From positions 1,458,640 to 1,522,639 of the forward strand of contig JAVQMD010000001.1 in assembly GCA_032595675.1 (NCBI GenBank): a stretch of DNA of 64,000 nt, given 5' to 3'. The notes below the pieces were generated by a model. That model was given only the letters and a program-made list of their open reading frames with translations. It did not search any database and was not told where the DNA came from. Of the stretch, positions 1 through 64,000 are shown in pieces (position 1 is the first letter of the stretch; each line of letters starts with the position of its first letter). The stretch is from Candidatus Electrothrix rattekaaiensis (GTDB lineage Bacteria > Desulfobacterota > Desulfobulbia > Desulfobulbales > Desulfobulbaceae). The translations under genes were made by a program, and so were the position numbers.

Positions 1-1
1 G

Positions 2-253
2 GCTTGGGACGGCCCAGAATGTACCTTTATTACCAGCCGGGCAGTGGCTGCGACAGATGCTTTTCTCCCTCTGATAGAGGGGATTGCTACTGAAAAAACA
101 GTGGTCATCATGATGGGCGCGACCGACGAGACCTCCTTACCTGGACAGGAAAAACAGATTGCAGCGGGTTGGCAATGCTTGGAGGAACAGAAATTCACCC
201 TTCCTTTTTCCCATCATCCAAGAGTCTTGACCTTGCTGCAAAAGGTTGCGTAA
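2..253 (+). CDS. C-terminal fragment of unrecognised protein
   Basis: An open frame enters from the left edge and ends at the TAA at 251-253, giving 83 visible residues. The fragment starts AWDGPECTFITSRA and includes a hydrophobic strand-like stretch (TVVIMMGAT). I do not recognise the family. A GTG at 44 could be read as a start, but the frame is open upstream of it and the protein-like sequence continues, so this is more likely the tail of a longer gene. It lies about 310 bp upstream of leuB on the same strand, and nothing visible links the two functionally. Confidence 0.55.
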   Translation, partial: AWDGPECTFITSRAVAATDAFLPLIEGIATEKTVVIMMGATDETSLPGQEKQIAAGWQCLEEQKFTLPFSHHPRVLTLLQKVA

Positions 254-431
254 CAGTGCTGCTGGTCGGATGAATCCAGTACAATCGTTTTTTTCGCGGT
301 CAAATCATGGCAAAAATATTTTTTTTCTGGTAGGGTTTCTCCATATTTGAGTTGTATGTGAGTCAGACGCAATTGCGTTGCGGTGTGATTCTTTTATGCC
401 GTATCTCTGCATCGTTGTATGCAGAACTCCT

Positions 432-457
432 GTAGGGGTGGACCCCTGTGTTCATCC
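432..457. repeat. Decayed palindromic element in leuB upstream region
   Basis: The sequence GTAGGGGTGGAC (432-443) is followed by CCCTGT and then GTTCATCC (450-457). GGGTGGAC and GTTCATCC pair as an 8-bp stem with two G-U pairs. The GTAGGGG start matches the other palindromes at 20.75, 28.29, 47.27 and 48.74 kb, so this looks like an older member of that family. Otherwise the 310-bp stretch 254-563 shows no gene and no clear terminator; it presumably carries the leuB promoter. Confidence 0.45.
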
Positions 458-554
458 TGAGTATTTTTATTCAATTAAAATTTATGCCCTGCCCACGGAA
501 TGGGGGTGGATCATTCAGCAGCCCGGAGGCAAAGACAGAAGCTTCGGGAAATGA

Positions 555-1652
<1,098 letters not shown>

Positions 1653-1679
1653 TCCGGCAGGAGAAAACAACAGAGACCG

Positions 1680-2600
1680 ATGACCAGACGAGAAAATATT
1701 TTACTGATTGCAACCCGAGATACAGTTCCCCTTGCCGATAAAGTAGCAGCCGTGTTGCGGGTCGTGTGTACCCCGATGATCCGCAAGCAGTTTGCTGACG
1801 GTGAAATATACCACGCCTTCCCCTGTGATGTCTCAGGCCGTGATATTATCATTATTGGATCAACCCATACGGATGAGGCTAATCAGGAGTTGATCGATCT
1901 GATCGCAGGTGGGCGCTATTGGAATGCCCGCAGCGTAAACGTGGCGATACCCTACTTGGGCTATTCCACTATGGAGCGGTCCAAACCCGAGTCTGGCGAG
2001 ATTCCCAAAGGAATCACCCGGACCCGCCAGATTTTCCGCACCCGTCCCAATTACGTGGCCTTTGTCGATCTCCATTCCGAGGCCGTGCTTCATGCCCACT
2101 CCGGCGAGGTCCGCACCCGGCATCTCTGGACCGAGGCATTGGCGGCACAGAAAATTCGTGATATGGATTTGGAGGATTATGTCTTGGTTTCACCGGATTA
2201 CGGATTCAGTAAACGGGTTGCTCTGTTGGCCGGGATTTTGAAATGCCCGCATACCGCAGCCAACAAGGACCGCTACGATGTGGATAAAACCATTGTCAGC
2301 CAGCTGTCCAGCGCGGTCAAAGGGAAAACCGCCATTATCTGCGATGATATGATCCGAACCGGTGGTTCCATGATTCAGACAGCGGATCGCTGCTATGAGG
2401 CCGGAGCTGTGGATGTCATGGTCATGGCAACCCATCTGGTCCTTTCCGGTGGAGCCCGTGAACGCTTCAAAGAAAAGGGCATTAATCGAATCATCGGGGC
2501 AGATACCTTCCCCGGTACCCAAAAAGACGATTTGCTGGAGGTGTATTCTGTTGCTCCGATTATTGCCTCGGAATTGGTTCATTATCTGCGGATCGTTTGA
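1680..2600 (+). CDS. Ribose-phosphate pyrophosphokinase-like protein
   Basis: The 306 residues match the length and layout of PRPP synthetase, which makes PRPP from ribose 5-phosphate and ATP for nucleotide, His and Trp synthesis. Visible motifs are FADGEI (38-43), IPYLGYSTMERSKP in place of the usual IPYFGYARQDRK loop, FVDLHSE (128-134, with the expected His) and a PRPP-loop variant ICDDMIRTGGSM (220-231; the usual form is DDMxDTAGT). These changes suggest a divergent paralogue rather than the main Prs, so I withhold the symbol. An AGGAG lies about 15 nt before the ATG, 27 bp after leuB. Confidence 0.85.
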   Translation: MTRRENILLIATRDTVPLADKVAAVLRVVCTPMIRKQFADGEIYHAFPCDVSGRDIIIIGSTHTDEANQELIDLIAGGRYWNARSVNVAIPYLGYSTMERSKPESGEIPKGITRTRQIFRTRPNYVAFVDLHSEAVLHAHSGEVRTRHLWTEALAAQKIRDMDLEDYVLVSPDYGFSKRVALLAGILKCPHTAANKDRYDVDKTIVSQLSSAVKGKTAIICDDMIRTGGSMIQTADRCYEAGAVDVMVMATHLVLSGGARERFKEKGINRIIGADTFPGTQKDDLLEVYSVAPIIASELVHYLRIV

Positions 2601-2724
2601 CCGCAGGCGGCTTGCTTTGCGCTTGGCCAATTGTTTTGTTCAATAATGCTGTGCTTGTTTTTAACGAGGTTTGAATATTAATAACTTGGTGGTGTGATCC
2701 CGCCGCAGAAACCAGGAAAAAGAG

Positions 2725-3840
2725 ATGAAAAAAGTTGGTATAATCGGTTGGCGAGGCATGGTCGGATCCGTGCTGATGGAGCGCATGCGTGAGGAGAATG
2801 ATTTCAAGGACATTGAGCCCCTGTTTTTCTCCACTTCTCAGGCAGGCCAAGAGGGACCCGAAATCAACGGCACCACCTATGAACTGCTTGATGCCCATGA
2901 TCTGAGCCTGCTCAAGGAAACTGATATTTTGCTTTCTTGTCAGGGGGGCGGATACACCTCGGATATCCATCCCAAGTTGCGTAATGAAGGTTGGGATGGG
3001 TATTGGATTGATGCTGCGTCCACTCTGCGTATGGAAAAGGACTCCATCATTGTTCTGGATCCGGTGAATCGTAAGATTATTGATCAGGGACTGGCCGATG
3101 GGGTCAAAGATTATGTCGGTGGCAACTGCACGGTCTCCCTTATGTTGATGGCCTTAGCTGGTCTGTTTGAAAAGGGTTGGGTGGAATGGATCACTTCCCA
3201 GACCTATCAGGCAGCGTCTGGAGCAGGGGCCAAAAATATGATTGAGCTGGTGGAGCAGATGCGCTTGATCGGCGAAAATGCCCAAAATGTGCTGGATGAT
3301 CACGAGGTGGCCCTTAGAGTTGATAAAAATGTCACCGAGACGATCCGCAGTCCGCGTTTCCTAACAAAGCAGTTTGGTGCGCCTTTGGCGGCCAGTCTTA
3401 TCCCTTGGATTGATCGAGCTATGGACAACGGACAGACCCGGGAAGAGTGGAAGGGTATTGCCGAGACCAATAAGATCCTTGGGTATACAGAGAATCAGAT
3501 TCCCGTTGACGGATGCTGTGTTCGGGTCAGTTCCATGCGCTGTCATAGTCAGGCCTTCACCATTAAGCTGAATCAGGATATTCCCTTAGCTGATATTGAA
3601 GAGGCCATTGCCAGCCATAATAAATGGGTCTATCTGGTGGCCAATACCAAGGAAGAAACCGTGAACAAGCTGACCCCTACCCGTGTCTCGCAGACCCTTG
3701 ACATTCCGGTAGGACGTCTGCGCAAAATGAATCTGGGCGAGCAATACCTGAGTGCCTTCAGCGTTGGTGATCAGTTGCTCTGGGGTGCTGCTGAGCCGGT
3801 CCGCCGGATGCTGAAGATTGCTTTGGAGCATCTCGGCTAA
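2725..3840 (+). CDS. asd: Aspartate-semialdehyde dehydrogenase
   Basis: The 371-residue product is of the enterobacterial AsdA type (start MKKVGIIGWRGMVGSVLMER). The enzyme reduces aspartyl phosphate to aspartate semialdehyde, feeding lysine/diaminopimelate, threonine and methionine synthesis in the cytosol. The catalytic cysteine is C135 in VGGNCTVSLM, the same position as in E. coli. The NADP-binding GWRGMVG loop is at 9-15 and the SSMRCHSQAF histidine motif is near 270. GGAAAAAGAG supplies a ribosome-binding site. The gene ends 75 bp before a strong rho-independent terminator. Confidence 0.97.
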   Translation: MKKVGIIGWRGMVGSVLMERMREENDFKDIEPLFFSTSQAGQEGPEINGTTYELLDAHDLSLLKETDILLSCQGGGYTSDIHPKLRNEGWDGYWIDAASTLRMEKDSIIVLDPVNRKIIDQGLADGVKDYVGGNCTVSLMLMALAGLFEKGWVEWITSQTYQAASGAGAKNMIELVEQMRLIGENAQNVLDDHEVALRVDKNVTETIRSPRFLTKQFGAPLAASLIPWIDRAMDNGQTREEWKGIAETNKILGYTENQIPVDGCCVRVSSMRCHSQAFTIKLNQDIPLADIEEAIASHNKWVYLVANTKEETVNKLTPTRVSQTLDIPVGRLRKMNLGEQYLSAFSVGDQLLWGAAEPVRRMLKIALEHLG

Positions 3841-3914
3841 ACCTTTTGATGAGGGTTTTTTCTGGGCATCTTCCCTGAAGAAAAGGGCGACAGCCGGTCG
3901 CCTCTACAGCAACC

Positions 3915-3953
3915 AAAGCAGAGATATTACCAAAAAATATCTCTGCTTTTTTT
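3915..3953 (+). terminator. Rho-independent terminator after asd
   Basis: A perfect 14-bp stem, AAAGCAGAGATATT (3915-3928) paired with AATATCTCTGCTTT (3936-3949), has a 7-nt loop and is followed by a T run to 3953. It ends the plus-strand leuB-prs-asd run just before the convergent small membrane gene. Confidence 0.93.
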
Positions 3954-3967
3954 GTCTGCGGCCCCCC

Positions 3968-4321
3968 TTATTCAGATCGGTTAGAGCTGATAGCAGGCTG
4001 CGTCTGTTCTTGTTGCTCCTGTCTCTGCTCCTGAAGCACTCGTTCATTACGCTCATACAGGGCAAAATAAAAGGCGAACAGGATGCCGAAGGTGAAGAAA
4101 ATACGGGCGATTCTGTCCCAGGCCGGTCGTTTTCCATCATGGAGAAAGCGGATGATAATCACCAGAATCCAGGTAAAGCCAATACAGTACGGGACTGTGG
4201 TCAGAAGTTGAGCCACCGTTCCTGTGACAATACTTTCTGCCGACGGCCCTAAGCGCAGATGAAAGAGCAGATAGGCTGCGGCGGTGAGGAACAGGGTGAA
4301 TCTTTCACGAAATGTTTGCAT
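3968..4321 (-). CDS. Small membrane protein, unknown
   Basis: The predicted protein has 117 residues and probably three hydrophobic segments: FLTAAAYLLFHL, a stretch around VAQLLTTVPYCIGFTWILVIIIRFL, and IFFTFGILFAFYFAL. It ends in a Gln/Glu-rich cytoplasmic-looking tail (EQRQEQQEQTQ). No family is recognised. Its ATG (4319-4321) sits one base from the start of the divergent gene at 4323, so the two share a very compact divergent promoter region that must overlap both coding regions. The hydrophobic pattern supports a real protein. Confidence 0.6.
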   Translation of the reverse strand: MQTFRERFTLFLTAAAYLLFHLRLGPSAESIVTGTVAQLLTTVPYCIGFTWILVIIIRFLHDGKRPAWDRIARIFFTFGILFAFYFALYERNERVLQEQRQEQQEQTQPAISSNRSE

Positions 4322-4322
4322 A

Positions 4323-5480
4323 ATGTCTATTGAACGTGCCTATATCTTTCCAAATATCCTGCCTGAAAACGGCTTGGTCTTTCCTTTGGCCCAGCTTTTT
4401 GATCAGATTGTTTTTCTCAGACCGGTTGAAGACGATCTTCCAGAGATTGACACCCCGTTTTTACTTGAGACAGCGGACCAGCAGGGGAGGAGCAGATGTA
4501 TCAAATTCTCTTGCCCAGCCCCGCTTGCAGAGGATCGCGAGCGTTTCCTTATATTGCTCCAGGATATTCGTTCGCGTCCTGAGGATTATGCCGGGCATCT
4601 CGGCAATCTTTCTGCCGGGCTCGGCAATATGGTCAGGCCGAACGAACAGGAGCAATCCATCATGGACACCCTGCTGCATCAAACCCGCATTCGGGCTGGT
4701 GGATCCAAGGACAATACTCCTGAACCGGCAAAGGGGCAAGGAAAGAACACCTCTTCCGTGCTTCTCTGGCAGGCCCGTTTGCTGCTCAAACTCGGTGAAT
4801 CCCTGGATCGGAATCAAGCCGAGATCCGTAGAGATCTGGACAGGGTAACCCGTCAGCAGGACGAGTTGTTCCGTGAGCTGCGTAAAGAACGCAAAGAACT
4901 GGAAGGGGAACTTCCTGGGCTGGCTTTTCCTTTGTTCGACATGGGTAATGAAATTTCGTTAAAACAACAGCGGCTGCGCCTCAAGGCTTGGAGTCGTCTC
5001 TTTGCTCTCAGTTCAGATCACTTCGAAACAACCGCCTTTATCAGCTCAAGCCCTGATGCGGTTGAAGTCCTTGTGGAGCAGTATCAGCAGAAGTATTCCC
5101 GAACAGCGCAGCAGCTGACTCTTTCTCTGCCAGCGTTTTTTGCTGAAGAAAAGGGTGTTTTGTCCGGGAAAAATCGTTTTCAGGAAGAGGCAGGCGAGTT
5201 GATTAAGGCAATACGCGCGTTCCCGACCGAATCATCAGCACATTCTGTTTGCACGAAAGAAGTTTGCACGAAAGAAGCAGGGGAGAAGTGGAGTGATCTG
5301 CTGGAGCGTCATTATCCGGCAGCGGAACACGGACGTTGCACGCTGACCCTGTACTTTTTGCCTGAGATTACTCCGCAGCGACTTTTTCTTGAGACCTTTG
5401 CTGTTCATGACGATCTCTCCGCACGTCCGATGACTGCAACAGCAGGTACGGGAACCGTTCTTGGAGTTTTAAAAAGATAA
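4323..5480 (+). CDS. Conserved-looking cytosolic protein, unknown
   Basis: The predicted 385 residues begin MSIERAYIFPNILPENGLVF. I prefer this ATG over one 39 bp upstream because the extra 13 codons overlap the divergent gene and look non-native. The protein has no signal peptide or membrane segment. It has a charged, probably coiled-coil centre (around IRRDLDRVTRQQDELFRELR) and a duplicated VCTKE motif near 320. No family is recognised. A strong terminator follows 24 bp after the stop, so the gene appears monocistronic. Confidence 0.75.
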   Translation: MSIERAYIFPNILPENGLVFPLAQLFDQIVFLRPVEDDLPEIDTPFLLETADQQGRSRCIKFSCPAPLAEDRERFLILLQDIRSRPEDYAGHLGNLSAGLGNMVRPNEQEQSIMDTLLHQTRIRAGGSKDNTPEPAKGQGKNTSSVLLWQARLLLKLGESLDRNQAEIRRDLDRVTRQQDELFRELRKERKELEGELPGLAFPLFDMGNEISLKQQRLRLKAWSRLFALSSDHFETTAFISSSPDAVEVLVEQYQQKYSRTAQQLTLSLPAFFAEEKGVLSGKNRFQEEAGELIKAIRAFPTESSAHSVCTKEVCTKEAGEKWSDLLERHYPAAEHGRCTLTLYFLPEITPQRLFLETFAVHDDLSARPMTATAGTGTVLGVLKR

Positions 5481-5503
5481 GCAATATTGGCGATGTGAAA
5501 AAG

Positions 5504-5532
5504 AAAAGGCGGACCGAGGTCCGCCTTTTTTT
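5504..5532 (+). terminator. Rho-independent terminator
   Basis: AAAAGGCGGAC (5504-5514) pairs perfectly with GTCCGCCTTTT (5519-5529) around a CGAG loop, and Ts continue to 5532. It terminates the gene ending at 5480. The A run on the left could also let it act for the minus-strand gene ending at 5576. Confidence 0.93.
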
Positions 5533-5575
5533 GCTATGAGCTCCTATGGTTTCATAAGAGGTACTGTGCATCTCC

Positions 5576-5941
5576 TCAACATGAAGGTTTCCTTATATAA
5601 GTTACGGGCTCGTTAATATCGTAGTACACATCCACTCGTATTGTCCTGCTGCCGTCCCTGTTCAGATGAAACTGCGATGACTGGTTGTAAATTTTCGGAA
5701 TTGCGCAGGCAAAAACGCAATCAGGCCCTATGGCTATACATCCTTGAGGTCCGGTTTTCGCGTTCACCTCAAAGAACAACGGGTGTTCGTATCCAGAGCC
5801 TACACCATATTTTGCATGAGCCTCGTCCACGGTTAAGCCGGAAACATCAGGTATAGGATACGCAGCGAATGAGTTCTGAATCAACATCCCGGATGAGAGT
5901 ATCATAATGGTAAATAGTAAGAGCACGTTGTGTTTTTTCAT
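5576..5941 (-). CDS. Small secreted protein, PASTA-like start, unknown
   Basis: The predicted protein has 121 residues with a clear Sec signal peptide (MKKHNVLLLFTIMILSSGML, then QNSFA before AYPIP). The mature start AYPIPDVSGLTVDEAHAKYG resembles the beginning of a PASTA-type domain (pattern P-x-V-x-G-x-x-x-x-x-A), but only about one motif is present. The mature part has four cysteines (GCIAIGPDC, FACAIP and the terminal C), suggesting periplasmic disulfides. AGGGGGAAAAGAA on the minus strand upstream serves as ribosome-binding site. The function is unknown. Confidence 0.65.
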   Translation of the reverse strand: MKKHNVLLLFTIMILSSGMLIQNSFAAYPIPDVSGLTVDEAHAKYGVGSGYEHPLFFEVNAKTGPQGCIAIGPDCVFACAIPKIYNQSSQFHLNRDGSRTIRVDVYYDINEPVTYIRKPSC

Positions 5942-6205
5942 TTCTTTTCCCCCTTTTTTTTAAAAAATCTCTTGTTGGTAATAATTATCTCTTAGATATT
6001 AGAGTAATGGATGGAAAAAAGAGAGTCAAGTGAAATAAGAAAAATATTTTTTATAAAGGATGTTGAAAAGAGAACGGCTTTTACTTGCTAAATCAACAAG
6101 TTTCGGCTTTACGCTGTTTTGGTTAACTCGTTGAGGTTACAGTAAAAAAACAGGTCGCTTTCACAGCCTTTTATATGGTGTAATATTTTATCACCTGATT
6201 CCACC

Positions 6206-6235
6206 TTGACAGATTCCGAAATTACAAGGGATAAT
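6206..6235 (+). promoter_or_regulatory. Sigma-70-type promoter for nhaA
   Basis: TTGACA (6206-6211) and GATAAT (6230-6235) are separated by 18 bp, about 75 bp upstream of the nhaA ATG. The rest of the 5942-6310 stretch is AT-rich with no gene seen. A GGGGGAGAG ribosome-binding site lies just before the ATG at 6311. Confidence 0.65.
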
Positions 6236-7122
6236 CTCTGATATCATTATAAAGAAGTAGGCAGAGAACATCCGGGTTGAACTGAACATTTTTTTTAAAA
6301 GGGGGAGAGCATGAAGGAGAAGACGACAAAGTTTATCACTGAGTTTTTAAAAATGGAAGCAGCCGGGGGGATTCTCCTGATGCTTGCTGCTGCCGTGGCT
6401 GTTATCAGTGCCAATGTTCCCGGCCTGAGTAGCCTCTATGAGGCTTTGCTTCACCCCTATCCCTTTGCCTGGATACCTAGCATTAAGTCTGTTGGTCTGG
6501 ACCTTTCCCTGCATCATCTTATTAATGACGGCCTGATGGCAATCTTTTTTTTCCTGGTGGGCCTGGAATTAAAACGGGAAATGCTGGAAGGCGAGCTTTC
6601 GGATAGGCAGAACATGATGCTCCCGGTGATCGGGGCAGTAGGCGGAATGCTGATTCCAGCACTGATCTACACGGCTTTGAATATCGGAGATGCCACGGCA
6701 ATGCGGGGCTGGGCTGTTCCCACAGCAACAGATATCGCCTTTGCTCTGGGCGTGCTGACCCTGCTGGGTTCTGGAGTGCCGAATTCCTTAAAGGTGTTTT
6801 TGACCTCTCTGGCTATTTTTGACGATCTCGGTGCAGTTCTGATTATTGTTTTTTTTTACACCAGTGAAATTTTTGCCGTGCCGCTGGCAGTGGTTGCCGG
6901 TTGCGTGGTCGTACTGACTGTGCTTAATCGCATGCAGGTACTTGCCAAGGCCCCTTATTTACTGGTCGGTGCAATTATGTGGTTTGCCACTCTAAAATCT
7001 GGGGTCCATGCCACCCTTGCCGGTGTGCTTCTGGCCATGTTTATTCCGCTTTCCTCTGCAAAGAATCCAGAAATTTCACCGCTGAAAAGTCTTGAGCGCA
7101 GCCTGCACTCGGTTGTTGCCTA

Positions 7123-7131
7123 TTTTATTCT
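7123..7131. repeat. 9-bp direct repeat at left junction of the IS
   Basis: TTTTATTCT occurs here and again at 7796-7804, at the two junctions of the insertion in nhaA. Keeping one copy restores nhaA. IS200/IS605 elements do not normally duplicate the target, so the repeat more likely reflects similarity between the target/left flank and the right end of the element. Confidence 0.75.
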
Positions 7132-7166
7132 AGCAGTGAAAACCTTGCCCTCAGGGCAAGGTCAGA

Positions 7167-7190
7167 GCTCAATGGCTTTGCCATCTGAGC
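7167..7190. other. IS left-end hairpin
   Basis: GCTCAATGGC (7167-7176), a TTT loop, then GCCAT-C-TGAGC (7180-7190) form a 10-bp stem with one bulged C. Imperfect subterminal hairpins of this kind are what IS200/IS605 TnpA binds. A second perfect 8-bp hairpin lies just to the left (7143-7161). Confidence 0.7.
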
Positions 7191-7250
7191 AGTGATTTGT
7201 TACCCCAAGGTTGAGTTGCCTCGACAACAACTACAACCAAGGAGTAACAA

Positions 7251-7679
7251 ATGAGTAGATTTCGTAAATTATCACAAACGGTATGGCATTGCCAATATCA
7301 TATAGTATTTTGTCCCAAATACCGTTTCAGAGTTTTGAAAGGCAGTATAAAAAAGGAAGTTGAAGATTGCATAAAAACATTCACTTCAGCTCAGAAATGT
7401 GAGTTGATAGAGTTGAATGTACAGGTTGACCATGTTCATCATCTTGTGATGATACCGCCCAAAGTTTCAGTATCAACTTATATGGGAACTGTTAAAGGTC
7501 GGACAGCAATTCGAGTTTTAAATAAGTTCCGTAAATTGAAGCAGAGGCCTTTTTGGGGTAATCACTTGTGGGCTCGCGGTTACTGTGTTGATACCGTCGG
7601 TCTTGATACAGAGATGATTCGTAAGTATGTTAAGTACCAGGAAGAGAAAGAAAAGGATTCTGAAAAGACAATCCATTAA
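7251..7679 (+). CDS. tnpA: IS200-type Y1 HUH transposase
   Basis: The 142 residues are the typical length for IS200 TnpA. The HUH metal motif is H61-V-H63 in VQVDHVHHLVMIPP. The nucleophilic tyrosine is probably Y126 in the helix EMIRKYVKYQEEKE. The conserved N-terminal YHIVFCPKYR and the FWGNHLWARGYCVDTVG motif are present. The enzyme cuts and joins single-stranded DNA at the hairpin ends. AAGGAG upstream of the ATG is a good ribosome-binding site. All motifs are intact, so the element may still be mobile. Confidence 0.95.
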   Translation: MSRFRKLSQTVWHCQYHIVFCPKYRFRVLKGSIKKEVEDCIKTFTSAQKCELIELNVQVDHVHHLVMIPPKVSVSTYMGTVKGRTAIRVLNKFRKLKQRPFWGNHLWARGYCVDTVGLDTEMIRKYVKYQEEKEKDSEKTIH

Positions 7680-7717
7680 CTCTTCCCAAATGTCAGTTTA
7701 ATAAAGAGGGCAGCTCA

Positions 7718-7797
7718 CTTTTGCCCCCTCTGGGGGCAAAAGCATTTTATCCCCTTTTAGGGGTTATCGTAAAACCGGGCCCTCCGGGCTCGGTTTT
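7718..7797. other. IS right-end hairpins
   Basis: CTTTTGCCCCC/GGGGGCAAAAG (7718-7742, TCT loop) is followed by a short CCCC/GGGG hairpin (7751-7763) and then AAAACCGGGCCC/GGGCTCGGTTTT (7771-7797, one G-T pair) with trailing Ts. The last could terminate tnpA transcription as well as act as the right-end recognition structure. Confidence 0.75.
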
Positions 7798-8247
7798 TTA
7801 TTCTCCCTGTCTTTGCCTTTGCCAACTCTGGATTGAATCTGAAAGGAGTGGGCATGGATCAGGTGCTGCATTCAGTGCCGCTGGGGATCGCTCTCGGCTT
7901 GGTTGTCGGCAAACAGATAGGAGTGTTCGGCCTCTGTTTTCTCTCCCTCAAATTGAAAATCGCCCAGTTGCCTAAGGGAATCAATATGGGCCATCTCTAC
8001 GGTGCCTCCCTGCTCTGTGGGATTGGTTTCACCATGAGTCTGTTCATCGGCGGGTTGGCCTTTCAGGGCAGCGGGGCAGAAAAGATCTTTGATGAACGGA
8101 TCGGCATTATTCTCGGGTCATTGATTTCAGGAGGGGCTGGTTATGCGGTTCTGCAAATGGTGACGAAACGAGGTAACGTTCAGGGATGATTAGATTGTCT
8201 GAGCGGGTTAAAAAGTTGAGAAATCCCATGATCAGAAAAAGAGTGGC

Positions 8248-9258
8248 ATGAACAATTATACTCCTCCTTTCACTCTAACAACGCGGATTCTTGACTCGGT
8301 GGAACGGATAGGCGAGGCTTTGGGGCGTCTCCAGATGAACAGGGAACAGCAGATTGCCCCCCATCTGCGCCGGAATAACCGCATCCGTACTGTCCAAGCC
8401 TCGTTGGCCATTGAGGGTAACACTCTGAGTCTGGATCAGGTCACAGCGGTATTGGCTGGTAAACGAGTACTGGGTACGCCTCAAGAAGTTCAGGAGGTAC
8501 GTAACGGTTTTGTTGCCTATGAACAGTTGGAGCAATGGCAGCCGGGAGAGTTGACTCATCTCTGCGAGGCCCATAAGGTACTTATGACAGGCCTCCTTGA
8601 TGATCCGGGGCGACTGCGTCGCGGGAGTGTGGGGATCAAACGACAGGGAGAGGTCATTCATATCGCTCCGCCAGCCGAGAATCTCACCAGTCTGCTGCAT
8701 TCCTTGCTGACTTGGCTGAAAACGACAGAGCTTCACCCTTTGGTGGCCGGTTCGGCGTTTCATTACGAGCTGGAGTTTATCCATCCCTTTATGGATGGTA
8801 ACGGTCGATTGGGTCGACTTTGGCAAACCTTGATTTTGGGTCGATGGCGATCGGTCTTCTTTTTTATCCCCATTGAAACTGTAGTTCATGACCGGCAGGA
8901 GGAATATTACCGCGCTTTACGTCAAAGCGACAGTGGTGGCTCATCTACTTTCTTTATTGAATTCATGCTTTCCGCTATTTTGGCTGCCTGTACGGAGCTG
9001 TCCCTACCCGAAGCCACACTCGAAGCTGCACCGGAAATACACCGATTGCTTGAGGTGCTTGAGGGAGAAATGAATCGTCGTCAAATTCAGGATCGGCTGG
9101 GTTTGAAGGCGGAAAAGAATTTTCGACTTCTCTATCTACGGCCCGCTTTGGATGCGGGATTGATTGAGATGACTATCCCAGGTAAACCGCGCAGTCCTAG
9201 GCAATGCTATCGTTTAACCCTGACCGGACAGGCGGTGAAAATGAGAGGAGTGCGATGA
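8248..9258 (+). CDS. Fic-family protein (AMP-transferase type)
   Basis: The 336-residue product has the canonical Fic motif HPFMDGNGRLGR at 179-190. The catalytic His is H179, and the anion loop and Arg are present, so it probably transfers AMP from ATP to a protein hydroxyl. An N-terminal inhibitory motif S52-L-A-I-E56-G57, of the (S/T)xxxE(G/N) class, would auto-inhibit the enzyme, typical of housekeeping or stress-type Fic proteins. The C-terminal 90 residues (from about LEVLEGEMNRRQIQDRLGL) look like a winged helix-turn-helix. No separate antitoxin gene adjoins it; it lies 58 bp after nhaA. Confidence 0.93.
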   Translation: MNNYTPPFTLTTRILDSVERIGEALGRLQMNREQQIAPHLRRNNRIRTVQASLAIEGNTLSLDQVTAVLAGKRVLGTPQEVQEVRNGFVAYEQLEQWQPGELTHLCEAHKVLMTGLLDDPGRLRRGSVGIKRQGEVIHIAPPAENLTSLLHSLLTWLKTTELHPLVAGSAFHYELEFIHPFMDGNGRLGRLWQTLILGRWRSVFFFIPIETVVHDRQEEYYRALRQSDSGGSSTFFIEFMLSAILAACTELSLPEATLEAAPEIHRLLEVLEGEMNRRQIQDRLGLKAEKNFRLLYLRPALDAGLIEMTIPGKPRSPRQCYRLTLTGQAVKMRGVR

Positions 9259-9358
9259 GTTGTGATGAACGGTATTGCATCGTAATGCCTGCAACGTTAA
9301 TAGATTACCATCAGGATACCGCTGAAAATTTCGGTGCCCTGCAATCGGTTACGACATA

Positions 9359-9871
9359 ATGGTTAAAAAAAGAAAAATTGAGCTGCCAGTTATTGGGTGG
9401 CGAGAGTGGGTTAAACTTCCAAGTCTCGGTGTTGACAAAATTAAAGCAAAGGTCGATTCTGGGGCACGTTCCTCGTCGATACAGGCAGTCAACCTCAAGA
9501 CATTTGAGCGAGATGGAGAGCAATGGGTACGTTTCAAGATTCACCCTATCCAACGGTCGAGCAAGGGTACTCTTGATGCAGAAGCCAAAGTACTTGAGTT
9601 CAGATCTATCAAAAGTTCAAATGGAATAGCTAAAATTAGGCCGGTCATTCTGGCAGATATTGAGCTGCTCGGGCAAGTTTGGCAGGTTGAATTGACTCTT
9701 GCAAGTCGTGATAATATGGGGTTCAGAATGCTTCTCGGTCGTGAAGCATTCAGGGATCGATTTATGGTTGACGGTGGGAGATCTTATTATGGTGGTAGAC
9801 CGGATCGCAAGAAAAAGGTAAATAGAGGCCCAAAAACAGATTCCGAATCTCAAAATCAAGGAAAATTATGA
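9359..9871 (+). CDS. RimK-associated retropepsin-like (ATP-dependent zinc protease family) protein
   Basis: The 170 residues match the PF05618 family, often annotated ATP-dependent zinc protease but structurally retropepsin-like. The aspartic-protease-like motif KVDSGARSSSIQA has D33-S-G-A where most members have DTGA, and the C-terminal GREAFRDRFMVDGGRSY motif is typical. Its stop overlaps the start of the RimK-type ligase gene by 4 bp (ATGA), indicating translational coupling. The family is repeatedly found next to RimK-like ligases and is presumed to trim or process glutamate-ligase products; that role is inference. Confidence 0.88.
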   Translation: MVKKRKIELPVIGWREWVKLPSLGVDKIKAKVDSGARSSSIQAVNLKTFERDGEQWVRFKIHPIQRSSKGTLDAEAKVLEFRSIKSSNGIAKIRPVILADIELLGQVWQVELTLASRDNMGFRMLLGREAFRDRFMVDGGRSYYGGRPDRKKKVNRGPKTDSESQNQGKL

Positions 9872-11145
9872 AACTTGCTCTTCTCTCATGCAACGGCCAA
9901 AGCTACAGTACACGTCGACTTCGTGAAGCTGCGTTGCAACGCGGCCATAAGGTGAAGGTGCTCAATACGCTCAAGTTTGCCATAGATCTGGATCAGGGCA
10001 TGCCCGAGCTGTATTTTCGCCAGAAACGCCTTTCTCAATATGATGCGGTCCTGCCAAGAATCGGGGCCTCAATCACCTATTATGGCACTGCTGTTGTACG
10101 GCAATTCGAACAGATGGATGTATTTTGTGCGAACTCATCCGCCAGTATTGGAAATTCAAGAGATAAACTCAGAAGTTTGCAGATACTCAGTCGGCATTCT
10201 ATCGGTATTCCGCAAACGACCTTTGTCCGAGATAAGAAGGATGTGCTGCCAGCAATTGAGCGGGTCGGCGGGGCACCTGTTGTTATCAAATTGATTGAAG
10301 GGACCCAAGGGATTGGCGTCATCCTGGCAAATTCGTTCAGTACTGCCGCTGGAATCGTCGAACTTTTGCAGAGTCAGAAACAGAGTGTTCTTATTCAGAA
10401 ATTTGTTAAGGAAAGCAAAGGCAGGGATATCCGAGCCTTTGTTGTCGGTGATCGGGTCGTGGGAGCGATGCGCCGAGTAGCCCAGGGACAGGAGTTTCGC
10501 AGCAACGTTCATAGAGGCGGCATCACCGAGCCGGTACAGCTTGATGAATTGTACACAGAAACGGCTGTGCGAGCAGCGCAGATATTAGGGCTTCGGGTGG
10601 CAGGAGTGGATCTTCTTGAAGGGAAAGACGGACCGCAAATTATGGAGGTAAATTCCTCGCCAGGTTTAGAGGGTATTGAGGGGTGTACCCAGCTTGATAT
10701 TGCCGGATCTATTATTGACTACATTGCTGCGCAGGTGAATTTTCCAGAGATTGATCTTCGGCAACGTTTGACCGTAAGCAGTGGCTATGGCGTTGCAGAA
10801 ATTTATATCCCTGAAGGGTCTGAGTATATAGGTAAAACTATTACTGAATCACGATTGCGCGAAAAAGACATTGTGGTCCTGACCCTCCATCGGAACGCAA
10901 AGGTCATACCTAATCCTAAACCTGAACGAGAGTTATTTGCAGGCGATCGTCTGCTCTGTTTCGGCAAGCTTGAACTGATGCGTGACATGACGCCGAAAAA
11001 GATCCGTCGGAAACGACAACCAAAAATTAAGCATTTACCTGAGCTGCCTGTGGCTGATGAAGTCTATAAGGAAGCCGGGACAGGCGAATCTGTCTGCATA
11101 CCCAAGGAGGCAGACAGGACCGATCATGGGAACGAGCATGAATAA
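9868..11145 (+). CDS. RimK-type ATP-grasp ligase with C-terminal RCK_C domain
   Basis: Residues 1-290 are a RimK-like ATP-grasp ligase (family adds Glu to protein or small-molecule C-termini). It has the pre-ATP-grasp domain with ANSSASIGNSRDK, the glycine loop KLIEGTQGIGV (141-151) and the metal-binding tail GPQIMEVNSSPGLEGIE (255-271, N262). Residues about 305-372 (GVAEIYIPEGSEYIGKTITE to AGDRLLCFGKLE) resemble an RCK_C/TrkA-C ligand-binding domain, which RimK itself lacks. A basic linker and tail follow. The gene is coupled upstream to the protease-like gene and overlaps the downstream peptidase gene. Confidence 0.9.
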   Translation: MKLALLSCNGQSYSTRRLREAALQRGHKVKVLNTLKFAIDLDQGMPELYFRQKRLSQYDAVLPRIGASITYYGTAVVRQFEQMDVFCANSSASIGNSRDKLRSLQILSRHSIGIPQTTFVRDKKDVLPAIERVGGAPVVIKLIEGTQGIGVILANSFSTAAGIVELLQSQKQSVLIQKFVKESKGRDIRAFVVGDRVVGAMRRVAQGQEFRSNVHRGGITEPVQLDELYTETAVRAAQILGLRVAGVDLLEGKDGPQIMEVNSSPGLEGIEGCTQLDIAGSIIDYIAAQVNFPEIDLRQRLTVSSGYGVAEIYIPEGSEYIGKTITESRLREKDIVVLTLHRNAKVIPNPKPERELFAGDRLLCFGKLELMRDMTPKKIRRKRQPKIKHLPELPVADEVYKEAGTGESVCIPKEADRTDHGNEHE

Positions 11146-12229
11146 CCCTGTTTCGAGCACGTCAATGTTTGATTGGTTCGGTGAGAAGATAGGGCCGGGA
11201 GAAGCACGCAATGTCCATCTTGCTGTGGGTGAAAGTTACAGCAGCATGACCGTGAATATCCATATCCATATACGTCGCGCACAGGAAGACGGGCCGATCG
11301 TGTTTGTGACCGGAGCTTTGCACGGCGATGAAATCAACGGCTGCGGAGCCATTCGCCAACTCATTCAGGATGATAACCTTCAGATTCGACAAGGAACCGT
11401 TGTCCTGATCCCGGTCCTGAATCTGCCTGCCTTTGAGCGCCATTCCCGCTACCTGCCGGATCGTCGGGATTTGAATCGTTCCTTTCCCGGCTCTGCCGAA
11501 GGGAGCCTTGCCGGTCGAATGGCCTTTACAATTTTTAACGAGATTGTCAAGCGGTGTGATTACGGTATTGATTTACATACCGCATCGGTCCGACGAACCA
11601 ATTATCCCACAGTTCGGGGCGACCTGACCGCGCCTGAAGTTCGCCGACTGGCCGAGGCCTTTGGTGCTGAAATCATCATGAACAGTCAGGGCCCGAAAAA
11701 CTCCTTTCGCCGGGAGGCATGTGCTGCTGGCTGCCCGACCATTATTATGGAAGGCGGCGAAGTGTGGAAAGTGGAACCCGGTATTGTGGAAACAGCGGTT
11801 CGCGGGGTGAAAAATGTGCTGCGTGAATTGAACATGCTGGAAGGCAAAATCGAAAGTCCTGCCTACCAGATCGTGATTGAGAGATCAAAGTGGATTCGGG
11901 CGGAGCGGGGCGGTTTCCTTGATTTTCATATCAAACCCGGTGATATCGTCAAGCAGGGACAGCCTATAGCAACCAATACAACCATTCTCGGTGAAAGCCA
12001 AGATACGTTGTATGCGCCGTTTAACGGGGTGGTGATGGGCATGACGAGCCTGCCTTCCATCAGTCCGGGCGAACCTATCTGCAACCTCGGTAAATTACCG
12101 ATACAATACAGTCCAGAGAAATTGGCACGATTGCGGGCAAAGGAAGACGGGCTGGAACAGCAGGTGCTGGACGATCTGGGCACAAACGTTCTTGTCACTG
12201 GTCCGCCTGAGAGTATGGCGGAATCATGA
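11126..12229 (+). CDS. Succinylglutamate desuccinylase/aspartoacylase-family zinc hydrolase
   Basis: The 367 residues belong to the AstE/AspA branch of M14-like zinc carboxypeptidases. Zinc ligands H66 and E69 are in TGALHGDEINGCG and a third His is in YGIDLHTAS. The catalytic Glu is in IIMEGGEVWK. The C-terminal barrel-sandwich-like part ends near APFNGVVMGM. I chose ATG 11126, with AGGA about 6 nt upstream; a longer frame from 11057 overlaps the ligase gene by 89 bp. Family members cleave N-acyl amino acids. With the protease-like and ligase genes it completes a three-gene ligase/hydrolase cluster. Confidence 0.88.
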   Translation: MGTSMNNPVSSTSMFDWFGEKIGPGEARNVHLAVGESYSSMTVNIHIHIRRAQEDGPIVFVTGALHGDEINGCGAIRQLIQDDNLQIRQGTVVLIPVLNLPAFERHSRYLPDRRDLNRSFPGSAEGSLAGRMAFTIFNEIVKRCDYGIDLHTASVRRTNYPTVRGDLTAPEVRRLAEAFGAEIIMNSQGPKNSFRREACAAGCPTIIMEGGEVWKVEPGIVETAVRGVKNVLRELNMLEGKIESPAYQIVIERSKWIRAERGGFLDFHIKPGDIVKQGQPIATNTTILGESQDTLYAPFNGVVMGMTSLPSISPGEPICNLGKLPIQYSPEKLARLRAKEDGLEQQVLDDLGTNVLVTGPPESMAES

Positions 12230-12348
12230 CAAAGAACAGCCTGAAATATTATCAGAATCTGAAGAACTCTCTTGATACCGCGTTTAATGAGGGACGGGCG
12301 GAAGGAAAGGATGTGAACAAGGACGGGAAGAGGAGAGGGAGCAGCTGA
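12226..12348 (+). pseudogene. C-terminal remnant of Rpn-type nuclease/transposase gene
   Basis: A 40-codon frame starts at an ATG overlapping the preceding stop (ATGA). It reads KYYQNLKNSLDTAFNEGRAEG, then Lys/Gly/Arg-rich sequence. This matches the usual tail of Rpn/PD-(D/E)XK recombination-promoting nucleases (pattern SLDTAFxEGxxEG followed by charged repeats). The nuclease domain itself is missing, so this looks like a gene tail left by recombination. It could still be translated by coupling. Confidence 0.5.
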
Positions 12349-12478
12349 TCTGTCACAGATACACCCTCCCTTCCTGCCGACATTGCGCTTGATAAAGCCC
12401 TACCGCTGTTCTACGCTGACCTTTACGTCTTTTCTGTAGTCACATAAAGCAGTTACCCTTTACCAGAGGAGCAAAAAC

Positions 12479-15400
12479 ATGAACATTGCAAGAGTCAAAA
12501 AGATTGTCAAGTATCTGTCTATCCCGCTGGTCTTCGTCGGTATTGGCCTAGCGGCGTATGGCTTGGACAAGGCGGAGGCGGTTGATTTGGACGATACAAA
12601 GGCGGCCTTGACTGCCTACCAGAAAGCTGTGGAGCTTGACCCGGATAATGCGGAGGGCTGGAATGAACTCGGTAAGGTGCTTCTCCGTACAGGGGAGCTT
12701 GCGCAGGCCGAAGAAGCATTCCGTAAGGTCCTGGCCTTGGGCGAAGCGCATCAGGACAAAGAGTGGCAGGCGAAAGGTATCGGCAATCTGGGCATTGTGT
12801 ATAGTATACGGGGCGAACTGGACAAGGCAGAGGAGATGTACCGGAAGAGCCTGGAGATCAGCGAGGCGCTGGGACTGAAGGAAACGACATCAAGACAGTA
12901 CGGCAATCTGGGCAATGTGTATCTGAAACGCGGCGAGTTGGACAAGGCAGAGGAGATGTACAGGAAATCGCTTGCGCTTCACGAAACCTTGGGCAGCAAG
13001 GAAGGCTTGGCAGCGGATTACGGCAATCTGGGCATTGTGTATGAGACACGCGGTGAGCTGGGCCGGGCGGAGGAGATGTACAGGAAATCGCTTGCGCTTC
13101 ACGAAACCTTGGGCAGCAAGGAAGGCTTGGCAGCGGATTACGGCAATCTGGGCATTGTGTATGAGACACGCGGTGAGCTGGGCCGGGCGGAGGAGATGTA
13201 CAGAAAAGCACTTGCGCTTCACGAAACCTTGGGCAGCAAGGAAGGCATGGCGCAGAATTACGGCAATTTGGGTGTTGTGTATAAGACACGCGGCGAGCTT
13301 GAGCAGGCGGAAGAGATGCACAAGAAAGCTCTGACTATCGACGAAGCCTTGGGCAACAAGAAAGGCATGGCGCAGAATTACGGCAATTTGGGTGTTGTAT
13401 ATAAGACACGCGGCGAGCTTGAGCAGGCGGAAGAGATGCACAAGAAAGCTCTGACTATCGACGAAGCCTTGGGCAACAAGAAAGGCATGGCTCAAGACTA
13501 CGGCAATCTGGGCGAGGTATATCGAGTACGCGGTGAGCTGGACAAGGCGGAGGAGATGTACAGAAAAGCACTTGCGCTTCACGAAACCTTGGGCAGCAAG
13601 GAAGGCATGGCGCAGAATTACGGCAATTTGGGTGTTGTATATAAGACACGCGGCGAGCTTGAGCAGGCGGAAGAGATGCAAGAAAGCTCTGACTATCGAC
13701 GAAGCCTTGGGCAACAAGAAAGGCATGGCTCAAGACTACGGCAATCTGGGCGAGGTATATCGAGTACGCGGTGAGCTGGACAAGGCGGAGGAGATGTACC
13801 GGAAGAGCCTTGAGATCAGCGAGGCGTTAGGACTGAAGGAAACAACGGCGAACCAGTACGGCAATCTGGGCATTGTGTATCAGACACGCGGGGAGCTGGG
13901 CAAGGCGGAGGAGATGCACCGGAAAGCTCTGGAGCTTAATAAAGCCTTGAGCAGCAAAGAAGGCATAGCATCAGGCTACGGCAATCTGGGCATTGTGTAT
14001 GGGATACGCGGTGATCTGGACAAGGCGGAGGAGATGTACCGGAAAGCTCTGGAACTCAACAAAGCCTTGGGCCGTAAGAAAGGCATGGCGAGCAACTACG
14101 GCAATCTGGGCGAGGTATATCGAGTACGCGGTGAGCTGGACAAGGCAGAGGAGATGTACAGGAAAGGTCTGGCACTCAACGAAGCCTTGGGCCGTAAGAA
14201 AGGCATGGCTATTCAGTACGGCAATCTGGGCAATGTGTATAAGACACGCGGCGAGTTGGGCAAGGCGGAGGAGATGTTTAGGAAATCGCTTGCGCTTCAC
14301 GAAACCTTGGGCCATAAGGAAGGTATGGCGCAAAATTACGGCAATCTGGGCATTGTGTATCGTACACGCGGTGATCTGGACAAGGCGGAGGAGATGTACC
14401 GGAAAGCTCTGGAACTCAACAAAGCCTTGGGCCGTAAGGAAGGCATGGCGAATGCTTACGGCAATCTGGGTCTTGTGTATAAGACACGGGGCGAGCTTGA
14501 GCAGGCAGAGGAGATGTACAGGAAATCGCTTGCGCTTCACGAAACCTTGGGCCATAAGGAAGGTATGGCGCAAAATTACGGCAATCTGGGCATTGTGTAT
14601 CGTACACGGGGTGAGCTGGACAAGGCGGAGGAGATGTACAGGAAAGCTTTGGAGCTTAACGAAGCCTTGGGCCGCAAAGAAGGCATGGCGAATGCTTACG
14701 GCAATCTGGGTAATGTGTATGCGATACGCGGCGAGCTGGGCAAGGCGGAGGAAATGCACCGGAAAGCACTTGCGCTTAATCAAGCCTTGGACCATAAGGA
14801 AGGCATGGCGAGGGATTACGGCAATCTGGGCAATGTGTATCTGAAACGCGGCGAGTTGGACAAGGCCGAGGGGATGCATAGGAAAGCTCTGGAAATCAGC
14901 GAGGCTTTGGGGCTGAAGCAAGTAACGGCGAACCTGTACACGAGTCTGGGCATTGTGTATAAGAGACGCGGCGAGCTGGGCAAGGCGGAGGAAATGCACC
15001 GGAAAGCACTTGCGCTTAATCAAGCCTTGGACCATAAGGAAGGCATGGCGAGGGATTACGGCAATCTGGGCAATGTGTATCTGAAACGCGGCGAGTTGGA
15101 CAAGGCCGAGGGGATGCATAGGAAAGCTCTGGAAATCAGCGAGGCTTTGGGGCTGAAGCAAGTAACGGCGAACCTGTACACGAGTCTGGGCATTGTGTAT
15201 AAGAGACGCGGCGAGCTGGACAAGGCCGAGGAGATGTACAGGAAAGGATTGGAGCTTGACCAAGCCTTGGGCAGTAAGAAAGGTATGGCACTTGATTATG
15301 GCAATTTGGGCGAGGTATATCGAGTACGCGGTGATCTGGACAAGGCGGAAGAGATGTTTAAGAAAGCTCTCGAATTCAACGAAGCGTTAGGGAGCAAACA

Positions 15401-15932
15401 AGGCATGGCGCAGAATTACGGCAATCTGGGCCTTGTGTATGCGATACGCGGTGATCTGGACAAGGCGGAAGAGATGATTAAGAAAGCTCTCGAACTCGAC
15501 GAAGCATTAGGGAGCAAACAAGGCATGGCGCAGAATTACGGCAATCTGGGCAATGTGTATCTGAAACGCGGCGAGTTGGACAAGGCGGAGGAGATGTACC
15601 GGAAGAGCCTTGAGATCAGCGAGGCGTTAGGACTGAAGGAAACCACGGCGGGTCAGTACGGCAATCTGGGCAAAGTGTATAAGGCACGCGGTGATCTGGA
15701 CAAGGCGGAAGATATGCACAGGAAAGCTATCGAACTCAACGAAGCCTTGGGCAGCAGGGAAGGCATGGCAGCTAACTACGGAAATTTGGGAAAGGTGTAT
15801 TTGAAACGCGGGGATCAGGACAAGGCCGAGGAGCTATGGAAGAAGAGTCTGCGTCTGTATGAAGAAATGGGGGCAATGCAGCACCCCGGTGCCAAGAAGG
15901 TGCAGCAGGCACTGGATGATCTGGCCCAATAA
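12479..15932 (+). pseudogene. Giant membrane-anchored TPR protein, frameshifted
   Basis: The gene starts at ATG 12479 after GAGGAG and encodes an N-terminal membrane anchor (YLSIPLVFVGIGLAAYGL) followed by one canonical TPR and about 26 kinesin-light-chain-like 40-residue TPRs (consensus YGNLGIVYxxRGELDKAEEMYRKAL). The first frame stops at 13774. From about 13682 the TPR frame continues in another phase to 15932. At 13679-13682 the text is GATGCAAGAAAG where sister units have GATGCACAAGAAAG, so one CA is missing. Restoring it gives a 1151-residue protein. The units could mediate protein-protein interaction; nothing catalytic is visible. The shift could be a true mutation, slippage switching or an assembly error. 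Confidence 0.85.
12779..15900 (+). repeat. Tandem 120-bp TPR-coding repeats
   Basis: About 26 head-to-tail 120-bp units encode the 40-residue TPRs. Some are recent exact duplicates: 12961-13080 equals 13081-13200 base for base, and 14726-14979 equals 14966-15219 (a 240-bp two-unit step). Units 13261-13380 and 13381-13500 also share most of their sequence. Confidence 0.95.
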
Positions 15933-16014
15933 GCGCAGGCAGTCCTGCCGCCTCACCCCTTCCTCTCTTTCCCCGATAGTCGTATGTAGTCATTCTCGAC
16001 AGCCCGATCAGGAA

Positions 16015-16038
16015 AAACCCGATCCAACGATCGGGTTT
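16015..16038 (-). terminator. Terminator between TPR gene and mgtE
   Basis: AAACCCGATC (16015-16024) pairs perfectly with GATCGGGTTT (16029-16038) around CAAC. On the minus strand it is followed by five Ts, so it mainly ends mgtE transcription. It may also act for the convergent TPR gene. Confidence 0.8.
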
Positions 16039-16080
16039 CAGGTCGTCCTGTTTTCATGCATCCCTGATAGATGACTCGCG

Positions 16081-17445
16081 TCACATACCTGTCAGTTTCG
16101 GCAAAACAGCACTTGCAAAACTCAAAACCAGGAAAAAGCCACACATATCAGTGACAGTGGTCAGTAGCGGTCCTGAGACCAGCGCCGGGTCGAGTTTCAA
16201 CCTTTTTAAAATCAGAGGGAGCATCCCGCCAAGACTGACAGAAATTAAGGTGTTTGCAGCCAAAGCTCCTCCGACAACAAGTCCGAGCCAAGGATTTCCT
16301 TTCCATAAATAGGCAACTCCGCCAAGCAGCAGTCCGAGTACCAGACCGTTGATTATTCCGACCTTGACTTCTTTGGCCAGCACCCAGAACAACTCCTTTG
16401 GTCGAACCAAACCAAGAGAAAGCTCACGCATCGAAACCGCCACGGCCTGATTGCCGGAACAACCGCTCATATCACTGACCATGGGCAAAAAAACAGCCAA
16501 TGTAATGGCTGCCGCCAGTGTGTCCTGGTAAAGAGCAATAACACTTGCAGCAATAATATTAAGGACAATATTCAAGCTTAACCAGGACAGACGCCGCCCC
16601 GAACGGGAGAGCAGAGGCATGGTACGGAATTCTTCGCCACCGATAATTCCGCTCAACTGCAAATAAATTTTTGTTTTTTGTTTGCGTAAGGCCTCTTCAA
16701 TACTCTGCGGTAACACCACGCCAACGAGTACCCCTGTTCCGTTCACAACAGGTGTGCCGAACATGTTATGTTCTTCGAAAAAATCCCGCAATTCTGTTAA
16801 CGTTGCCGTATCCGACACACTGAGAGGTGATTTGAGCATGATTTCAGAGAGTCGTGTCTGCGGGGGTGGGAAAAGTAAGTCGTGAATGCGAAGCACACCA
16901 ACCAGCTTATTTTCTGTGTCGGTCACATAGAAATATTGCACATGGTAATCACGGTATTCCTCATGATTAGCCTGCAAATCATCCAGGACGTTACTGATGG
17001 TGTTTTCCGAGGAGTAAGCAAGAAACTCGGATATCATTAAACCGCCAGCACAGTTTGCATCGTAAGACAACAGTCGTCTTGCTTCTTCGGCATCATCATG
17101 GGGCATCTTGAGCAAAATAGCATCGCTTGCACCACTGTCCATTTTTTCCAGCACATCGGTCAGGTGATCACTGGTCAGTTCCCTCATTATTGCCGCAGCT
17201 TGTTCAGACGGCATATCTTCGACCATTTCTGCCGCCTGGGCTTCAGGCATATACTCAATAACATCAGCGGCATCATGCGGGCTGAGCAAGGTGAGCAAGC
17301 GGATTCTTTCCTTTTCAGTCAGTCGCGAAACAGCTCTGGCAGTGTCACGAGAGGGCAGTGTTTCAAGAAATTGTGCTAACTCGCTGTTTTTTTCTTGTGC
17401 TATCAGCTCGCTGATCGTTTTCCAGGAAGGCGTTGTTTCAGACAT
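16081..17445 (-). CDS. mgtE: Magnesium transporter MgtE
   Basis: The 454 residues match MgtE, an inner-membrane Mg2+ channel gated by cytosolic Mg2+. It has an N-terminal helical MgtE_N domain with the repeated theme LLTLLSPHDAADVIEYMP, a CBS pair (about 130-255, ending GTGVLVGVVLPQSIEEAL) and five C-terminal membrane segments with the pore signature around PMVSDMSGCSGNQAVAVS. I chose the ATG at 17443-17445, preceded by AAGGA; a start at 17562 would add 39 atypical residues. The 17446-17763 stretch upstream shows no convincing M-box riboswitch. Confidence 0.93.
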   Translation of the reverse strand: MSETTPSWKTISELIAQEKNSELAQFLETLPSRDTARAVSRLTEKERIRLLTLLSPHDAADVIEYMPEAQAAEMVEDMPSEQAAAIMRELTSDHLTDVLEKMDSGASDAILLKMPHDDAEEARRLLSYDANCAGGLMISEFLAYSSENTISNVLDDLQANHEEYRDYHVQYFYVTDTENKLVGVLRIHDLLFPPPQTRLSEIMLKSPLSVSDTATLTELRDFFEEHNMFGTPVVNGTGVLVGVVLPQSIEEALRKQKTKIYLQLSGIIGGEEFRTMPLLSRSGRRLSWLSLNIVLNIIAASVIALYQDTLAAAITLAVFLPMVSDMSGCSGNQAVAVSMRELSLGLVRPKELFWVLAKEVKVGIINGLVLGLLLGGVAYLWKGNPWLGLVVGGALAANTLISVSLGGMLPLILKRLKLDPALVSGPLLTTVTDMCGFFLVLSFASAVLPKLTGM

Positions 17446-17717
17446 CTTGATCCTTTTGTTGTATGAGGGGTAAGATTGCGTGTAAGGCTCGTAAGGCGAT
17501 AATTGAGGTTGGCGGGAGACCGGATAACCCGTGAATTTTGAGAATACGGACTTCATGATCATGAGCAGCTTGAATAAGCACTCGCACTCTGCCTCGTTCC
17601 AAGAAGGGCCTCAGAGCGAACCGATGACATTAAAAACAAGTATCGGTTTCGAGCCAGAGTCTGTTTTTTGATTGCGGAGTTTTTTTCGATGGTATAGTTT
17701 TCTTGAAACTTTTTGAT
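17446..17717. other. Gene-free stretch upstream of mgtE
   Basis: An open minus frame continues 39 codons past the chosen mgtE start but does not look like protein conserved in the family. The stretch contains a short palindrome TCATGATCATGA near 17554 and no clear -35/-10 pair that I can defend. I looked for an M-box and did not find its conserved core. Confidence 0.4.
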
Positions 17718-17755
17718 AAAAAAAAGCGGTTGAGCCTGAAAAGACGCAACCGCTT
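17718..17755 (-). terminator. Terminator of tRNA-Thr
   Basis: On the minus strand AAGCGGTTG (17747-17755) pairs with CAACCGCTT (17724-17732) around a 14-nt loop and is followed by a run of Ts (17718-17725). It lies 9 bp past the 3' end of the tRNA. Confidence 0.88.
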
Positions 17756-17763
17756 GATATTAT

Positions 17764-17840
17764 TGGAGCCGATATCCGGACTTGAACCGGAGACCTACTG
17801 ATTACGAATCAGCCGCTCTACCAAGCTGAGCTATATCGGC
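17764..17840 (-). tRNA. tRNA-Thr (CGT)
   Basis: The 77-nt cloverleaf on the minus strand has acceptor GCCGATA/TATCGGC, discriminator T, and encoded CCA (17764-17766). The D-arm region is AGCTCAGCTTGGTAGAGC. The anticodon stem is GCTGA/TCAGT with loop TTCGTAA and anticodon CGT. The T-arm is CCGG-TTCAAGT-CCGG. It stands alone between its own promoter and terminator. Confidence 0.97.
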
Positions 17841-17895
17841 ATTTTTTCTGCATGCACAAGCGAGTCAATCACCCGCTGTTCAATTGAGCTTTATC

Positions 17896-17924
17896 CATGT
17901 AGCATGGTTAGGCTATACTGTCAA
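17896..17924 (-). promoter_or_regulatory. Candidate promoter of tRNA-Thr
   Basis: On the minus strand TTGACA (17919-17924) and TACATG (17896-17901) are spaced by 17 bp, which would start a roughly 50-nt leader before the tRNA. The -10 box is weak. Confidence 0.5.
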
Positions 17925-17928
17925 GTTT

Positions 17929-19467
17929 ATGAAACACCATTTTACATTATTTGCCCTTTTTTTTCTGCTTCAGCTTCTCGGATGTCGTGAAGAAGAAAAA
18001 AAGGTTCTTCCTGTTCCATCTCCTGAAGTAACGTCAGCAGCGGTTAAGGAAACGCCGCCACCATCGCTGCCATCACCTCCAGATCCTGGTTGCCAAGCAT
18101 GCCATAGCAAAATACAGACAGACAGCTCCCATGATCTTGCCTGCACTGAATGTCACCAGGGAAATAACGAAACAAACGACAAGGAATTGGCTCATCAGGG
18201 CATGATAAGCCAGGCTGCAAGTCCAGAAAACATGCAGGCGACCTGCGGCAAATGCCATGCTGAACAGCTGGAGGGTTGCGGTCAGTCCGGGCATTTCACC
18301 ATGAGCAATGCCGTCAATCTGGTTCGGGAGCATTTTGATCTTTCTCCGCTGAACAGTCTGACAGAGATTCCAGAAGGTGAGGATCCCCCGCAGACCAAAG
18401 AGGAACTGGTGAATGATTTGCTCCGTCGCCAATGCCTGCGTTGCCATGTGTACAGTAAGGGGGACAACTACCCTTATGTCCGGCATGGCAGCGGATGCGC
18501 AGCCTGTCATCTTCAGTATACGGATGGCAAACTGACGAGCAGCAGGGAAGGGGAGCCCAACCATGCCTTTATCCGACCGGGGAAACGCCAATGCCTGAGC
18601 TGCCATTACGGCAACCATGTGGGCAGTGATTTTTATGGCGGCTATGAGCAGGATCATGATTGGTCGTACAGTACACCCTTTGCCACGAGGGCCCCTGTTC
18701 TCCGTCCCTACGGGATGGAATTACATAATCTGGTCCCGGATATCCATCAACAGCGCGGCATGACCTGTCTGGATTGTCATAGTGGTGCTGAGCTGGCCAG
18801 CAAAAAACCTGCTGTTCAATGTGTGGATTGCCATGCCCCTGATGCCTCTGATGATGCCTCTTCCTCCCTTGCCAATCTTCGTGCAGACGGGGATAAACTC
18901 CTCCTAAAAATTCAGGGCGACAATCAGGAGCGATTGATTCCGCGTTTGGAACATTCGGCCCATGCCAAGTATAAGGATCGTGTTGCCTGTCAGGTCTGCC
19001 ATGCCCAATGGACCTATAATGACCGGGCAACCCATTTACTGCTCAGCTACTCTGATGATGCCGATCCTTGGGAGCGTCTTGCTGCACAGTCTAGCTCTGA
19101 AGTGGAGCACTTTGTCGAGCATAACATGTACAGCGAGGAAGAACTGTTGCCCCCCTCTCTGCCTGATCAGATCAGCGGGAAACGAAAAGCAGGAATTTGG
19201 TATACTGGCTTTACCACACGTCGTTGGGAGGACATCTTGATTCTCAAAGACAAGGATGATATCATCAAAGTGTTTCGTCCAATTCTTGACCTTCGGCTTT
19301 CCGCTGTTGATGAGGACGGAGAAGTGCTTGTTGATTTTGACAACCTGACCGGAAAAGACAAGGGCCTGTTACCCTACACCCCGCACACCACTGGTCCGGC
19401 TGGCCTCTTTTATGAACAACGTTTCCTGCATCTTTTGCCCACACAAGATGCTGGGACAAAACAATAA
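17929..19467 (+). CDS. Nonahaem c-type cytochrome lipoprotein
   Basis: The 512 residues start MKHHFTLFALFFLLQLLGC, a lipoprotein signal with lipobox LLGC, so the protein is probably anchored to the periplasmic side of a membrane. Nine CxxCH haem motifs are visible: CQACH, CTECH, CGKCH, CLRCH, CAACH, CLSCH, CLDCH, CVDCH and CQVCH. All lie in the N-terminal three quarters, and the last 150 residues have none. An upstream TTG at 17884 would add 15 residues before the signal, so I chose ATG 17929. It probably carries electrons in periplasmic respiratory chains; partners are not identifiable here. An RlpA-like lipoprotein gene follows after 20 bp. Confidence 0.92.
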   Translation: MKHHFTLFALFFLLQLLGCREEEKKVLPVPSPEVTSAAVKETPPPSLPSPPDPGCQACHSKIQTDSSHDLACTECHQGNNETNDKELAHQGMISQAASPENMQATCGKCHAEQLEGCGQSGHFTMSNAVNLVREHFDLSPLNSLTEIPEGEDPPQTKEELVNDLLRRQCLRCHVYSKGDNYPYVRHGSGCAACHLQYTDGKLTSSREGEPNHAFIRPGKRQCLSCHYGNHVGSDFYGGYEQDHDWSYSTPFATRAPVLRPYGMELHNLVPDIHQQRGMTCLDCHSGAELASKKPAVQCVDCHAPDASDDASSSLANLRADGDKLLLKIQGDNQERLIPRLEHSAHAKYKDRVACQVCHAQWTYNDRATHLLLSYSDDADPWERLAAQSSSEVEHFVEHNMYSEEELLPPSLPDQISGKRKAGIWYTGFTTRRWEDILILKDKDDIIKVFRPILDLRLSAVDEDGEVLVDFDNLTGKDKGLLPYTPHTTGPAGLFYEQRFLHLLPTQDAGTKQ

Positions 19468-19487
19468 ACAGTAATCAGAGAAGAGTG

Positions 19488-20705
19488 ATGAGCACAACAA
19501 AATCATCTCGATGGAAGAGTATTTCCCTTACGCCTCTCCTGTTGCTCTGCCTGCTGCTGCTCGTGAACGGCTGCACAAGCAAGAAGCTTGCCACTGAACC
19601 CCAAGATGCTACTTCTGAGATTGAGGTGCTTCGGAAGCAAGAAGAAGAGAACAAAAAGGAAGAGCAGAAAGAGCGGAAAGAACAGGAAGACAAAGAAGTA
19701 GAGAAAAAGGACGGACAGCGAGAGGAGGCGGGACAGCAGGGCAAACAGCAGAAAAAAAAGAAGAAACTGAAGAAACGGAAAAAGCTCCCAGCAACCCAAC
19801 GTCCTTATGTTATTGAAGGACAGACCTATTTTCCCGTTCCTTCAGCTGAGGGCTATGAGGAAACAGGGTTGGCCTCTTGGTACGGTGATCCTTTTCACGG
19901 ACGCAAGACCGCCAACGGGGAGACCTATGATATGTACGGCGTGACAGCGGCTCATAAGACCCTGCCTATGAATACCATGCTCTTGGTGAAAAATCTGGCA
20001 AACGGCAAGACAACCACTGTTCGCATCAATGACCGGGGTCCTTTTGTTGACGGTCGAATTATTGATTTAAGCTATACCACAGCTAAAAAGCTAGGGGTTG
20101 TTCATCGCGGGACAGAGAAGGTGCAGATCATTGCACTTTGCGCAGCAGAAGAGCAGGGCACAGACCGGGAGCTTCTGGCCGGGTCTGATGAATATGATGT
20201 AGATGATGCGGGAAATAAGGAAGAAAGGGGAAAGGACCTGGAAATCCCAGTTCTTGCCGTGCAAGGTAAACAGGGCAAAAAGAAAAAATCCAAAGCACCA
20301 GCGCGAGTAACAGGTGCCATGTGCGCGGTTATCCGCCCAGATGGTAAAAAACAGCGGATCCGTCAAAATTTTGACAAGGGTAATTTTTACATTCAGGTCG
20401 GCTCCTTTGAGGAAAAAGCAAAAGCGAGCAAGCTGGCCCGTACTTTTGCCGCCAAGGGACGGAACGTGATTATTCAGAAGTTTGCCGCTGCCGGGACCAG
20501 CCTTTTCCGGGTACAGGTGTTCAGCAGCACCTCGTTAAAAGAGGCGAAAAAGCATAAAGAGAAGCTGGCTACGCAAGGCTTTGAGCATGCCTTTGTGATT
20601 GCAAGGGATAACAAGCCGCAGGGCAAGGGCAAGAAAAAAACAGCCCGGAAGGGCGGCAAGGAAAGCGGCAAGGGTTTGGCTGAAAAGATAGCGGCAAGTA
20701 ATTAA
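19488..20705 (+). CDS. RlpA-like septal-ring lipoprotein (DPBB + SPOR)
   Basis: The 405 residues have a lipoprotein signal (LLLLCLLLLVNGC) and a long Glu/Lys/Gln-rich region (about 45-105). A double-psi beta-barrel follows (ETGLASWYGDPFHGRKTANG ... VRINDRGPFVDGRIIDLSY), then a low-complexity linker and a C-terminal SPOR domain (GNFYIQVGSFEEKAKA ... FEHAFVIAR). RlpA proteins are lytic transglycosylases acting on stem-less peptidoglycan at division sites; SPOR binds such glycan. The retained Asp in NDRGPF and His in AAHKTLP suit activity. Start ATG 19488 follows a GTG. The gene is probably co-transcribed with the cytochrome upstream. Confidence 0.92.
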   Translation: MSTTKSSRWKSISLTPLLLLCLLLLVNGCTSKKLATEPQDATSEIEVLRKQEEENKKEEQKERKEQEDKEVEKKDGQREEAGQQGKQQKKKKKLKKRKKLPATQRPYVIEGQTYFPVPSAEGYEETGLASWYGDPFHGRKTANGETYDMYGVTAAHKTLPMNTMLLVKNLANGKTTTVRINDRGPFVDGRIIDLSYTTAKKLGVVHRGTEKVQIIALCAAEEQGTDRELLAGSDEYDVDDAGNKEERGKDLEIPVLAVQGKQGKKKKSKAPARVTGAMCAVIRPDGKKQRIRQNFDKGNFYIQVGSFEEKAKASKLARTFAAKGRNVIIQKFAAAGTSLFRVQVFSSTSLKEAKKHKEKLATQGFEHAFVIARDNKPQGKGKKKTARKGGKESGKGLAEKIAASN

Positions 20706-20746
20706 TCCAACAGGAAAGTGTCTTATTCTTCCTTGCCGGGAATGCC

Positions 20747-20776
20747 GTACGGGGGCACGGCACGCCGTGCCCCTAC
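20747..20776. repeat. GTAGGGGC palindromic element
   Basis: GGGGCACGG (20752-20760), loop CACG, then CCGTGCCCC-TAC (20765-20776) form a 9-bp perfect stem. The arm sequence and the CACG loop match the copy inside the STAND gene at 47265-47292. It lies between two convergent genes, where it might double as a terminator, but no T run follows it. Confidence 0.8.
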
Positions 20777-20803
20777 TTTTAACCCGCAGAAACGGCCTGA
20801 TAA

Positions 20804-21970
20804 TTACAGGGTCAGGCTCTTCTTGGCCACCGGGTAGGCTTTCTCATTCACCCCGTCTTCAGGAATCCCAAAGCCCTTCATTGCCTTGGGCGGGAACAGG
20901 CGGTAGATCAGCATCACATCCACTTGGCTGATTGCTGGGTCTGCAAGCGGATAGATGATCTCTCGTATCTCTTCGGCCTTGAGTCGTGTATCAAAGGCAA
21001 CAGCCTCTGCAGCCCAGGACGGTACTCCGACTTTTTCTCCAGCTTTAAACGCCTTAAAAAACAGGGCCTGCTTATCTTCCAGTGGACTTTCTTTAAAGTT
21101 CTCCCAAACCTTTTTACCGTCCTTATCCTTGGCAACCACCTTAACAAAGGCTATGCGCATGGGATTGGTTGAAGGAAAGGTATGCTTGATCATATTTTTT
21201 ACGGTCACCACAAGGCTGCGCTCTTCGCCTTCAGAGGTGATTTTCGCATCAAGGGTTGCTGCTTTTTTTAGCATTTCTATATCATGGCCGCCAGGCATTT
21301 TATGCGAACGATGGGTCTTGCCTTGGGTACCTACGGTAGCTCTGCCTTCGACTTCAGGCATATGGCATTCAAGGCAATTCCCCTGCGCCTCGTCCTTCAT
21401 CATACAGATCGGCACCTTTTTTCCGTTCAGCTTATGGCTGTGACAACCCATACAGCTTTTACCCTCTGCAAATAAATCCGATTGCCCTGTTTTATGGGGA
21501 AGGTTTTCTTTGGTGGGCCTGCTGGTATGAAAGGCACCGTCCTTATTGAGCCGATACTGATTGAACATCTCTTTCTCGATAATGGATTCAACACGATGGC
21601 AGAAGGTACAGCCCGTGCCCTCGGTGTGAGTCCAATTTGAGTTGTCCGGCTCCGCTGTACCGGTCATCAGCTCCTTGATATTATCCGCCATAGGAGTATG
21701 GCAGTTGGCACAATGATAATTACCTTTTTTGCCTTTTTCTTCCATGGCCTTGAGAAAGGCCTGATGAACCGCCCCGTGGGCCGGATCTTTGAAGGTTGAT
21801 GATTTGGCGTGAAATGACTCCTGCCATTCCTTATAGATGGTGGGATGGCAGGGAGCGCATTCTTTAGATTTTGCCAAAGGGACAGCACCTTCAGGGAGCT
21901 CATGGCTGTATCCGACAGTCGAACAGCAGAGCACAGAGCAAGAGAGCAGCAACAGGGAAAGATGCTTCAT
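20804..21970 (-). CDS. Pentahaem cytochrome c (c554-like)
   Basis: The 388 residues have a cleavable Sec signal (MKHLSLLLLSCSVLCCST) and five CxxCH motifs: CAPCH, CANCH, CTFCH, CMGCH and CLECH. The start of the mature protein (AKSKECAPCHPTIYKEWQES, then FHAKS) is typical of the cytochrome c554/NrfB-like superfamily. The last 150 residues are haem-free and beta-rich (SLVVTVKNMIKHTFPS), as in multidomain c554 relatives. It is periplasmic and probably an electron carrier or small redox enzyme; no substrate can be read from the sequence. AAGGAG lies upstream of the ATG. It is convergent with the RlpA-like gene. Confidence 0.88.
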   Translation of the reverse strand: MKHLSLLLLSCSVLCCSTVGYSHELPEGAVPLAKSKECAPCHPTIYKEWQESFHAKSSTFKDPAHGAVHQAFLKAMEEKGKKGNYHCANCHTPMADNIKELMTGTAEPDNSNWTHTEGTGCTFCHRVESIIEKEMFNQYRLNKDGAFHTSRPTKENLPHKTGQSDLFAEGKSCMGCHSHKLNGKKVPICMMKDEAQGNCLECHMPEVEGRATVGTQGKTHRSHKMPGGHDIEMLKKAATLDAKITSEGEERSLVVTVKNMIKHTFPSTNPMRIAFVKVVAKDKDGKKVWENFKESPLEDKQALFFKAFKAGEKVGVPSWAAEAVAFDTRLKAEEIREIIYPLADPAISQVDVMLIYRLFPPKAMKGFGIPEDGVNEKAYPVAKKSLTL

Positions 21971-22027
21971 GATCAGATTCTCCTTGTGTTAATTTTTATT
22001 TTTATATCTTTCCTTTAAAATCGTAAA

Positions 22028-22047
22028 ACCGTTTCGCATGAAACGGT
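22028..22047 (-). terminator. Possible terminator of the M24 peptidase gene
   Basis: ACCGTTTC (22028-22035) and GAAACGGT (22040-22047) form a perfect 8-bp stem with a 4-nt loop. On the minus strand it is followed by TTT and a T-rich stretch. It lies downstream of the gene ending at 22080. Confidence 0.55.
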
Positions 22048-22079
22048 AGACGTTGTCGTTCTAAAATTTTAGAGATATT

Positions 22080-23177
22080 TTAGAGATCCAACCCGGTGGT
22101 GTCTTCGTTGAGCAACTCGCAACCGTCCTCCCGGACAACGGCCATGTTTTCCAAACGGATTCCTCCCCATTCAGGGAGGTAGATACCAGGTTCAATAGTA
22201 ACGATCATGCCAGCCTGGAGTTTTTTTCTGTTCCTTGGTCCTAATCCAGGTGCTTCGTGAACAGCCAGCCCAACTCCGTGCCCCAGACTGTGTCCGAAAA
22301 AATCACCATATCCAGCATCCACAATGACCTTGCGGGCCGCCTGATCAACTTCACGACACACTGCCCCGGCCCGGAGAGCCTTGATACCGGCCAGCTGGGC
22401 CTTGCGCACTACCCGCAGGCGTTGGAGAAATTTTTTCTTAGGTTTACCGACAACAACAGTACGGGTCATATCGGAACAATATCCATCTAGGACCAAGCCC
22501 ATATCAATCAGAACGATCTCGCCGTCCTGCAAAACTCGATTGGTAGGTACGGCATGGGGTTTTGCCGCATTGCTGCCAAAGGCAACAATCGTCTCAAAGC
22601 TTGGTCCCTCGGCCCCCATCTTCCGCATGGTCTGCTCTAAGGCCAAGGCTATTTCAATCTCAGTCATACCCGGAACAATGGTTTTATGGATGACCTGAAA
22701 TACCTGTTCGTTTAAGAGGACAGATTGCTTGATGAGCTGAATCTCTTCTTCGGTCTTGATCACCCGCATCCGTTCCACCAAATCAAGCAACGGAACCAGT
22801 TCCACCTTGATCTTTCCTGTTATCTTCTCCAGCTTCTTCACCGATGAATGGAGAAAATAATGGCTTTCAAAGCCAAGGCGTTGTACCTTCAGGGCCGGTA
22901 GCAGTTTCTTGAGTAGAGCAAACAAGCCCTTGCGGTAGACCTCTACTGTAAAGCCTTGCGCTTCTTCCTCTGCCTGCAAGGAAAACCGGGAGTCCGTCAG
23001 GAGCCAAGGCTTCCCTTTTTTCGGGATCAGCAACACCCCGGAGCTTTCCTGAATACCGTGGTCAGCAGCGGTGTAGCCGCTCAGGTAGTGCCGATTATGC
23101 GGCTCCGTGATAAGGACGGCATCAAGTTTGCGTCTTTGCAAACTCTTCTGAATTTTTTTTACGCGTTGTTTGGCCAT
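22080..23177 (-). CDS. M24 metallopeptidase (Xaa-Pro peptidase type)
   Basis: The 365 residues comprise a creatinase-like N-terminal domain (about 1-130) and a pita-bread M24 catalytic domain. All five metal ligands are visible: IDMG and SDMTRT (Asp), GHGVGLAVHE (His), VTIEPGIYLP and GIRLENMAV (Glu). It should hydrolyse Xaa-Pro bonds at peptide N-termini in the cytosol. Length and motif order fit PepQ/YpdF-type enzymes rather than the longer PepP. The next gene downstream on the same strand is separated by a hairpin. Confidence 0.92.
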   Translation of the reverse strand: MAKQRVKKIQKSLQRRKLDAVLITEPHNRHYLSGYTAADHGIQESSGVLLIPKKGKPWLLTDSRFSLQAEEEAQGFTVEVYRKGLFALLKKLLPALKVQRLGFESHYFLHSSVKKLEKITGKIKVELVPLLDLVERMRVIKTEEEIQLIKQSVLLNEQVFQVIHKTIVPGMTEIEIALALEQTMRKMGAEGPSFETIVAFGSNAAKPHAVPTNRVLQDGEIVLIDMGLVLDGYCSDMTRTVVVGKPKKKFLQRLRVVRKAQLAGIKALRAGAVCREVDQAARKVIVDAGYGDFFGHSLGHGVGLAVHEAPGLGPRNRKKLQAGMIVTIEPGIYLPEWGGIRLENMAVVREDGCELLNEDTTGLDL

Positions 23178-23210
23178 AGGTTTGTTTGTAAGATGCGCAG
23201 GGCTCCCTTC

Positions 23211-24050
23211 CTACTGGTTATCTTTTCGTTGTTTTTTCTCTAAATACTGCCGAAGCTCTTCAGCGGAAAATTTGTTCAATACTTCATCCAGAGAAAGCCC
23301 TTTGAGTCGGTCATCAGGTGAGAATCTGTTCAACACCTCATCCGTCGAAAGTCCCCTAAGCCGATCATCCGGTGAAAGCACCCCCAGATGTTCTTTAACA
23401 TAATCTTTTTTGAAATCTTCCATCGTGTATGCCATAGGTATTCCCTCCAGCTGATAATTCTCGAACAGCCTGTTCAGCACTGTGCTGATTTCCTGTGTTT
23501 TTCCTCTGTACTGACGGGCAGCGAACTCAATTTCTCCGGGAATGCCGCTGAACAGATGCCAGATCGCGTTGTGTTTTGCGTGTGGAATCTCGTTCAGAAC
23601 GATCAGCCGGATATTATCGCTCCCTCTGTGTATATCGTAAACACCGTCCTGAACTTTTGTCAACTCCAGCTGCGACGAGAGTTTCTTCGGATATCTGGTG
23701 CTGACGCCGTAGAGCTGAAACTGATCTTCTGGATACAGGTCGCTGAAAGACGGACTGATCTGCTTGCGGTAGTTCACATAATGGCCTGTCAGTTCTTTCA
23801 TGGCCCAGTCGTCCAGCGGTTCCCTGATTGACTTGAAGGTGAGCAGGTTGTGTTTCTTCATCCCCTCCAGTCCATCCGGCAGGGGATGGATGAGTCCGCC
23901 TGAATCCTGACGCAGGATGATAATGTCCAGCAGCTGTCTTTTCATAGACAGGTCTTTTTCCAGTTCCACGTTCCAAGCCGAACCGGTAAAGAAATCTGTG
24001 AAGATCAACCCGAGCAGTCGGTGCCAGTCTATCTTTTGTTGTTGTATCAT
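23211..24050 (-). CDS. PD-(D/E)XK-type nuclease-like protein with C-terminal repeats
   Basis: The 279 residues start MIQQQKIDWHRLLGLIFTDF. I prefer this ATG (24048-24050) to one 171 bp upstream, whose extra sequence looks non-coding. The N-terminal motif NVELEKDLSMKRQLLDIIIL resembles the acidic core of Rpn/PD-(D/E)XK recombination-promoting nucleases that are often mislabelled transposases. The C-terminus has duplicated units (LSPDDRLRGLSTDEVLNRF / FSPDDRLKGLSLDEVLNKF), a feature of these proteins in cyanobacteria and deltaproteobacteria. It lies 33 bp upstream of the M24 gene and downstream of the caspase pair. Confidence 0.65.
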   Translation of the reverse strand: MIQQQKIDWHRLLGLIFTDFFTGSAWNVELEKDLSMKRQLLDIIILRQDSGGLIHPLPDGLEGMKKHNLLTFKSIREPLDDWAMKELTGHYVNYRKQISPSFSDLYPEDQFQLYGVSTRYPKKLSSQLELTKVQDGVYDIHRGSDNIRLIVLNEIPHAKHNAIWHLFSGIPGEIEFAARQYRGKTQEISTVLNRLFENYQLEGIPMAYTMEDFKKDYVKEHLGVLSPDDRLRGLSTDEVLNRFSPDDRLKGLSLDEVLNKFSAEELRQYLEKKQRKDNQ

Positions 24051-24225
24051 GTTGGCCCCCGAGTATAAACAATTCTTCCGCGTTGCAGCACCGTTCCGAC
24101 CTTGCCAATCATGACACGGAACAAGGTTTTTGTCATCATTAGGCAGAAAAGGGTCGTTCTTCCTTGATGCAGAATGATCCGTACCTATCGCAGCATCACT
24201 CAGAGGCTGGAAAAATAACAAAGCA

Positions 24226-24400
24226 GTGCTCCTTGATGACTTTTCCGTGCTCCTGCATGAGTTTTCACCGCTCCTCGGCCATTTTTCCGTGCTTCTGTAT
24301 GATTTTGCCGTGCTGCTCTGTCATTTTGCCGGGCTGTTTGGCCGTTTTTCACCACTCCTTTGTGGTTTTGCTCTCCTGTTTCGTCATTTTTCCAGGCTGC
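24226..24400. repeat. Degenerate 21-bp tandem repeat
   Basis: Eight full 21-bp units start at 24226, 24247, 24268, 24289, 24310, 24331, 24352 and 24373, with a partial ninth. The typical unit reads GTGCTCCT-GCATGA-TTTTCC. On the minus strand each unit translates as a heptad such as GKMTEQH or GKIIQKH, but TGA codons break the frame in units 2 and 6. The block fills much of the 24051-24439 gap between the caspase and nuclease genes. It is either a minisatellite or a decayed heptad coiled-coil coding region. Confidence 0.75.
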
Positions 24401-24439
24401 GCAACAGGAACAACAAAGGCCGCAGTAACACCCCGTGCA

Positions 24440-26164
24440 TCACTGTCCGTCGCGCACCAGCCGCACCGCATAGTGGTAGTTGCGGCTGTCGGCGCTGGAA
24501 ACGCCGAAGTTAAAACGGACGTACCATGCGCCATCCGAGTTGACGGTACTCGGCGAACCGGACCAGAACCACGTTGCCTCAGTATTCGGAAAAGCCTGCT
24601 GATTGATCGTCGGTGTTTCATAACCATCCTTGCAGTAGTCGTCATATTTTTCTTTCCCCTTGCTGCAATATACCAAGGTTTTCAGTTCATTAATGGTTGG
24701 CAGCCGCCAATCAGCATAGCCTGCATATTCAACATCCTTGAAACGCTGCATCGCATCATTCCATTGATAGCTTTCTACCTTGCCATCTTCGCAGTTATCA
24801 CCGGACAAACCTTCTGCACAGCGTTTCCACATCAAACCGGTTTTCGTGTCCGTTATCGTACCGTCGCCGTGATCAATATATTGCCCGATTGTTCTGTCCT
24901 TCTGCGGCATTTTTTCAACTTTAGGCAGGGGCTGTAACATTATCGGTGACGAAGCAATTTGCTGAGTCTCCGGGCGAGACTCCCATTGTTTCAAACTCCA
25001 CCACCCAATTACAACAATAAAGCCTGCAAAAACAAAACGCGAGAGCAGGTCGGCAAAAACATCGTGAAGCAACCAGTTCCATAAATTCTTTGTGCTGCTT
25101 GGCGTGTCCTTATCGCCCGATGTACCTTTTCCGACAACCGATGTACCCGTAGATTTCACCTGCTGCCCGGCAACTTTCTCTGCCAGCTTATCGGGTTCAT
25201 CCCTCCCGGCAAAAGCTATCCGCATCCATTGGACAATGAAATCAGCCGGGCGAATTTTCTCGGCAACAAGCTGTTCAAGCAGAGAAGACTGTTCCTGCTC
25301 TCCTTCGGTCAGATCCTCTGCCGCCAGAATCCGCATCGCTTCCGTAATAAGATGATCAGGCAGCGCGTCCTGGGCACCAAGTCCGTACAGCCTCTGTCTG
25401 ATTTTTTGCAGCCGCTTTTTCTTTGATTCTTTCCCGCTCCGCGAAATAATCAGCTTCCCCTTGACATCCTGCCCCCATTGCATGGGTTCCTGCGCCCCTT
25501 CCTCCCGCACCTTTGCATGGACATAGTCGTATAACTCCTGCATGTCCACAAAGCCGTCTTCATTCTTGTCCGCCTCCCCGGAGCGAATCCCCTGGACAAG
25601 ATGCTTGGTGAACAGGCCGTACTGATCCCCCTCCTTTTCCACTGCCGTCTGCACGGAAGACGAAGCAGTCATGATAAAGGTGCCCTCTCCTTGGGATATG
25701 CTCCGCAATTCCCCGTCAATGCCGCCCTTGGTCGGGGCAAACTCCTCTCCTGCCGCGCCGCTGAAACAGCAGTCCAGGAGCAGGATCTTCTTGCGTGAAT
25801 AGGAGAGATCAAAATACGACTTGATGGTCGCGGCCCGAACGGACGTGGCTTCAAGAGCCTTGCAGTCGGTATTGGCTGTTGCAAGACAGAGATGGCCCAG
25901 CCGGTTCAGTTTGCCGTGGCCGGAAAAATAGATCAGGATTAGATCATCCTTTTCCGCGTTGACCAAGACGCTGTTCAGCGCAGGTCGAATTTTATCACTC
26001 GACGCATTCCTGAACACAAAGGTCTCGGTAAAATTACCGAAATCAGGCGAGGATAAAATCGCATCCAGGGCATCAACATCATTTTCCGGGCAGCGCAACC
26101 GGGTCAAACCGGATTCCGTTGAATACTCGCTGCTCGCAATGAGGATGGCGTACTTTTCAGGCAT
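24440..26164 (-). CDS. Membrane-anchored bacterial caspase with EF-hand loop and DUF1566 domain
   Basis: The 574 residues start MPEKYAILIASSEY; the ATG overlaps the upstream gene by 8 bp. Residues 1-240 are a caspase-like (C14) peptidase with His H83 in YFSGHGK and Cys C133 in LLDCCFSG. A complete EF-hand-type calcium loop (D199 to E210, DKNEDGFVDMQE) sits in the p10-like part. A helical linker (250-335) is followed by one membrane helix (about 370-392, FVFAGFIVVIGWWSL). A DUF1566/Lcl-like domain follows (432-574; DGTITDTKTGLMWKRC, WRLPTINELKTL, WFWSGS, AWYVRFNFG), which has a C-type-lectin-like fold and would be periplasmic. This suggests a sensor/effector that crosses the membrane. Confidence 0.9.
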   Translation of the reverse strand: MPEKYAILIASSEYSTESGLTRLRCPENDVDALDAILSSPDFGNFTETFVFRNASSDKIRPALNSVLVNAEKDDLILIYFSGHGKLNRLGHLCLATANTDCKALEATSVRAATIKSYFDLSYSRKKILLLDCCFSGAAGEEFAPTKGGIDGELRSISQGEGTFIMTASSSVQTAVEKEGDQYGLFTKHLVQGIRSGEADKNEDGFVDMQELYDYVHAKVREEGAQEPMQWGQDVKGKLIISRSGKESKKKRLQKIRQRLYGLGAQDALPDHLITEAMRILAAEDLTEGEQEQSSLLEQLVAEKIRPADFIVQWMRIAFAGRDEPDKLAEKVAGQQVKSTGTSVVGKGTSGDKDTPSSTKNLWNWLLHDVFADLLSRFVFAGFIVVIGWWSLKQWESRPETQQIASSPIMLQPLPKVEKMPQKDRTIGQYIDHGDGTITDTKTGLMWKRCAEGLSGDNCEDGKVESYQWNDAMQRFKDVEYAGYADWRLPTINELKTLVYCSKGKEKYDDYCKDGYETPTINQQAFPNTEATWFWSGSPSTVNSDGAWYVRFNFGVSSADSRNYHYAVRLVRDGQ

Positions 26165-26531
26165 CGTCACCGAGCTGCTTGATCGCCTGAGTGATCTGCT
26201 CAAGCTGACCCGTCCTGAGATGTTCGGCCTCAAGGGTGATTTTCCTGCCGTCCGCCTTTTCTATCACAATGCGGAGTTTAGGTGTCCGCTCGACATAGGC
26301 TTTCAGTACGGGCAGCAGAGCCGCAAAAGCACCGCCGGCGGAACCGACAGCGGCAAGGATGATCTGCCCGATGGTCATTGCATCGCCTTTTGTGCCGAGG
26401 TTGCCGATTTCTTCGGGCAATCGCGCTGTCAGCTCGGTTTCCTGATTGATCGTCCGGGTCAGAGCAAAGGTCAGCTCCTGAAGATCTTCTTCGGACATCC
26501 CGCTATGGCGGAGAGAGAGTTTCGCGTTCAT
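26157..26531 (-). CDS. EACC1-like effector-associated protein
   Basis: The 124 residues have the layout of the EACC1 (effector-associated constant component 1) family: an N-terminal acidic helical part (SEEDLQELTFALTRTINQET), a hydrophobic Gly/Ala-rich segment (IGQIILAAVGSAGGAFAALL) and a C-terminal beta unit with a basic-polar stretch (LRIVIEKADGRKITLEAE), ending in a helix. EACC1 genes are found beside peptidase effectors in bacterial conflict systems (family knowledge). Here the gene directly precedes and overlaps the caspase gene, so the two are translated together. Its exact role as adaptor or trigger is inference. Confidence 0.7.
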   Translation of the reverse strand: MNAKLSLRHSGMSEEDLQELTFALTRTINQETELTARLPEEIGNLGTKGDAMTIGQIILAAVGSAGGAFAALLPVLKAYVERTPKLRIVIEKADGRKITLEAEHLRTGQLEQITQAIKQLGDDA

Positions 26532-26571
26532 GATTTTTCAGCCGGAAAAGGGGGGGATGAGGAACGCCTCA

Positions 26572-26608
26572 TTGTCTTTCTTTATAAAATAAGATAGAAT
26601 ATCTATCT
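26572..26608 (+). promoter_or_regulatory. Promoter with overlapping palindrome upstream of uma2-like gene
   Basis: TTGTCT (26572-26577) and TAGAAT (26595-26600) are separated by 17 bp, pointing toward the Uma2 gene at 26698. The palindrome AGATAGA-ATA-TCTATCT (26592-26608) covers the -10 box and is a plausible operator. It sits in the divergent region shared with the EACC1-caspase pair. Confidence 0.55.
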
Positions 26609-26697
26609 ATGTTATAAACGGCAATAGTACCTTGCCTGCTTGGATTTGGCAACCGATCCGATACAATCCGGCAAAATCCAACGAGGAGACCCTTGGC

Positions 26698-27303
26698 ATG
26701 GCATTACCGCAACAATCCTACACCGAATACAGTTATGCTGATTATATTTCCTGGGATGATCAGGAACGCTGGGAGCTGATCAACGGAGAAGTGTGGGCTA
26801 TGTCCCCAGCCCCTTCGCGTCTTCATCAGGCTGTGTCAGCCAGACTTTTCTACGCTTTATACAGTTATTTTAAAGACAAGAACTGCGAGGTGTATGCAGC
26901 CCCCTTTGATGTGCGATTACCGGATACGGAAAAGGCCGATGACACAGAAATTACCACGGTTGTACAACCGGATATCTCGGTTATCTGTGACCGGAAAAAA
27001 TTGGATGATCGCGGTTGTGTCGGCGCACCGGATCTGATTGTCGAAATCCTGTCGCCTTCTACAGCAGCCAAGGATTTGAAAATAAAAAGGGTGCTGTATG
27101 AACAACATGGCGTCAAAGAATACTGGCTGTTCCATCCCACGGATACAATCGCCATGCTCTACAGCTTGATGCAAGACGGCCAGTACGGCAAAGCACGGGT
27201 TTTAGATCGCAATGATGTTCTGACCTCGGACCGGTTCGATCAGCTTAGGATAGAATTGGCTTCCGTGTTTCTTGAGGATTCATTGAAGCACAAAGCAGAA
27301 TAG
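26698..27303 (+). CDS. Uma2-family endonuclease-like protein
   Basis: The 201 residues are of the Uma2/DUF820 type, with the restriction-endonuclease-like core VVQPDISVICDRKKLDDRG, then GAPDLIVEILSPST and a Lys in AAKDLKIKR. Such proteins are putative PD-(D/E)XK nucleases that are very abundant in cyanobacteria and multicellular bacteria; no function is proven for most. I chose ATG 26698, where GGAG precedes; an earlier ATG at 26632 adds a poor leader. It is convergent with another Uma2 gene, with 7 bp between the stops. Confidence 0.9.
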   Translation: MALPQQSYTEYSYADYISWDDQERWELINGEVWAMSPAPSRLHQAVSARLFYALYSYFKDKNCEVYAAPFDVRLPDTEKADDTEITTVVQPDISVICDRKKLDDRGCVGAPDLIVEILSPSTAAKDLKIKRVLYEQHGVKEYWLFHPTDTIAMLYSLMQDGQYGKARVLDRNDVLTSDRFDQLRIELASVFLEDSLKHKAE

Positions 27304-27310
27304 GCGCAGC

Positions 27311-27877
27311 TCACAACGGGATGGAACGATAGAGTTTATCCAAGGATATTGAGCAATCGACTGTCTCAAAAAACAGGATTTCGGCTGGCCGGGTCAACCG
27401 CTGATATTCCCACCTTCCGTTCTCACGTCGCCGATAAACCTCAACCTGCATGGCCTCCTGACTGACCAGGATATATTCGCGAAGCAGAGGGACACTCTGG
27501 TAGTGAAGAAATTTCTGTCCCCTGTCATAGGATTCCGTTCCCTTGGAAAGCACTTCAAGGACAATTTCAGCGTTGTTCGCCATGTCGTCGGCAATATAGG
27601 AGGATTCATTGCAGATCACCATAATATCGGGGTAGACATAATGCTGATGCGCCTCAATGGACAGACGGAAATCCGCCATGTACGGTGTGCAGGGCGTATC
27701 GTCAAGACGCTCTACTAAAGCCGCGATAATTCTGCTGGACAAGATATTATGCCGGCGAGTACCTCCTGCCATAGCAAAACACTCTCCCCTGTACCATTCA
27801 TGCCTTTCCTCACCTTCCCTTTCCACTGCCAGATACTTTTCTTCGGTAAGAAACAGTTCCTGTTCAGCAGCCTGCAT
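27311..27877 (-). CDS. Uma2-family endonuclease-like protein
   Basis: The 188 residues begin MQAAEQELFLTEEKYLAVER after a good GGAGGA site. The Uma2 core is visible as YVYPDIMVICNESSY, then NAEIVLEVLSKGTESYDRGQ with the expected Asp, Glu and a downstream basic residue. It is not a recent duplicate of the neighbouring Uma2 gene, since the sequences differ throughout. The two face each other tail to tail. The function is unknown. Confidence 0.9.
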   Translation of the reverse strand: MQAAEQELFLTEEKYLAVEREGEERHEWYRGECFAMAGGTRRHNILSSRIIAALVERLDDTPCTPYMADFRLSIEAHQHYVYPDIMVICNESSYIADDMANNAEIVLEVLSKGTESYDRGQKFLHYQSVPLLREYILVSQEAMQVEVYRRRENGRWEYQRLTRPAEILFFETVDCSISLDKLYRSIPL

Positions 27878-27973
27878 GATTTTTCCTCCGTAAAAAAATG
27901 ATTGATGCGGGCAAAAGAAGACAAAGCCTGTCCCGACCCGAGCGGGCCGGGACAACAAAGTTTTTCACTTTTT

Positions 27974-28216
27974 TTACTTCCCGCAACAACCTCCTCCGCC
28001 TTGTCTGGTTTCTGGAACCCCCAGCTTTTTCAGGATGATCCCCAACGGGCAGAATTTCGTAAAACCGAACTGAAACAGGTTCAGGCCGACAAACAGGGGC
28101 AGAAAGAGAAAGTACTGGTGAACAAAGATCGGGTTACCACCACAATCAAAGCCCAAGGCTAGGCCGACAATAATAAAAAAGCCTGCTATGCTGTGAATCC
28201 AGTCAGTAACTATCAT
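27974..28216 (-). CDS. DUF2892/YgaP-like small inner-membrane protein
   Basis: The 80 residues have two membrane helices (IHSIAGFFIIVGLALGF and YFLFLPLFVGLNLFQFGF) joined by a short loop, then FCPLGIILKKLGV and a C-terminal GGGGCCGK. This is the DUF2892 (YgaP transmembrane domain) pattern. GGAG lies 8 nt before ATG 28216. It is the last gene of the lipoprotein-sorting/beta-barrel locus and follows the beta-barrel gene across a palindromic element. The cysteine pairs could bind metal or persulfide; this is inference. Confidence 0.8.
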   Translation of the reverse strand: MIVTDWIHSIAGFFIIVGLALGFDCGGNPIFVHQYFLFLPLFVGLNLFQFGFTKFCPLGIILKKLGVPETRQGGGGCCGK

Positions 28217-28285
28217 GATAAAACTCCATTGTATTTGCGTGGCGCAACGGGTCGTGTCTCGCTGCTTACCGTGTGGGGAACATAA

Positions 28286-28313
28286 TAGGGCGAACACAGA
28301 GGTTCGCCCCTAC
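28286..28313. repeat. GTAGGGGC-type palindromic element
   Basis: GGGCGAAC (28288-28295), a 6-nt loop, then GTTCGCCC (28302-28309) followed by CTAC form an 8-bp perfect stem. The outer TAGGG/CCCCTAC is nearly symmetric. It lies between the beta-barrel and DUF2892 genes and belongs to the family at 20.75, 47.27 and 48.74 kb. Confidence 0.75.
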
Positions 28314-28337
28314 AGTACCTGCTGCATCCCCGAATTA

Positions 28338-29636
28338 TTAAAAACTATAGCGCACACCGACAAAGGCATTGGTGTTATCCTGGAACCTGCCCCAGAAGGT
28401 ATGCTCATTTTCGCCGAAGAACAGGTTGAATCCGCCGTCCACCTGCCAGTTATCGGTTACTTTATATTTGAATTTGGGCCGCAGATAGCCGTCGTTATCC
28501 GTGGGCGAGTAATAGGCAAAGAGGGACAGGGTCAGGGTCTGCTGCATCATCAGCTTGGTCAGGCGCATGGTGAGCATCTGGCGGTACTCATCCCGTGCCG
28601 CCATACCCGGCGCAAGGGTCTGCTCATAATTGTCGTACTCGTTGATCACTTCCATATAATACTGAAAGCCGCCGGTAAGTTCATGAGCCAGCTCCCGTTC
28701 AAAGCCGACCAGGAAACGATATTCCGAAGGCCGGATATAGGGATTCAGGCCATCCTCGTCATCAAAGGAATCATAATACCCCAGCTCGACATTACCGATA
28801 CCGCCCAGTAGGGGCGAACGTGCCGAAGCACCCCAGACATTAAGGCGGGGATAAATAGCCTTGCCTGTGGTGGCATCCATGCCCTCTGGTTCCTGCCAAT
28901 AGCCCATATAGCCGTACAGGGCTGTCTCCACCCCGCCGAAGCGTTTGGACAGGCGGACTGAGGTTTCGTCATCCTCAAAATACTCATCCGGCGCATCATC
29001 AGCCATGACCATATTCTGACCCACAATCTGACCGGCACCGGGATTGAAATAGGATAAACGTTCGCCGCTGACAAACTCTGAACCCTGGAAGCGCGGAGTG
29101 TAGACCACATCAATGGTGTAATCGCCAAGAAAAATCCCGGTTCGGAGAGAGTTAGAGGCCTGCTTCAGGTACTCGTCATCCCTGCCGATAAAAAAGGACT
29201 GCCAATCCTTGGGAAACATATCATTGATAAAGACCAGATCGCCTGTTCCCCAGGTGGAGACCATCCGCCCAATCTTGACATCCAGGACATCGCTGGGGCG
29301 AAAGGCCACGTTCAGACTTCGGATATCTGCATCAAATTCCTCGGTCACGGCATCTGCCAGCAGATCACCTTTGAATTGAAGAGTAAAGGCATCAAAAAAG
29401 CGGGTCAGCTCCAGTTGAGCACGGGCCTCGCCGATGCTCAAGGTGTCCTCGTTCTCATCATCGACCAACCGGGCACCCCAGCGGGTTTCAGTAAAGCCGA
29501 GCATCTCAATGCCGTAATCATCATAGAGCCGATCAGTCAGCAATTTGCCTTCCTCGGCTTCGGCAAGGGCTGTCCCGGCATTGCAGGCCAGCAGGGCAGA
29601 TAATGCAAGTAATGAAAGTAATGCTGTTTTCTTCAT
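28338..29636 (-). CDS. Outer-membrane beta-barrel protein (DUF1302/porin-like)
   Basis: The 432 residues have a Sec signal (MKKTALLSLLALSALLACNA, then GTALA) and a mature chain of alternating amphipathic strands, ending in the beta-barrel signature VGVRYSF with terminal Phe. Motifs such as VLDVKIGRMVSTWGTGDLVF fit beta-barrels found next to lipoprotein-sorting proteins and RND exporters. It probably forms the outer-membrane part of an export path for a hydrophobic substrate. It starts 8 bp after the LolA-like gene, so they form an operon. Confidence 0.85.
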   Translation of the reverse strand: MKKTALLSLLALSALLACNAGTALAEAEEGKLLTDRLYDDYGIEMLGFTETRWGARLVDDENEDTLSIGEARAQLELTRFFDAFTLQFKGDLLADAVTEEFDADIRSLNVAFRPSDVLDVKIGRMVSTWGTGDLVFINDMFPKDWQSFFIGRDDEYLKQASNSLRTGIFLGDYTIDVVYTPRFQGSEFVSGERLSYFNPGAGQIVGQNMVMADDAPDEYFEDDETSVRLSKRFGGVETALYGYMGYWQEPEGMDATTGKAIYPRLNVWGASARSPLLGGIGNVELGYYDSFDDEDGLNPYIRPSEYRFLVGFERELAHELTGGFQYYMEVINEYDNYEQTLAPGMAARDEYRQMLTMRLTKLMMQQTLTLSLFAYYSPTDNDGYLRPKFKYKVTDNWQVDGGFNLFFGENEHTFWGRFQDNTNAFVGVRYSF

Positions 29637-29644
29637 GTTCCCTC

Positions 29645-30436
29645 CTATCGACGGGCCTCGCGTGGCGGACGGCGCAGATAGCGCTCTGTGAAGATGTCTT
29701 CCTTGAGACCAATATTATATTTTACATTGCTGAACGTGGACACGGTATGGCTTCCTGCTTCCAGGTCTGTTACCTTGGATTCGGTCACGGTTGGAATACC
29801 GTCAACGTCCTCTACTTTGGTGGCCTCAACAATGCGATACTCCTTGCCGTTCTTGTTCAGATACACTGCCTTGACCGGCAGAAAGGTCTTCTTGGCGATC
29901 TGCACGGTGTAGGAAGAGAACTCCACATCATCTGGCTTGACCGGGGTATTCTTGATCACGTAATGGGTGTCATTACTCTCCACCAGTTCATGCTTATCCT
30001 CGGACAGGTTCCGGCCAGAGACATCCTCGTACAGGAAATTACTGCCCACAAAGGAAGTTCGCTTGTCCGAAGCGGCAATGCGCTTGACCAGATCCAGGGC
30101 AGGCAGATACATCCAACGATCATCGTCCTTGTCCACATGCTTATGGACCATAAAGACCATCTTGCTGACATCCGATGGTTTCTTAAAATAGACATAAAAG
30201 AACTGCGCCTTGCCGTCTTCCTTGTCTTTCCGCAGAATGATGAACTCGCGGGTTCGCTCCCGGCCCTGGCTGTCCGTGATGGTCATGTTAACTTCAGCCT
30301 TGCCGTCATCACCGGCGTAATAGGCTGCCAGATTGGCCTTGCTCACTACTTCTTCCACGTTTACACCTTCTGCCATGACTGGGGTGGTGACTAGCAGGGC
30401 AAACAGACTGCATGCGGTTAGTATTGTTTTCTTCAT
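29645..30436 (-). CDS. LolA-like outer-membrane lipoprotein-sorting protein
   Basis: The 263 residues have a Sec signal (MKKTILTACSLFALLVTTPV, then MAEG). The fold pattern is that of LolA/LppX-like lipid carriers often annotated outer membrane lipoprotein-sorting protein (DRWMYLPALDLVKRIAASDK and SNFLYEDVSGRNLSEDKH are characteristic). The family pairs with MMPL/RND exporters that move lipids or hydrophobic molecules to the outer membrane. Here the exporter gene lies 8 kb upstream on the same strand, separated by an accessory island. The beta-barrel gene follows directly. Confidence 0.9.
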   Translation of the reverse strand: MKKTILTACSLFALLVTTPVMAEGVNVEEVVSKANLAAYYAGDDGKAEVNMTITDSQGRERTREFIILRKDKEDGKAQFFYVYFKKPSDVSKMVFMVHKHVDKDDDRWMYLPALDLVKRIAASDKRTSFVGSNFLYEDVSGRNLSEDKHELVESNDTHYVIKNTPVKPDDVEFSSYTVQIAKKTFLPVKAVYLNKNGKEYRIVEATKVEDVDGIPTVTESKVTDLEAGSHTVSTFSNVKYNIGLKEDIFTERYLRRPPREARR

Positions 30437-30488
30437 GGTGTATCCTCCTGTTTAATTGAAAAACTTTATATATTAATCAAATATTCAA

Positions 30489-30599
30489 CTATTTTTTACG
30501 CCGATCATACTCGACACCTTTGAGTTCTTTAGATAGCTCTGCCCTGTACCAATTTTGCCCGGCACCCTCATATTCTTCTTTCAGTTCATCAATATTCAT
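30489..30599 (-). CDS. Small acidic-basic ORF coupled to nuclease-like gene
   Basis: The predicted 36 residues (MNIDELKEEYEGAGQNWYRA, then ending YDRRKK) start at an ATG that overlaps the preceding stop (ATGA), so translation would be coupled. The composition is helical and charged, unlike random sequence. No family is recognised. It could be a small partner of the PD-(D/E)XK-like protein or the remnant of a longer gene. Confidence 0.45.
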   Translation of the reverse strand: MNIDELKEEYEGAGQNWYRAELSKELKGVEYDRRKK

Positions 30600-31210
30600 A
30601 TAATCTCCCTTTGACCTCTGGTGCAACTAACTTGGCTGAACACCCAATTCAGCGTATCAAAAACTATCTGAAGCTCTCTGGTTGCCGATATCTGCTGAGA
30701 ATCTCGTGCAAACAATCCTTGCTCCAGTTTACCGAACTCCCATATTTTTCCTGTTGTCACAACGCCGTAAGATATATCAGCTCCTTGTAAAGAAGCGGCT
30801 ACCATTTCCGCCAAAGCCTGTGTCCAGCCTTCTGCAAAATTATCTTTCTTTGCCTCAACAATACAGAGTGGCGGAATCCCCATATCTCCGTACTTTGTTC
30901 TCGGTGCCACCAGATAATCCGGCTCGCCGACCAAGCCCTTTTCCTGATCCACATTATAGGGAACATGTGACCAGATCTTCAACGCGGCATATTGCTCTGC
31001 TACCAGTTCCAGAATCGGACTGATAATCCTTTCGCAAATCGTTACCTCATTGATAAAATTCAGCTCATCAATAAGCTTTTTTTCAATTCTGCTGAAATCA
31101 TACTCTGGGATTGTTATCTCCAATCTTCCCACAAAAGAGGTGTTGCCGCTGACTGTAAGATCAAATTTCCGGGCAACCTCTGCAATCGACTCAAATTTAC
31201 CGTATGGCAT
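30596..31210 (-). CDS. PD-(D/E)XK-like protein, copy 2
   Basis: The 204 residues start MPYGKFESIAEVARKFDLTV after AGGAGAGGG. The nuclease-like core is VGEPDYLVAPRT (Asp) followed by LCIVEAKKDNFAEGW (Glu-x-Lys), a type I restriction subunit-like PD-(D/E)XK arrangement. The C-terminus TRELQIVFDTLNWVFSQV is almost the same as in the upstream paralogue at 31278-31865, so the two arose by tandem duplication. No methylase or specificity subunit is nearby, so this is not a restriction system on present evidence. Confidence 0.7.
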   Translation of the reverse strand: MPYGKFESIAEVARKFDLTVSGNTSFVGRLEITIPEYDFSRIEKKLIDELNFINEVTICERIISPILELVAEQYAALKIWSHVPYNVDQEKGLVGEPDYLVAPRTKYGDMGIPPLCIVEAKKDNFAEGWTQALAEMVAASLQGADISYGVVTTGKIWEFGKLEQGLFARDSQQISATRELQIVFDTLNWVFSQVSCTRGQREII

Positions 31211-31277
31211 GATATCCCTCTCCTGTTTCTCGTTGCATCGACTTTTACGCAATTTCAACGGCTTGACATAATATTGT

Positions 31278-31865
31278 TCACCGATTAATTTCACTGAACA
31301 CCCAGTTCAGCGTATCAAAAACAAGTTGAAGTTCTCTGGTTGCGGATATCTGGTTAGGGTCTTTGGAAAAAATACTGCTTTCCAGCTTTCCGAACTGCCA
31401 TATTTTCCCGGTTGTCACAGCACTGTAGCATATCTCAGCCCCTTGAAGAGAAGCGGCAACCATTTCCGCCAGAGCCTGCGCCCAGCCCGCATCCCAATCC
31501 TGTTTTTTGGCCTCTATGACACAAAGCGGCGGCAAGGCCATACCTCCGTACTCTGTTGCCGGGGCAATCAGATAATCCGGCTCTCCTACCAGTCCTTTTT
31601 CCTGATCTACATGAAAAGGCTCTTCTATCCACACATTGAGCGGCTTATTGTGTTCTGCAACAGTATTCAGGATAGGAGTGATGACTTTATTGCAGATTGT
31701 CGCTTCATTCCTGAAACTTAAACTGTCCAATAATTTTGTGCTGATACTCTGCAACAGCGGCTTTGGAAGCTCTATAGGTTTATTTTTGGCCGCAAAATCA
31801 TCCTTTACCTTAATGCTGAAAATACGCGCAACCTGTTCAACAGATTCAAATTTTCCGTATGGCAT
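31278..31865 (-). CDS. PD-(D/E)XK-like protein, copy 1
   Basis: The 195 residues are a clear paralogue of the gene at 30596-31210: shared MPYGKFES start, shared VDQEKGLVGEPDYL (Asp), and CVIEAKKQDWDAGWAQALAE containing the Glu-x-Lys. AGGAG lies about 8 nt before the ATG. It probably has a restriction-endonuclease-like fold. A predicted cytosolic DNA or nucleotide role cannot be refined. It is first in the pair, 47 bp after the CoA-binding gene region. Confidence 0.7.
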   Translation of the reverse strand: MPYGKFESVEQVARIFSIKVKDDFAAKNKPIELPKPLLQSISTKLLDSLSFRNEATICNKVITPILNTVAEHNKPLNVWIEEPFHVDQEKGLVGEPDYLIAPATEYGGMALPPLCVIEAKKQDWDAGWAQALAEMVAASLQGAEICYSAVTTGKIWQFGKLESSIFSKDPNQISATRELQLVFDTLNWVFSEINR

Positions 31866-31912
31866 TTGCTGCTCCTGCTTTTCGTATCGTCATGAGGATA
31901 AAATCGAGATCG

Positions 31913-32278
31913 TTAAAATTGATTCGTGGACAGCAGAACCAAGGTACAGGCCCGAACCACCTCTATGCCAGCATCTTCCAGGGTACGCTGGTGCCCATCA
32001 TCTTCCGTGCCCGGATTCATGATCACCCGTTTTGGCTGTACCTTGATCACAGCATCAATATGATCCTGAAACCGCTTTGGGTTAACATAGAGGGTCACCG
32101 TGTCAATGCTTCCATCGTGGTCGGCAACCGAATCAAGGCATTCCTGCCCCTCAACCTCTTGCTTAAAAGGATTCACCAGTACCACTTCGTGCCCATGTTT
32201 TCGTAAGGCATGCATTGCTTTATTGGCATAGCGATCCGGTTTATCTGTTGCTCCGATTATAGCGACGATCTCTGTCAT
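31913..32278 (-). CDS. CoA-binding domain protein (YccU-like)
   Basis: The 121 residues form a single Rossmann-like CoA-binding domain (PF13380 type) with the start VAIIGATDKPDRYANKAMHA, the middle LVNPFKQEVEGQECLDSVAD, and the characteristic PKRVIMNPGTEDDG. The family binds acyl-CoA in several structures but has no defined reaction. It stands as one gene between the nuclease-like pair and the toxin-antitoxin genes. Confidence 0.88.
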   Translation of the reverse strand: MTEIVAIIGATDKPDRYANKAMHALRKHGHEVVLVNPFKQEVEGQECLDSVADHDGSIDTVTLYVNPKRFQDHIDAVIKVQPKRVIMNPGTEDDGHQRTLEDAGIEVVRACTLVLLSTNQF

Positions 32279-32337
32279 GAACGTTCTCCCTGCTTTTTTC
32301 TGATCAACTGTATCATTTAATGAAAGGGGTTTCCCGC

Positions 32338-32637
32338 TTAATGTTGCCCTGTAAGTTTCTTTCTTATCCAGCTTGGATTCCTCCGGCAGTCAAGCACTGC
32401 TGTTACCAGTACCTCATCGTCAGTGAGACGATAATATTCAGCAAAGGGAAATCGTTTAGAGAAAAGCCGATGATAGCCGTAAACTCTCCGATGAACACCA
32501 CCGAAATAGGCCAGCGAGTCTATATCGGAATACAGTGCATCAAGGAAATACATCCCGAGACCTTGGGATTGCTTTTCATAAAAACGATACCCTGATTCAA
32601 GGTCTTTTTCAGCAGCATCAAGAAGAGTTACTCTCAT
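32338..32637 (-). CDS. RelE/ParE-family toxin
   Basis: The 99 residues match the ParE/RelE fold: start MRVTLLDAAEKDLESGYRFY, central basic GYHRLFSKRFPFAEYYRL, and strand LVTAVLDCRRNPSWIRKK. These toxins block gyrase (ParE) or cut mRNA on ribosomes (RelE); this sequence does not decide which. The ATG overlaps the stop of the upstream addiction-module gene by 4 bp, the usual antitoxin-first order. Confidence 0.88.
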   Translation of the reverse strand: MRVTLLDAAEKDLESGYRFYEKQSQGLGMYFLDALYSDIDSLAYFGGVHRRVYGYHRLFSKRFPFAEYYRLTDDEVLVTAVLDCRRNPSWIRKKLTGQH

Positions 32638-32852
32638 GTAACATTCCTTTTGATTCTCTCTTTGGCCTCTTCCCAGGAGGAAGCCGTCATTTCACCGGTC
32701 TCCAGCCCTTTTTCCCTTTCTTGCAGGATATCCTTGTGCCAAGAGGGTGAGTCGACAGAGTCTTCGTTGCTACTCAGGTCATCCCAGATCATTTCCATAA
32801 TCCTGAGCTTCTGGTTGAGCGGCATTCTTTTTATGTCGGATTCATTGATCAT
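32634..32852 (-). CDS. Addiction-module antitoxin
   Basis: The 72 residues belong to the putative addiction module component family (PF09720/TIGR02574): PLNQKLRIMEMIWDDLSSNE, then DSPSWHKDILQEREKGLETG and WEEAKERIKR. It probably neutralises the coupled ParE-like toxin downstream. Its first 26 codons are nearly identical at the DNA level to those of the gene at 33426-33662, so the two were duplicated. Confidence 0.88.
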   Translation of the reverse strand: MINESDIKRMPLNQKLRIMEMIWDDLSSNEDSVDSPSWHKDILQEREKGLETGEMTASSWEEAKERIKRNVT

Positions 32853-32880
32853 TAATTATCTCTTTTTCTTCATTTTTAAA

Positions 32881-32912
32881 TCGGGATGGTTCCCGGATAG
32901 GAAACGAAGAAG
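32881..32912 (-). pseudogene. UPF0175 5'-end fragment A
   Basis: The minus strand reads FVSYPGTIPI and then a stop, matching the start of UPF0175-type proteins (FSVDYPGxIPAVIN). It lies just upstream of the addiction-module gene at 32852. A TGA precedes it in frame, so it is not translated. It is one of six such fragments in the island. Confidence 0.6.
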
Positions 32913-32923
32913 ATGGGTAAGTG

Positions 32924-33205
32924 TCAAGGTCTCTTCTTTGGATCCTGTCTGCTGTCAAACACGGAATGCACCACGATCTCATCTGACTCAATTGTATAGA
33001 AGATTGAAAACGGGAATCTCCTGATGACGCAACTCCGAAAATTTGCATAACGTATCTGATACATTGCAGGATGATCAATGATGCTCTGTAAAGCTGATTC
33101 TACACAATTCAGAAAGTCAAACCCAAGGCCTCGTCGCTGTCGCTCATACCAGGAAAACGTCAATTCGAGATCGTTTGCCGCTCTGTCGGTATAGCGCAAC
33201 CTCAT
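32924..33205 (-). CDS. RelE/ParE-family toxin
   Basis: The 93 residues start MRLRYTDRAANDLELTFSWY, continue with ERQRRGLGFDFLNCVESAL and end VVHSVFDSRQDPKKRP, a typical ParE/RelE toxin. The ATG overlaps the upstream antitoxin by 4 bp. It is not closely similar to the toxin at 32338, although both belong to the same superfamily. Confidence 0.9.
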   Translation of the reverse strand: MRLRYTDRAANDLELTFSWYERQRRGLGFDFLNCVESALQSIIDHPAMYQIRYANFRSCVIRRFPFSIFYTIESDEIVVHSVFDSRQDPKKRP

Positions 33206-33429
33206 TTGTATTTATTCCTCAAGCCTTCATGAACAGTATGCCAGTCATGAAGATTCTGTTGTCCCGTTGTGTATTCCTCGTACCTTTTGTTCAATTCCCT
33301 TTTCTGCCAATCCGGTAAAGGGACTTCCTTATTATCCAACGCTATGGAGTCCCATAGGTCCGCAACTAAGAGCAGTTTCTCGGCAAGTCCCAATCGAATT
33401 GCTTCCTGTCTGATTGTTTCCGATCTCAT
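33202..33429 (-). CDS. Addiction-module antitoxin
   Basis: The 75 residues show the addiction-module pattern: EAIRLGLAEKLLLVADLWDS, then PDWQKRELNKRYEEY. It overlaps the ParE-like toxin gene by 4 bp and is itself overlapped (ATGA) by the gene upstream, so three genes are translated as one run. It is probably the cognate antitoxin of the 33205 toxin. Confidence 0.88.
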   Translation of the reverse strand: MRSETIRQEAIRLGLAEKLLLVADLWDSIALDNKEVPLPDWQKRELNKRYEEYTTGQQNLHDWHTVHEGLRNKYK

Positions 33430-33662
33430 ATTACATCCTCCGTTTCTATCTGCCTATTCAGCAATGTTCTTTTTGCTTCAGCCCAATCCATAGGTTCTTC
33501 AAAGCCATCCTGCCGACGGATTTCAGTTCCCTCCAGTTCCTTCCGGTGCCAGTCGGGCGATTCAACGGCCTCGGAATGCTGACAGAGGTCATCCCAGATC
33601 ATCTCCATAATCCTGAGCTTCTGATTGAGCGGCATTCTTTTTACGTCGGATTCGTTGATCAT
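33426..33662 (-). CDS. Orphan addiction-module antitoxin
   Basis: The 78 residues begin MINESDVKRMPLNQKLRIME, matching the antitoxin at 32634 almost exactly in the first third, then diverging (WHRKELEGTEIRRQDGFEEP). It has no toxin of its own. Its stop overlaps the start of a different antitoxin. It may have lost its toxin by recombination between duplicated modules, or serve as an extra antitoxin for the same toxin. Confidence 0.8.
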   Translation of the reverse strand: MINESDVKRMPLNQKLRIMEMIWDDLCQHSEAVESPDWHRKELEGTEIRRQDGFEEPMDWAEAKRTLLNRQIETEDVI

Positions 33663-33691
33663 TAATTATCTTCTTCTTCCTGAGTTTCTAA

Positions 33692-33725
33692 GTTGGGTGT
33701 TTCCCGGATAGTCAACAGAGAACTG
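33692..33725 (-). pseudogene. UPF0175 5'-end fragment B
   Basis: The minus strand reads FSVDYPGNT before losing similarity and running into the antitoxin leader at 33662. Same consensus as fragments A and C-F. Confidence 0.6.
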
Positions 33726-33731
33726 TTTTAT

Positions 33732-34127
33732 TTATTGGTCATGAGTGAACTTGTCTTTTGCAATATCATAGATAACGCCTGAATCCGACCCACGCATGGT
33801 GTGATAAGAAAAAATCCCTGTTTCTTCTCTGCCGAAATATTCAATCCTCTTATAGGAATCATCCGTACTGTCCTTTAAAAGAACGGCAGGAATCTCCGCA
33901 AGGTAGTCTGGAACCATCTGGTCTAAGTTTTCCGGGAAGTGTTTATTATCTTCAGCATATTCAAGAAATATCGGTCGCAATTCTCGCAAAATTTGTTCCC
34001 GTTGCGCAGTCAGTTCACGTAGTCCCCTGTTGCTCAAAAGTAACGCCGTAAAAATGACCGGAAGGAAAAGCAATGCCGTTACCATGATGAGTGCGTTGTC
34101 ACGGGCATGTTTCCGCCTGATCAACAA
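33732..34127 (-). CDS. Membrane-anchored protein, probably 5'-truncated
   Basis: The predicted 131 residues have an N-terminal basic stretch, one hydrophobic helix (NALIMVTALLFLPVIFTALL), a helix (REQILRELRPIFLEYAEDNK) and a small globular tail including HFPENLDQMVPDYLAEIP. This resembles type II pseudopilin-like small proteins without the prepilin site. The only in-frame start near the top is a TTG about 15 bp from the likely end of the IS4-type element, so the gene may have lost its true 5' end to that insertion. Confidence 0.5.
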   Translation of the reverse strand: MLIRRKHARDNALIMVTALLFLPVIFTALLLSNRGLRELTAQREQILRELRPIFLEYAEDNKHFPENLDQMVPDYLAEIPAVLLKDSTDDSYKRIEYFGREETGIFSYHTMRGSDSGVIYDIAKDKFTHDQ

Positions 34128-34139
34128 CGAACAATGGTT

Positions 34140-35372
34140 CGGTAAATTTCACTCGCGATTATGCAAGCGCACCTGCGGTATTCAGCAATTCTTCATAATC
34201 GAAGCTGAATTTTTCTGAACTCAGCTCAATATCTAACTTGGACAAAATCCGATCAAGAAATAATTTGGTGGAATAATAATCGGTTATATTTCTCATCGAA
34301 AAAGGTGCCCCCTGATTTTCAACTTTGTCGAAGAAGTCGGCTTTTGCAAGTGATACGGAGGTCAATGAGCAGTTGAAGTGAAAATACAGCTTATTTTCAC
34401 TTCGCGCCTGACAGTGTGTGAGCCCGGTATATTGCTTCGCGTCCCGAAAGAGAAATTCTATCTGAAAGCGGGCCTTGTAATATTTATAAATCAGCAATCC
34501 GTCTAGGTTTATATCGGTTGAAAAAAGAACGGCATAACTATCGGAGCCTTTTCTGCTGATATAAGCAATACGGATGTTACGCTTCAGCGACACACTATTA
34601 ACGATAGCTGTATGTATAATAATTTCATCATCTTCATAGCAAATGTCAAAGCGGTTGAGTTCAAGATTCTTCCACTGGATTTTGCCATCATATTGCTTCG
34701 GCTTGCCTGGCCCCGGCCTCCTCGGGCCAGTGTATAAATAACGCAAGTTCGCATCTCGGCGAAGTTTACTAACGAGATGCAATCCGGTGTGTTCAACGAT
34801 GCCGTCGGCAAACTTTTTCTTTGCGGCAGCTCCGTCGTAGACAAAGTAATCGGCGAGTTCTTTGAGATCTTTGGCATGCCTGACCACTTGATCGACATAG
34901 AAATCAATTCGACTTTCGTTGTCAGGAAGAGTCCCTGGAGTCTGTTCGCATTCGAGATGAAAAGCCCTGTTCGTGTCAACATCAATAACCGCCAGAGAGC
35001 TAATTTCAAGCCCCGGTAGTGCCTTGGAAGCACATCCGCTCCAGAATTTGCCAAGATGAGGAGTACTTTTACCGGCTTTGGGGATGAAAGAGCAGTCTCC
35101 TGCGATAATTCGATGAGGAGAACAGAACTGCTTCACAAGTTGTTTGTTGAAATCGAAAAAATCAAATTTTTTCTCGAAATGATTTCGATATGTTCTTTCA
35201 GAAAAATGACCGTGGCGGGCCATGGCGAGAAAATTGACACGGCTTGGTAAAGCGACAAAGAGGGTGAAAATATGGATCAGGGCGTTTCTCCTGACGGCCT
35301 TGAGGCCCTCTGTACCGCTTAAAATACTTCTGATTTTTTGCTCCATCGCTCTGTATGCTCGGTGAAAGTTGA
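34140..35372 (-). mobile_element. IS4-family insertion sequence (boundaries approximate)
   Basis: The element contains one DDE transposase gene. Possible imperfect ends are GGTAAATTTCACTCGC (from about 34141) and, on the other strand, TGTCAACTTTCACCGAGC (to about 35372); they share AA-TTTCAC but are poor inverted repeats. No target duplication is visible. A comparison with related genomes would be needed to fix the ends. Confidence 0.6.
34159..35346 (-). CDS. IS4-family DDE transposase
   Basis: The 395 residues include the first Asp in IIAGDCSFIPKAG, the second in YFVYDGAAAKK, and the exact IS4 signature Y-(2)-R-(3)-E-(6)-K in YKARFQIEFLFRDAKQYTGL. The length and the unbroken frame suggest an active or recently active copy. 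It cuts and pastes DNA using two metal ions. It lies within the accessory island. Confidence 0.92.
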   Translation of the reverse strand: MEQKIRSILSGTEGLKAVRRNALIHIFTLFVALPSRVNFLAMARHGHFSERTYRNHFEKKFDFFDFNKQLVKQFCSPHRIIAGDCSFIPKAGKSTPHLGKFWSGCASKALPGLEISSLAVIDVDTNRAFHLECEQTPGTLPDNESRIDFYVDQVVRHAKDLKELADYFVYDGAAAKKKFADGIVEHTGLHLVSKLRRDANLRYLYTGPRRPGPGKPKQYDGKIQWKNLELNRFDICYEDDEIIIHTAIVNSVSLKRNIRIAYISRKGSDSYAVLFSTDINLDGLLIYKYYKARFQIEFLFRDAKQYTGLTHCQARSENKLYFHFNCSLTSVSLAKADFFDKVENQGAPFSMRNITDYYSTKLFLDRILSKLDIELSSEKFSFDYEELLNTAGALA

Positions 35373-35432
35373 CAATAAAGTTTTCAAACAGCAGAGAAAA
35401 AACACTACTAATAATAAATTGTTAAGAATTAT

Positions 35433-35660
35433 TCAAAGTTTTTTTCTCAAAATCAGGCTGCTCTGAACATCGCTTGTTTCACAGCGGAAAAAAATTACCG
35501 AACCATTGAACGAAGCCGCCTTTAGGATAACCGCCGACAGATAAAGAATTGCCGGAACAGCCAAAAAAGCAGTCGTAAAGGTATCAAGACAGATCGCTCC
35601 AAGGAACGGCAGAGTCACCAGTATCAACGAAACTATTGCAAAGGATTTTTTGTTGATCAT
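35433..35660 (-). CDS. Small two-helix membrane protein, unknown
   Basis: The predicted 75 residues (start MINKKSFAIVSLILVTLPFL) have two hydrophobic segments (about 8-27 and 31-50) and a short soluble tail with FFRCETSDVQ. An upstream TTG gives three more residues, but ATG 35660 is preferred. It follows the truncated UPF0175 fragment C by a few bases. No family is recognised. Confidence 0.5.
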   Translation of the reverse strand: MINKKSFAIVSLILVTLPFLGAICLDTFTTAFLAVPAILYLSAVILKAASFNGSVIFFRCETSDVQSSLILRKKL

Positions 35661-35665
35661 GGTAC

Positions 35666-35791
35666 TCAATGCTCAAACAGTTTGACCGCCATTGCCATCT
35701 TGGCCTCTTCTTCAAAGACTTCCGGTGAGACATTGATGACTGCCGGGATGGTTGCCGGATAATCAACGGAGAAGAAGTGTGTTCTGTTCAT
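35666..35791 (-). pseudogene. Truncated UPF0175 protein (fragment C)
   Basis: A 41-codon frame from ATG 35791 reads MNRTHFFSVDYPATIPAVIN, then VSPEVFEEEAKMAMAVKLFE-H-stop. EEEAKMAMAVKLFE is the conserved first helix of the UPF0175 family, whose proteins are about 80-90 residues long, so the C-terminal half is gone. UPF0175 proteins are often paired with PIN-domain toxins. This is the longest of six related fragments. Confidence 0.75.
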
Positions 35792-35858
35792 TGTCTTTCT
35801 TCTCGACTGCTTCCATTTGTATTGGAGTTATAGATCGTTATTCTGATCTGTCGAATTC

Positions 35859-36365
35859 TCAAAACAAAGAATAAGTGAGATTTTGCTCCTTCAAATTTAC
35901 TGCTTCTTCATACTTTTTGTCTTGCGGAAGATTATCCTGCTTTGCCGCTTCAGCAGCCAGCGTATCACATCTTTCATTTTCACTGTTTCCCGCATGTCCT
36001 TTCACCCAACTAAATTTCAGCTCATGTTCTTCGGAGATATCAAGAAGTCTCCCCCAGAGGTCAGGGTTTTCAGCTTTATCCTTTTTGTTTCTTTTCCAAC
36101 CGGTTATTCTCCATCTTTTTGCCCAACCCTTTTCAAAACTTTCCACAACATATTTTGAATCGCTGTAAACAGTTACGTCGTATTTTTCTTTCAGGGTTTC
36201 CAAAGCCACGATACAGGCTAACAGCTCCATTCTGTTGTTTGTCGTTAATTTGTAACCGCCGGATAATTCTTTGCGATGCTCCCCGTATAAAAGAACAGCA
36301 CCGTATCCTCCGGAACCGGGATTACCTTGGCAGCCGCCATCAGTATAAATTGTTACTTTTTTCAC
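35859..36365 (-). CDS. rnhA: Ribonuclease HI
   Basis: The 168 residues carry the RNase H catalytic set: D9 (TIYTDGGCQGNPG), E47 (NNRMELLA), D69 (VYSDSKYV) and H124 to D134 (VKGHAGNSENERCD). The enzyme cuts the RNA strand of RNA-DNA hybrids in the cytosol. The extra 25 residues at the C-terminus are polar. It sits within the accessory island between UPF0175 fragment C and a YgiT-type gene, so it may be an island copy and not the chromosomal housekeeping gene. Confidence 0.93.
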   Translation of the reverse strand: MKKVTIYTDGGCQGNPGSGGYGAVLLYGEHRKELSGGYKLTTNNRMELLACIVALETLKEKYDVTVYSDSKYVVESFEKGWAKRWRITGWKRNKKDKAENPDLWGRLLDISEEHELKFSWVKGHAGNSENERCDTLAAEAAKQDNLPQDKKYEEAVNLKEQNLTYSLF

Positions 36366-36425
36366 ACTGAATTCTCCGGGTAAACTTATTTGCCTCTTTA
36401 AAAAGGATTTATCCTCCTGAGTTCA

Positions 36426-36671
36426 TCATGCTGATTTCATAGATTCTCTTGAAGAAAAAGTCAGCATCTCAAGAGAGACATTTCGGTTCAGCTCCTCTCT
36501 GGCATGGCGGAGCAGCATTCTGTTCACTTCAGATGAAATATACTCTTCTCCGCAGTTCTCACAAATCTCTGAGGGGACACGTTTGAAGACTAATATTGTT
36601 TCGTCTTTTTCCAGCAACACGGTTGTAAAACCTTTTGCAGTTGTTCCGCCGACACAGATTGCGCATTTCAT
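36426..36671 (-). CDS. YgiT-type zinc-finger protein
   Basis: The 81 residues have two Cys pairs (MKCAIC near the start and EICENCGEEY near 38-47), the zinc-finger pattern of YgiT/MqsA N-terminal domains and their stand-alone relatives. No helix-turn-helix domain follows, and the usual DUF4258 or MqsR partner is absent. A GTG 9 bp upstream is an alternative start. It immediately follows a truncated PIN toxin fragment. Confidence 0.85.
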   Translation of the reverse strand: MKCAICVGGTTAKGFTTVLLEKDETILVFKRVPSEICENCGEEYISSEVNRMLLRHAREELNRNVSLEMLTFSSRESMKSA

Positions 36672-36676
36672 TGTAT

Positions 36677-36745
36677 TCACCCGGTAGCGTGAATGACTTC
36701 AGGATTATTCCTGAAAAACATCGACAAAATGTCTGTATCAATCAA
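36677..36745 (-). pseudogene. VapC-type PIN toxin fragment
   Basis: A 22-codon frame from a TTG overlapping the upstream antitoxin reads MIDTDILSMFFRNNPEVIHA-TG-stop. This is the well-known start of VapC-type PIN toxins (first catalytic Asp in IDTDILSMF). The remaining three quarters of the toxin are missing and the frame runs into the YgiT-type gene, so the toxin was lost by deletion. Confidence 0.8.
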
Positions 36746-36989
36746 TGATGCTCTCACGGGCGCCCCTCCCGGAAAATGCCTGTTGACGACGAGCCGTCAT
36801 ATCCTGCGATAAACTATCAAATTCCTCGTCCGTCATATCCTGCCAGCAACCTGCGAACTGCATAATATCGTCAGCGTCATCCCGTACTGTCTCAAGGCCA
36901 AGCCTAAAAAAATGGATGAAATTGTAAATGTCCCGCAATCTGTTTTTCGGTACAAGCCTGATTTCTTCTATTACGTCTGTTAATTCCAT
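36738..36989 (-). CDS. VapB-like antitoxin, toxin lost
   Basis: The 83 residues include IYNFIHFFRLGLETVRDDAD, then DIMQFAGCWQDMTDEEFDSL and a tail SGRGARESIID. These are typical of small antitoxins that lie directly before VapC-type PIN toxin genes. The stop overlaps the start of the 22-codon PIN fragment. With its toxin truncated it is an orphan antitoxin. It is preceded by UPF0175 fragment D. Confidence 0.8.
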   Translation of the reverse strand: MELTDVIEEIRLVPKNRLRDIYNFIHFFRLGLETVRDDADDIMQFAGCWQDMTDEEFDSLSQDMTARRQQAFSGRGARESIID

Positions 36990-37021
36990 TGCTCAAACTC
37001 CTAAGCTTGCATAATTTAGCA

Positions 37022-37098
37022 TCATTATCTGGTGAAACATTGATGACTGCCGGGATGTTTCCCAGATAATCAACGGAGAAGGTGCGTATATTGTTCAT
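37022..37098 (-). pseudogene. UPF0175 5'-end fragment D
   Basis: From ATG 37098 the minus strand reads MNNIRTFSVDYLGNIPAVIN-VSPDN and then loses similarity, running on toward the VapB-like gene. It shares with fragment C the DNA TTGATGACTGCCGGGATG (plus strand). Confidence 0.75.
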
Positions 37099-37105
37099 GG
37101 TTTTT

Positions 37106-37549
37106 TCATTCAGTCGATTTTTGTATATTCCGTTCTTTCAAAAAAAGTTCCAATTTAAAAATATTCATAACTATTATAGAGGGAAAGGGAGTATCTTTAA
37201 GGACAGCAAAATGTTTGTCTTGGGTAATAATAGCGTCAGCATTGGTCGCAACAGCACAGTCTACAAATTTATTATCGTCCTTGTCATGCTGTATCAGCTC
37301 CCAATTATAGTAAACAACAGTACGGACGGCATTCGGAAGCAGCAAAAGTGTTCGGATAACGTTCCGGGCTACTGCCGGAGAATACTTGAGTGAAATAATC
37401 TCCTCATATTCTGTCAAAATTTCTGTTGTAAAGGCAATTTCAAATTTCTCACTGAGCAATCCTTGAAATATCCAGTGGTACTGAGATTTCTTGGAAATCG
37501 AAACCAGCAGCACATTTGTGTCGATGACAAACCTTGGTTTATTCTTCAT
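37106..37549 (-). CDS. PIN-domain toxin (PIN-family toxin-antitoxin type)
   Basis: The 147 residues are a complete PIN-domain RNase: FVIDTNVLLVS (Asp), TEYEEIIS (Glu), DNKFVDCAVATNADAIITQD (Asp cluster). It matches the group annotated putative toxin-antitoxin system toxin component, PIN family. It would cut RNA using Mg2+. The ATG overlaps the upstream antitoxin gene by 11 bp. Confidence 0.92.
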   Translation of the reverse strand: MKNKPRFVIDTNVLLVSISKKSQYHWIFQGLLSEKFEIAFTTEILTEYEEIISLKYSPAVARNVIRTLLLLPNAVRTVVYYNWELIQHDKDDNKFVDCAVATNADAIITQDKHFAVLKDTPFPSIIVMNIFKLELFLKERNIQKSTE

Positions 37550-37778
37550 TCAGCCAATCATCCATAGTCTTTTCGGTCAGTTTCTTGTCCGTCCAGATGT
37601 TGTCAGCTTCATCAATGGCCTTTTGGCTGAAATGATTAACCAGCAGTTCTTTCAACTCTATTAATTCATCATGATCCAGATTTGTAGAATAGAGCTTTAT
37701 AAGCTCCATCTGTATATTGCTCAGGGAGCTGTGCGCAACAGCGCGGGTCTTCTTTGCTTCATTTCTAATTTGCGGCAT
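37539..37778 (-). CDS. Antitoxin of PIN toxin
   Basis: The 79 residues start MPQIRNEAKKTRAVAHSSLS and end IWTDKKLTEKTMDDWLNEE. The helical pattern LDHDELIELKELLVNHFSQK fits the small antitoxins that accompany this type of PIN toxin. I chose ATG 37778, where AAGGGG precedes; an upstream start at 37841 runs through a UPF0175 fragment in another frame. Confidence 0.8.
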   Translation of the reverse strand: MPQIRNEAKKTRAVAHSSLSNIQMELIKLYSTNLDHDELIELKELLVNHFSQKAIDEADNIWTDKKLTEKTMDDWLNEE

Positions 37779-37800
37779 ATTGTGCCCCTTTTTTATATTT

Positions 37801-37862
37801 TCAGTGCTTGGCCTCTTCTTTAAAGGCTTCCAGCGAGACATTGATGACTGCCGGGATGTTTA
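37801..37862 (-). pseudogene. UPF0175 fragment E
   Basis: The minus strand reads NIPAVINVSLEAFKEEAKH and then TGA. Its 5' side is joined to the last codons of the membrane protein gene (stop at 37860-37862), where the DNA passes from GGGATTGAATAA straight into ACATCCCGGCAGTC. Confidence 0.75.
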
Positions 37863-38516
37863 TTCAATCCCATAATCAGATTGAAATTTACCAAGATAAT
37901 ATTCTCCTGCGGCAAACATACTCAACGCAACTACGTCAAGAAAAATTATGACAGTGGACTCTAACCACGCAATTCCAGCACCAGTTACGAACATAAGTCC
38001 GCTGATAACACATGAACATATCGAGATTCCGATGAAAACATAGAGTATCTTCTTAGTTTTTTCAAAAGCCGAATGAACCCCTCCGAACATGATTTCCTTT
38101 GTCATCAAGACAGTATTAATGAATCCTAGTGTTGCTACTAAGCAGAAAATGGCAGTGACTGCCCACCATGCCTCTGCTTTGTTCAAGAAAAATCCAGGAG
38201 CAATCTCAAACAATCCTATTCCAAACGGGATAAGAATATCAAAGACGGTTAGAGACCTCCGATAGATACCTATAAAAATAGCATATTGATATGAAACAAG
38301 AACAATCATGAGAAATGAAAAAGTCATTCTTGTTATTTCGACAAACTGTGGGAGTCCTTCCCCGTTCCCAAATGACGCCAAAATCTTAATTGACAGCAAA
38401 CCAAATGCAACACCTTGAATTACGCTGATATGTAGCAAATAAAAATTTGTAAATGTCTCAATAGCTTGATTTTTGACTTTTTCCTTAGTTAATGTGTCAA
38501 ACAAAAGTCTTATCAT
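37860..38516 (-). CDS. Polytopic membrane protein, unknown
   Basis: The predicted 218 residues begin MIRLLFDTLTKEKVKNQAIE after GGAGGAAAC, with about six hydrophobic segments (FYLLHISVIQGVAFGLLSIK, MTFSFLMIVLVSYQYAIFIG, VFDILIPFGIGLFEIAPGFF, WAVTAIFCLVATLGFINTVL, LYVFIGISICSCVISGLMFV, STVIIFLDVVALSMFAAGEY). No family is recognised. It is flanked on both sides by UPF0175 5' fragments (E and F), consistent with arrival as a cassette. Confidence 0.7.
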   Translation of the reverse strand: MIRLLFDTLTKEKVKNQAIETFTNFYLLHISVIQGVAFGLLSIKILASFGNGEGLPQFVEITRMTFSFLMIVLVSYQYAIFIGIYRRSLTVFDILIPFGIGLFEIAPGFFLNKAEAWWAVTAIFCLVATLGFINTVLMTKEIMFGGVHSAFEKTKKILYVFIGISICSCVISGLMFVTGAGIAWLESTVIIFLDVVALSMFAAGEYYLGKFQSDYGIE

Positions 38517-38578
38517 TTTCTGTTTCCTCCAAGGAGCTTCTTCTAAGTTAGCTATTAACTTCCCCCGACAACATCCCA

Positions 38579-38600
38579 ACCGGGATGTTGCCGGGAAAAC
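38579..38600 (-). pseudogene. UPF0175 5'-end fragment F (weak)
   Basis: The minus strand reads FPGNIPVG, close to the YPGNIPAV core of the other fragments. It lies at the boundary between the island and the end of the RND exporter gene. The match is short, so this is the least certain of the six. Confidence 0.4.
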
Positions 38601-38610
38601 CTCTACCGCA

Positions 38611-41244
38611 TCACCCCTCACCCTTCTCCGCAAACGCCTTCAACTCCTTCTTAAACACCCAATCCTTCATCACTGTCAATAAAGCCGGAAGAATCCAAAG
38701 GGTAGCCATGCCCGAGTAGAGCATAATAGTAGCCAGGAAAATTCCCACGGTCTGATAGGGAACCAGCGGTGCCAGCAGCAGCGGGGTAAAACCGATGGCG
38801 ATAACAATGATGTTGCGCAGGATCGCTCGGGCCGGTTCATCAAACATGTCCCGGATAGACGCGGCCCAATCCCCGGTTTTGGCCATGGTCATCCTAGTGC
38901 GCTGGAGGAAATGGATGGCAAAGTCCACAGCCAGTCCCAGAGCCAAAGAGGAAAGGACTGCCACCGGCATATCATAGTCCTTACCAATCAGGCCGATCAC
39001 ACCGTAAATAAAGCCGATGGTAAAGGTCAGCGGCACCATTGCCAGTAGGCCCCAGGTCGGTGAGCGGAACAGGAAGGCCATCATCAGGAAGACCACGACA
39101 AAGCTGGATAGAAAGGATTCCAGCATGCCGGTGACCATTTTCTCCTGCCAAACCACATTAATGTAGGTCAGACCGGCCCAATCATGGCTCAACTCCACAG
39201 GCGGAGGATTCGCAGCAAAATATTGTTCTACATCTTCAATCACCCGTTCCATATCCACATTATCGCCGCTGCGCAACTGGAGCCAGATATTGGCCTTGGT
39301 GTAATCCGGTGTCACCAGATGCCAAAGATCATCGGGCTTATGACTGTTCTGATAGGAAATCAGGGTTTGGGCCACAGCATTGACCGTGTCCGGGATGGCG
39401 AAACGCTGCGGATCCCCCTCGAACAGCTCCATATGCACCTTTTTCACCACATCGGCCACAGTGTTGGATTTGCCCACATCACCTTTTTTGACCAGATGCT
39501 CCTGAAAATCCGAAATGTAGCGCAACACGTCAGGTCGTTTGAAGACCTCCTTCTGAGCACCTATTCCTCCCAGCCTGTCCAGGGCTTTTCCCCATGAATC
39601 GTACACAGTATCATCGTCTTGTGGAGCATTGTCAAGCTCGATATTCCAGAGTTGGGCCAAGGCATCCTTGAGACCCTGAACACTCCTGCTGTCCGCGATT
39701 TCCTGATCAATATCTGCCATTGCCGAGCTGAGGATTGCCGGAGAACCCGGCAGGACGGATCGGAGTTTTTCTTTCAGCTGCTCCGCTGCCTGAGCCACGG
39801 TCATCTCTTGCACGTTTCCGGCCAGAATCAGATACGCCTCATAGGTTCCGCCGAAATGGCTGTTCATTACTTTATCCGCTATACGGATTTCATGAGACTT
39901 CTTGAACCACTTGACCGGGTTGTCATTTACCTGGATCATCAGGATACCAACCACACCCACGATCATGATGCCGATATTCACGCCGATAACCACCCAAGGT
40001 TTTTCGGAAGCCGTCTTGCCGATCCAGCGCAGATGGCGGTTGAGCAGGGATCTCTTATGAGAGCTGTCCGTAGTATCGACACCAAAATTTTCCAGTTTGC
40101 TCTCCGGGATCATCATCACATAAGCCGGGATGAAAACAATGGTCAGGAACCAAGCCAGCAGAATACCCAGGGCCACAAAAATACCAAAAGCCTGCACCGG
40201 CGGGATCGGGGTAAAGGCCAGAGAGGCAAATCCGGCGGAAGAGGTCAGGGATGTGAAAAGCATGGGTTTAAACAGATGCCTCATAACCTCGATCAGGGTT
40301 TCCTTTTTGTTTTTACGTTGCTGATAGGCATCAAAAAATTCAGATAAAATATGAACCGAATCCACCACCGCAATGGGCATGATGAAAATCGGGATCATGG
40401 AACTCATGATATGCAGGGTATGACCGGTCCCGATGAGCATCCCCATCGTGACAATCACCGTACACGTCGCGATGATCATCGGAGCAATAATCAGCTGGAG
40501 ATTGCGGAAGAAAAAAAGCATGAGCAGGAAGATCATCAGCATGGCCAGCGGCGCGGAAACCGCCATCTGAACAAACATCTCCTTGCCAAAGGTGTCCTCA
40601 GCCACGGGCAGGCCGGTGATATGAAATTCATCATCGCCTGCACCGATTTCAGCAATTTTTTCTTTCAGTTTCTCTGCTACGGAATGGGCAAAATCTTTTT
40701 TGGTAATGGGAAGGTAGATCCCCAAGGCCTTGCCGTCTTCCGAGACCATGGTGCCCTTGAGCAGGGGATTTGCCAAAGCGTAATCCCGAATTTTCAGTGC
40801 TTCCTCACGGGTCTTGGGCGGCTCTTTCATCAGCCACTCAAAACGCACCTGGCCGAGCCCGGCCTGGAGGATATTATCCACATTATCCGGGGCAATGATG
40901 TCCCGGCTGACCACCCGGCGTTCCGGGTCATCAGGATCTGCCAGGGTGGCGGCGAATTTACTCAGGGTAAAGACCCGTTGCAGGGTTTCCGGGGTAAAGA
41001 CGCCGTCCGGGTTATGTTCATTCACGACACCCAGCACCACGACATCGTACAGACCGAATTCCTTCTTGGTCTGATCATGAAAAAGACGGACTTCCTCATC
41101 TTCGGAGAGCATGTTTTCCGGGTCAGTGTCCACATGCACCTTAACAATAAAGGCCCCGATGATCAGGGTAAGCACAACCATGATCGCGGTGACGATCTTT
41201 GGTTTGTGCAGGGAAAGTTGAATCACTCTGGTTGAAAGTTCCAT
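38611..41244 (-). CDS. RND/MMPL-family exporter
   Basis: The 877 residues have the two-fold RND layout: a membrane helix at the N-terminus (KIVTAIMVVLTLIIGAFIVK), a large periplasmic loop, five helices with a sterol-sensing-like region (MIFLLMLFFFRNLQLIIAPM ... IMPIAVVDSVHILSEFFDAY), a second loop and a second helix bundle ending ALGLAVDFAIHFLQRTR. It is a proton-driven exporter of the hydrophobe/lipid type in the inner membrane. With the LolA-like and beta-barrel genes it probably forms an export path to the outer membrane. It is preceded by an ArsR-type regulator gene. Confidence 0.92.
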   Translation of the reverse strand: MELSTRVIQLSLHKPKIVTAIMVVLTLIIGAFIVKVHVDTDPENMLSEDEEVRLFHDQTKKEFGLYDVVVLGVVNEHNPDGVFTPETLQRVFTLSKFAATLADPDDPERRVVSRDIIAPDNVDNILQAGLGQVRFEWLMKEPPKTREEALKIRDYALANPLLKGTMVSEDGKALGIYLPITKKDFAHSVAEKLKEKIAEIGAGDDEFHITGLPVAEDTFGKEMFVQMAVSAPLAMLMIFLLMLFFFRNLQLIIAPMIIATCTVIVTMGMLIGTGHTLHIMSSMIPIFIMPIAVVDSVHILSEFFDAYQQRKNKKETLIEVMRHLFKPMLFTSLTSSAGFASLAFTPIPPVQAFGIFVALGILLAWFLTIVFIPAYVMMIPESKLENFGVDTTDSSHKRSLLNRHLRWIGKTASEKPWVVIGVNIGIMIVGVVGILMIQVNDNPVKWFKKSHEIRIADKVMNSHFGGTYEAYLILAGNVQEMTVAQAAEQLKEKLRSVLPGSPAILSSAMADIDQEIADSRSVQGLKDALAQLWNIELDNAPQDDDTVYDSWGKALDRLGGIGAQKEVFKRPDVLRYISDFQEHLVKKGDVGKSNTVADVVKKVHMELFEGDPQRFAIPDTVNAVAQTLISYQNSHKPDDLWHLVTPDYTKANIWLQLRSGDNVDMERVIEDVEQYFAANPPPVELSHDWAGLTYINVVWQEKMVTGMLESFLSSFVVVFLMMAFLFRSPTWGLLAMVPLTFTIGFIYGVIGLIGKDYDMPVAVLSSLALGLAVDFAIHFLQRTRMTMAKTGDWAASIRDMFDEPARAILRNIIVIAIGFTPLLLAPLVPYQTVGIFLATIMLYSGMATLWILPALLTVMKDWVFKKELKAFAEKGEG

Positions 41245-41293
41245 GATTATTGCCTCCTGTTTTTGAATATATTTCCGCCTGAACGAATCAGGG

Positions 41294-41590
41294 TTATTTA
41301 TCCGCTTCCGTAATGTTGCAGAAAAGCTGCTGCATAGTTTTCATTAACTCGATAATCCGTTCATCCGCAATGCTGTTATAGATAAAATTAGCCTCCTTAC
41401 GGGAACCGATAATACCTTGGTTCCTCATTATATTCAAATGCTGACTGATATTTGCTCCGCTGGTCGCCACTTCTTCCCGAATTTCGCTGACTGTAAGCTC
41501 TTTGTCCTGAAGGAGACAGAGTATTTTCAAGCGAATGGGATGGGAAATTGATTTGAGCAAAACAGCCAGATCGCTGACTTGATTATCCAT
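41294..41590 (-). CDS. ArsR-family transcriptional regulator
   Basis: The 98 residues are a winged helix-turn-helix of the ArsR type: LLKSISHPIRLKILCLLQDK, ELTVSEIREEVATSGANISQ (recognition helix), HLNIMRNQGIIGSRKEANFI (wing). The usual ELCVCDL metal site is replaced by ELTVSEI, so it is not a classic As(III)/Cd sensor; C88 (LFCNIT) is one of few cysteines. It starts the exporter locus and likely represses it. Confidence 0.92.
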   Translation of the reverse strand: MDNQVSDLAVLLKSISHPIRLKILCLLQDKELTVSEIREEVATSGANISQHLNIMRNQGIIGSRKEANFIYNSIADERIIELMKTMQQLFCNITEADK

Positions 41591-41626
41591 TATTTTCTCC
41601 GGCCTGGATATTTAGTATTTAGCTAA

Positions 41627-41642
41627 TTAATTATATAATTAA
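41627..41642. promoter_or_regulatory. Candidate ArsR operator
   Basis: TTAATTAT-ATAATTAA is a perfect 16-bp palindrome about 37 bp upstream of the ArsR-type gene start, in an AT-rich promoter region. Its position and symmetry fit an autoregulatory ArsR site. Confidence 0.55.
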
Positions 41643-41707
41643 CCTCCAGAAGCACAACTGTCAATAGAAATCGATAAAAAAAGTATTTCACCGGTACACT
41701 CCAAATG

Positions 41708-41738
41708 AAAAAAGGGCAACCCTTTACAGGGTTGCCCT
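41708..41738 (-). terminator. Terminator of the cysteine protease gene
   Basis: AGGGCAACCCT (41713-41723) pairs perfectly with AGGGTTGCCCT (41728-41738) around TTAC. On the minus strand a run of Ts follows (the A run at 41708-41713). Confidence 0.93.
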
Positions 41739-41797
41739 AACGAAGAACAGACAAAGGAAAACTGTCTTTTATAATAACACGATTTTTATTTCATCAA

Positions 41798-43345
41798 TCA
41801 GGGAGCACACTTGCCGTTGCGACAAACATTGGAGCAGCATTCACTGTCAGACTGACATGCGTCATTCTTCAATCCGCATTGACAGGCAGCCGAACCTACA
41901 CAATCACTGTCCGCACAGTCTATGGCACCGTCGGAATCATCATCCAGGCCGTTGTCACAAATTTCCTGAGCAACAGCCGGACAATCGGTCGGACAGGTGC
42001 TGTTATCTTCTTCCGCATCACACACGCCGTCGCCACAAATCGGGGCAGGACAATCTATCCCGCAGTTAGTGCTGTTCTCTTCACCTTCACAGATTCCATC
42101 ACCGCAACAGTAGCTGGACCAGCAATCAGAACAGGAGGAGTCTTCTTTATTGGGATGACAGACATCGTCGCAGATTCCTTTGGAGCAGCCGCCACATGTA
42201 CCACCAGCTGTTCCGCCGATACAGTCAGTTGGGCAGGAGGAGCAGTCTTCACCGGCATCGCAGACACCGTTGCCGCAGAGGGATTCACAGCTTCCCGCAG
42301 ATTCACTGCAAAAAGTTCCTACTCCGCAAGGGTCGCCTGTGCTACCACAGCTTTGCGTTGCCTCGTTACACACTTCCTCGCCGTTGCAGAAAATACCGTC
42401 GCTACCGCAGGTAACAGCTGTTCCTGCCTGACAGGCACCGGTGGTTACGTTACAGGTTTCTTGCCCGTTACAATACACATTGTCATCGCATTCAGCATCT
42501 GAGGAACAGGCCAAGGATGTCAGGCTGAAGTTGGCCATTCCGAATCCGAGGTCGTTGGCATGACCGGAATAGGCGATCCAGAAGGTACCGTCTCCGTTCG
42601 GGCCGCCGAACTCGCCCCAACTGTTTTTACAGAGGTACGCCTGTTTGCTGTCATCCCAACCGATCAGCAAAATAGCATGACCGCCTCGAAAGTCGGAAGC
42701 AGTGTTCACATAAACCTCACCGGGCTGCCCGTAATTCCAGTAGGTATAAAAATCGCCGTGTACGTCATAGCGCCAGTAGCTGGGGCCATAGGTCGCCAGA
42801 GAGTTTTTAAAATCAGCTTCAGCCACTGTATGCCAGCCAGTGACCCGATAGCTCAGTTGCGCTCCGTCTTCATTTATGCAGGTGGTTGTATCGGAAGCGG
42901 TATACGGAAAATAGTTCTCATCACTTGGCCCGTCTCCTTCCCAGAAACGGATAGCATTGGCACTCCCGCCGGAGCAGCCCCACATGGCTGTATTGCAGGA
43001 GACCTGCTGCTGCTCGGAAAGATTTTCCGGGCCGACATTATATGCTTTGAGTAAATGTGACTCCATAGCCCCGACACTGGCAAAGGCCCAGCAGGAACCG
43101 CATGAGCCTTGATCTTTGGGCGAGGTGACAATACCTTCGTCACGGGCGTCATAGGAAGAGGGCAACTCCCCGGCCATATCCATTGCCGAGAGTTTAAGAT
43201 TTTTTTTATAAATTTCTTTGGGTAACGGAATGTCACCAAGCGGATAGGTCTTTTGTTTCGGTGCCGCAAAGCTCTGACCGACTGTACAGGCAAAACAGAC
43301 AGCCAAGGCAAGAGCAAATAACGTTTTTCGGTTCATTCTCTTCAT
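41798..43345 (-). CDS. Secreted papain-like (C1A) protease with Cys-rich tail
   Basis: The 515 residues have a Sec signal (FALALAVCFACTVGQSFA) and a short pro-region. The papain domain has Q79, C85 (DQGSCGSCWAF), H223 (RGGHAILLIGW) and N241 (LCKNSWGEF), so it should be an active cysteine endopeptidase outside the cytoplasm. The C-terminal 230 residues are very Cys-rich: three CGxGxC-x-E-x-C-x-x-DC units (near 350-440), DUF4215-like stretches and a final CxxD-SECC-NVC knot. This tail probably binds surfaces or calcium. Asp-rich LDDDSDGAIDCADSDC resembles calcium loops. A terminator follows. Confidence 0.92.
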   Translation of the reverse strand: MKRMNRKTLFALALAVCFACTVGQSFAAPKQKTYPLGDIPLPKEIYKKNLKLSAMDMAGELPSSYDARDEGIVTSPKDQGSCGSCWAFASVGAMESHLLKAYNVGPENLSEQQQVSCNTAMWGCSGGSANAIRFWEGDGPSDENYFPYTASDTTTCINEDGAQLSYRVTGWHTVAEADFKNSLATYGPSYWRYDVHGDFYTYWNYGQPGEVYVNTASDFRGGHAILLIGWDDSKQAYLCKNSWGEFGGPNGDGTFWIAYSGHANDLGFGMANFSLTSLACSSDAECDDNVYCNGQETCNVTTGACQAGTAVTCGSDGIFCNGEEVCNEATQSCGSTGDPCGVGTFCSESAGSCESLCGNGVCDAGEDCSSCPTDCIGGTAGGTCGGCSKGICDDVCHPNKEDSSCSDCWSSYCCGDGICEGEENSTNCGIDCPAPICGDGVCDAEEDNSTCPTDCPAVAQEICDNGLDDDSDGAIDCADSDCVGSAACQCGLKNDACQSDSECCSNVCRNGKCAP

Positions 43346-43430
43346 CTCTTTCTTTCCTTTTCTTTTTTTTGCAAACAGTGAAGCCCCTCATGCTTTTTAT
43401 AAAATTAAAGAGCGCACGCTGTTCAGAAAT

Positions 43431-43467
43431 AAAAAAGGGCAAGCCCAACACATAGTGGGCCTGCCCT
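43431..43467 (-). terminator. Terminator after secreted protein gene
   Basis: AGGGCAAGCCCA (43436-43447) and TGGGCCTGCCCT (43456-43467) form a 12-bp stem with one mismatch and an 8-nt loop. On the minus strand a T run follows (43431-43436). It separates the riboswitch-controlled gene from the protease gene. Confidence 0.85.
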
Positions 43468-43505
43468 CTTTTCACCTCTCAGCTCTCAATGGCTATCCCT
43501 CGTTT

Positions 43506-44492
43506 TTATTCGCAAACTTCTACGACCGCATGGGCGACCACATTAACAGAAGCCGCAGTCTCGTAAGAAGTATAGGTGAATTTGCTTTCCTCGCCATCGG
43601 CCAGCCCTTCTTCAACGACTGTGTAATGCCCCGGAGCAATGCTGACTAAATCGTCTTCGCTCACATTAAGATGGAGATCTTCCATAACAAAGCCATCAAG
43701 CATCAGATAGGTAACGGTCAGCTCGCCATTCAGGTAGCTCACAGCCAGCTCTCCAACTTCGGTTCCCTTGGTGATATCATTCTGACCGGCACCTGCATAA
43801 ATCGGTGTAGTGAAATCATCGCCATCATCGACAGTGACCTGCCATCCCCAGCGAGAGTTGGTGATACCAAGGTCAATAAAGGTCTGACCCCCAAGAGCAT
43901 AAGCTGTTTCAGTACCACATGTTTTTTCAACCGGCGGCAAAGCTGCATCAACCGGGCAGGTAAAATCAACAGAGGAAAACATAGCCCAGCTGCCCTTGTC
44001 TATAATCTGCTCACCATCGATCCAACCGGTTTCCGTCTGGAATCCGCCATCACCATTATCGCGACGCACTGCTGCATGACCGGCCAAAAGACCGGTAAGG
44101 TCACAAGGCTCAGCTTCTCCGAAAGCTTCTTCCAGAGGCACGTTAAAAGTGAAAGTGCTAGCACCGGTGATATCTCCGGTAACATAGGGGAAATTGCCTA
44201 TTTTGGGATTGCCCTTCTTATTGGCTGGCATATCGACTAAATCTACACCTGCCCAAAGATGAGCTTCCAACAGCTCCCAGTCACCGAACATATTATAGGT
44301 AACGGCAAGCGTTGTTCCCTGGACTTCTGCACAGACTTCTCCAGCTTCAATATGCTGACCTGCAATAAGCGGTTGGCATTCAGATCCGTCTGGATAGTTA
44401 ACTTGAAGTGCTGCCTGAGAGGCAAAAGGGGTAGCGGCGAGTAATAAGGCTGCTGCGATGAGACTTCTGTTGATGGTAGCTGTGGTTTTCAT
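43506..44492 (-). CDS. Secreted protein of unknown function under GEMM riboswitch
   Basis: The predicted 328 residues have a Sec signal (SLIAAALLLAATPFASQA) and an acidic beta-rich mature chain with few cysteines. Two internally similar stretches (LAVTYNMFGDWELLEAHLW and LTVTYLMLDGFVMEDLHLN) suggest a repeated beta-sandwich-like domain. No family is recognised. AGGAGG lies 6 nt before the ATG. The leader holds a c-di-GMP-type riboswitch, so the protein probably takes part in adhesion, matrix or motility switching; that is inference from regulation. Confidence 0.8.
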   Translation of the reverse strand: MKTTATINRSLIAAALLLAATPFASQAALQVNYPDGSECQPLIAGQHIEAGEVCAEVQGTTLAVTYNMFGDWELLEAHLWAGVDLVDMPANKKGNPKIGNFPYVTGDITGASTFTFNVPLEEAFGEAEPCDLTGLLAGHAAVRRDNGDGGFQTETGWIDGEQIIDKGSWAMFSSVDFTCPVDAALPPVEKTCGTETAYALGGQTFIDLGITNSRWGWQVTVDDGDDFTTPIYAGAGQNDITKGTEVGELAVSYLNGELTVTYLMLDGFVMEDLHLNVSEDDLVSIAPGHYTVVEEGLADGEESKFTYTSYETAASVNVVAHAVVEVCE

Positions 44493-44530
44493 AACATTCC
44501 TCCTGGGGGGCTCAATAGAGCTTTAATGGA

Positions 44531-44621
44531 AGCAGGCAACCCGGCTATCTCCCAAAGAGACCCGTGGCTTTCCGACACCGCCTCACGACGGCTGTGGCTT
44601 TATCAACTTTCCGACCCTACT
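44531..44621 (-). promoter_or_regulatory. GEMM-I (cyclic di-GMP class I) riboswitch
   Basis: On the minus strand the outer stem is AGTAGG (44616-44621) with CCTGCT (44531-44536). The P1b-type hairpin GCCGTC-GTGA-GGCGGT has the required GNRA tetraloop. The core GTCGGAAAGCC is followed by GGGTCTC/GGGAGA and the receptor strand AGCCGGGTTGCC. These elements match known GEMM-I RNAs nearly base for base. By alignment to published GEMM RNAs the ligand-selecting base appears to be G, which favours c-di-GMP over cGAMP (tentative). The RNA ends 38 nt before the ATG of the secreted protein gene at 44492. No T run is seen, so control may be translational. Confidence 0.88.
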
Positions 44622-44843
44622 GGATCCAGAAAGGATGGTAAAATAAAACCTGCTATAAAAAACAAGTTCTTCTTTATAAGTAATACTAGAACAGCTTTAT
44701 AAAGGATTCAAGCCTTTTTTTATTTTTGTCTCTTTTTTATCAATACATCATCAAAAAACACCCATTACCTCGGCATGATTTATGCTTTCTTATGTGATGA
44801 TTTGATTTTTCCTGCTCCGACTGTGACGACCTTGCAAAAAGTC

Positions 44844-44888
44844 AAAAAAATAATCATCCCCGCAACTCAACGAGTTACGGAGATGATT
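44844..44888 (-). terminator. Terminator of unknown gene ending at 44923
   Basis: The arms AATCATC-C-CCG-C-AACTC (44852-44868) and GAGTT-A-CGG-A-GATGATT (44872-44888) form a long stem with two mismatches. On the minus strand it is followed by ATTTTTTT. The 44622-44843 stretch to its left is AT-rich, shows no gene, and presumably holds the promoter of the riboswitch transcript. Confidence 0.8.
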
Positions 44889-44922
44889 TCTGGAAAACTG
44901 GATTTTTTACGAAAATATCAAA

Positions 44923-45465
44923 TTAATGCTCTGTTTCGCTTGGATGATAATTCAGCTCTGTAAACCCGGTAGCCATCATCTGACCAGCAACAGTCTCAGC
45001 CTCCTGCCACGCATCTTGTTCTGTAAAGGATAATTCGCGAAACATTTTCGGTGACGGGCTCCAATCACGACATTCTCGACAAAAGGCAAGGTAGGCTGCC
45101 ATGCCTGTAATTCCATATTCATCAAAAAAAGACATGACCTTAGGCGTTCCAGAGGAAATAAGAAAGCTGGCTTCAGCAACAGAGTGCCAGACATTTACCC
45201 ATGCTGATTCCATGACACTCGGAGCAGCAGTAATTGTACGGTGAATAGGCTCGGTAATACTTCGATATGTCGACCCTTCGGGCGGAGTTGTAAATTCCAT
45301 GCAGGTAATGCGGATTTTGTTAGTATTGGTCATTTCGGCAAAAACTCGTTGAGCTTCAAGAGCTGCTTCAATTTCGAATTCATATACTTCTCTGCCGAGA
45401 TATCCTTTTTTGTACAAACCTTTACCATGCTGATTAACCATCATCAACCAAATATTTCTATCCAT
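44923..45465 (-). CDS. Cytosolic protein, unknown
   Basis: The predicted 180 residues start MDRNIWLMMVNQHGKGLYKK. An upstream in-frame TTG/ATG at 45528 adds 21 residues of poor quality, so I prefer ATG 45465. There is no signal, membrane segment or motif I recognise; a WHSVAEASFLISSG stretch and a Trp-rich region (RECRDWSPSPKMF) stand out. The gene has its own terminator and weak ribosome-binding site. It is single, between the riboswitch leader and the small gene at 45610. Confidence 0.6.
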   Translation of the reverse strand: MDRNIWLMMVNQHGKGLYKKGYLGREVYEFEIEAALEAQRVFAEMTNTNKIRITCMEFTTPPEGSTYRSITEPIHRTITAAPSVMESAWVNVWHSVAEASFLISSGTPKVMSFFDEYGITGMAAYLAFCRECRDWSPSPKMFRELSFTEQDAWQEAETVAGQMMATGFTELNYHPSETEH

Positions 45466-45523
45466 TTTATATCTCGCTGTTGACTTCCAACTCCACAAAA
45501 CAAGTGTTATGTGAAGCCTGTTC

Positions 45524-45560
45524 CTCATTTCCTCCCCTGCATGTGCTCAGAGGAAATGAG
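45524..45560. other. Long inverted repeat
   Basis: CTCATTTCCTC (45524-45534) is repeated inverted as GAGGAAATGAG (45550-45560), a perfect 11-bp stem with a 15-nt loop. It lies between the unknown gene start (45465) and the 41-residue gene stop (45610), both minus strand. There is no T run, so it may be an RNA structure or protein-binding site rather than a terminator. Confidence 0.6.
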
Positions 45561-45609
45561 CTGTACCTTCTTTTCCTCGACTTTCTGATACTGTTTCTGG
45601 TAATTTTGA

Positions 45610-45735
45610 TTACAAAAAAGGTTGAGCTGTAATCTCACGGCAGTACCTCTTGATCAGTTTAAGCCGCTCTTTTATAGTTATACGAAAATAAAAAGGACTC
45701 AGCATCAAGATGCGGACTGCTTCACGATGTTCCAT
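45610..45735 (-). CDS. Small conserved-looking protein (41 aa)
   Basis: The reading frame from ATG 45735 encodes MEHREAVRILMLSPFYFRIT, then IKERLKLIKRYCREITAQPF-L. AAGGGTG stands about 5 nt before the ATG. The pattern EAxRILMLSPxYFR followed by a helix with LKLIKRYC looks like a short widespread family of 35-45 residue proteins (from memory, unverified). The frame is too short for most gene callers. It may be cytosolic and single-domain; function unknown. Confidence 0.6.
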   Translation of the reverse strand: MEHREAVRILMLSPFYFRITIKERLKLIKRYCREITAQPFL

Positions 45736-45928
45736 TTTGATCACCCTTTTATTGTTAGTGTTGTTATTTTGTTCTTCCTCTTAATTATGATGGTATAATA
45801 AATTGTACTTAATGTATAGTTTTTTTATACCACAAAGTATCTTTGCTGGATTTTGATACCTATTATCTGACTTATTCATGGTGTTATACCAATATTAATA
45901 TTATGTTTTTAAAGGGTAAAGTTTTGAA

Positions 45929-46396
45929 ATGAAAATAACTGTCCCGTTCCTAGGAAAAACTAAAGAAAAATACCTTGATCAGGCAATACAGGATTATGCA
46001 GGGCGGTTACAACGCTACCTCCCTTTGGAAATCAAGGTCGTCAAAAGCAGGCATGGAAAAAATGATGCTGACCAAGTCGTCATGGCTCGGGAAGCAGAAC
46101 AACTGCTCAGTCATGCTGCCTCTGCCTCGTTGGTCGTAGCCTTGGACCCCACAGGACGCGAGCAGACCTCCGAAGAAATCGCCAGAGCTCTTGAAGCCTG
46201 GGAAGATCGTGGAGTACAAACGCTTTGTTTTCTCATCGGTGGTCATCTTGGCCTGGACCAACAGATACGCCAACAGGCCGATCAGATGTGGTCGCTGTCA
46301 CGCCTTACCTTTACCCATGAAATGACCCGATTTATCCTTTTGGAACAACTTTATCGGGCCTGTTCCATTAAAGCAGGGCATAATTATCATAAGTAA
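45929..46396 (+). CDS. rlmH: 23S rRNA pseudouridine-1915 N3-methyltransferase
   Basis: The 155 residues are a SPOUT-class methyltransferase with the RlmH signature: VALDPTGREQTSEEIARAL, then CFLIGGHLGLDQQIRQQAD (knot with SAM-binding Gly) and the C-terminal LTFTHEMTRFILLEQLYRAC-SIKAGHNYHK. It methylates pseudouridine 1915 in helix 69 of 23S rRNA on 70S ribosomes, using SAM. The start is MKITVPFLGKTKEKYLDQAI. The STAND gene starts 24 bp downstream, so the two may be co-transcribed. Confidence 0.97.
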   Translation: MKITVPFLGKTKEKYLDQAIQDYAGRLQRYLPLEIKVVKSRHGKNDADQVVMAREAEQLLSHAASASLVVALDPTGREQTSEEIARALEAWEDRGVQTLCFLIGGHLGLDQQIRQQADQMWSLSRLTFTHEMTRFILLEQLYRACSIKAGHNYHK

Positions 46397-46420
46397 TACT
46401 GGCCCCGTGATGTTTATTTT

Positions 46421-48733
46421 ATGAAACAATTACTTACTGACGTACTTGCTGACGTTTGGCAATGGATTGTAGCTACTGAAGCATGGGAATGGATCTTCAG
46501 CGGTGTTGGGATTCCTTTGGCAGGATTGCTGTGGTTGCGTTTTCGAAGAAAGCCTTCTGCGTTGCCGAATCTCACCCCGCCTGCCAGCAACACCTTCATG
46601 CACAACGGCAGTGGTGAGCAGAACATTGCCCAGGGTAAGGGGGCAGTAGGTAAAAAGGTCAAGCACATCAACGCAAGCGGAGCTTCAATCGGCGTGCTCG
46701 GCAAGAACGCCCATGTAGAGGGCGGCATCCATCACCACTACTATGACCGCACCGAACAAGGCATCCCCTTGCAGCGGCCCAAGCAGGCAGACTATCTTGT
46801 CGGCAGGCAGAAGCTGCTCAAGGATGTACTGGCCGCGCTCCAACCGGGCAAGGTGGTCACGCTCTGCGGACCCGGCGGTATCGGCAAGACCGCCCTGGCT
46901 TCACGGGTTGCCTGGGAGCTGGCTCCTGAGCGGGAAGCCCCGGCCCTGTTCCCGGACGGCCTGCTTTTCTCCTCCTTTTATGGCCGCAAGGATGTCAGCC
47001 TTGCCTTTGACCATCTGGTGCGCAGTTACAGCGATGATGCGCAGGACAACAGCCCCGAGGCCGTCTGCCGTTTGCTGGCGAACAAGCAGGCCCTGATTAT
47101 TCTGGACGGGGCTGAGGAGGCTGATGACCTGCCTGCCGTGCTCCGCTGCTGCGGGGGTTGCGGGGTGCTGATTACCAGTCGGAAGCGCAGTGATGCGCCG
47201 GGGAAGCTGCTGGAGGTTAAAGCACTGGACAAGCTGCCTGCCGAGGAGGCGTTCCGGCTCTACAGTAGGGGCACAGCACGCTGTGCCCCTACAACGACGG
47301 ATGAGGCCACGGTGCGGGCCGTATGTAAACGATTGGGCGGCTGGCCCTTGGCCCTGCGTCTTGCTGGCCATTATCTCCGCAACACGGGCGAGAGCGCAAC
47401 AGACTATCTGCGTTGGCTGGAAAAGGAACCCTTTAAAGAGCTGGGTGACGGGAAACATCAGGACGAGAATGCTGCTTTGCTGCTACGGCGCAGTGTGGAG
47501 CAGGTAAGCGAAGATGCCAAGTTTGCCTTGAACATCATCGGTGCCTTGGCCCTTGCTCCCTTTACCGAAAGGCCGATTGTTGCATTATTGAAGATTAATA
47601 ATTTCAACACACCTTGGCAATTCTACCGACTCCTCAAGAACACGATTGCCCATCGCAAGACATGGCTTGTTCACTCCACGGATGAGGACATCCGCTTCTG
47701 CCGCAAGGTACTGAACGAGCTGGTGGTCTTTGGCCTACTGGAAAGGCAGGGGCAACGCTGGCAAGTGAGCCATGCCCTGATTCACACCTATGCTCGTAAA
47801 AAGATGCCGCTGAACCGCTGGTTGCTTAAAGGACTTGCCCGGTTCTACATTGTTTTTGCCCGAGAGCAGAGCGAGGCTGGCTTGGAGGGCTACGCTCGCC
47901 TGGATGAGGAACGGGTCCACTGCCTGCGGCTCATAGAAAGCTGCTTGGAGAGGGAGTTGTGGCAGGAGGTGCAACTACTTGTACGGGAAATCAACACCTA
48001 CCTTGACCGCCAGGGCCATTGGACAGAGCAACTGTCCGCCGTAGAGATGAACCTTACTGCGGCCCGCAAGACAGGTGATCGCATGGTTGAAGGTTGGTGC
48101 CTGAACGCGCTTGGCTACACCTGCACCCGACGGGGAGAGTATGACAAAGCTCATGCATGGTATGAGCAGTGCCTGCCCATACGCCGCGAGCTGGAAGACC
48201 GGCTGGGAGAAGGCGTGACCCTGAACAACATGGCTGCGATTTATCGGCAACAGGGCAGGTACGAGCCAGCCTTGCAGACATATCAGCAGAGCTTGAGCAT
48301 CAGACAGGAGGTCGGCGATCGAGAAGGGGAAGGTGCGACCCTGAATAATATCGGTATGCTTTATAGGGCGCAAGGCGATAACGAGCAAGCCTTGCAGCAG
48401 TATGAGCAAAGCCTGCCTATCATGCGGGAGGTTGGCGATAAGATCGGGGAAGGCGGAACCCTGAATAATATTGCTTCGATCTACCATGCACAAGGCAAGT
48501 TGGGCAAGGCGTTGGAGTATCGTAAACAATCCTTGGCGATTCGGCGAGTATTGGGTGACCTAGCCGGAGAAGCGGTAACGTGCTGGAGTATCGGCACTAC
48601 CTATGAAGACCTAGGCGAGCTTGCTCAGGCCGATGAATACATGACCTTAGCCGTGGAGATTGAAGAGAAGATCGGCCATCCTGATCTGGAGAATGACCGT
48701 AACTACCTGGAGCAGGTGCAGGCAAAGCGGTAA
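46421..48733 (+). CDS. Membrane-anchored STAND NTPase with TPR sensor
   Basis: The 770 residues comprise an N-terminal membrane helix (about 25-40), a Gly-rich linker with repeated short motifs (NIAQGKGAVGKKVKHINASG, then GIHHHYYD), an NB-ARC-type NTPase (Walker A GPGGIGKTAL at 150-159, Walker B ALIILDGAEEAD, sensor GVLITSRK, GWPLALRLAG), a winged-helix region and about five 40-residue TPRs (555-750). STAND proteins of this type oligomerise on ligand binding to trigger an effector, often in antiviral defence or signalling. No enzymatic effector domain is fused. A 28-bp palindrome lies in frame in the NTPase region. Confidence 0.9.
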   Translation: MKQLLTDVLADVWQWIVATEAWEWIFSGVGIPLAGLLWLRFRRKPSALPNLTPPASNTFMHNGSGEQNIAQGKGAVGKKVKHINASGASIGVLGKNAHVEGGIHHHYYDRTEQGIPLQRPKQADYLVGRQKLLKDVLAALQPGKVVTLCGPGGIGKTALASRVAWELAPEREAPALFPDGLLFSSFYGRKDVSLAFDHLVRSYSDDAQDNSPEAVCRLLANKQALIILDGAEEADDLPAVLRCCGGCGVLITSRKRSDAPGKLLEVKALDKLPAEEAFRLYSRGTARCAPTTTDEATVRAVCKRLGGWPLALRLAGHYLRNTGESATDYLRWLEKEPFKELGDGKHQDENAALLLRRSVEQVSEDAKFALNIIGALALAPFTERPIVALLKINNFNTPWQFYRLLKNTIAHRKTWLVHSTDEDIRFCRKVLNELVVFGLLERQGQRWQVSHALIHTYARKKMPLNRWLLKGLARFYIVFAREQSEAGLEGYARLDEERVHCLRLIESCLERELWQEVQLLVREINTYLDRQGHWTEQLSAVEMNLTAARKTGDRMVEGWCLNALGYTCTRRGEYDKAHAWYEQCLPIRRELEDRLGEGVTLNNMAAIYRQQGRYEPALQTYQQSLSIRQEVGDREGEGATLNNIGMLYRAQGDNEQALQQYEQSLPIMREVGDKIGEGGTLNNIASIYHAQGKLGKALEYRKQSLAIRRVLGDLAGEAVTCWSIGTTYEDLGELAQADEYMTLAVEIEEKIGHPDLENDRNYLEQVQAKR
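47265..47292. repeat. Palindromic element inside STAND coding region
   Basis: GTAGGGGCACAG (47265-47276), loop CACG, CTGTGCCCCTAC (47281-47292) form a perfect 12-bp stem. It is translated as SRGTARCAPT (residues 282-291) in a loop between EEAFRLY and TTDEATVRAVC, in frame and without disrupting the surrounding STAND motifs. The same loop and arms occur at 20752-20776. Confidence 0.93.
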
Positions 48734-48738
48734 GGGGC

Positions 48739-48766
48739 GTAGGGGCGGTTCGCGAACCGCCCTTAC
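48739..48766. repeat. Palindromic element after STAND gene
   Basis: GTAGGGGCGGTTCG (48739-48752) and CGAACCGCCCTTAC (48753-48766) are inverted repeats with one G-T pair and no loop, starting 6 bp after the stop. It belongs to the GTAGGGGC family. Confidence 0.9.
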
Positions 48767-48797
48767 AATACCTGTTCATGTACCCATGAACCCCCGG

Positions 48798-48950
48798 TTC
48801 CTACCTGCACGAAAGCACGGTTCCTACCTGTACGAAAGGATCGTTCCTACCTGCACGAAAGGATCGTTCCTACCTGCACGAAAGGATCGTTCCTACCTGC
48901 ACGAAAGGATCGTTCCTACCTGCACGAAAAGATCGTTCCTACCTGTACCA
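48798..48950. repeat. 23-bp tandem repeats (6.6 units)
   Basis: Units of the form TTCCTACCTGCACGAAAGGA-TCG start at 48798, 48821, 48844, 48867, 48890 and 48913, with a partial seventh at 48936. Units 3-5 are identical; the others differ at one to four bases. There are no spacers, so this is not a CRISPR array. The block fills most of the gap 48767-49102 before the HU-like/DUF4469 gene, where it could act as an array of binding sites. Confidence 0.93.
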
Positions 48951-49102
48951 ACCCTCCCTTCATACCCCCTGGAAAGAAATCTCCCTCAATGGAGGAACCC
49001 AGCACCGCATTTGCTTGACAAATCCCCACGTTCTCCGTAGGATAAGCATTAAATTGCAATTACAAGAAGGTAGAACGATATTCCAGCAAAAGGAGGTAAG
49101 CA

Positions 49103-50176
49103 ATGACAACAATACAATGGCGACCGGTAACCAATTCCCTGACCGTACCCCTGTCCTACAGTGCCTGTTTCATCCCACGCAACTCCGCTGGCATTAAGGA
49201 TCTTGCCGCTGACATTGCCCGGCAGCACCCCAATTTCAACAAGAACGACATCCTGACTATCCTCCGCGCTGAGGACAAGGCCATTCAGACCCGACTGCTC
49301 AATGGCGAGCAGGTGACCAAAGAGGGTTTCTGTAGCTGGTCCCTGGCCTTTTCCGGTCGCCTGGACAGCCCAAACGACCCGCTGCCTCCCCTCAAGGAAT
49401 CCCTGCACGTCAGTGTCCGTGTCTCTCCTTCTTTTGTCAAGACCATCCGCCAAAATGCCCGTACTGAACGCCTGCCCATGCGCATGAAACTGCCCCAGAT
49501 CAATCGGGCTGAGGAGACCCTGTTAAAGCTGAACAACGTACTCAGTCCGTCAGGCGTGCTCCAGCTCAGCGGCACCAATCTCCAGTTCGACCCGGAAGGC
49601 GGCAGCGGCAGTTGTGTCATTGAGGGCACCCGGAGTGGCACGGTCACTCAGACCCACTTCCCTGTTATCTCCAACACCTCGATCATGCTCATGCCCCAAG
49701 TCCCGGAGCAGGACAACCCCTGGAACAACGAGTACCGCATATCTGTCAATACCCATTACAGCGAGCACGGCACCTTGCGCAGCGGCACCTACGGTCGGAT
49801 GCTCCGCGCCCCCCTGACCCTGAGCGGTTTCGGCAACCCTGATCAGCCGGAGGTCGGTATGCTTACGGGCAGCGCGGACAGCCCTTATGTCAGTGCTGTG
49901 GGCAGCACCGTGACAGCGGGCGAGATCCTCCGCATTCAGGCTCTTCATGATGTACAGCAGGACAAGATCCTCTTTAACCTGCTAGATATGGAGGAAAGCG
50001 GGAAAACAGGCGGGGTTGTGGTTGTTGGGGGCAACGGCGAATACACCTTGCCCGGCTTTACTGACTCTGCTGTCAGCAGCCTAGATATTCGGGTGAATGA
50101 CTATGACGCACTGAAGAAGATAATCCGCAACGACTATGGCGGCAGACTGGTGGATATCTTGCAGGTGACCTTGTAG
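49103..50176 (+). CDS. HU-like DNA-binding domain / DUF4469 protein
   Basis: The 357 residues have an N-terminal HU/IHF-like domain (about 10-125: GIKDLAADIARQHPNFNKND, AIQTRLLNGEQVTKEGFCSW, SVRVSPSFVKTIRQNARTER), a linker and a C-terminal Ig-like DUF4469 domain (VLQLSGTNLQFDPEGG ... YRISVNTHYSEHGTLRSGTY). Such proteins are known mainly from Bacteroidota and deltaproteobacteria and are presumed nucleoid- or surface-associated. A strong AAAGGAGG precedes ATG 49103. The 23-bp repeats lie just upstream and might be its binding sites; that link is inference. Confidence 0.85.
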   Translation: MTTIQWRPVTNSLTVPLSYSACFIPRNSAGIKDLAADIARQHPNFNKNDILTILRAEDKAIQTRLLNGEQVTKEGFCSWSLAFSGRLDSPNDPLPPLKESLHVSVRVSPSFVKTIRQNARTERLPMRMKLPQINRAEETLLKLNNVLSPSGVLQLSGTNLQFDPEGGSGSCVIEGTRSGTVTQTHFPVISNTSIMLMPQVPEQDNPWNNEYRISVNTHYSEHGTLRSGTYGRMLRAPLTLSGFGNPDQPEVGMLTGSADSPYVSAVGSTVTAGEILRIQALHDVQQDKILFNLLDMEESGKTGGVVVVGGNGEYTLPGFTDSAVSSLDIRVNDYDALKKIIRNDYGGRLVDILQVTL

Positions 50177-50190
50177 AAAATAGAAAATAT

Positions 50191-50214
50191 ACCTCGTCCC
50201 TTGTGGAACGAGGT
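50191..50214. terminator. Weak hairpin after DUF4469 gene
   Basis: ACCTCGT (50191-50197) and ACGAGGT (50208-50214) form a 7-bp stem with a 10-nt loop between convergent genes. No T run follows on the plus strand, so terminator function is uncertain. Confidence 0.4.
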
Positions 50215-50233
50215 GTTGCGAGCCCTCTTGGAA

Positions 50234-50527
50234 TCATTTATCAAGATCTGCCGGAGAACCATAACGCTTCTCCAGCCTTTCTTCCGGTCTATTGTAATAA
50301 TGCTGGTTTTCTGAATGACTCGCCCCATCTTCATTGAAGTAACGGGTGATCCGACCCGGCATTTCTGTCACTGGTTCCTTCATTGCCAGTTCATATCCGA
50401 TAGAAAACGCAAGAACAACAATCAGGGTGAGGACTGATTTCTTTTTTCTGTGCTCACTGGGCAGGAGGACAAGTCCGACCAGAACAGCAATCATGATCCA
50501 TAAATGATACTCTGCTAACAGCTCCAT
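50234..50527 (-). CDS. Small membrane protein, unknown
   Basis: The predicted 97 residues have two hydrophobic segments (LWIMIAVLVGLVLLPSEH and VLTLIVVLAFSIGYELA) and a polar C-terminal half with RITRYFNEDGASHSENQHYY. The start is MELLAEYHLWIMI with AAGGAG upstream. No family is recognised. It is convergent with the DUF4469 gene and divergent from argS. Confidence 0.55.
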   Translation of the reverse strand: MELLAEYHLWIMIAVLVGLVLLPSEHRKKKSVLTLIVVLAFSIGYELAMKEPVTEMPGRITRYFNEDGASHSENQHYYNRPEERLEKRYGSPADLDK

Positions 50528-50868
50528 ACTACGCTCCTTTTTGAACGTGCCTTCTCAAGATAACCTGTTTAAGAGGGAACCGGAGAAAAATACCCAACAT
50601 AAAAAAACGACAAACAAACACTACAACTTTTTCTGATTAAAGATAACGAAAATATTTCTGAAAGGCAATTGTAGTTTTGGGTCAGCACTAAAATGATTCC
50701 CTCATTTTCTCTTGCTCTTTTTCTCCTCATCTGTTTTTCTCTGGCCATTGCGCATACAGTTATCCATAATCCACAAAATAGAGTATTTTTCAGAATCGAA
50801 GCTCGGAAGAGCGTATTTCCTGCTCTCAATCTAACCGTTTCAGAACGGTATAAAATAATTCATTTAAC
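50528..50868. other. Intergenic stretch upstream of argS
   Basis: The 341-bp gap holds no convincing gene. One minus frame (50569-50829) is open but Cys/Arg/Ser-rich with no ribosome-binding site and is rejected. No T-box or other leader motif could be made out. It presumably carries the divergent promoters of argS and the small membrane gene. Confidence 0.4.
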
Positions 50869-52527
50869 ATGATACGATCCCAAGTAAAGACACTGGTTGA
50901 CCAATGTTTTCAGCAGGGCGTGGACCAGGGCCTTTGGTCCGAAGCCGCTGCAAATCTGTATAATGTGGAAGTGCCTCGCCATGAGGGCCAGGGGGATTTT
51001 TCCACCAATTTCGCTATGGTCCTAGCTGGCAAAGAAAAGCGCAACCCCCGCGAGATTGCCGGGCAGCTGGTGGACCTGCTCAATAAGGATGAGGGCTTGC
51101 TGGATAAGGTGGAGATCGCCGGGCCAGGCTTTGTGAACCTTTTCCTCAAACCTTCGGTTTGGAGCACCGTGCTTGCGCCCATCAGCGAGCAGGGCAGGGC
51201 GTTTGGCCTCTCCGATGTCGGTAAGGGGAAGAAAGTAATGGTGGAGTTTGTCAGTGCCAATCCCACTGGCCCCCTCAGTGTAGGTCACGGTCGCAACGCC
51301 ATCCTTGGTGATACCATTGCCCGTCTGCTCAAGGCCACCGGTCATGATGTCACCCGTGAATATTATTTCAATGATGCAGGCCGCCAGATGCGAGTTTTGG
51401 CCGATTCCCTCAAGGCTCGTTACTTAGAAAAGCTGGGCCTAGAGAATGAATTCCCGGAAGACGGCTACCAGGGCGATTATATATACGAGATCGCCCAAGG
51501 CATGATTGACGAAGCCGGTGACGGCTTCAAAGACGTGGAGGACCAGACCCTTTTTCGCAAACGGGCACAGGATGCCATCTTTGCCGATATTGATACCACG
51601 CTCAAGCGCATCGGTATCACCTTTGACTCATACTACAACGAGCACACCCTGTATGAAGAAGGCATGATTGAAGATGTGGTTGATCAACTCCGGGCCAAGG
51701 GGCTGGTGTACGAGCAGGACGAAGCAACTTGGTTCAAGACGAGTGAGTTTGGTCAGGAACAGGATCGGGTGATTATCAAGAATACCGGCGAGCCCACCTA
51801 TCGCCTACCGGATATCGCCTATCACCGGGAAAAATTTCGGCGCGGCTTTGACTGGATGATCAATGTGTTCGGGGCGGATCATATTGCCACGGTGCCTGAT
51901 GTGCTGGCCGGTATTGAGGCATTAGGCCTTGATAAATCCAAGGTACACGTCGTGTTGTATCAGTTTGTCACCCTGTTGCGAGACGGCAAACAGGTCAAGA
52001 TGTCCACCCGTAAGGCCACCTTTGTCACGGTGGATGAGCTGGTTGATGAGGTGGGCGTTGATGCACTCCGTTTCTTTTTCCTAATGCGCAAACCGGATTC
52101 CCAGTTGGAGTTTGATCTAGAACTGGCCACTGCCCAGAGTCAGGAAAACCCGGTGTACTATGTCCAGTACGCCCATGCCCGACTCTGTTCCATTGAACGG
52201 ATGGCAACGGAAAAAGGCATCAATTTGCCCGTACTGGCTGAAACCGACCTCTCCCCCTTGCAGGAGGAGGAAGAGTATCAGCTGCTCAAGACCTTGGCCT
52301 CCTACCCGGCCTTGGTTGCTGATGCGGCCACTGACTTGGCTCCGCATCGGATTATCTTCTTTCTTATGGAGTTAGCCGGGAATTTTCACTCTTTCTATAA
52401 TAAACATAAGGTGGTGACTGAAGATCAGCAGCTCACTGCTGCACGGCTCTGCCTTTGCCAGGGCATCAAAGCTGTGCTGGCTAATGGGCTGGATCTGGTT
52501 GGGTTAGTCGCACCTGAGAAGATGTAG
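50869..52527 (+). CDS. argS: Arginyl-tRNA synthetase
   Basis: The 552 residues are a class I synthetase of ArgRS length. The HIGH-type motif is SANPTGPLSVGHGRNAILGD (126-145), the KMSKS-like motif is KMSTRKA (377-383), and the C-terminal helical anticodon-binding domain ends AAGLCL-like (TAARLCLCQGIKAVL). It charges tRNA-Arg in the cytosol, needing the tRNA for amino-acid activation. The ATG start MIRSQVKTLVDQCF is the only good start. The N-terminal ADD1 domain is present. No frame disruption is visible. Confidence 0.97.
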   Translation: MIRSQVKTLVDQCFQQGVDQGLWSEAAANLYNVEVPRHEGQGDFSTNFAMVLAGKEKRNPREIAGQLVDLLNKDEGLLDKVEIAGPGFVNLFLKPSVWSTVLAPISEQGRAFGLSDVGKGKKVMVEFVSANPTGPLSVGHGRNAILGDTIARLLKATGHDVTREYYFNDAGRQMRVLADSLKARYLEKLGLENEFPEDGYQGDYIYEIAQGMIDEAGDGFKDVEDQTLFRKRAQDAIFADIDTTLKRIGITFDSYYNEHTLYEEGMIEDVVDQLRAKGLVYEQDEATWFKTSEFGQEQDRVIIKNTGEPTYRLPDIAYHREKFRRGFDWMINVFGADHIATVPDVLAGIEALGLDKSKVHVVLYQFVTLLRDGKQVKMSTRKATFVTVDELVDEVGVDALRFFFLMRKPDSQLEFDLELATAQSQENPVYYVQYAHARLCSIERMATEKGINLPVLAETDLSPLQEEEEYQLLKTLASYPALVADAATDLAPHRIIFFLMELAGNFHSFYNKHKVVTEDQQLTAARLCLCQGIKAVLANGLDLVGLVAPEKM

Positions 52528-52554
52528 CTTGGTCGACATGATGGGCAGGAGCTT

Positions 52555-53082
52555 TCATGCAGACTGGCGACAAGCCGGATTGCAATGCTTGCTTCTGCCC
52601 CGAGTGAGATGGTCAAGCTGGGCACAGCCCTGTGTTGTTAGCGTCAGCTCGACTATCTCGCGATGTTTGTCAATAAGACCTGCTGGCAAGGCGTCTGGGG
52701 GGAAAAACTTGGCCTCCAGGATTTCATGCGGATCTACCTGAAGCTCACCGCCTTTTAATATTGCTACCATACTGACCTCGACCCGCATTTTATAACCGCT
52801 GTCAAAACGGAGAAAACGGGTCACTTCGATATCAAAATTGGTTTCCTCCTTTACCTCTCGTACCAAAGTATCACTGAGTTCTTCTCGGCGGACTGCAAAA
52901 CCACTGGGAAGTCCCCATGACCCTTCTTCCCAATATCGATGCCGTAAAAGCAGGATCTTGCCCTGATCATTAAACACCACTCCAGATACACAGACATTCA
53001 TTTTGCAGTGCAAAAACCACAGGATATACCACTGTATTGTTCCATTAAGATTCCGCCATATTTTCGCCAGTAGGCTGCTCAT
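52555..53082 (-). CDS. NUDIX hydrolase
   Basis: The 175 residues contain a Nudix box, GFAVRREELSDTLVREVKEE-TNF (about 61-83), with Asn where the second conserved Gly usually stands. The preceding VVFNDQGKILLLRHRYWEEG is typical of NUDIX proteins of the RNA/nucleotide pyrophosphatase group. The substrate is not predictable. A start further downstream (MNVCVSGVVF) is possible, but ATG 53082 keeps a helix (LAKIWRNLNGTIQWYILWFL) found in relatives. It is convergent with argS, 27 bp apart. Confidence 0.9.
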   Translation of the reverse strand: MSSLLAKIWRNLNGTIQWYILWFLHCKMNVCVSGVVFNDQGKILLLRHRYWEEGSWGLPSGFAVRREELSDTLVREVKEETNFDIEVTRFLRFDSGYKMRVEVSMVAILKGGELQVDPHEILEAKFFPPDALPAGLIDKHREIVELTLTTQGCAQLDHLTRGRSKHCNPACRQSA

Positions 53083-53092
53083 TCATCACCTC

Positions 53093-53128
53093 AAAAAAAA
53101 ATGGCTCCCAAGACAAATCTTGGAAGCC
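53093..53128 (-). terminator. Terminator of rhodanese gene
   Basis: GGCTCCCAAGA (53103-53113) and TCTTGGAAGCC (53118-53128) form an 11-bp stem with one G-T pair and a CAAA loop. On the minus strand nine Ts follow (53093-53101). It lies 14 bp after the TAA at 53142, not after the internal TGA, supporting the longer reading frame. Confidence 0.93.
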
Positions 53129-53141
53129 GGATGGAATAACT

Positions 53142-53552
53142 TTATTTTTCTTCTACCGGATACGCCACCTTATCTTCCTGGCCGAACCATTCTTTCCAGC
53201 CACCCTTGAGGGCATATACTTCCTTGAAACCTTTCTCCTCAATCAATGTGCGTGCCAAACTGGCACTGCTGCCTTCATTATTTCAAGCGCAGTAAATAAC
53301 CAGTTTTTTATCCGTTGGAATGCTGCTCAACCACTCGTCAACAGCTTTTGCAGGGGTGCGTACAGCCCCTTTAATCTTAAATTCGCTGGATTTCCAATCT
53401 TTTTCGGACCGTGCATCCATAATGACGATCTCACCCGAATCCATCTGTGCCTTCAGTTCCTCTTTGCTCATACGCGGGGCCTCTACGGCAAAAGCAACTG
53501 CCAAGGAACCGACAAAGAGAAACAGTGTGACTAAGAACAAAATTTTTTTCAT
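53142..53552 (-). CDS. Periplasmic rhodanese-like protein, probable selenoprotein (Sec90)
   Basis: The frame from ATG 53552 (AAAGGAG upstream) has a Sec signal (ILFLVTLFLFVGSLAVAFA) and a rhodanese domain (MDARSEKDW, IKGAVRTPAKAVDEW, KKLVIYCA) and reaches TGA at 53283-53285. It then continues in frame for 46 codons with clear rhodanese sequence (NNEGSSASLARTLIEEKGFK, then EVYALKGGWKEWFG) to TAA 53142-53144. Related rhodaneses have CAC-PNE at this place, so TGA stands where the second Cys of YCAC is. A bSECIS-like hairpin follows. Translated through, the protein has 136 residues with Sec at 90, probably a periplasmic thiol/selenol sulfurtransferase. A nonsense mutation is the alternative. Confidence 0.8.
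53252..53266 (-). promoter_or_regulatory. bSECIS-like hairpin
   Basis: On the minus strand GTGCCA-GTT-TGGCAC forms a perfect 6-bp stem with a 3-nt GTT loop. The loop begins 22 nt after the TGA, inside the 16-37 nt window and with the G and U in the apical loop expected of bacterial selenocysteine insertion elements. Confidence 0.7.
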
Positions 53553-53795
53553 GCTTCTTTCTCCTTTCGTGAATATTTAGTGATACAAAAAACGGCAAGC
53601 TGTCATCCATGCCCCCTTGAACTTTATCTATAATAAACAAAATACAAGATCCCTTCAAAATAAAAAAAATTTCTCGGAAGGATTGCATGGCTTTTCATGA
53701 GACTTCATAAGTCTCGTTGTCAGCTCCGGCAAAAGATGTTATCCTTTTTATCTATGTAAACTTGCTAGTAATATGCGATTTAACCTTCCTGAATA

Positions 53796-54551
53796 ATGAA
53801 GAAAACACATAATGCAATAACTGGGAAAGGATCGTCCTTGTCCAAGTACCAGGATATCATGGTGGGCAACCGCTCCTTAGCGGCTTTTCTCTACTACGAA
53901 TGGTGTCAGTTATTAGGCCCTGTCCCAGGAGCACTGGGTATGGTCCTCCGGAAATTTTTTTGGCCTCTGATGTTCGGCAGTTGTGGCAAGGGATGTATGT
54001 TTGCTTCCGGTATCATCGTTCGCCAGCCCGGCAGAATACATCTTGGTGACACTGTGGTCATCAGCGAAGGGTGCATTCTTGATGGTCGGCATGGAACCGA
54101 GCCTGTCTCTATCCGTCTCGGCAATAATGTTATTCTCTCCAATGATGTTATGATCTCATGTAAAAACGGCACCGTCACTATTGGGGATAACTGTGGTTTA
54201 AATGCCCGGACTATTGTTCAATCCACCAATAATTGCCCGGTGGTTATCGGACCGGACTGTATTATCGGCCAGCAATGTTTTCTTGTCGGAGGAGGAAGTT
54301 ATCATATTGATCGTCTGGATATCCCGATTCGGGAGCAGGGAATACGAGCTGACGGCGGCGTGTGTCTTGAGGAAGATGTATGGCTTGGGGGCAACGTAAC
54401 CGTGCTCGGTGGGGTAACCATAGGCAAGGGGAGTGTGGCCGGAGCCGGTGCGCTCCTGACCCGTTCTGTTGCTGCCCAAACAATTTCCTTGGGTACACCT
54501 GCCCGGGTGGTTAAAAAGCGTACACCGCGTAAAACTATGGGCGAGGTATGA
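53796..54551 (+). CDS. Left-handed beta-helix acyltransferase
   Basis: The 251 residues are a hexapeptide-repeat transferase. Isoleucine-rich turns (RIHLGDTVVISEGCILDGRH, IRLGNNVILSNDVMISCKNG, VTIGDNCGLNARTIVQSTNN, VVIGPDCIIGQQCFLVGGGS) are followed by the C-terminal DVWLGGNVTVLGGVTIGKGS-VAGAGALLTRSV typical of O-acetyltransferases. It probably O-acetylates a sugar in glycan synthesis in the cytosol using acetyl-CoA. It is the first gene of the glycan locus and overlaps the next by 4 bp (ATGA). Confidence 0.9.
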   Translation: MKKTHNAITGKGSSLSKYQDIMVGNRSLAAFLYYEWCQLLGPVPGALGMVLRKFFWPLMFGSCGKGCMFASGIIVRQPGRIHLGDTVVISEGCILDGRHGTEPVSIRLGNNVILSNDVMISCKNGTVTIGDNCGLNARTIVQSTNNCPVVIGPDCIIGQQCFLVGGGSYHIDRLDIPIREQGIRADGGVCLEEDVWLGGNVTVLGGVTIGKGSVAGAGALLTRSVAAQTISLGTPARVVKKRTPRKTMGEV

Positions 54552-55546
54552 CCGGAAAAATGACTGGGAAAAGAAAACGGCAGCTTATTCTTGCCGTTAA
54601 AATATCATTCAGTTCCACGGTAATGTTTTTGCTCTACCGCAGCATTCCCTTAGAAGAGCTCAAGGAGGTAATGGTATCACTGAACTATTTCTATTTTCTG
54701 CCTATTTGCCTGCTGCTCTTTGTGAATACTGTGTTGAGTGCTTTGAAATGGCACCTCTTTCTGTCAGCTGACGGGGTTGATATCCCCCTGTCAACGCTGA
54801 CTATGACCTATCTGGTCGGTAGTTTTTACAACCTCTTTCTTCCCTCAAATATAGGCGGAGATTCGTACCGAATCTATGATATCGCGCAAAAAAGCAGAGA
54901 CAGCGTACGTTCAGCTGCGTCCGTGTTTGCAGATCGTTTTTCCGGTTTTCTTGCTCTTGTTTCACTCAGTTTGGTTTCTTCGATCCTCGTGGCCCGCGAA
55001 TTTCATAATCTGTTTTTTTTCCTCGCGCCTTTGCTGATTTTCCTGGTTATGCTTGCCGTGTTGGTCGCTTTAGTCAAGGAAAAGCCTGTTCGGACCCTGC
55101 TCAAACTGACCCGCTTAAACCGTTTTCCCTTTCTGGTCGGTCTCACGGAAAAGTTTTTTCTCTCCTTCCAATGTTACGGGGCTAATCGCAAATTGTTGAC
55201 CCAAGTTATGCTGATTTCCTTTGTTTTTCAATTATCGGTTATTATGATCGTGCAGCTGCTTGCTCTTTCTCTCCATGCCTCTGTTTCTTTTTTTTATTTT
55301 AGTGCCTTTGTGCCGCTGATTACACTGATGGAAGCCCTGCCTATTTCCGTGTTCGGTTTAGGCTTACGGGATATGGGGTATGTGTTTTTCTTTGGATGGG
55401 TTGGTATGACCGATGTGCAGACGAGGTCTCTCGCTCTCCTTTTTCTGGGAATGTCAGTCGGGTATTCCTTGATAGGAGGTATTGTGTATCTGCTGCGCCT
55501 TCTGACTTCGGAACCGAACAGCCCAGCAGACTCTCCGGTACCCTGA
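54548..55546 (+). CDS. LPG_synthase_TM-family flippase-like membrane protein
   Basis: The 332 residues have about eight membrane segments and the family motif SFYNLFLPSNIGGDSYRIYD (UPF0104/AglD-MprF-like membrane domain). The family moves or modifies lipid-linked molecules. No soluble transferase domain is attached. Its position between an acyltransferase and glycosyltransferases suggests lipid-linked glycan handling. It is translationally coupled to the gene upstream. Confidence 0.88.
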   Translation: MTGKMTGKRKRQLILAVKISFSSTVMFLLYRSIPLEELKEVMVSLNYFYFLPICLLLFVNTVLSALKWHLFLSADGVDIPLSTLTMTYLVGSFYNLFLPSNIGGDSYRIYDIAQKSRDSVRSAASVFADRFSGFLALVSLSLVSSILVAREFHNLFFFLAPLLIFLVMLAVLVALVKEKPVRTLLKLTRLNRFPFLVGLTEKFFLSFQCYGANRKLLTQVMLISFVFQLSVIMIVQLLALSLHASVSFFYFSAFVPLITLMEALPISVFGLGLRDMGYVFFFGWVGMTDVQTRSLALLFLGMSVGYSLIGGIVYLLRLLTSEPNSPADSPVP

Positions 55547-55621
55547 TAACTCATGTATAATATCATGCATAATGAATACTCATAGGGGCGTGAGTATTTC
55601 TTTCGGTTTCTCGGATTACCT

Positions 55622-57712
55622 ATGGTGAATAATCGTTTTTTTCTAAAAATATTGTTATCCCTCGGTATTTCTCTGCTTCTTGTCGCCTTGTTGATCAACG
55701 GCATTGCCGGTTCAGCAGAGCTTGCAATCAGAGCGAAACTTTTTTCCGTGCTCACGAGGACTTCAAGGAATGCGCTCTTGCTCTACATGCTGGCAAGTAT
55801 CCTGCAAACCTTTTTTCGAGCAGTCCGTTACAGGGTGCTCTTGAAAAGTTCGGTCAAAAACAATGAAGAGCTGCCCAGTTTGTTACACCTCTTTATGGTC
55901 ACTATGAGCAGGAATATGTTTACGGACATGCTTCCGGCCCGATTAGGAGAACTGAGTTATATTGCCATGCTAAACCTGGGGTTCAAGGTCAGAGCTGATG
56001 CCTGCTTGAGCTCGCTTGCACTCTCCTTTGTATTCGATCTGATCGCCTTGGCTCTCTTGCTCCTGGGCATGATCGGTTACCAATTGTTCGTTTCTGGAGT
56101 TGCGTTATGGCTTGTCGCGACCTTAATTGTTTTGTTGGTTATCTGCGGCCTGCTTTTACTTGCTCTTTTTCCAATACTCCAACGGGTAAGCAAGCATCTG
56201 TCCAATTTTTTTTCCATTAGCGGCAAAAGGGGTGGAAGAAGAGAAAAGCTTGTCAAGCTTCTCCGTGATACCTCCATCTCGTTACAGAATGCAGCTCAAC
56301 AAGGCATTATAGGTCGGGTATTGGTTCTTTCGTTGGGGGTACGCATTGCCAAATATCTCGGATTGTACCTCCTGTTCTGCGGGGTGGTTTCGGGCTCTTT
56401 TTCAGACATAACTCAAGATGTTATTCATGTTGTCACTGCCCTGATTAGTGCTGAAGCCAGTGCTGGCCTACCTATACCAACCTTCATGAGTTTTGGCACC
56501 TATGAGGCAGGCGGCACCTTGGCTCTCGTTGCCCTAGGAGCCAGCAAGGCGAGTTCTGTTGTGGTGATGCTTGCTTTACATATCTGGAGCCAATGTATTG
56601 ACTATGCCTTTGGTATCGGGGCTACAATCCTTTTCACCTTATCGGTCATTAATCGGGAAGATATCTTTAAAAAAGCGAGAAACGATAAAATAAGACAATG
56701 GAAAATACTTTTTTGTGCGCTCGTTATGCTTTTTTTCGGGCTCTTTTTTTTGGGAGTTCAGCTCTGGAAGACACATAAGACCGGCTGGGTTCATCCACCA
56801 AGTCCTGGTAAGGGCATCTCGGTACCGAGTAATGCTGAGCAAAGAACAAATCCTGTTTTTGATAACCTGCACGGCTTTGTCATCTGGAGCAGTAACAGAT
56901 TCGGTAATCATGATTTGGTCATGCTAACCCTGCCGGAATTAAAGCTGACCCGCTTGACAACAGACCCGCACACAGAGTACTTTCCACGGATTTCACCGGA
57001 TGGCGACAAAGTCCTTTTTTGCCGTTCTCAGGAACCTTGGGTATCTCAAAGAAATAAATTTGCTTGGGACACCTGGATCTTGGATCTGGCAACCGGTACG
57101 ACCCGGTTAGTAGCCAAAAATGCAAATACGCCTACATGGTCTACTGAGGGTGAAAAGGTGTATTTTGTCCGCCAAGCAAACCAGTTTGTGGAATATACCC
57201 TTGCCAATCAAAAAGAAATTGTGGTATTTGAAACAGGGGAGAATCATTCGCTGAATGATTCGATTCAACTTGAGACCCCTGCCTGGAGTAAAACCAAGCA
57301 AGCCTTGGCTGTGACGCTCCGGGGTGGAGCAAGGGGAACCTTTATTATCAATAAAGACAAATCGATCCAACAGATAGGCAGAGGGTGTCAATTAAACTGG
57401 CCCCCTGATTCTTCGTTTCTCTATCTGGTTGATCATCAAAAGACAGGCGGCAACGCTTTTTTTATGGTTGATCAGGAAACTCTGGAGAAAAAACTTTGGT
57501 TCGATGCTCCGGGTGCATTCAGTCATGAGTATTTCCCGAAAATTTCAAATACAGGCGACATGCTGGTTTTCGGTGCGAGCACCGGAGGTCATGAGCATGA
57601 TAGAGCAGATTATGAAATTTTTCTCTGGCCCATCGGAACACCTATGGGTAATACCGCCCGCCTGAGTTTTCATACCGGTAATGATAACTGGCCGGATATT
57701 TATTTGTATTAA
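55622..57712 (+). CDS. LPG_synthase_TM membrane domain fused to TolB-like beta-propeller
   Basis: The 696 residues have an N-terminal LPG_synthase_TM-type domain (about 1-330; MFTDMLPARLGELSYIAMLN is the PxRxGE motif), a further helix (LFCALVMLFFGLFFLGVQLW), and a C-terminal beta-propeller with TolB/PD40-type repeats (RFGNHDLVMLTLPELKLTRL, TDPHTEYFPRISPDGDKVLF, WPDIYLY). The propeller would lie in the periplasm. This is an unusual fusion of a flippase-like domain with a propeller. ATG 55622 follows the preceding gene by 75 bp. Confidence 0.85.
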   Translation: MVNNRFFLKILLSLGISLLLVALLINGIAGSAELAIRAKLFSVLTRTSRNALLLYMLASILQTFFRAVRYRVLLKSSVKNNEELPSLLHLFMVTMSRNMFTDMLPARLGELSYIAMLNLGFKVRADACLSSLALSFVFDLIALALLLLGMIGYQLFVSGVALWLVATLIVLLVICGLLLLALFPILQRVSKHLSNFFSISGKRGGRREKLVKLLRDTSISLQNAAQQGIIGRVLVLSLGVRIAKYLGLYLLFCGVVSGSFSDITQDVIHVVTALISAEASAGLPIPTFMSFGTYEAGGTLALVALGASKASSVVVMLALHIWSQCIDYAFGIGATILFTLSVINREDIFKKARNDKIRQWKILFCALVMLFFGLFFLGVQLWKTHKTGWVHPPSPGKGISVPSNAEQRTNPVFDNLHGFVIWSSNRFGNHDLVMLTLPELKLTRLTTDPHTEYFPRISPDGDKVLFCRSQEPWVSQRNKFAWDTWILDLATGTTRLVAKNANTPTWSTEGEKVYFVRQANQFVEYTLANQKEIVVFETGENHSLNDSIQLETPAWSKTKQALAVTLRGGARGTFIINKDKSIQQIGRGCQLNWPPDSSFLYLVDHQKTGGNAFFMVDQETLEKKLWFDAPGAFSHEYFPKISNTGDMLVFGASTGGHEHDRADYEIFLWPIGTPMGNTARLSFHTGNDNWPDIYLY

Positions 57713-57742
57713 TTAACCCTCCTTGAGCTAAGGAAATAAAAC

Positions 57743-58708
57743 GTGAAATTATCTATTGTTATCCCCATCTATAACGAAGAAGAAAATATCAACCTCCTCT
57801 ACGACGAGTTAAAAGGTGTACTCAAAACCATAGAGCATGAGCACGAGATCATCTTTGTAGATGATGGTTCAAGCGACGCAAGTTTGTCCCTGCTGGAAAA
57901 AATACAGCAGCAGGATAAAACCGTCGTGGTGGTTTCCTTTCGCCGCAACTTCGGCCAGACTGCGGCCATGTCTGCGGGTTTTGACTACGCCACCGGTGAT
58001 GTGATCGTCACCATGGACGGGGATATGCAGAACGATCCCCATGATATCCCCATATTCCTGAAAAAAATGGAAGAGGGATATGAGCTAGTCAGCGGCTGGC
58101 GTCATGATCGCCAAGACCCTTTTCTTAATCGTCGCTTGCCCTCGATGATCGCCAACAAGATTATCTCCGTGGTCACAGGCGTCCATCTGCACGACTACGG
58201 ATGCACTCTGAAAACCTTTAGAAAAGAGATCACCCAGGGGATTCGGCTCTACGGAGAAATGCACCGCTTTATTCCGGCCATTGCCAGCGGTGTGGGCGGT
58301 AAAATTACCGAGGTTAAGGCAAATCACCGTCCCAGGCGTTTCGGCACCTCAAAGTACGGCATTTCCAGAACCCTCCGTGTCGTTCTTGACTTGATGACCG
58401 TCAAATTCCTGCTCAGTTATGCAACCCGACCTATTCACGTTTTCGGTACACTTGGCCTTGTCAGTGGTGGTTTAGGTTTTCTTATCGCCCTAATAATGAC
58501 TGTTCAGCGGATGTTTTTTGACGTTCCAATGGGCAATAGACCTCTCCTCCTCTTGGCGATCTTGTTAATCCTCATGGGCATGCAGTTTATTTACATGGGC
58601 CTGCTGGGCGAGCTTCAGGTCAGAACCTACCATGAATCGCAAAAAAAACCGATTTATGTGGTACGTAGGGTGCTCGGTCGCCAAGATCAGGAAGAGCAAG
58701 CCGGTTGA
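57743..58708 (+). CDS. Family-2 glycosyltransferase with C-terminal membrane helices
   Basis: The 321 residues start at GTG 57743 after AAGGA. The GT-A fold motifs are VPIYNEEENI, VDDGSSDAS and MDGDMQNDP, and two membrane helices lie near 230-290. This is the DPM1/ArnC/polyisoprenyl-phosphate glycosyltransferase type, which puts a sugar on a lipid carrier at the inner membrane's cytosolic face. It opens the glycosyltransferase run. Confidence 0.93.
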   Translation: MKLSIVIPIYNEEENINLLYDELKGVLKTIEHEHEIIFVDDGSSDASLSLLEKIQQQDKTVVVVSFRRNFGQTAAMSAGFDYATGDVIVTMDGDMQNDPHDIPIFLKKMEEGYELVSGWRHDRQDPFLNRRLPSMIANKIISVVTGVHLHDYGCTLKTFRKEITQGIRLYGEMHRFIPAIASGVGGKITEVKANHRPRRFGTSKYGISRTLRVVLDLMTVKFLLSYATRPIHVFGTLGLVSGGLGFLIALIMTVQRMFFDVPMGNRPLLLLAILLILMGMQFIYMGLLGELQVRTYHESQKKPIYVVRRVLGRQDQEEQAG

Positions 58709-59769
58709 TGAAGAATGACCGGACCCCGGCGGTCAATATTGTTATTCCGAACTGGAACGGCCTGCGCTTCCTGCCCGCCTGTTTGTCTTCAATAGAGCAG
58801 CAGCAACAGGACGTTGTTGCTCTGGAAGTTACTGTTGTTGATAATGGGTCTCATGATGGCTCTCTGGAATATTTACGCGAGAATCATCCGCAGGTTCAAA
58901 TCATCGTGTTGCCAGAAAATAGAGGTTTCAGTGCGGCAGTGAATCAGGGTATCCTGAGCAGCACCGCTCCTTTTGTTTTTTTGCTGAATAATGATACGGA
59001 GTTGGACTCGACCTGTTTGTCTCAGCTGATGCAGGTGGCAGAAGAACAAAAAGAATTTGATTTTTTTTCGCCCAAAATGCTCAGTTTCCATGAACGTACA
59101 ATATTGGATGGGGCAGGGGACGGGTATCTGCGCGGTGGGGCAGGGTATCGTTTAGGGACAATGGAACTGGATGATCCGGCGTATAACCAAGCAGGCCCCA
59201 TTTTTGGTGCCTGTGCTGGTGCTGTTTTGTATCGACGCTCGCTGTTTGATCACATAGGCCTGTTTGACGAAGACTTTTTTGCCTACCTTGAAGATGTTGA
59301 CCTGAATCTGCGTATCAATCATTCAGGTAGAAAAGGGTATTACGTACCAACGGCCAAGGTTTATCATATTGGCAGTGCCTCCAGCGGTTCCAAGATCAAC
59401 CCCTTTACGATTCGCCTCTCTACCCGTAATTCTTTCTATGTGCTGCTGAAAAATTATCCGACGCGCCTTTTTTTACGCCTTTTGCCAGTTATTTTGATTT
59501 ACCAGTTTTTCTGGCTGTTTTTTGTTATGAAGAAGGGGCAGGTTCCGGCCTATTTGCAAGGGATGGGGCAAACTGTAGTCGGCATGAGGGGAATGCGAAG
59601 AAAACGCAAGGAAACAGAAAAATATGATGTTTTGAATAACGAGGAATTTGCTGCTTGCTTATCTCTAGCAGAAAAAGCAGTTTTGGAGTCCATTATGCGG
59701 AGACGAAGGGCAGAAGGAAAGAAGAATTGGTTACTGGACCTCTATCGAGTTTTTTTTTGCAGGAATTAA
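58708..59769 (+). CDS. Family-2 glycosyltransferase (WbbL-like)
   Basis: The 353 residues have N-terminal VIPNWNGLRFLPACL, VDNGSHDGS, NNDTELD (metal-binding site), and C-terminal EDVDLNLRI followed by a membrane-associated stretch (LFLRLLPVILIYQFFWLFFV). This fits rhamnosyl-like transferases of O-antigen loci. The ATG 58708 overlaps the preceding stop (TGATG). It probably extends a lipid-linked glycan. Confidence 0.9.
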   Translation: MKNDRTPAVNIVIPNWNGLRFLPACLSSIEQQQQDVVALEVTVVDNGSHDGSLEYLRENHPQVQIIVLPENRGFSAAVNQGILSSTAPFVFLLNNDTELDSTCLSQLMQVAEEQKEFDFFSPKMLSFHERTILDGAGDGYLRGGAGYRLGTMELDDPAYNQAGPIFGACAGAVLYRRSLFDHIGLFDEDFFAYLEDVDLNLRINHSGRKGYYVPTAKVYHIGSASSGSKINPFTIRLSTRNSFYVLLKNYPTRLFLRLLPVILIYQFFWLFFVMKKGQVPAYLQGMGQTVVGMRGMRRKRKETEKYDVLNNEEFAACLSLAEKAVLESIMRRRRAEGKKNWLLDLYRVFFCRN

Positions 59770-59787
59770 GTTGGGTCCACCGCTCCT

Positions 59788-60624
59788 ATGTCTGAAATTG
59801 CCGTCATCATTGTCACCCACAACTCTCAAGATGTTCTGCCTCGTTGTTTGGATGCTCTTAGCCAGCAAACGATCCCGACTGATATTATCTTGGTAGATTC
59901 TGGTTCCAAGGATATTTCATATCTGGATACCTACAGGAAGAAGCCCGGAATCAGGATTATTCTTGGGGAAAATATAGGATTTAGCCGAGCTAATAATAGA
60001 GGTTATCGAGCGGTCTCTCAGGCAGCAGACTTTATCCTTTTTCTCAATCCAGACGCTTTTCTCACAGAAAATACCCTTGAAAAATCTATCTCCTTTCTTC
60101 AAGAAAACGAAAAAATAGGATGCGTGGGTGCTAGGCTGCTGGGTTTTAACAAAAACAGCGGGCTTCCCACAAATCTTCTCGATTCCACAGGGGTCTTCAG
60201 AAAATGGTATGGTTGCTGGTATGATCGAAGTCAGGGAGAAAAGGATAGAGGGCAATATCCGATCCCGGAAGATGTCCCGGCCCTTTGCGGGGCCTTTCTT
60301 TTTTGTCGTCAGTTTATGCTGGATCAGCTTGCATTAGGCCAAGGCCAGAGCAACGGTACCGCAATATTTGACCCAGATTTTTTTTTATATAAGGAAGATA
60401 TTGAACTTTGCCTCCGGATCAAAAAGGCGGGCTGGAGGATTGTTTACCATCCAGAAATACAGGTTTACCATTGCAGAGGATGGCAGAAAAAGCGACAGCA
60501 GATTGCCTATCAGCAGCGATTGACAGCGGCAAAAAGTGAACTGCTGCTGTACAAAAAGCATCCTTCTTTGTATATAGTCTGGGCTTGGTCCAAGTATCTG
60601 CTGGTACGATGGCTAAAAATATAG
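59788..60624 (+). CDS. Family-2 glycosyltransferase
   Basis: The 278 residues have GT2 motifs VIIVTHNSQDVLPRCL, VDSGSKDIS, NPDAFLTEN and YKEDIELCLRI, matching rhamnosyltransferase-like enzymes of polysaccharide loci. A helix rich in basic residues (RGWQKKRQQIAYQQR) and a short hydrophobic end probably hold it at the membrane. It follows the previous gene by 18 bp. Confidence 0.9.
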   Translation: MSEIAVIIVTHNSQDVLPRCLDALSQQTIPTDIILVDSGSKDISYLDTYRKKPGIRIILGENIGFSRANNRGYRAVSQAADFILFLNPDAFLTENTLEKSISFLQENEKIGCVGARLLGFNKNSGLPTNLLDSTGVFRKWYGCWYDRSQGEKDRGQYPIPEDVPALCGAFLFCRQFMLDQLALGQGQSNGTAIFDPDFFLYKEDIELCLRIKKAGWRIVYHPEIQVYHCRGWQKKRQQIAYQQRLTAAKSELLLYKKHPSLYIVWAWSKYLLVRWLKI

Positions 60625-60637
60625 CTGCTATAAATTG

Positions 60638-61576
60638 ATGAATAAAACTCCGACTGTCTCGTTAATCATACCAACCTTGAATGGTGAGTGCTGGCTTGAT
60701 GACCTGCTCTCCGCCTTAGAACAACAGACTCTTGTACCTGACGAAATCCTACTGATTGATTCGGGGTCGACCGATGGTACTCTAGCCATCGCAAAACGGT
60801 ATATGAGCAAGCATTCCTTTGTTCGCCTTCATGAAATTAAGCAAGAAGACTTTGATCATGGAGGAACTCGCACAATGGCGGCTCGGAAGACAGCTGGGGA
60901 TATCTTGTTGTTCATGACTCAGGATGCTGTTCCATCGGATAACAAGGCAGTTGAGCTGCTGGTCCGTTCATTCGGGAGCAATGAAAAGATTGCCGCTGCC
61001 TACGGGAGACAACTTCCTGCACAAGATGCGAGTTTTTTCAGTGAACACCTGCGCCGTTTTAATTATCCGGATAAACCACAATTACGCTGCCAGCAGGATT
61101 GGGAATTCTACGGTTTTAAGACTGTTTTTATTTCCAATTCGTTTGCTGCTTGGCGCCGTGACCTACTGGAGGAACAGAGGTATTTCCCTGAACACTTACT
61201 TTTTGGAGAGGATACTGTAACACTGGCAAAAATGCTCAAAAAAGGATATTATGTATCCTATGTGAGTGAGGCTGCTGTACGTCATTCTCATAATTATTCA
61301 ATCACTCAGGATTTCAAAAGATATTTTGATATTGGAGTCCTACATGAGACACAGGCAAAGCACCTTTTGCGAAACGGAGGGCCTGCCGGAGCTGGCAGAA
61401 AGTATGTCCTGTCGGAATTGGCTATGATAGCCGAGAGAAAAAAATATTATTTGCTTCCAGAAGCTTTTCTTCGTAACCTTTGTAAATTTATTGCCTATAA
61501 GGCAGGCAGAAGGTTCAATATGCTTCCTGGTCATTGTCCGGCTCGTTTCAGCATGAATCCAGGCTGGTGGCACTGA
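60638..61576 (+). CDS. Family-2 glycosyltransferase (rhamnosyltransferase-like)
   Basis: The 312 residues contain LIIPTLNGECWLDDLLSALE, IDSGSTDGT, FMTQDAVPSD (DxD equivalent) and EDTVTLAKMLKKG. It resembles rhamnosyltransferases that use dTDP-rhamnose. I use ATG 60638; a TTG three bases upstream is an alternative. It overlaps nothing and is 13 bp downstream of the previous gene. Confidence 0.88.
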   Translation: MNKTPTVSLIIPTLNGECWLDDLLSALEQQTLVPDEILLIDSGSTDGTLAIAKRYMSKHSFVRLHEIKQEDFDHGGTRTMAARKTAGDILLFMTQDAVPSDNKAVELLVRSFGSNEKIAAAYGRQLPAQDASFFSEHLRRFNYPDKPQLRCQQDWEFYGFKTVFISNSFAAWRRDLLEEQRYFPEHLLFGEDTVTLAKMLKKGYYVSYVSEAAVRHSHNYSITQDFKRYFDIGVLHETQAKHLLRNGGPAGAGRKYVLSELAMIAERKKYYLLPEAFLRNLCKFIAYKAGRRFNMLPGHCPARFSMNPGWWH

Positions 61577-61588
61577 CCCCTCTTGATT

Positions 61589-63016
61589 ATGGCCCCTGCT
61601 TTATCCTGGAATCTGCGCCAACGCAGCTCGGTTATTTATAAATTGCTCCATATCCTTGACTGCTCTTTGGTCTGTGGCTATCTATGGTTGCTCGTTTTCT
61701 TATATAAGGTTCCCTGGAGTCGCTATTATACGTGGTTGGAACTTGTTGTTCTCGTCCTCTCCTTTATTTGTTTTCAATATCTTCAGATGTACCGTTCCTG
61801 GCGAGGCTGGAGACTCTATCTTGAGTTTTTTGTTATCCTCAAAGCTTGGGCAGCTGTTATCGGTTTCTTACTTTTTTATTTCTTTATTCTAAAGGTGTCT
61901 GAGGGATATTCCAGAGCAGTTTTTCTCCTGTGGTCATTAACCACTCCTTTTTTGATTTTTCTCTCTCATCTTATTGTTCGTCAACTCTTGCGCTATTATC
62001 GAACGCAGGGGAAAAATATTCGTCATGCCATAATTATCGGTGCCGGTGATCTTGGATTGAAAATGGCCCAGCAGCTGGAGACAATCCCCTGGGCTGGTAT
62101 TGAAATTACTGGTTTTTTTGACGATAAGCTCCAAGATAATTCTTTAAAAATTAACGACAAGCCACTGCTGGGCCGGATTGATGATGTCCAAGAATATCTT
62201 ATTCACAATGATATTGACTATATTTATATAGCTCTCCCCATGCGGGCTGAACTGAAGATTTTTTGGCTTTTACGGGAATGCCGGGATCTTGGAGCCCAAA
62301 TTTTTTTAGTACCTGATCTGTATATTTTCGGCTTGCATCATGCAGAAATTCAGTCAGTCGGAGACATGCTCGTTCTGAATTTTAATCCCGCTTCAGGATG
62401 GAAAAGAACTTTTGATGTCATCTTTTCATTGTGCATCCTCTTATTGAGCAGTCCTCTTATGCTCATAGTTATGTTATTTATTAAACTCGACAGCAAGGGA
62501 CCAATTTTTTATCGACATCGACGTATCACGGCTACGGGGAGAGAATTTGGATGTCTGAAATTCCGAACCATGATCGTTGATGCAGATAAAAAGTTGCATG
62601 AAATTTTAGAAAAGGATCCGGCCCTTGCTGAAGAGTGGAGCAAAAATTTCAAGCTAAAACGTGATCCAAGGATTACGAGGGTAGGGCGCTTTCTTCGAAA
62701 AACCAGCCTGGATGAGTTTCCTCAATTTTTCAATGTGCTGAAAGGAGAAATGAGTGTGGTCGGGGCACGTCCTATTGTAGGTCGAGAATTAAAGGAATAT
62801 TACAAAGGGAACGGTGAACAGAGTGCTGGCCGTTATGTTTCAATGAAACCGGGGATTACTGGACCTTGGCAGGTAACCGATCGAAGTGATGTAGGGAATT
62901 ACAAAGAAAGGGTGGAGCTTGATGATTGGTATGTGCTTAATTATTCGCTTGTATGCGATCTGAAAATCATTGTCAAGACGGTGCGCTGTATGTTCACTGG
63001 TAAAGGGGCATATTAG
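61589..63016 (+). CDS. Polyprenyl-phosphate glycosylphosphotransferase (WcaJ/WbaP-type)
   Basis: The 475 residues have four to five N-terminal membrane helices, a Rossmann-like domain (HAIIIGAGDLGLKMAQQLET), a further helix (VIFSLCILLLSSPLMLIVML) and a C-terminal sugar transferase domain with FRTMIVDAD, KLKRDPRITRVGRFLRK, SLDEFPQFFNVLKGEMS-VVGARPIV. It puts the first sugar-1-phosphate on undecaprenyl phosphate, so it primes repeat-unit synthesis. The start is TTG 61583 or ATG 61589; no clear ribosome-binding site. Confidence 0.93.
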   Translation: MAPALSWNLRQRSSVIYKLLHILDCSLVCGYLWLLVFLYKVPWSRYYTWLELVVLVLSFICFQYLQMYRSWRGWRLYLEFFVILKAWAAVIGFLLFYFFILKVSEGYSRAVFLLWSLTTPFLIFLSHLIVRQLLRYYRTQGKNIRHAIIIGAGDLGLKMAQQLETIPWAGIEITGFFDDKLQDNSLKINDKPLLGRIDDVQEYLIHNDIDYIYIALPMRAELKIFWLLRECRDLGAQIFLVPDLYIFGLHHAEIQSVGDMLVLNFNPASGWKRTFDVIFSLCILLLSSPLMLIVMLFIKLDSKGPIFYRHRRITATGREFGCLKFRTMIVDADKKLHEILEKDPALAEEWSKNFKLKRDPRITRVGRFLRKTSLDEFPQFFNVLKGEMSVVGARPIVGRELKEYYKGNGEQSAGRYVSMKPGITGPWQVTDRSDVGNYKERVELDDWYVLNYSLVCDLKIIVKTVRCMFTGKGAY

Positions 63017-64000
63017 GCTGGATCAGTCGGAGAAGCTACAATACAACGCACAATTTTATCGTCCCAGTCAAATTGTAAATGCTTATCTGCGAGTTTTTGC
63101 TCTGCGATGATTTGGTGCAGTTGACTTTTAGGATTATCAGTGATTGCCTCTAATTTTTCTTTCCATCCCTCCGCATCAGAAAGGGGAAGCAAAGAGGATT
63201 GCGGTAATATTTCCTTATGTTCTGGAATATCACTGGCAAGAACCGGAGTTTTTGTTGCTAGGGCTTCCAAGACTGCATTGGGAGCCCCTTCATGCAAGGA
63301 AGGCATGAGCAACAGGTCAATTCCGGGCCAGATTTGTTCCGACGGCACCCAACCTTTGAACAGAACTCGATCCGAGATATTTTCTTTTTTCACCAAATTT
63401 CTCAGGAAATTTTCGTCTGGACCAGTACCGTAAAGGTAAAGATAAATTTTTTCATCTCTCATTTTTCTCCATATATTAAGAAGAAAATACTGATTTTTCC
63501 GTTTTTCCAGTACTCCGACACACGCCATACGCAATGGAGCTTGTTTTTTTTCTGCTTCTTTCTTGAAGTGAGGAAAAAAAGGAATTTCATTGCGTAACAA
63601 ACCTGCTGATTTTGGTCTGAGTATTCTATGCCGACCTTTCACTGTATCTGTCAGATTCTGCGACACACCGTACATATTCGTCCCGACAACGCCTAATCCT
63701 TCCAAAATATATTCAATTTTAATCAGCAAATGACGTCTTTTTTTAATTTGATGATTTTTAATCGTATCTGCACGGAGGAAGAGGGCGAGAGGGATTTGTT
63801 TAACCAATCTGACAGGTTGTAATAAAAGGGAGTAGGTGTAGCCGAAGGCAAACAATTGATCAACTGAATTCCTGAAGCCAATAGAGAGAAGCAGGAGGGG
63901 AGAGAGCAGATGAAAGACTGCCCAAAAGACATATCCTGAAGTTTTTGTTTCAGGCCAAGGGAAACGATGAAAATGGCAATTCGGGTGTTCAATAGGGAAA
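63013..64000 (-). CDS. Family-4 glycosyltransferase, 5' end outside window
   Basis: The minus-strand frame stops at 63013 and is open to the right edge, giving about 328 visible residues. The visible start is FPIEHPNCHFHRFPWPETKT, a membrane-like segment (VFWAVFHLLSPLLLLSIGF), then the GT-B fold's C-terminal half with RMACVGVLEKRKNQYFLLNI, YGTGPDENFLRNL, and the family-4 EX7E signature in LHEGAPNAVLEALATKTPVL (Glu pair). It uses an NDP-sugar in glycan assembly. It is convergent with the priming transferase gene; the stops overlap by 4 bp. Confidence 0.9.
   Translation of the reverse strand, partial: FPIEHPNCHFHRFPWPETKTSGYVFWAVFHLLSPLLLLSIGFRNSVDQLFAFGYTYSLLLQPVRLVKQIPLALFLRADTIKNHQIKKRRHLLIKIEYILEGLGVVGTNMYGVSQNLTDTVKGRHRILRPKSAGLLRNEIPFFPHFKKEAEKKQAPLRMACVGVLEKRKNQYFLLNIWRKMRDEKIYLYLYGTGPDENFLRNLVKKENISDRVLFKGWVPSEQIWPGIDLLLMPSLHEGAPNAVLEALATKTPVLASDIPEHKEILPQSSLLPLSDAEGWKEKLEAITDNPKSQLHQIIAEQKLADKHLQFDWDDKIVRCIVASPTDPA

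Follow-up and report, generated by a model that had tools for sequence, protein, structure and literature searches.

A probable selenocysteine codon in a rhodanese gene of Candidatus Electrothrix rattekaaiensis: a new example of a catalogued selenoprotein family

In the stretch of DNA analysed here (64,000 nucleotides, referred to below as the window), a rhodanese-type reading frame starts with ATG at 53552 on the reverse strand, meets TGA at 53285-53283, runs on through 46 open codons (residues 91-136) and ends with TAA at 53144-53142. The question raised by this locus is whether the TGA terminates the protein or encodes one of its residues. A preliminary description of the same DNA had read it as selenocysteine, and all the coordinates given there for the frame (ATG 53552, TGA at 53283-53285, 46 codons to TAA 53142) are correct. 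The data presented below favour the same reading: codon 90 most probably encodes selenocysteine in a member of the known family NF041203 (probability about 0.95), as supported by the selenocysteine machinery of the host, the conservation of the TGA, the hairpin downstream of it, the family assignment and purifying selection on the following codons. With the TGA read as Sec, the active-site loop is Tyr-Cys88-Ala-Sec90 (YCAU), where Cys88, given its position in the loop, is taken by us to be the rhodanese catalytic cysteine. All 32 rows of alignment A1, in which Sec is read as Cys, carry either Cys or TGA at position 88. This alignment leaves out L036, a Sec-type copy from the relative G187, where an internal TAA probably reflects gene damage or faulty assembly. 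The features of the locus are collected in the table.

Table. Features of the rhodanese locus, in positions of the window
Feature	Position	Strand	Basis
Rhodanese-type gene, probable selenoprotein of 136 aa with TGA as Sec	53142-53552	-	NF041203, PF00581, reading frame
In-frame TGA, probable Sec90 codon	53283-53285	-	TGA in the 6 genus orthologues found and in the best 80 of 236 relatives
TGC codon, Cys88, presumed rhodanese catalytic cysteine	53289-53291	-	Place in active-site loop
SECIS-like hairpin GTGCCA-GTT-TGGCAC	53252-53266	-	Loop 22 nt after TGA; stem conserved in Sec forms
Probable cleavable signal peptide, residues 1-22, MKKILFLVTLFLFVGSLAVAFA	53487-53552	-	By eye from sequence
Probable ribosome-binding site AGGAG	53561-53565	-	From sequence
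Intrinsic-terminator-like site after TAA	53103-53128	-	11 pairs, 4-base loop, T run; consensus match
NUDIX gene between argS and the rhodanese gene	52555-53082	-	

The read-through product matches the NCBIfam family NF041203 ('rhodanese-related (seleno)protein', rhodanese_LYCAU) with 162.3 bits at a cut-off of 115 (E 3.9e-48), and the Pfam Rhodanese domain PF00581 with 60.1 bits at a cut-off of 22.2. Its predicted structure (mean pLDDT 87.1, from a 32-row alignment with Sec as Cys) shows the rhodanese-like order of helices and strands, and the predicted fold matches solved rhodaneses, including GlpE (1gmx). Since NF041203 is matched and entries exist in two reviews, the family has to be regarded as already described. 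In the sections of these reviews cited here, NF041203 appears as 'Rhodanese-like domain-containing protein form 3' with the motif CxU (2026 review, PMC13188914), and 'COG0607 form 2, CxU' is listed with the same example accession (2022 review, PMC9312934). Moreover, rhodanese-related selenoproteins are included in tables excerpted from two other papers (PMC2398784, PMC1088965), and a rhodanese-like domain is mentioned among deltaproteobacterial selenoproteins in the relevant part of PMC8318568. In the open-licence literature, NF041203 was found together with 'selenoprotein' only in the 2026 review (PMC13188914), and 'LYCAU' together with 'selenoprotein' was not found. Judged by its sequence, the window gene is a new example of this catalogued selenoprotein family.

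Within the genus, a copy of NF041203 over the cut-off is present in seven of the eight genomes (the host genome included), and orthologues of the window gene were identified in six of the eight, namely the host's own gene, L162, L166, L161, L171 and L172, all with TGA at codon 90; the L162 protein is identical to that of L061 (Candidatus Electrothrix aarhusensis), and the L166 protein to that of L062. No orthologue was found in G398 and G399 (93% and 69% complete, respectively), and a scan without the TGA requirement yielded no Cys form of the window orthologue among the genus genomes. The orthologues compared below for synonymous (pS) and non-synonymous (pN) differences were picked with a pattern requiring TGA, and the conservation of the TGA rests on the separate scan without it. 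As judged from the aligned sequences, the 46 codons behind the TGA are under purifying selection: 14 of the 15 pairs differ there, and in each of these pS is greater than pN when counted per site, with pS 0.335 and pN 0.054 relative to L161, 0.268 and 0.036 relative to L061, and 0.346 and 0.135 relative to L171. As pS exceeds pN after the TGA, this stretch is not what would be expected of a tail behind a true stop.

Beyond the genus, a scan of the phylum gave NF041203 matches over the cut-off in 61 of 395 genomes; the matches number 86, and one or more TGA codons occur in 76 of them, their place having been checked only at the fetched loci. In the scan of genome contigs, position 90 is TGA in all of the best 80 of 236 relatives, and position 88 is Cys in 75 and TGA in five of these 80, which were selected by similarity and stand for the near relatives rather than for the family as a whole. 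Of the two patterns used in the search for relatives, one had Cys at position 90, so that the search, if anything, favours Cys forms. The pooled set of 117 distinct rows (score at least 175, so that L150-L156 are left out) comprises 94 CxU, seven UxU, nine CxC, five CxS, one SxS and one CxA; thus, position 90 is TGA in 101 rows, Cys in nine, Ser in six and Ala in one, and position 88 is the catalytic Cys or TGA in 116 of the 117. In L150-L156 position 90 is occupied, in this order, by Ala, Ser, Cys, Val, Cys, Cys and Cys. A chalcogen at position 90 is therefore not universal, as some more distant homologues have Ser, Ala or Val there. According to the preliminary description, the TGA stands where relatives have Cys. 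This holds in part: Cys forms do exist, being paralogous or more distant, but the nearest relatives carry TGA. The alignment of homologues at this site, which had been proposed as a check, shows both Sec and Cys forms, with TGA in all of the best 80 of 236 relatives.

A quick tree of the pooled set, built from 133 columns of the 117 rows and leaving 57 of its 114 inner branches open, was used to place the forms. In five of the six Ser-type rows (L143, L144, L146, L147, L148) Ser90 is encoded by TCA, one substitution from TGA, and the tree puts four of the five together into a single group; the TCA codons suggest a direct loss of Sec to Ser.

The host genome (4.48 Mb in 5 contigs, 96% complete) contains all four components of the selenocysteine machinery that had been named for a genome check, that is selA, selB, selD and tRNA-Sec, each over its cut-off. 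One tRNA-Sec exceeds the Rfam cut-off (74.8 bits vs 47), and ARAGORN reports a tRNA-SeC with the anticodon tca; selA (626 bits) and selB (375.9 bits) are both over the curated cut-offs. The best selD match (L058, G000:C1:1925405-1926334; 343.8 bits, also over the curated cut-off) has one in-frame TGA and probably encodes a SelD that itself contains selenocysteine, according to its sequence. A second selD-like frame (G000:C1:1741955-1742899), which has no TGA, is over the cut-off as well, with 252.3 bits.

The 6-bp hairpin with a GTT loop, described earlier as starting 16 nt past the TGA, is indeed present at 53266-53252. The bSECIS criteria, as given in the section of the 2026 review cited here (PMC13188914), are a loop of 3-9 nt with G in one of the first two positions, a stem of 4-16 bp, a distance of 16-37 nt from UGA to the loop, and an energy of at most -7.5 kcal/mol. 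The GTT loop, the 6-bp stem and the distance of 22 nt fit these values, while the bare hairpin, at -7.2 kcal/mol, falls just short of the energy limit. The fold of the 51 nt around it at 53240-53290, suggested previously as a check of the hairpin, gives -13.6 kcal/mol, but its stability is no greater than that of shuffles (z -0.66).

A generic hairpin rule (a stem of 4 bp or more with a G loop, 16-37 nt downstream) is not discriminating by itself, since controls pass it often: it holds for 78 of 78 TGA codons of the relatives, and also for 269 of the 421 Cys codons in the long frames of the window and for 289 of 468 other codons from the same genes. With the limit of -7.5 kcal/mol added, 16 of 78 relatives pass, compared with 14 of 421 and 15 of 468 controls. 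Hence, we rely on the fixed place of the hairpin and its conservation. In 80 of 80 Sec forms there is a stem of 5 bp or more whose G loop lies 20-23 nt after the TGA (the forms being the window gene, L018 and 78 of the 80 relatives, while L117 and L134 did not pass the motif filter); the control values for the same loop distance are 27 of 421 Cys codons for stems of at least 5 bp and nine of 421 for stems of at least 6 bp, and the value for at least 6 bp rises to 43 of 421 if the G loop may lie anywhere in the interval of 16-37 nt. In the 117-row set, the hairpin at the fixed distance is present in 100 of 101 Sec rows vs one of 16 non-Sec rows (CxU 93/94, with the exception of L052; UxU 7/7; CxC 0/9; CxS 1/5; SxS 0/1; CxA 0/1). 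Taken alone, the hairpin is modest evidence, as similar stems follow ordinary Cys codons; it stands above chance because the codon, the distance and the hairpin are conserved together across relatives.

Both sides of the stem have changed in two columns, from T-A to C-G in 11 of 80 and from C-G to A-T in two of 80 (numbers of sequences, not of events). In the other stem columns one-side changes that preserve pairing are observed, and the loop-adjacent pair is unpaired in 17 of 80. Codon choice in the stem is biased in the Sec rows, as judged from codon counts that may be off by one or two rows: Ala100, located inside the stem, is always GCA or GCG in the Sec rows (96 of 96), whereas Ala elsewhere in these genes is GCC or GCT at 803 of 1238 codons, as is Ala100 itself in five of eight non-Sec rows. 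The choice of AGT or AGC for Ser96 (99 of 100 Sec rows, within the same margin of one or two rows) says little, because the non-Sec rows share it (15 of 15).

These observations allow one to weigh the other explanations of the TGA. Under the standard reading the frame ends there, leaving an 89-residue fragment and a decaying tail, that is a pseudogene, and TGA is an ordinary stop in the host genome, terminating 18 of the 43 stop-to-stop frames of at least 250 codons in the window. Such decay is very improbable, given that the same TGA recurs in the six genus orthologues found and in the best 80 of 236 relatives, that the codons behind it change mostly silently, and that the hairpin is tied to the TGA forms. 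The 89-residue product would also be missing two helices and two strands that belong to the predicted fold. Furthermore, the terminator, placed by the preliminary description after the TAA and not after the TGA, does have a counterpart in the terminator-like site at 53128-53103 (two such sites were found in the region on both strands, the shuffle mean being 1.0). An error of sequencing or assembly in a Cys codon would require little, TGC and TGT being one substitution from TGA, but the chance of it is practically negligible, as other members of the genus, and many other groups too, have TGA at this codon in their assemblies.

The frame data alone do not provide the identity of the residue, and UGA might stand for some other amino acid, by general read-through or by reassignment (for example, to Trp). 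This is highly improbable in view of the many long frames in which TGA is a stop, the full Sec machinery in the genome, and the residues of the non-TGA forms, which have Cys, Ser, Ala or Val at this site and never Trp.

If codon 90 is selenocysteine, as we consider most probable, the UGA would be decoded by SelB and tRNA-Sec, aided by the hairpin that starts 16 nt downstream, and the product would be a single-domain, probably secreted rhodanese, its export being presumed. In rhodaneses, the persulfide forms on the Cys that opens the active-site loop. Here, Cys88 would accept sulfane sulfur (from polysulfide, thiosulfate or persulfide) as Cys-S-SH, and Sec90, two residues on, would attack the Cys88 persulfide, with sulfide being released or sulfur being passed on; the resulting Cys-Sec selenenylsulfide could then be reopened by a periplasmic thiol reductant. 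We regard this chemistry, with persulfide on Cys88 and resolution by Sec90, as tentative, and it may be proposed on the same grounds that the protein helps a probable cable bacterium to handle sulfur in its periplasm. An alternative that concerns the chemistry only, and to which we give similarly cautious weight, is that the Sec-containing product acts as a thiol/selenol redox protein (a persulfide, disulfide or peroxide reductase) and not a sulfurtransferase. The CxU pair is a redox-type motif, in agreement with this alternative. Moreover, the 2022 review, in the section cited here, argues for redox functions of most uncharacterised selenoproteins (PMC9312934). On the other hand, 116 of the 117 rows have either the catalytic Cys of the rhodanese loop or TGA in its stead, and the redox and sulfur-transfer roles are not mutually exclusive.

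Some relatives have TGA at both positions 88 and 90. These are the seven UxU rows (L041, L045, L056, L035, L100, L136, L139), where the two TGAs are spaced by 6 nt and are followed by the same single hairpin, 22 nt from the second UGA and 28 nt from the first; judging by this arrangement, one hairpin could serve both UGAs. In the quick tree, L139 pairs with the CxU row L120, and L136 with the CxU row L113 (support 100 each), while a third group unites four UxU rows with the CxU row L039 (support 99). Five changes of the UxU label are needed, four of them forced by starred branches, and in the CxU partners codon 88 is TGC or TGT, one substitution from TGA. Since the UxU rows have well-supported CxU sisters in separate parts of the tree, repeated switches between Cys and Sec at the catalytic site are probable. 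An assembly error could account for an isolated UxU row, but four distinct ones belong to a single supported group. The term 'UxU' is absent from the text of the 2026 review (PMC13188914), and a search of the open-licence literature found no paper on a rhodanese selenoprotein with two selenocysteines. Two close UGAs are not new in themselves, as selenoproteins with two near Sec residues (UxxU) are already present in the cited sections of both reviews (PMC9312934, PMC13188914). UxU is a lead on the relatives and not on the window gene. One may combine these elements into a single scheme, in which the active site switches between CxU, UxU and CxC, one hairpin provides for both insertions in the UxU forms, and the Cys88-Sec90 selenenylsulfide of the window protein reductively discharges persulfides in the periplasm of a cable bacterium; taken jointly, it is somewhat doubtful.

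The host genome also has a tandem (G000:C2:176678-177583; L157:4679-5584), in which a second Sec form (YCSU) is directly followed by a Cys form (YCAC), and which by its codons is a Sec/Cys pair within one genome. Seven of the eight genomes of the genus have the Cys copy, with a Sec copy, or what is left of one, next to it in G000, G395, G396, G397, G398 and G400. In L164/L177 and L178 the Sec copy of the tandem appears to be damaged. One branch of the quick tree (support 83, not starred) unites both tandem forms, Sec and Cys, with the window orthologues, the order among the three being open. Elsewhere in the host genome, a 277-aa protein (L158, G000:C1:869000-870500, reverse strand) with an N-terminal rhodanese domain has TGA at the catalytic Cys (YUAIGGRS) and is likely to be another selenoprotein, judging from that codon; its C-terminal stretch is weakly similar to ferritin-type families.

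The NUDIX gene that separates argS from the rhodanese gene in the window also lies beside the rhodanese gene in Candidatus Electrothrix aarhusensis (L061, and L162 with its identical protein). Only about 75-115 bases separate the argS and rhodanese matches in L171, L172, L062 and L166, which leaves no room for NUDIX, and in L161 only 67 bases match at the NUDIX position. Its absence at this place in L171, L172, L062 and L166 makes a shared role with the rhodanese unlikely, and the operon context of the rhodanese gene gave no functional clue.

The closest named record among the best 80 of 236 relatives is Candidatus Electrothrix aarhusensis, with 82% identity. As the closest named relative is this organism, and a genome of the same genus carries its identical protein, the host is probably a cable bacterium. 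A 2026 paper on sulfur genes of cable bacteria describes, in the parts cited here, up to seven rhodanese copies per genome, as well as a periplasmic clade, pRho, that is present in all cable-bacteria genomes and is expressed above the cytoplasmic rhodaneses in Candidatus Electronema aureum; the gene calls were those of GenBank or Prodigal/Prokka, with tblastn applied to genes not properly annotated. The main text of that paper has no words beginning with 'seleno', and the persulfide-discharging role proposed for Cys88-Sec90 was not seen in the cited parts of its sulfur model; a search of the open-licence literature for cable bacteria together with selenocysteine or selenoprotein found nothing relevant. 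Ordinary gene calling ends the window protein before the second active-site residue, and, if the host is a cable bacterium, surveys of periplasmic rhodaneses in these organisms may have missed or shortened Sec forms. On the same condition, cable bacteria would be expected to employ selenium in a sulfur protein of the periplasm. For the question of what Sec adds at a sulfur-transfer site, natural comparisons are offered by the Sec and Cys copies in tandem within the genus and by the CxU/UxU sister pairs of relatives.

Among the known systems, the single-domain rhodaneses GlpE and PspE resemble the window protein in fold (GlpE 1gmx), but it stays under the cut-offs of both (31.1 of 102 for GlpE and 20.3 of 102 for PspE). 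PspE is periplasmic, and neither GlpE nor PspE is known to have the CxU pair. The rhodanese/DsbD fusion-like selenoprotein TsoB (NF045694) also combines a rhodanese domain with Sec, but the window protein scores only 20.3 bits against its cut-off of 805, and the entry for TsoB in the cited section of the 2026 review is a fusion with two Sec residues, UxxxxU (PMC13188914). The rhodanese selenoproteins of form 1 (UxxS) and form 2 (UxxG), as they appear in the same section (PMC13188914), have Sec in the rhodanese domain, as the window protein would, but the motifs differ. The closest system is NF041203 itself (form 3, CxU; COG0607 form 2, CxU), with which the window protein shares both the domain and the CxU position; the loop reads UNNEGSS in the window protein and UPNEGTS in many NF041203 relatives, and no substantial difference between the two was observed.
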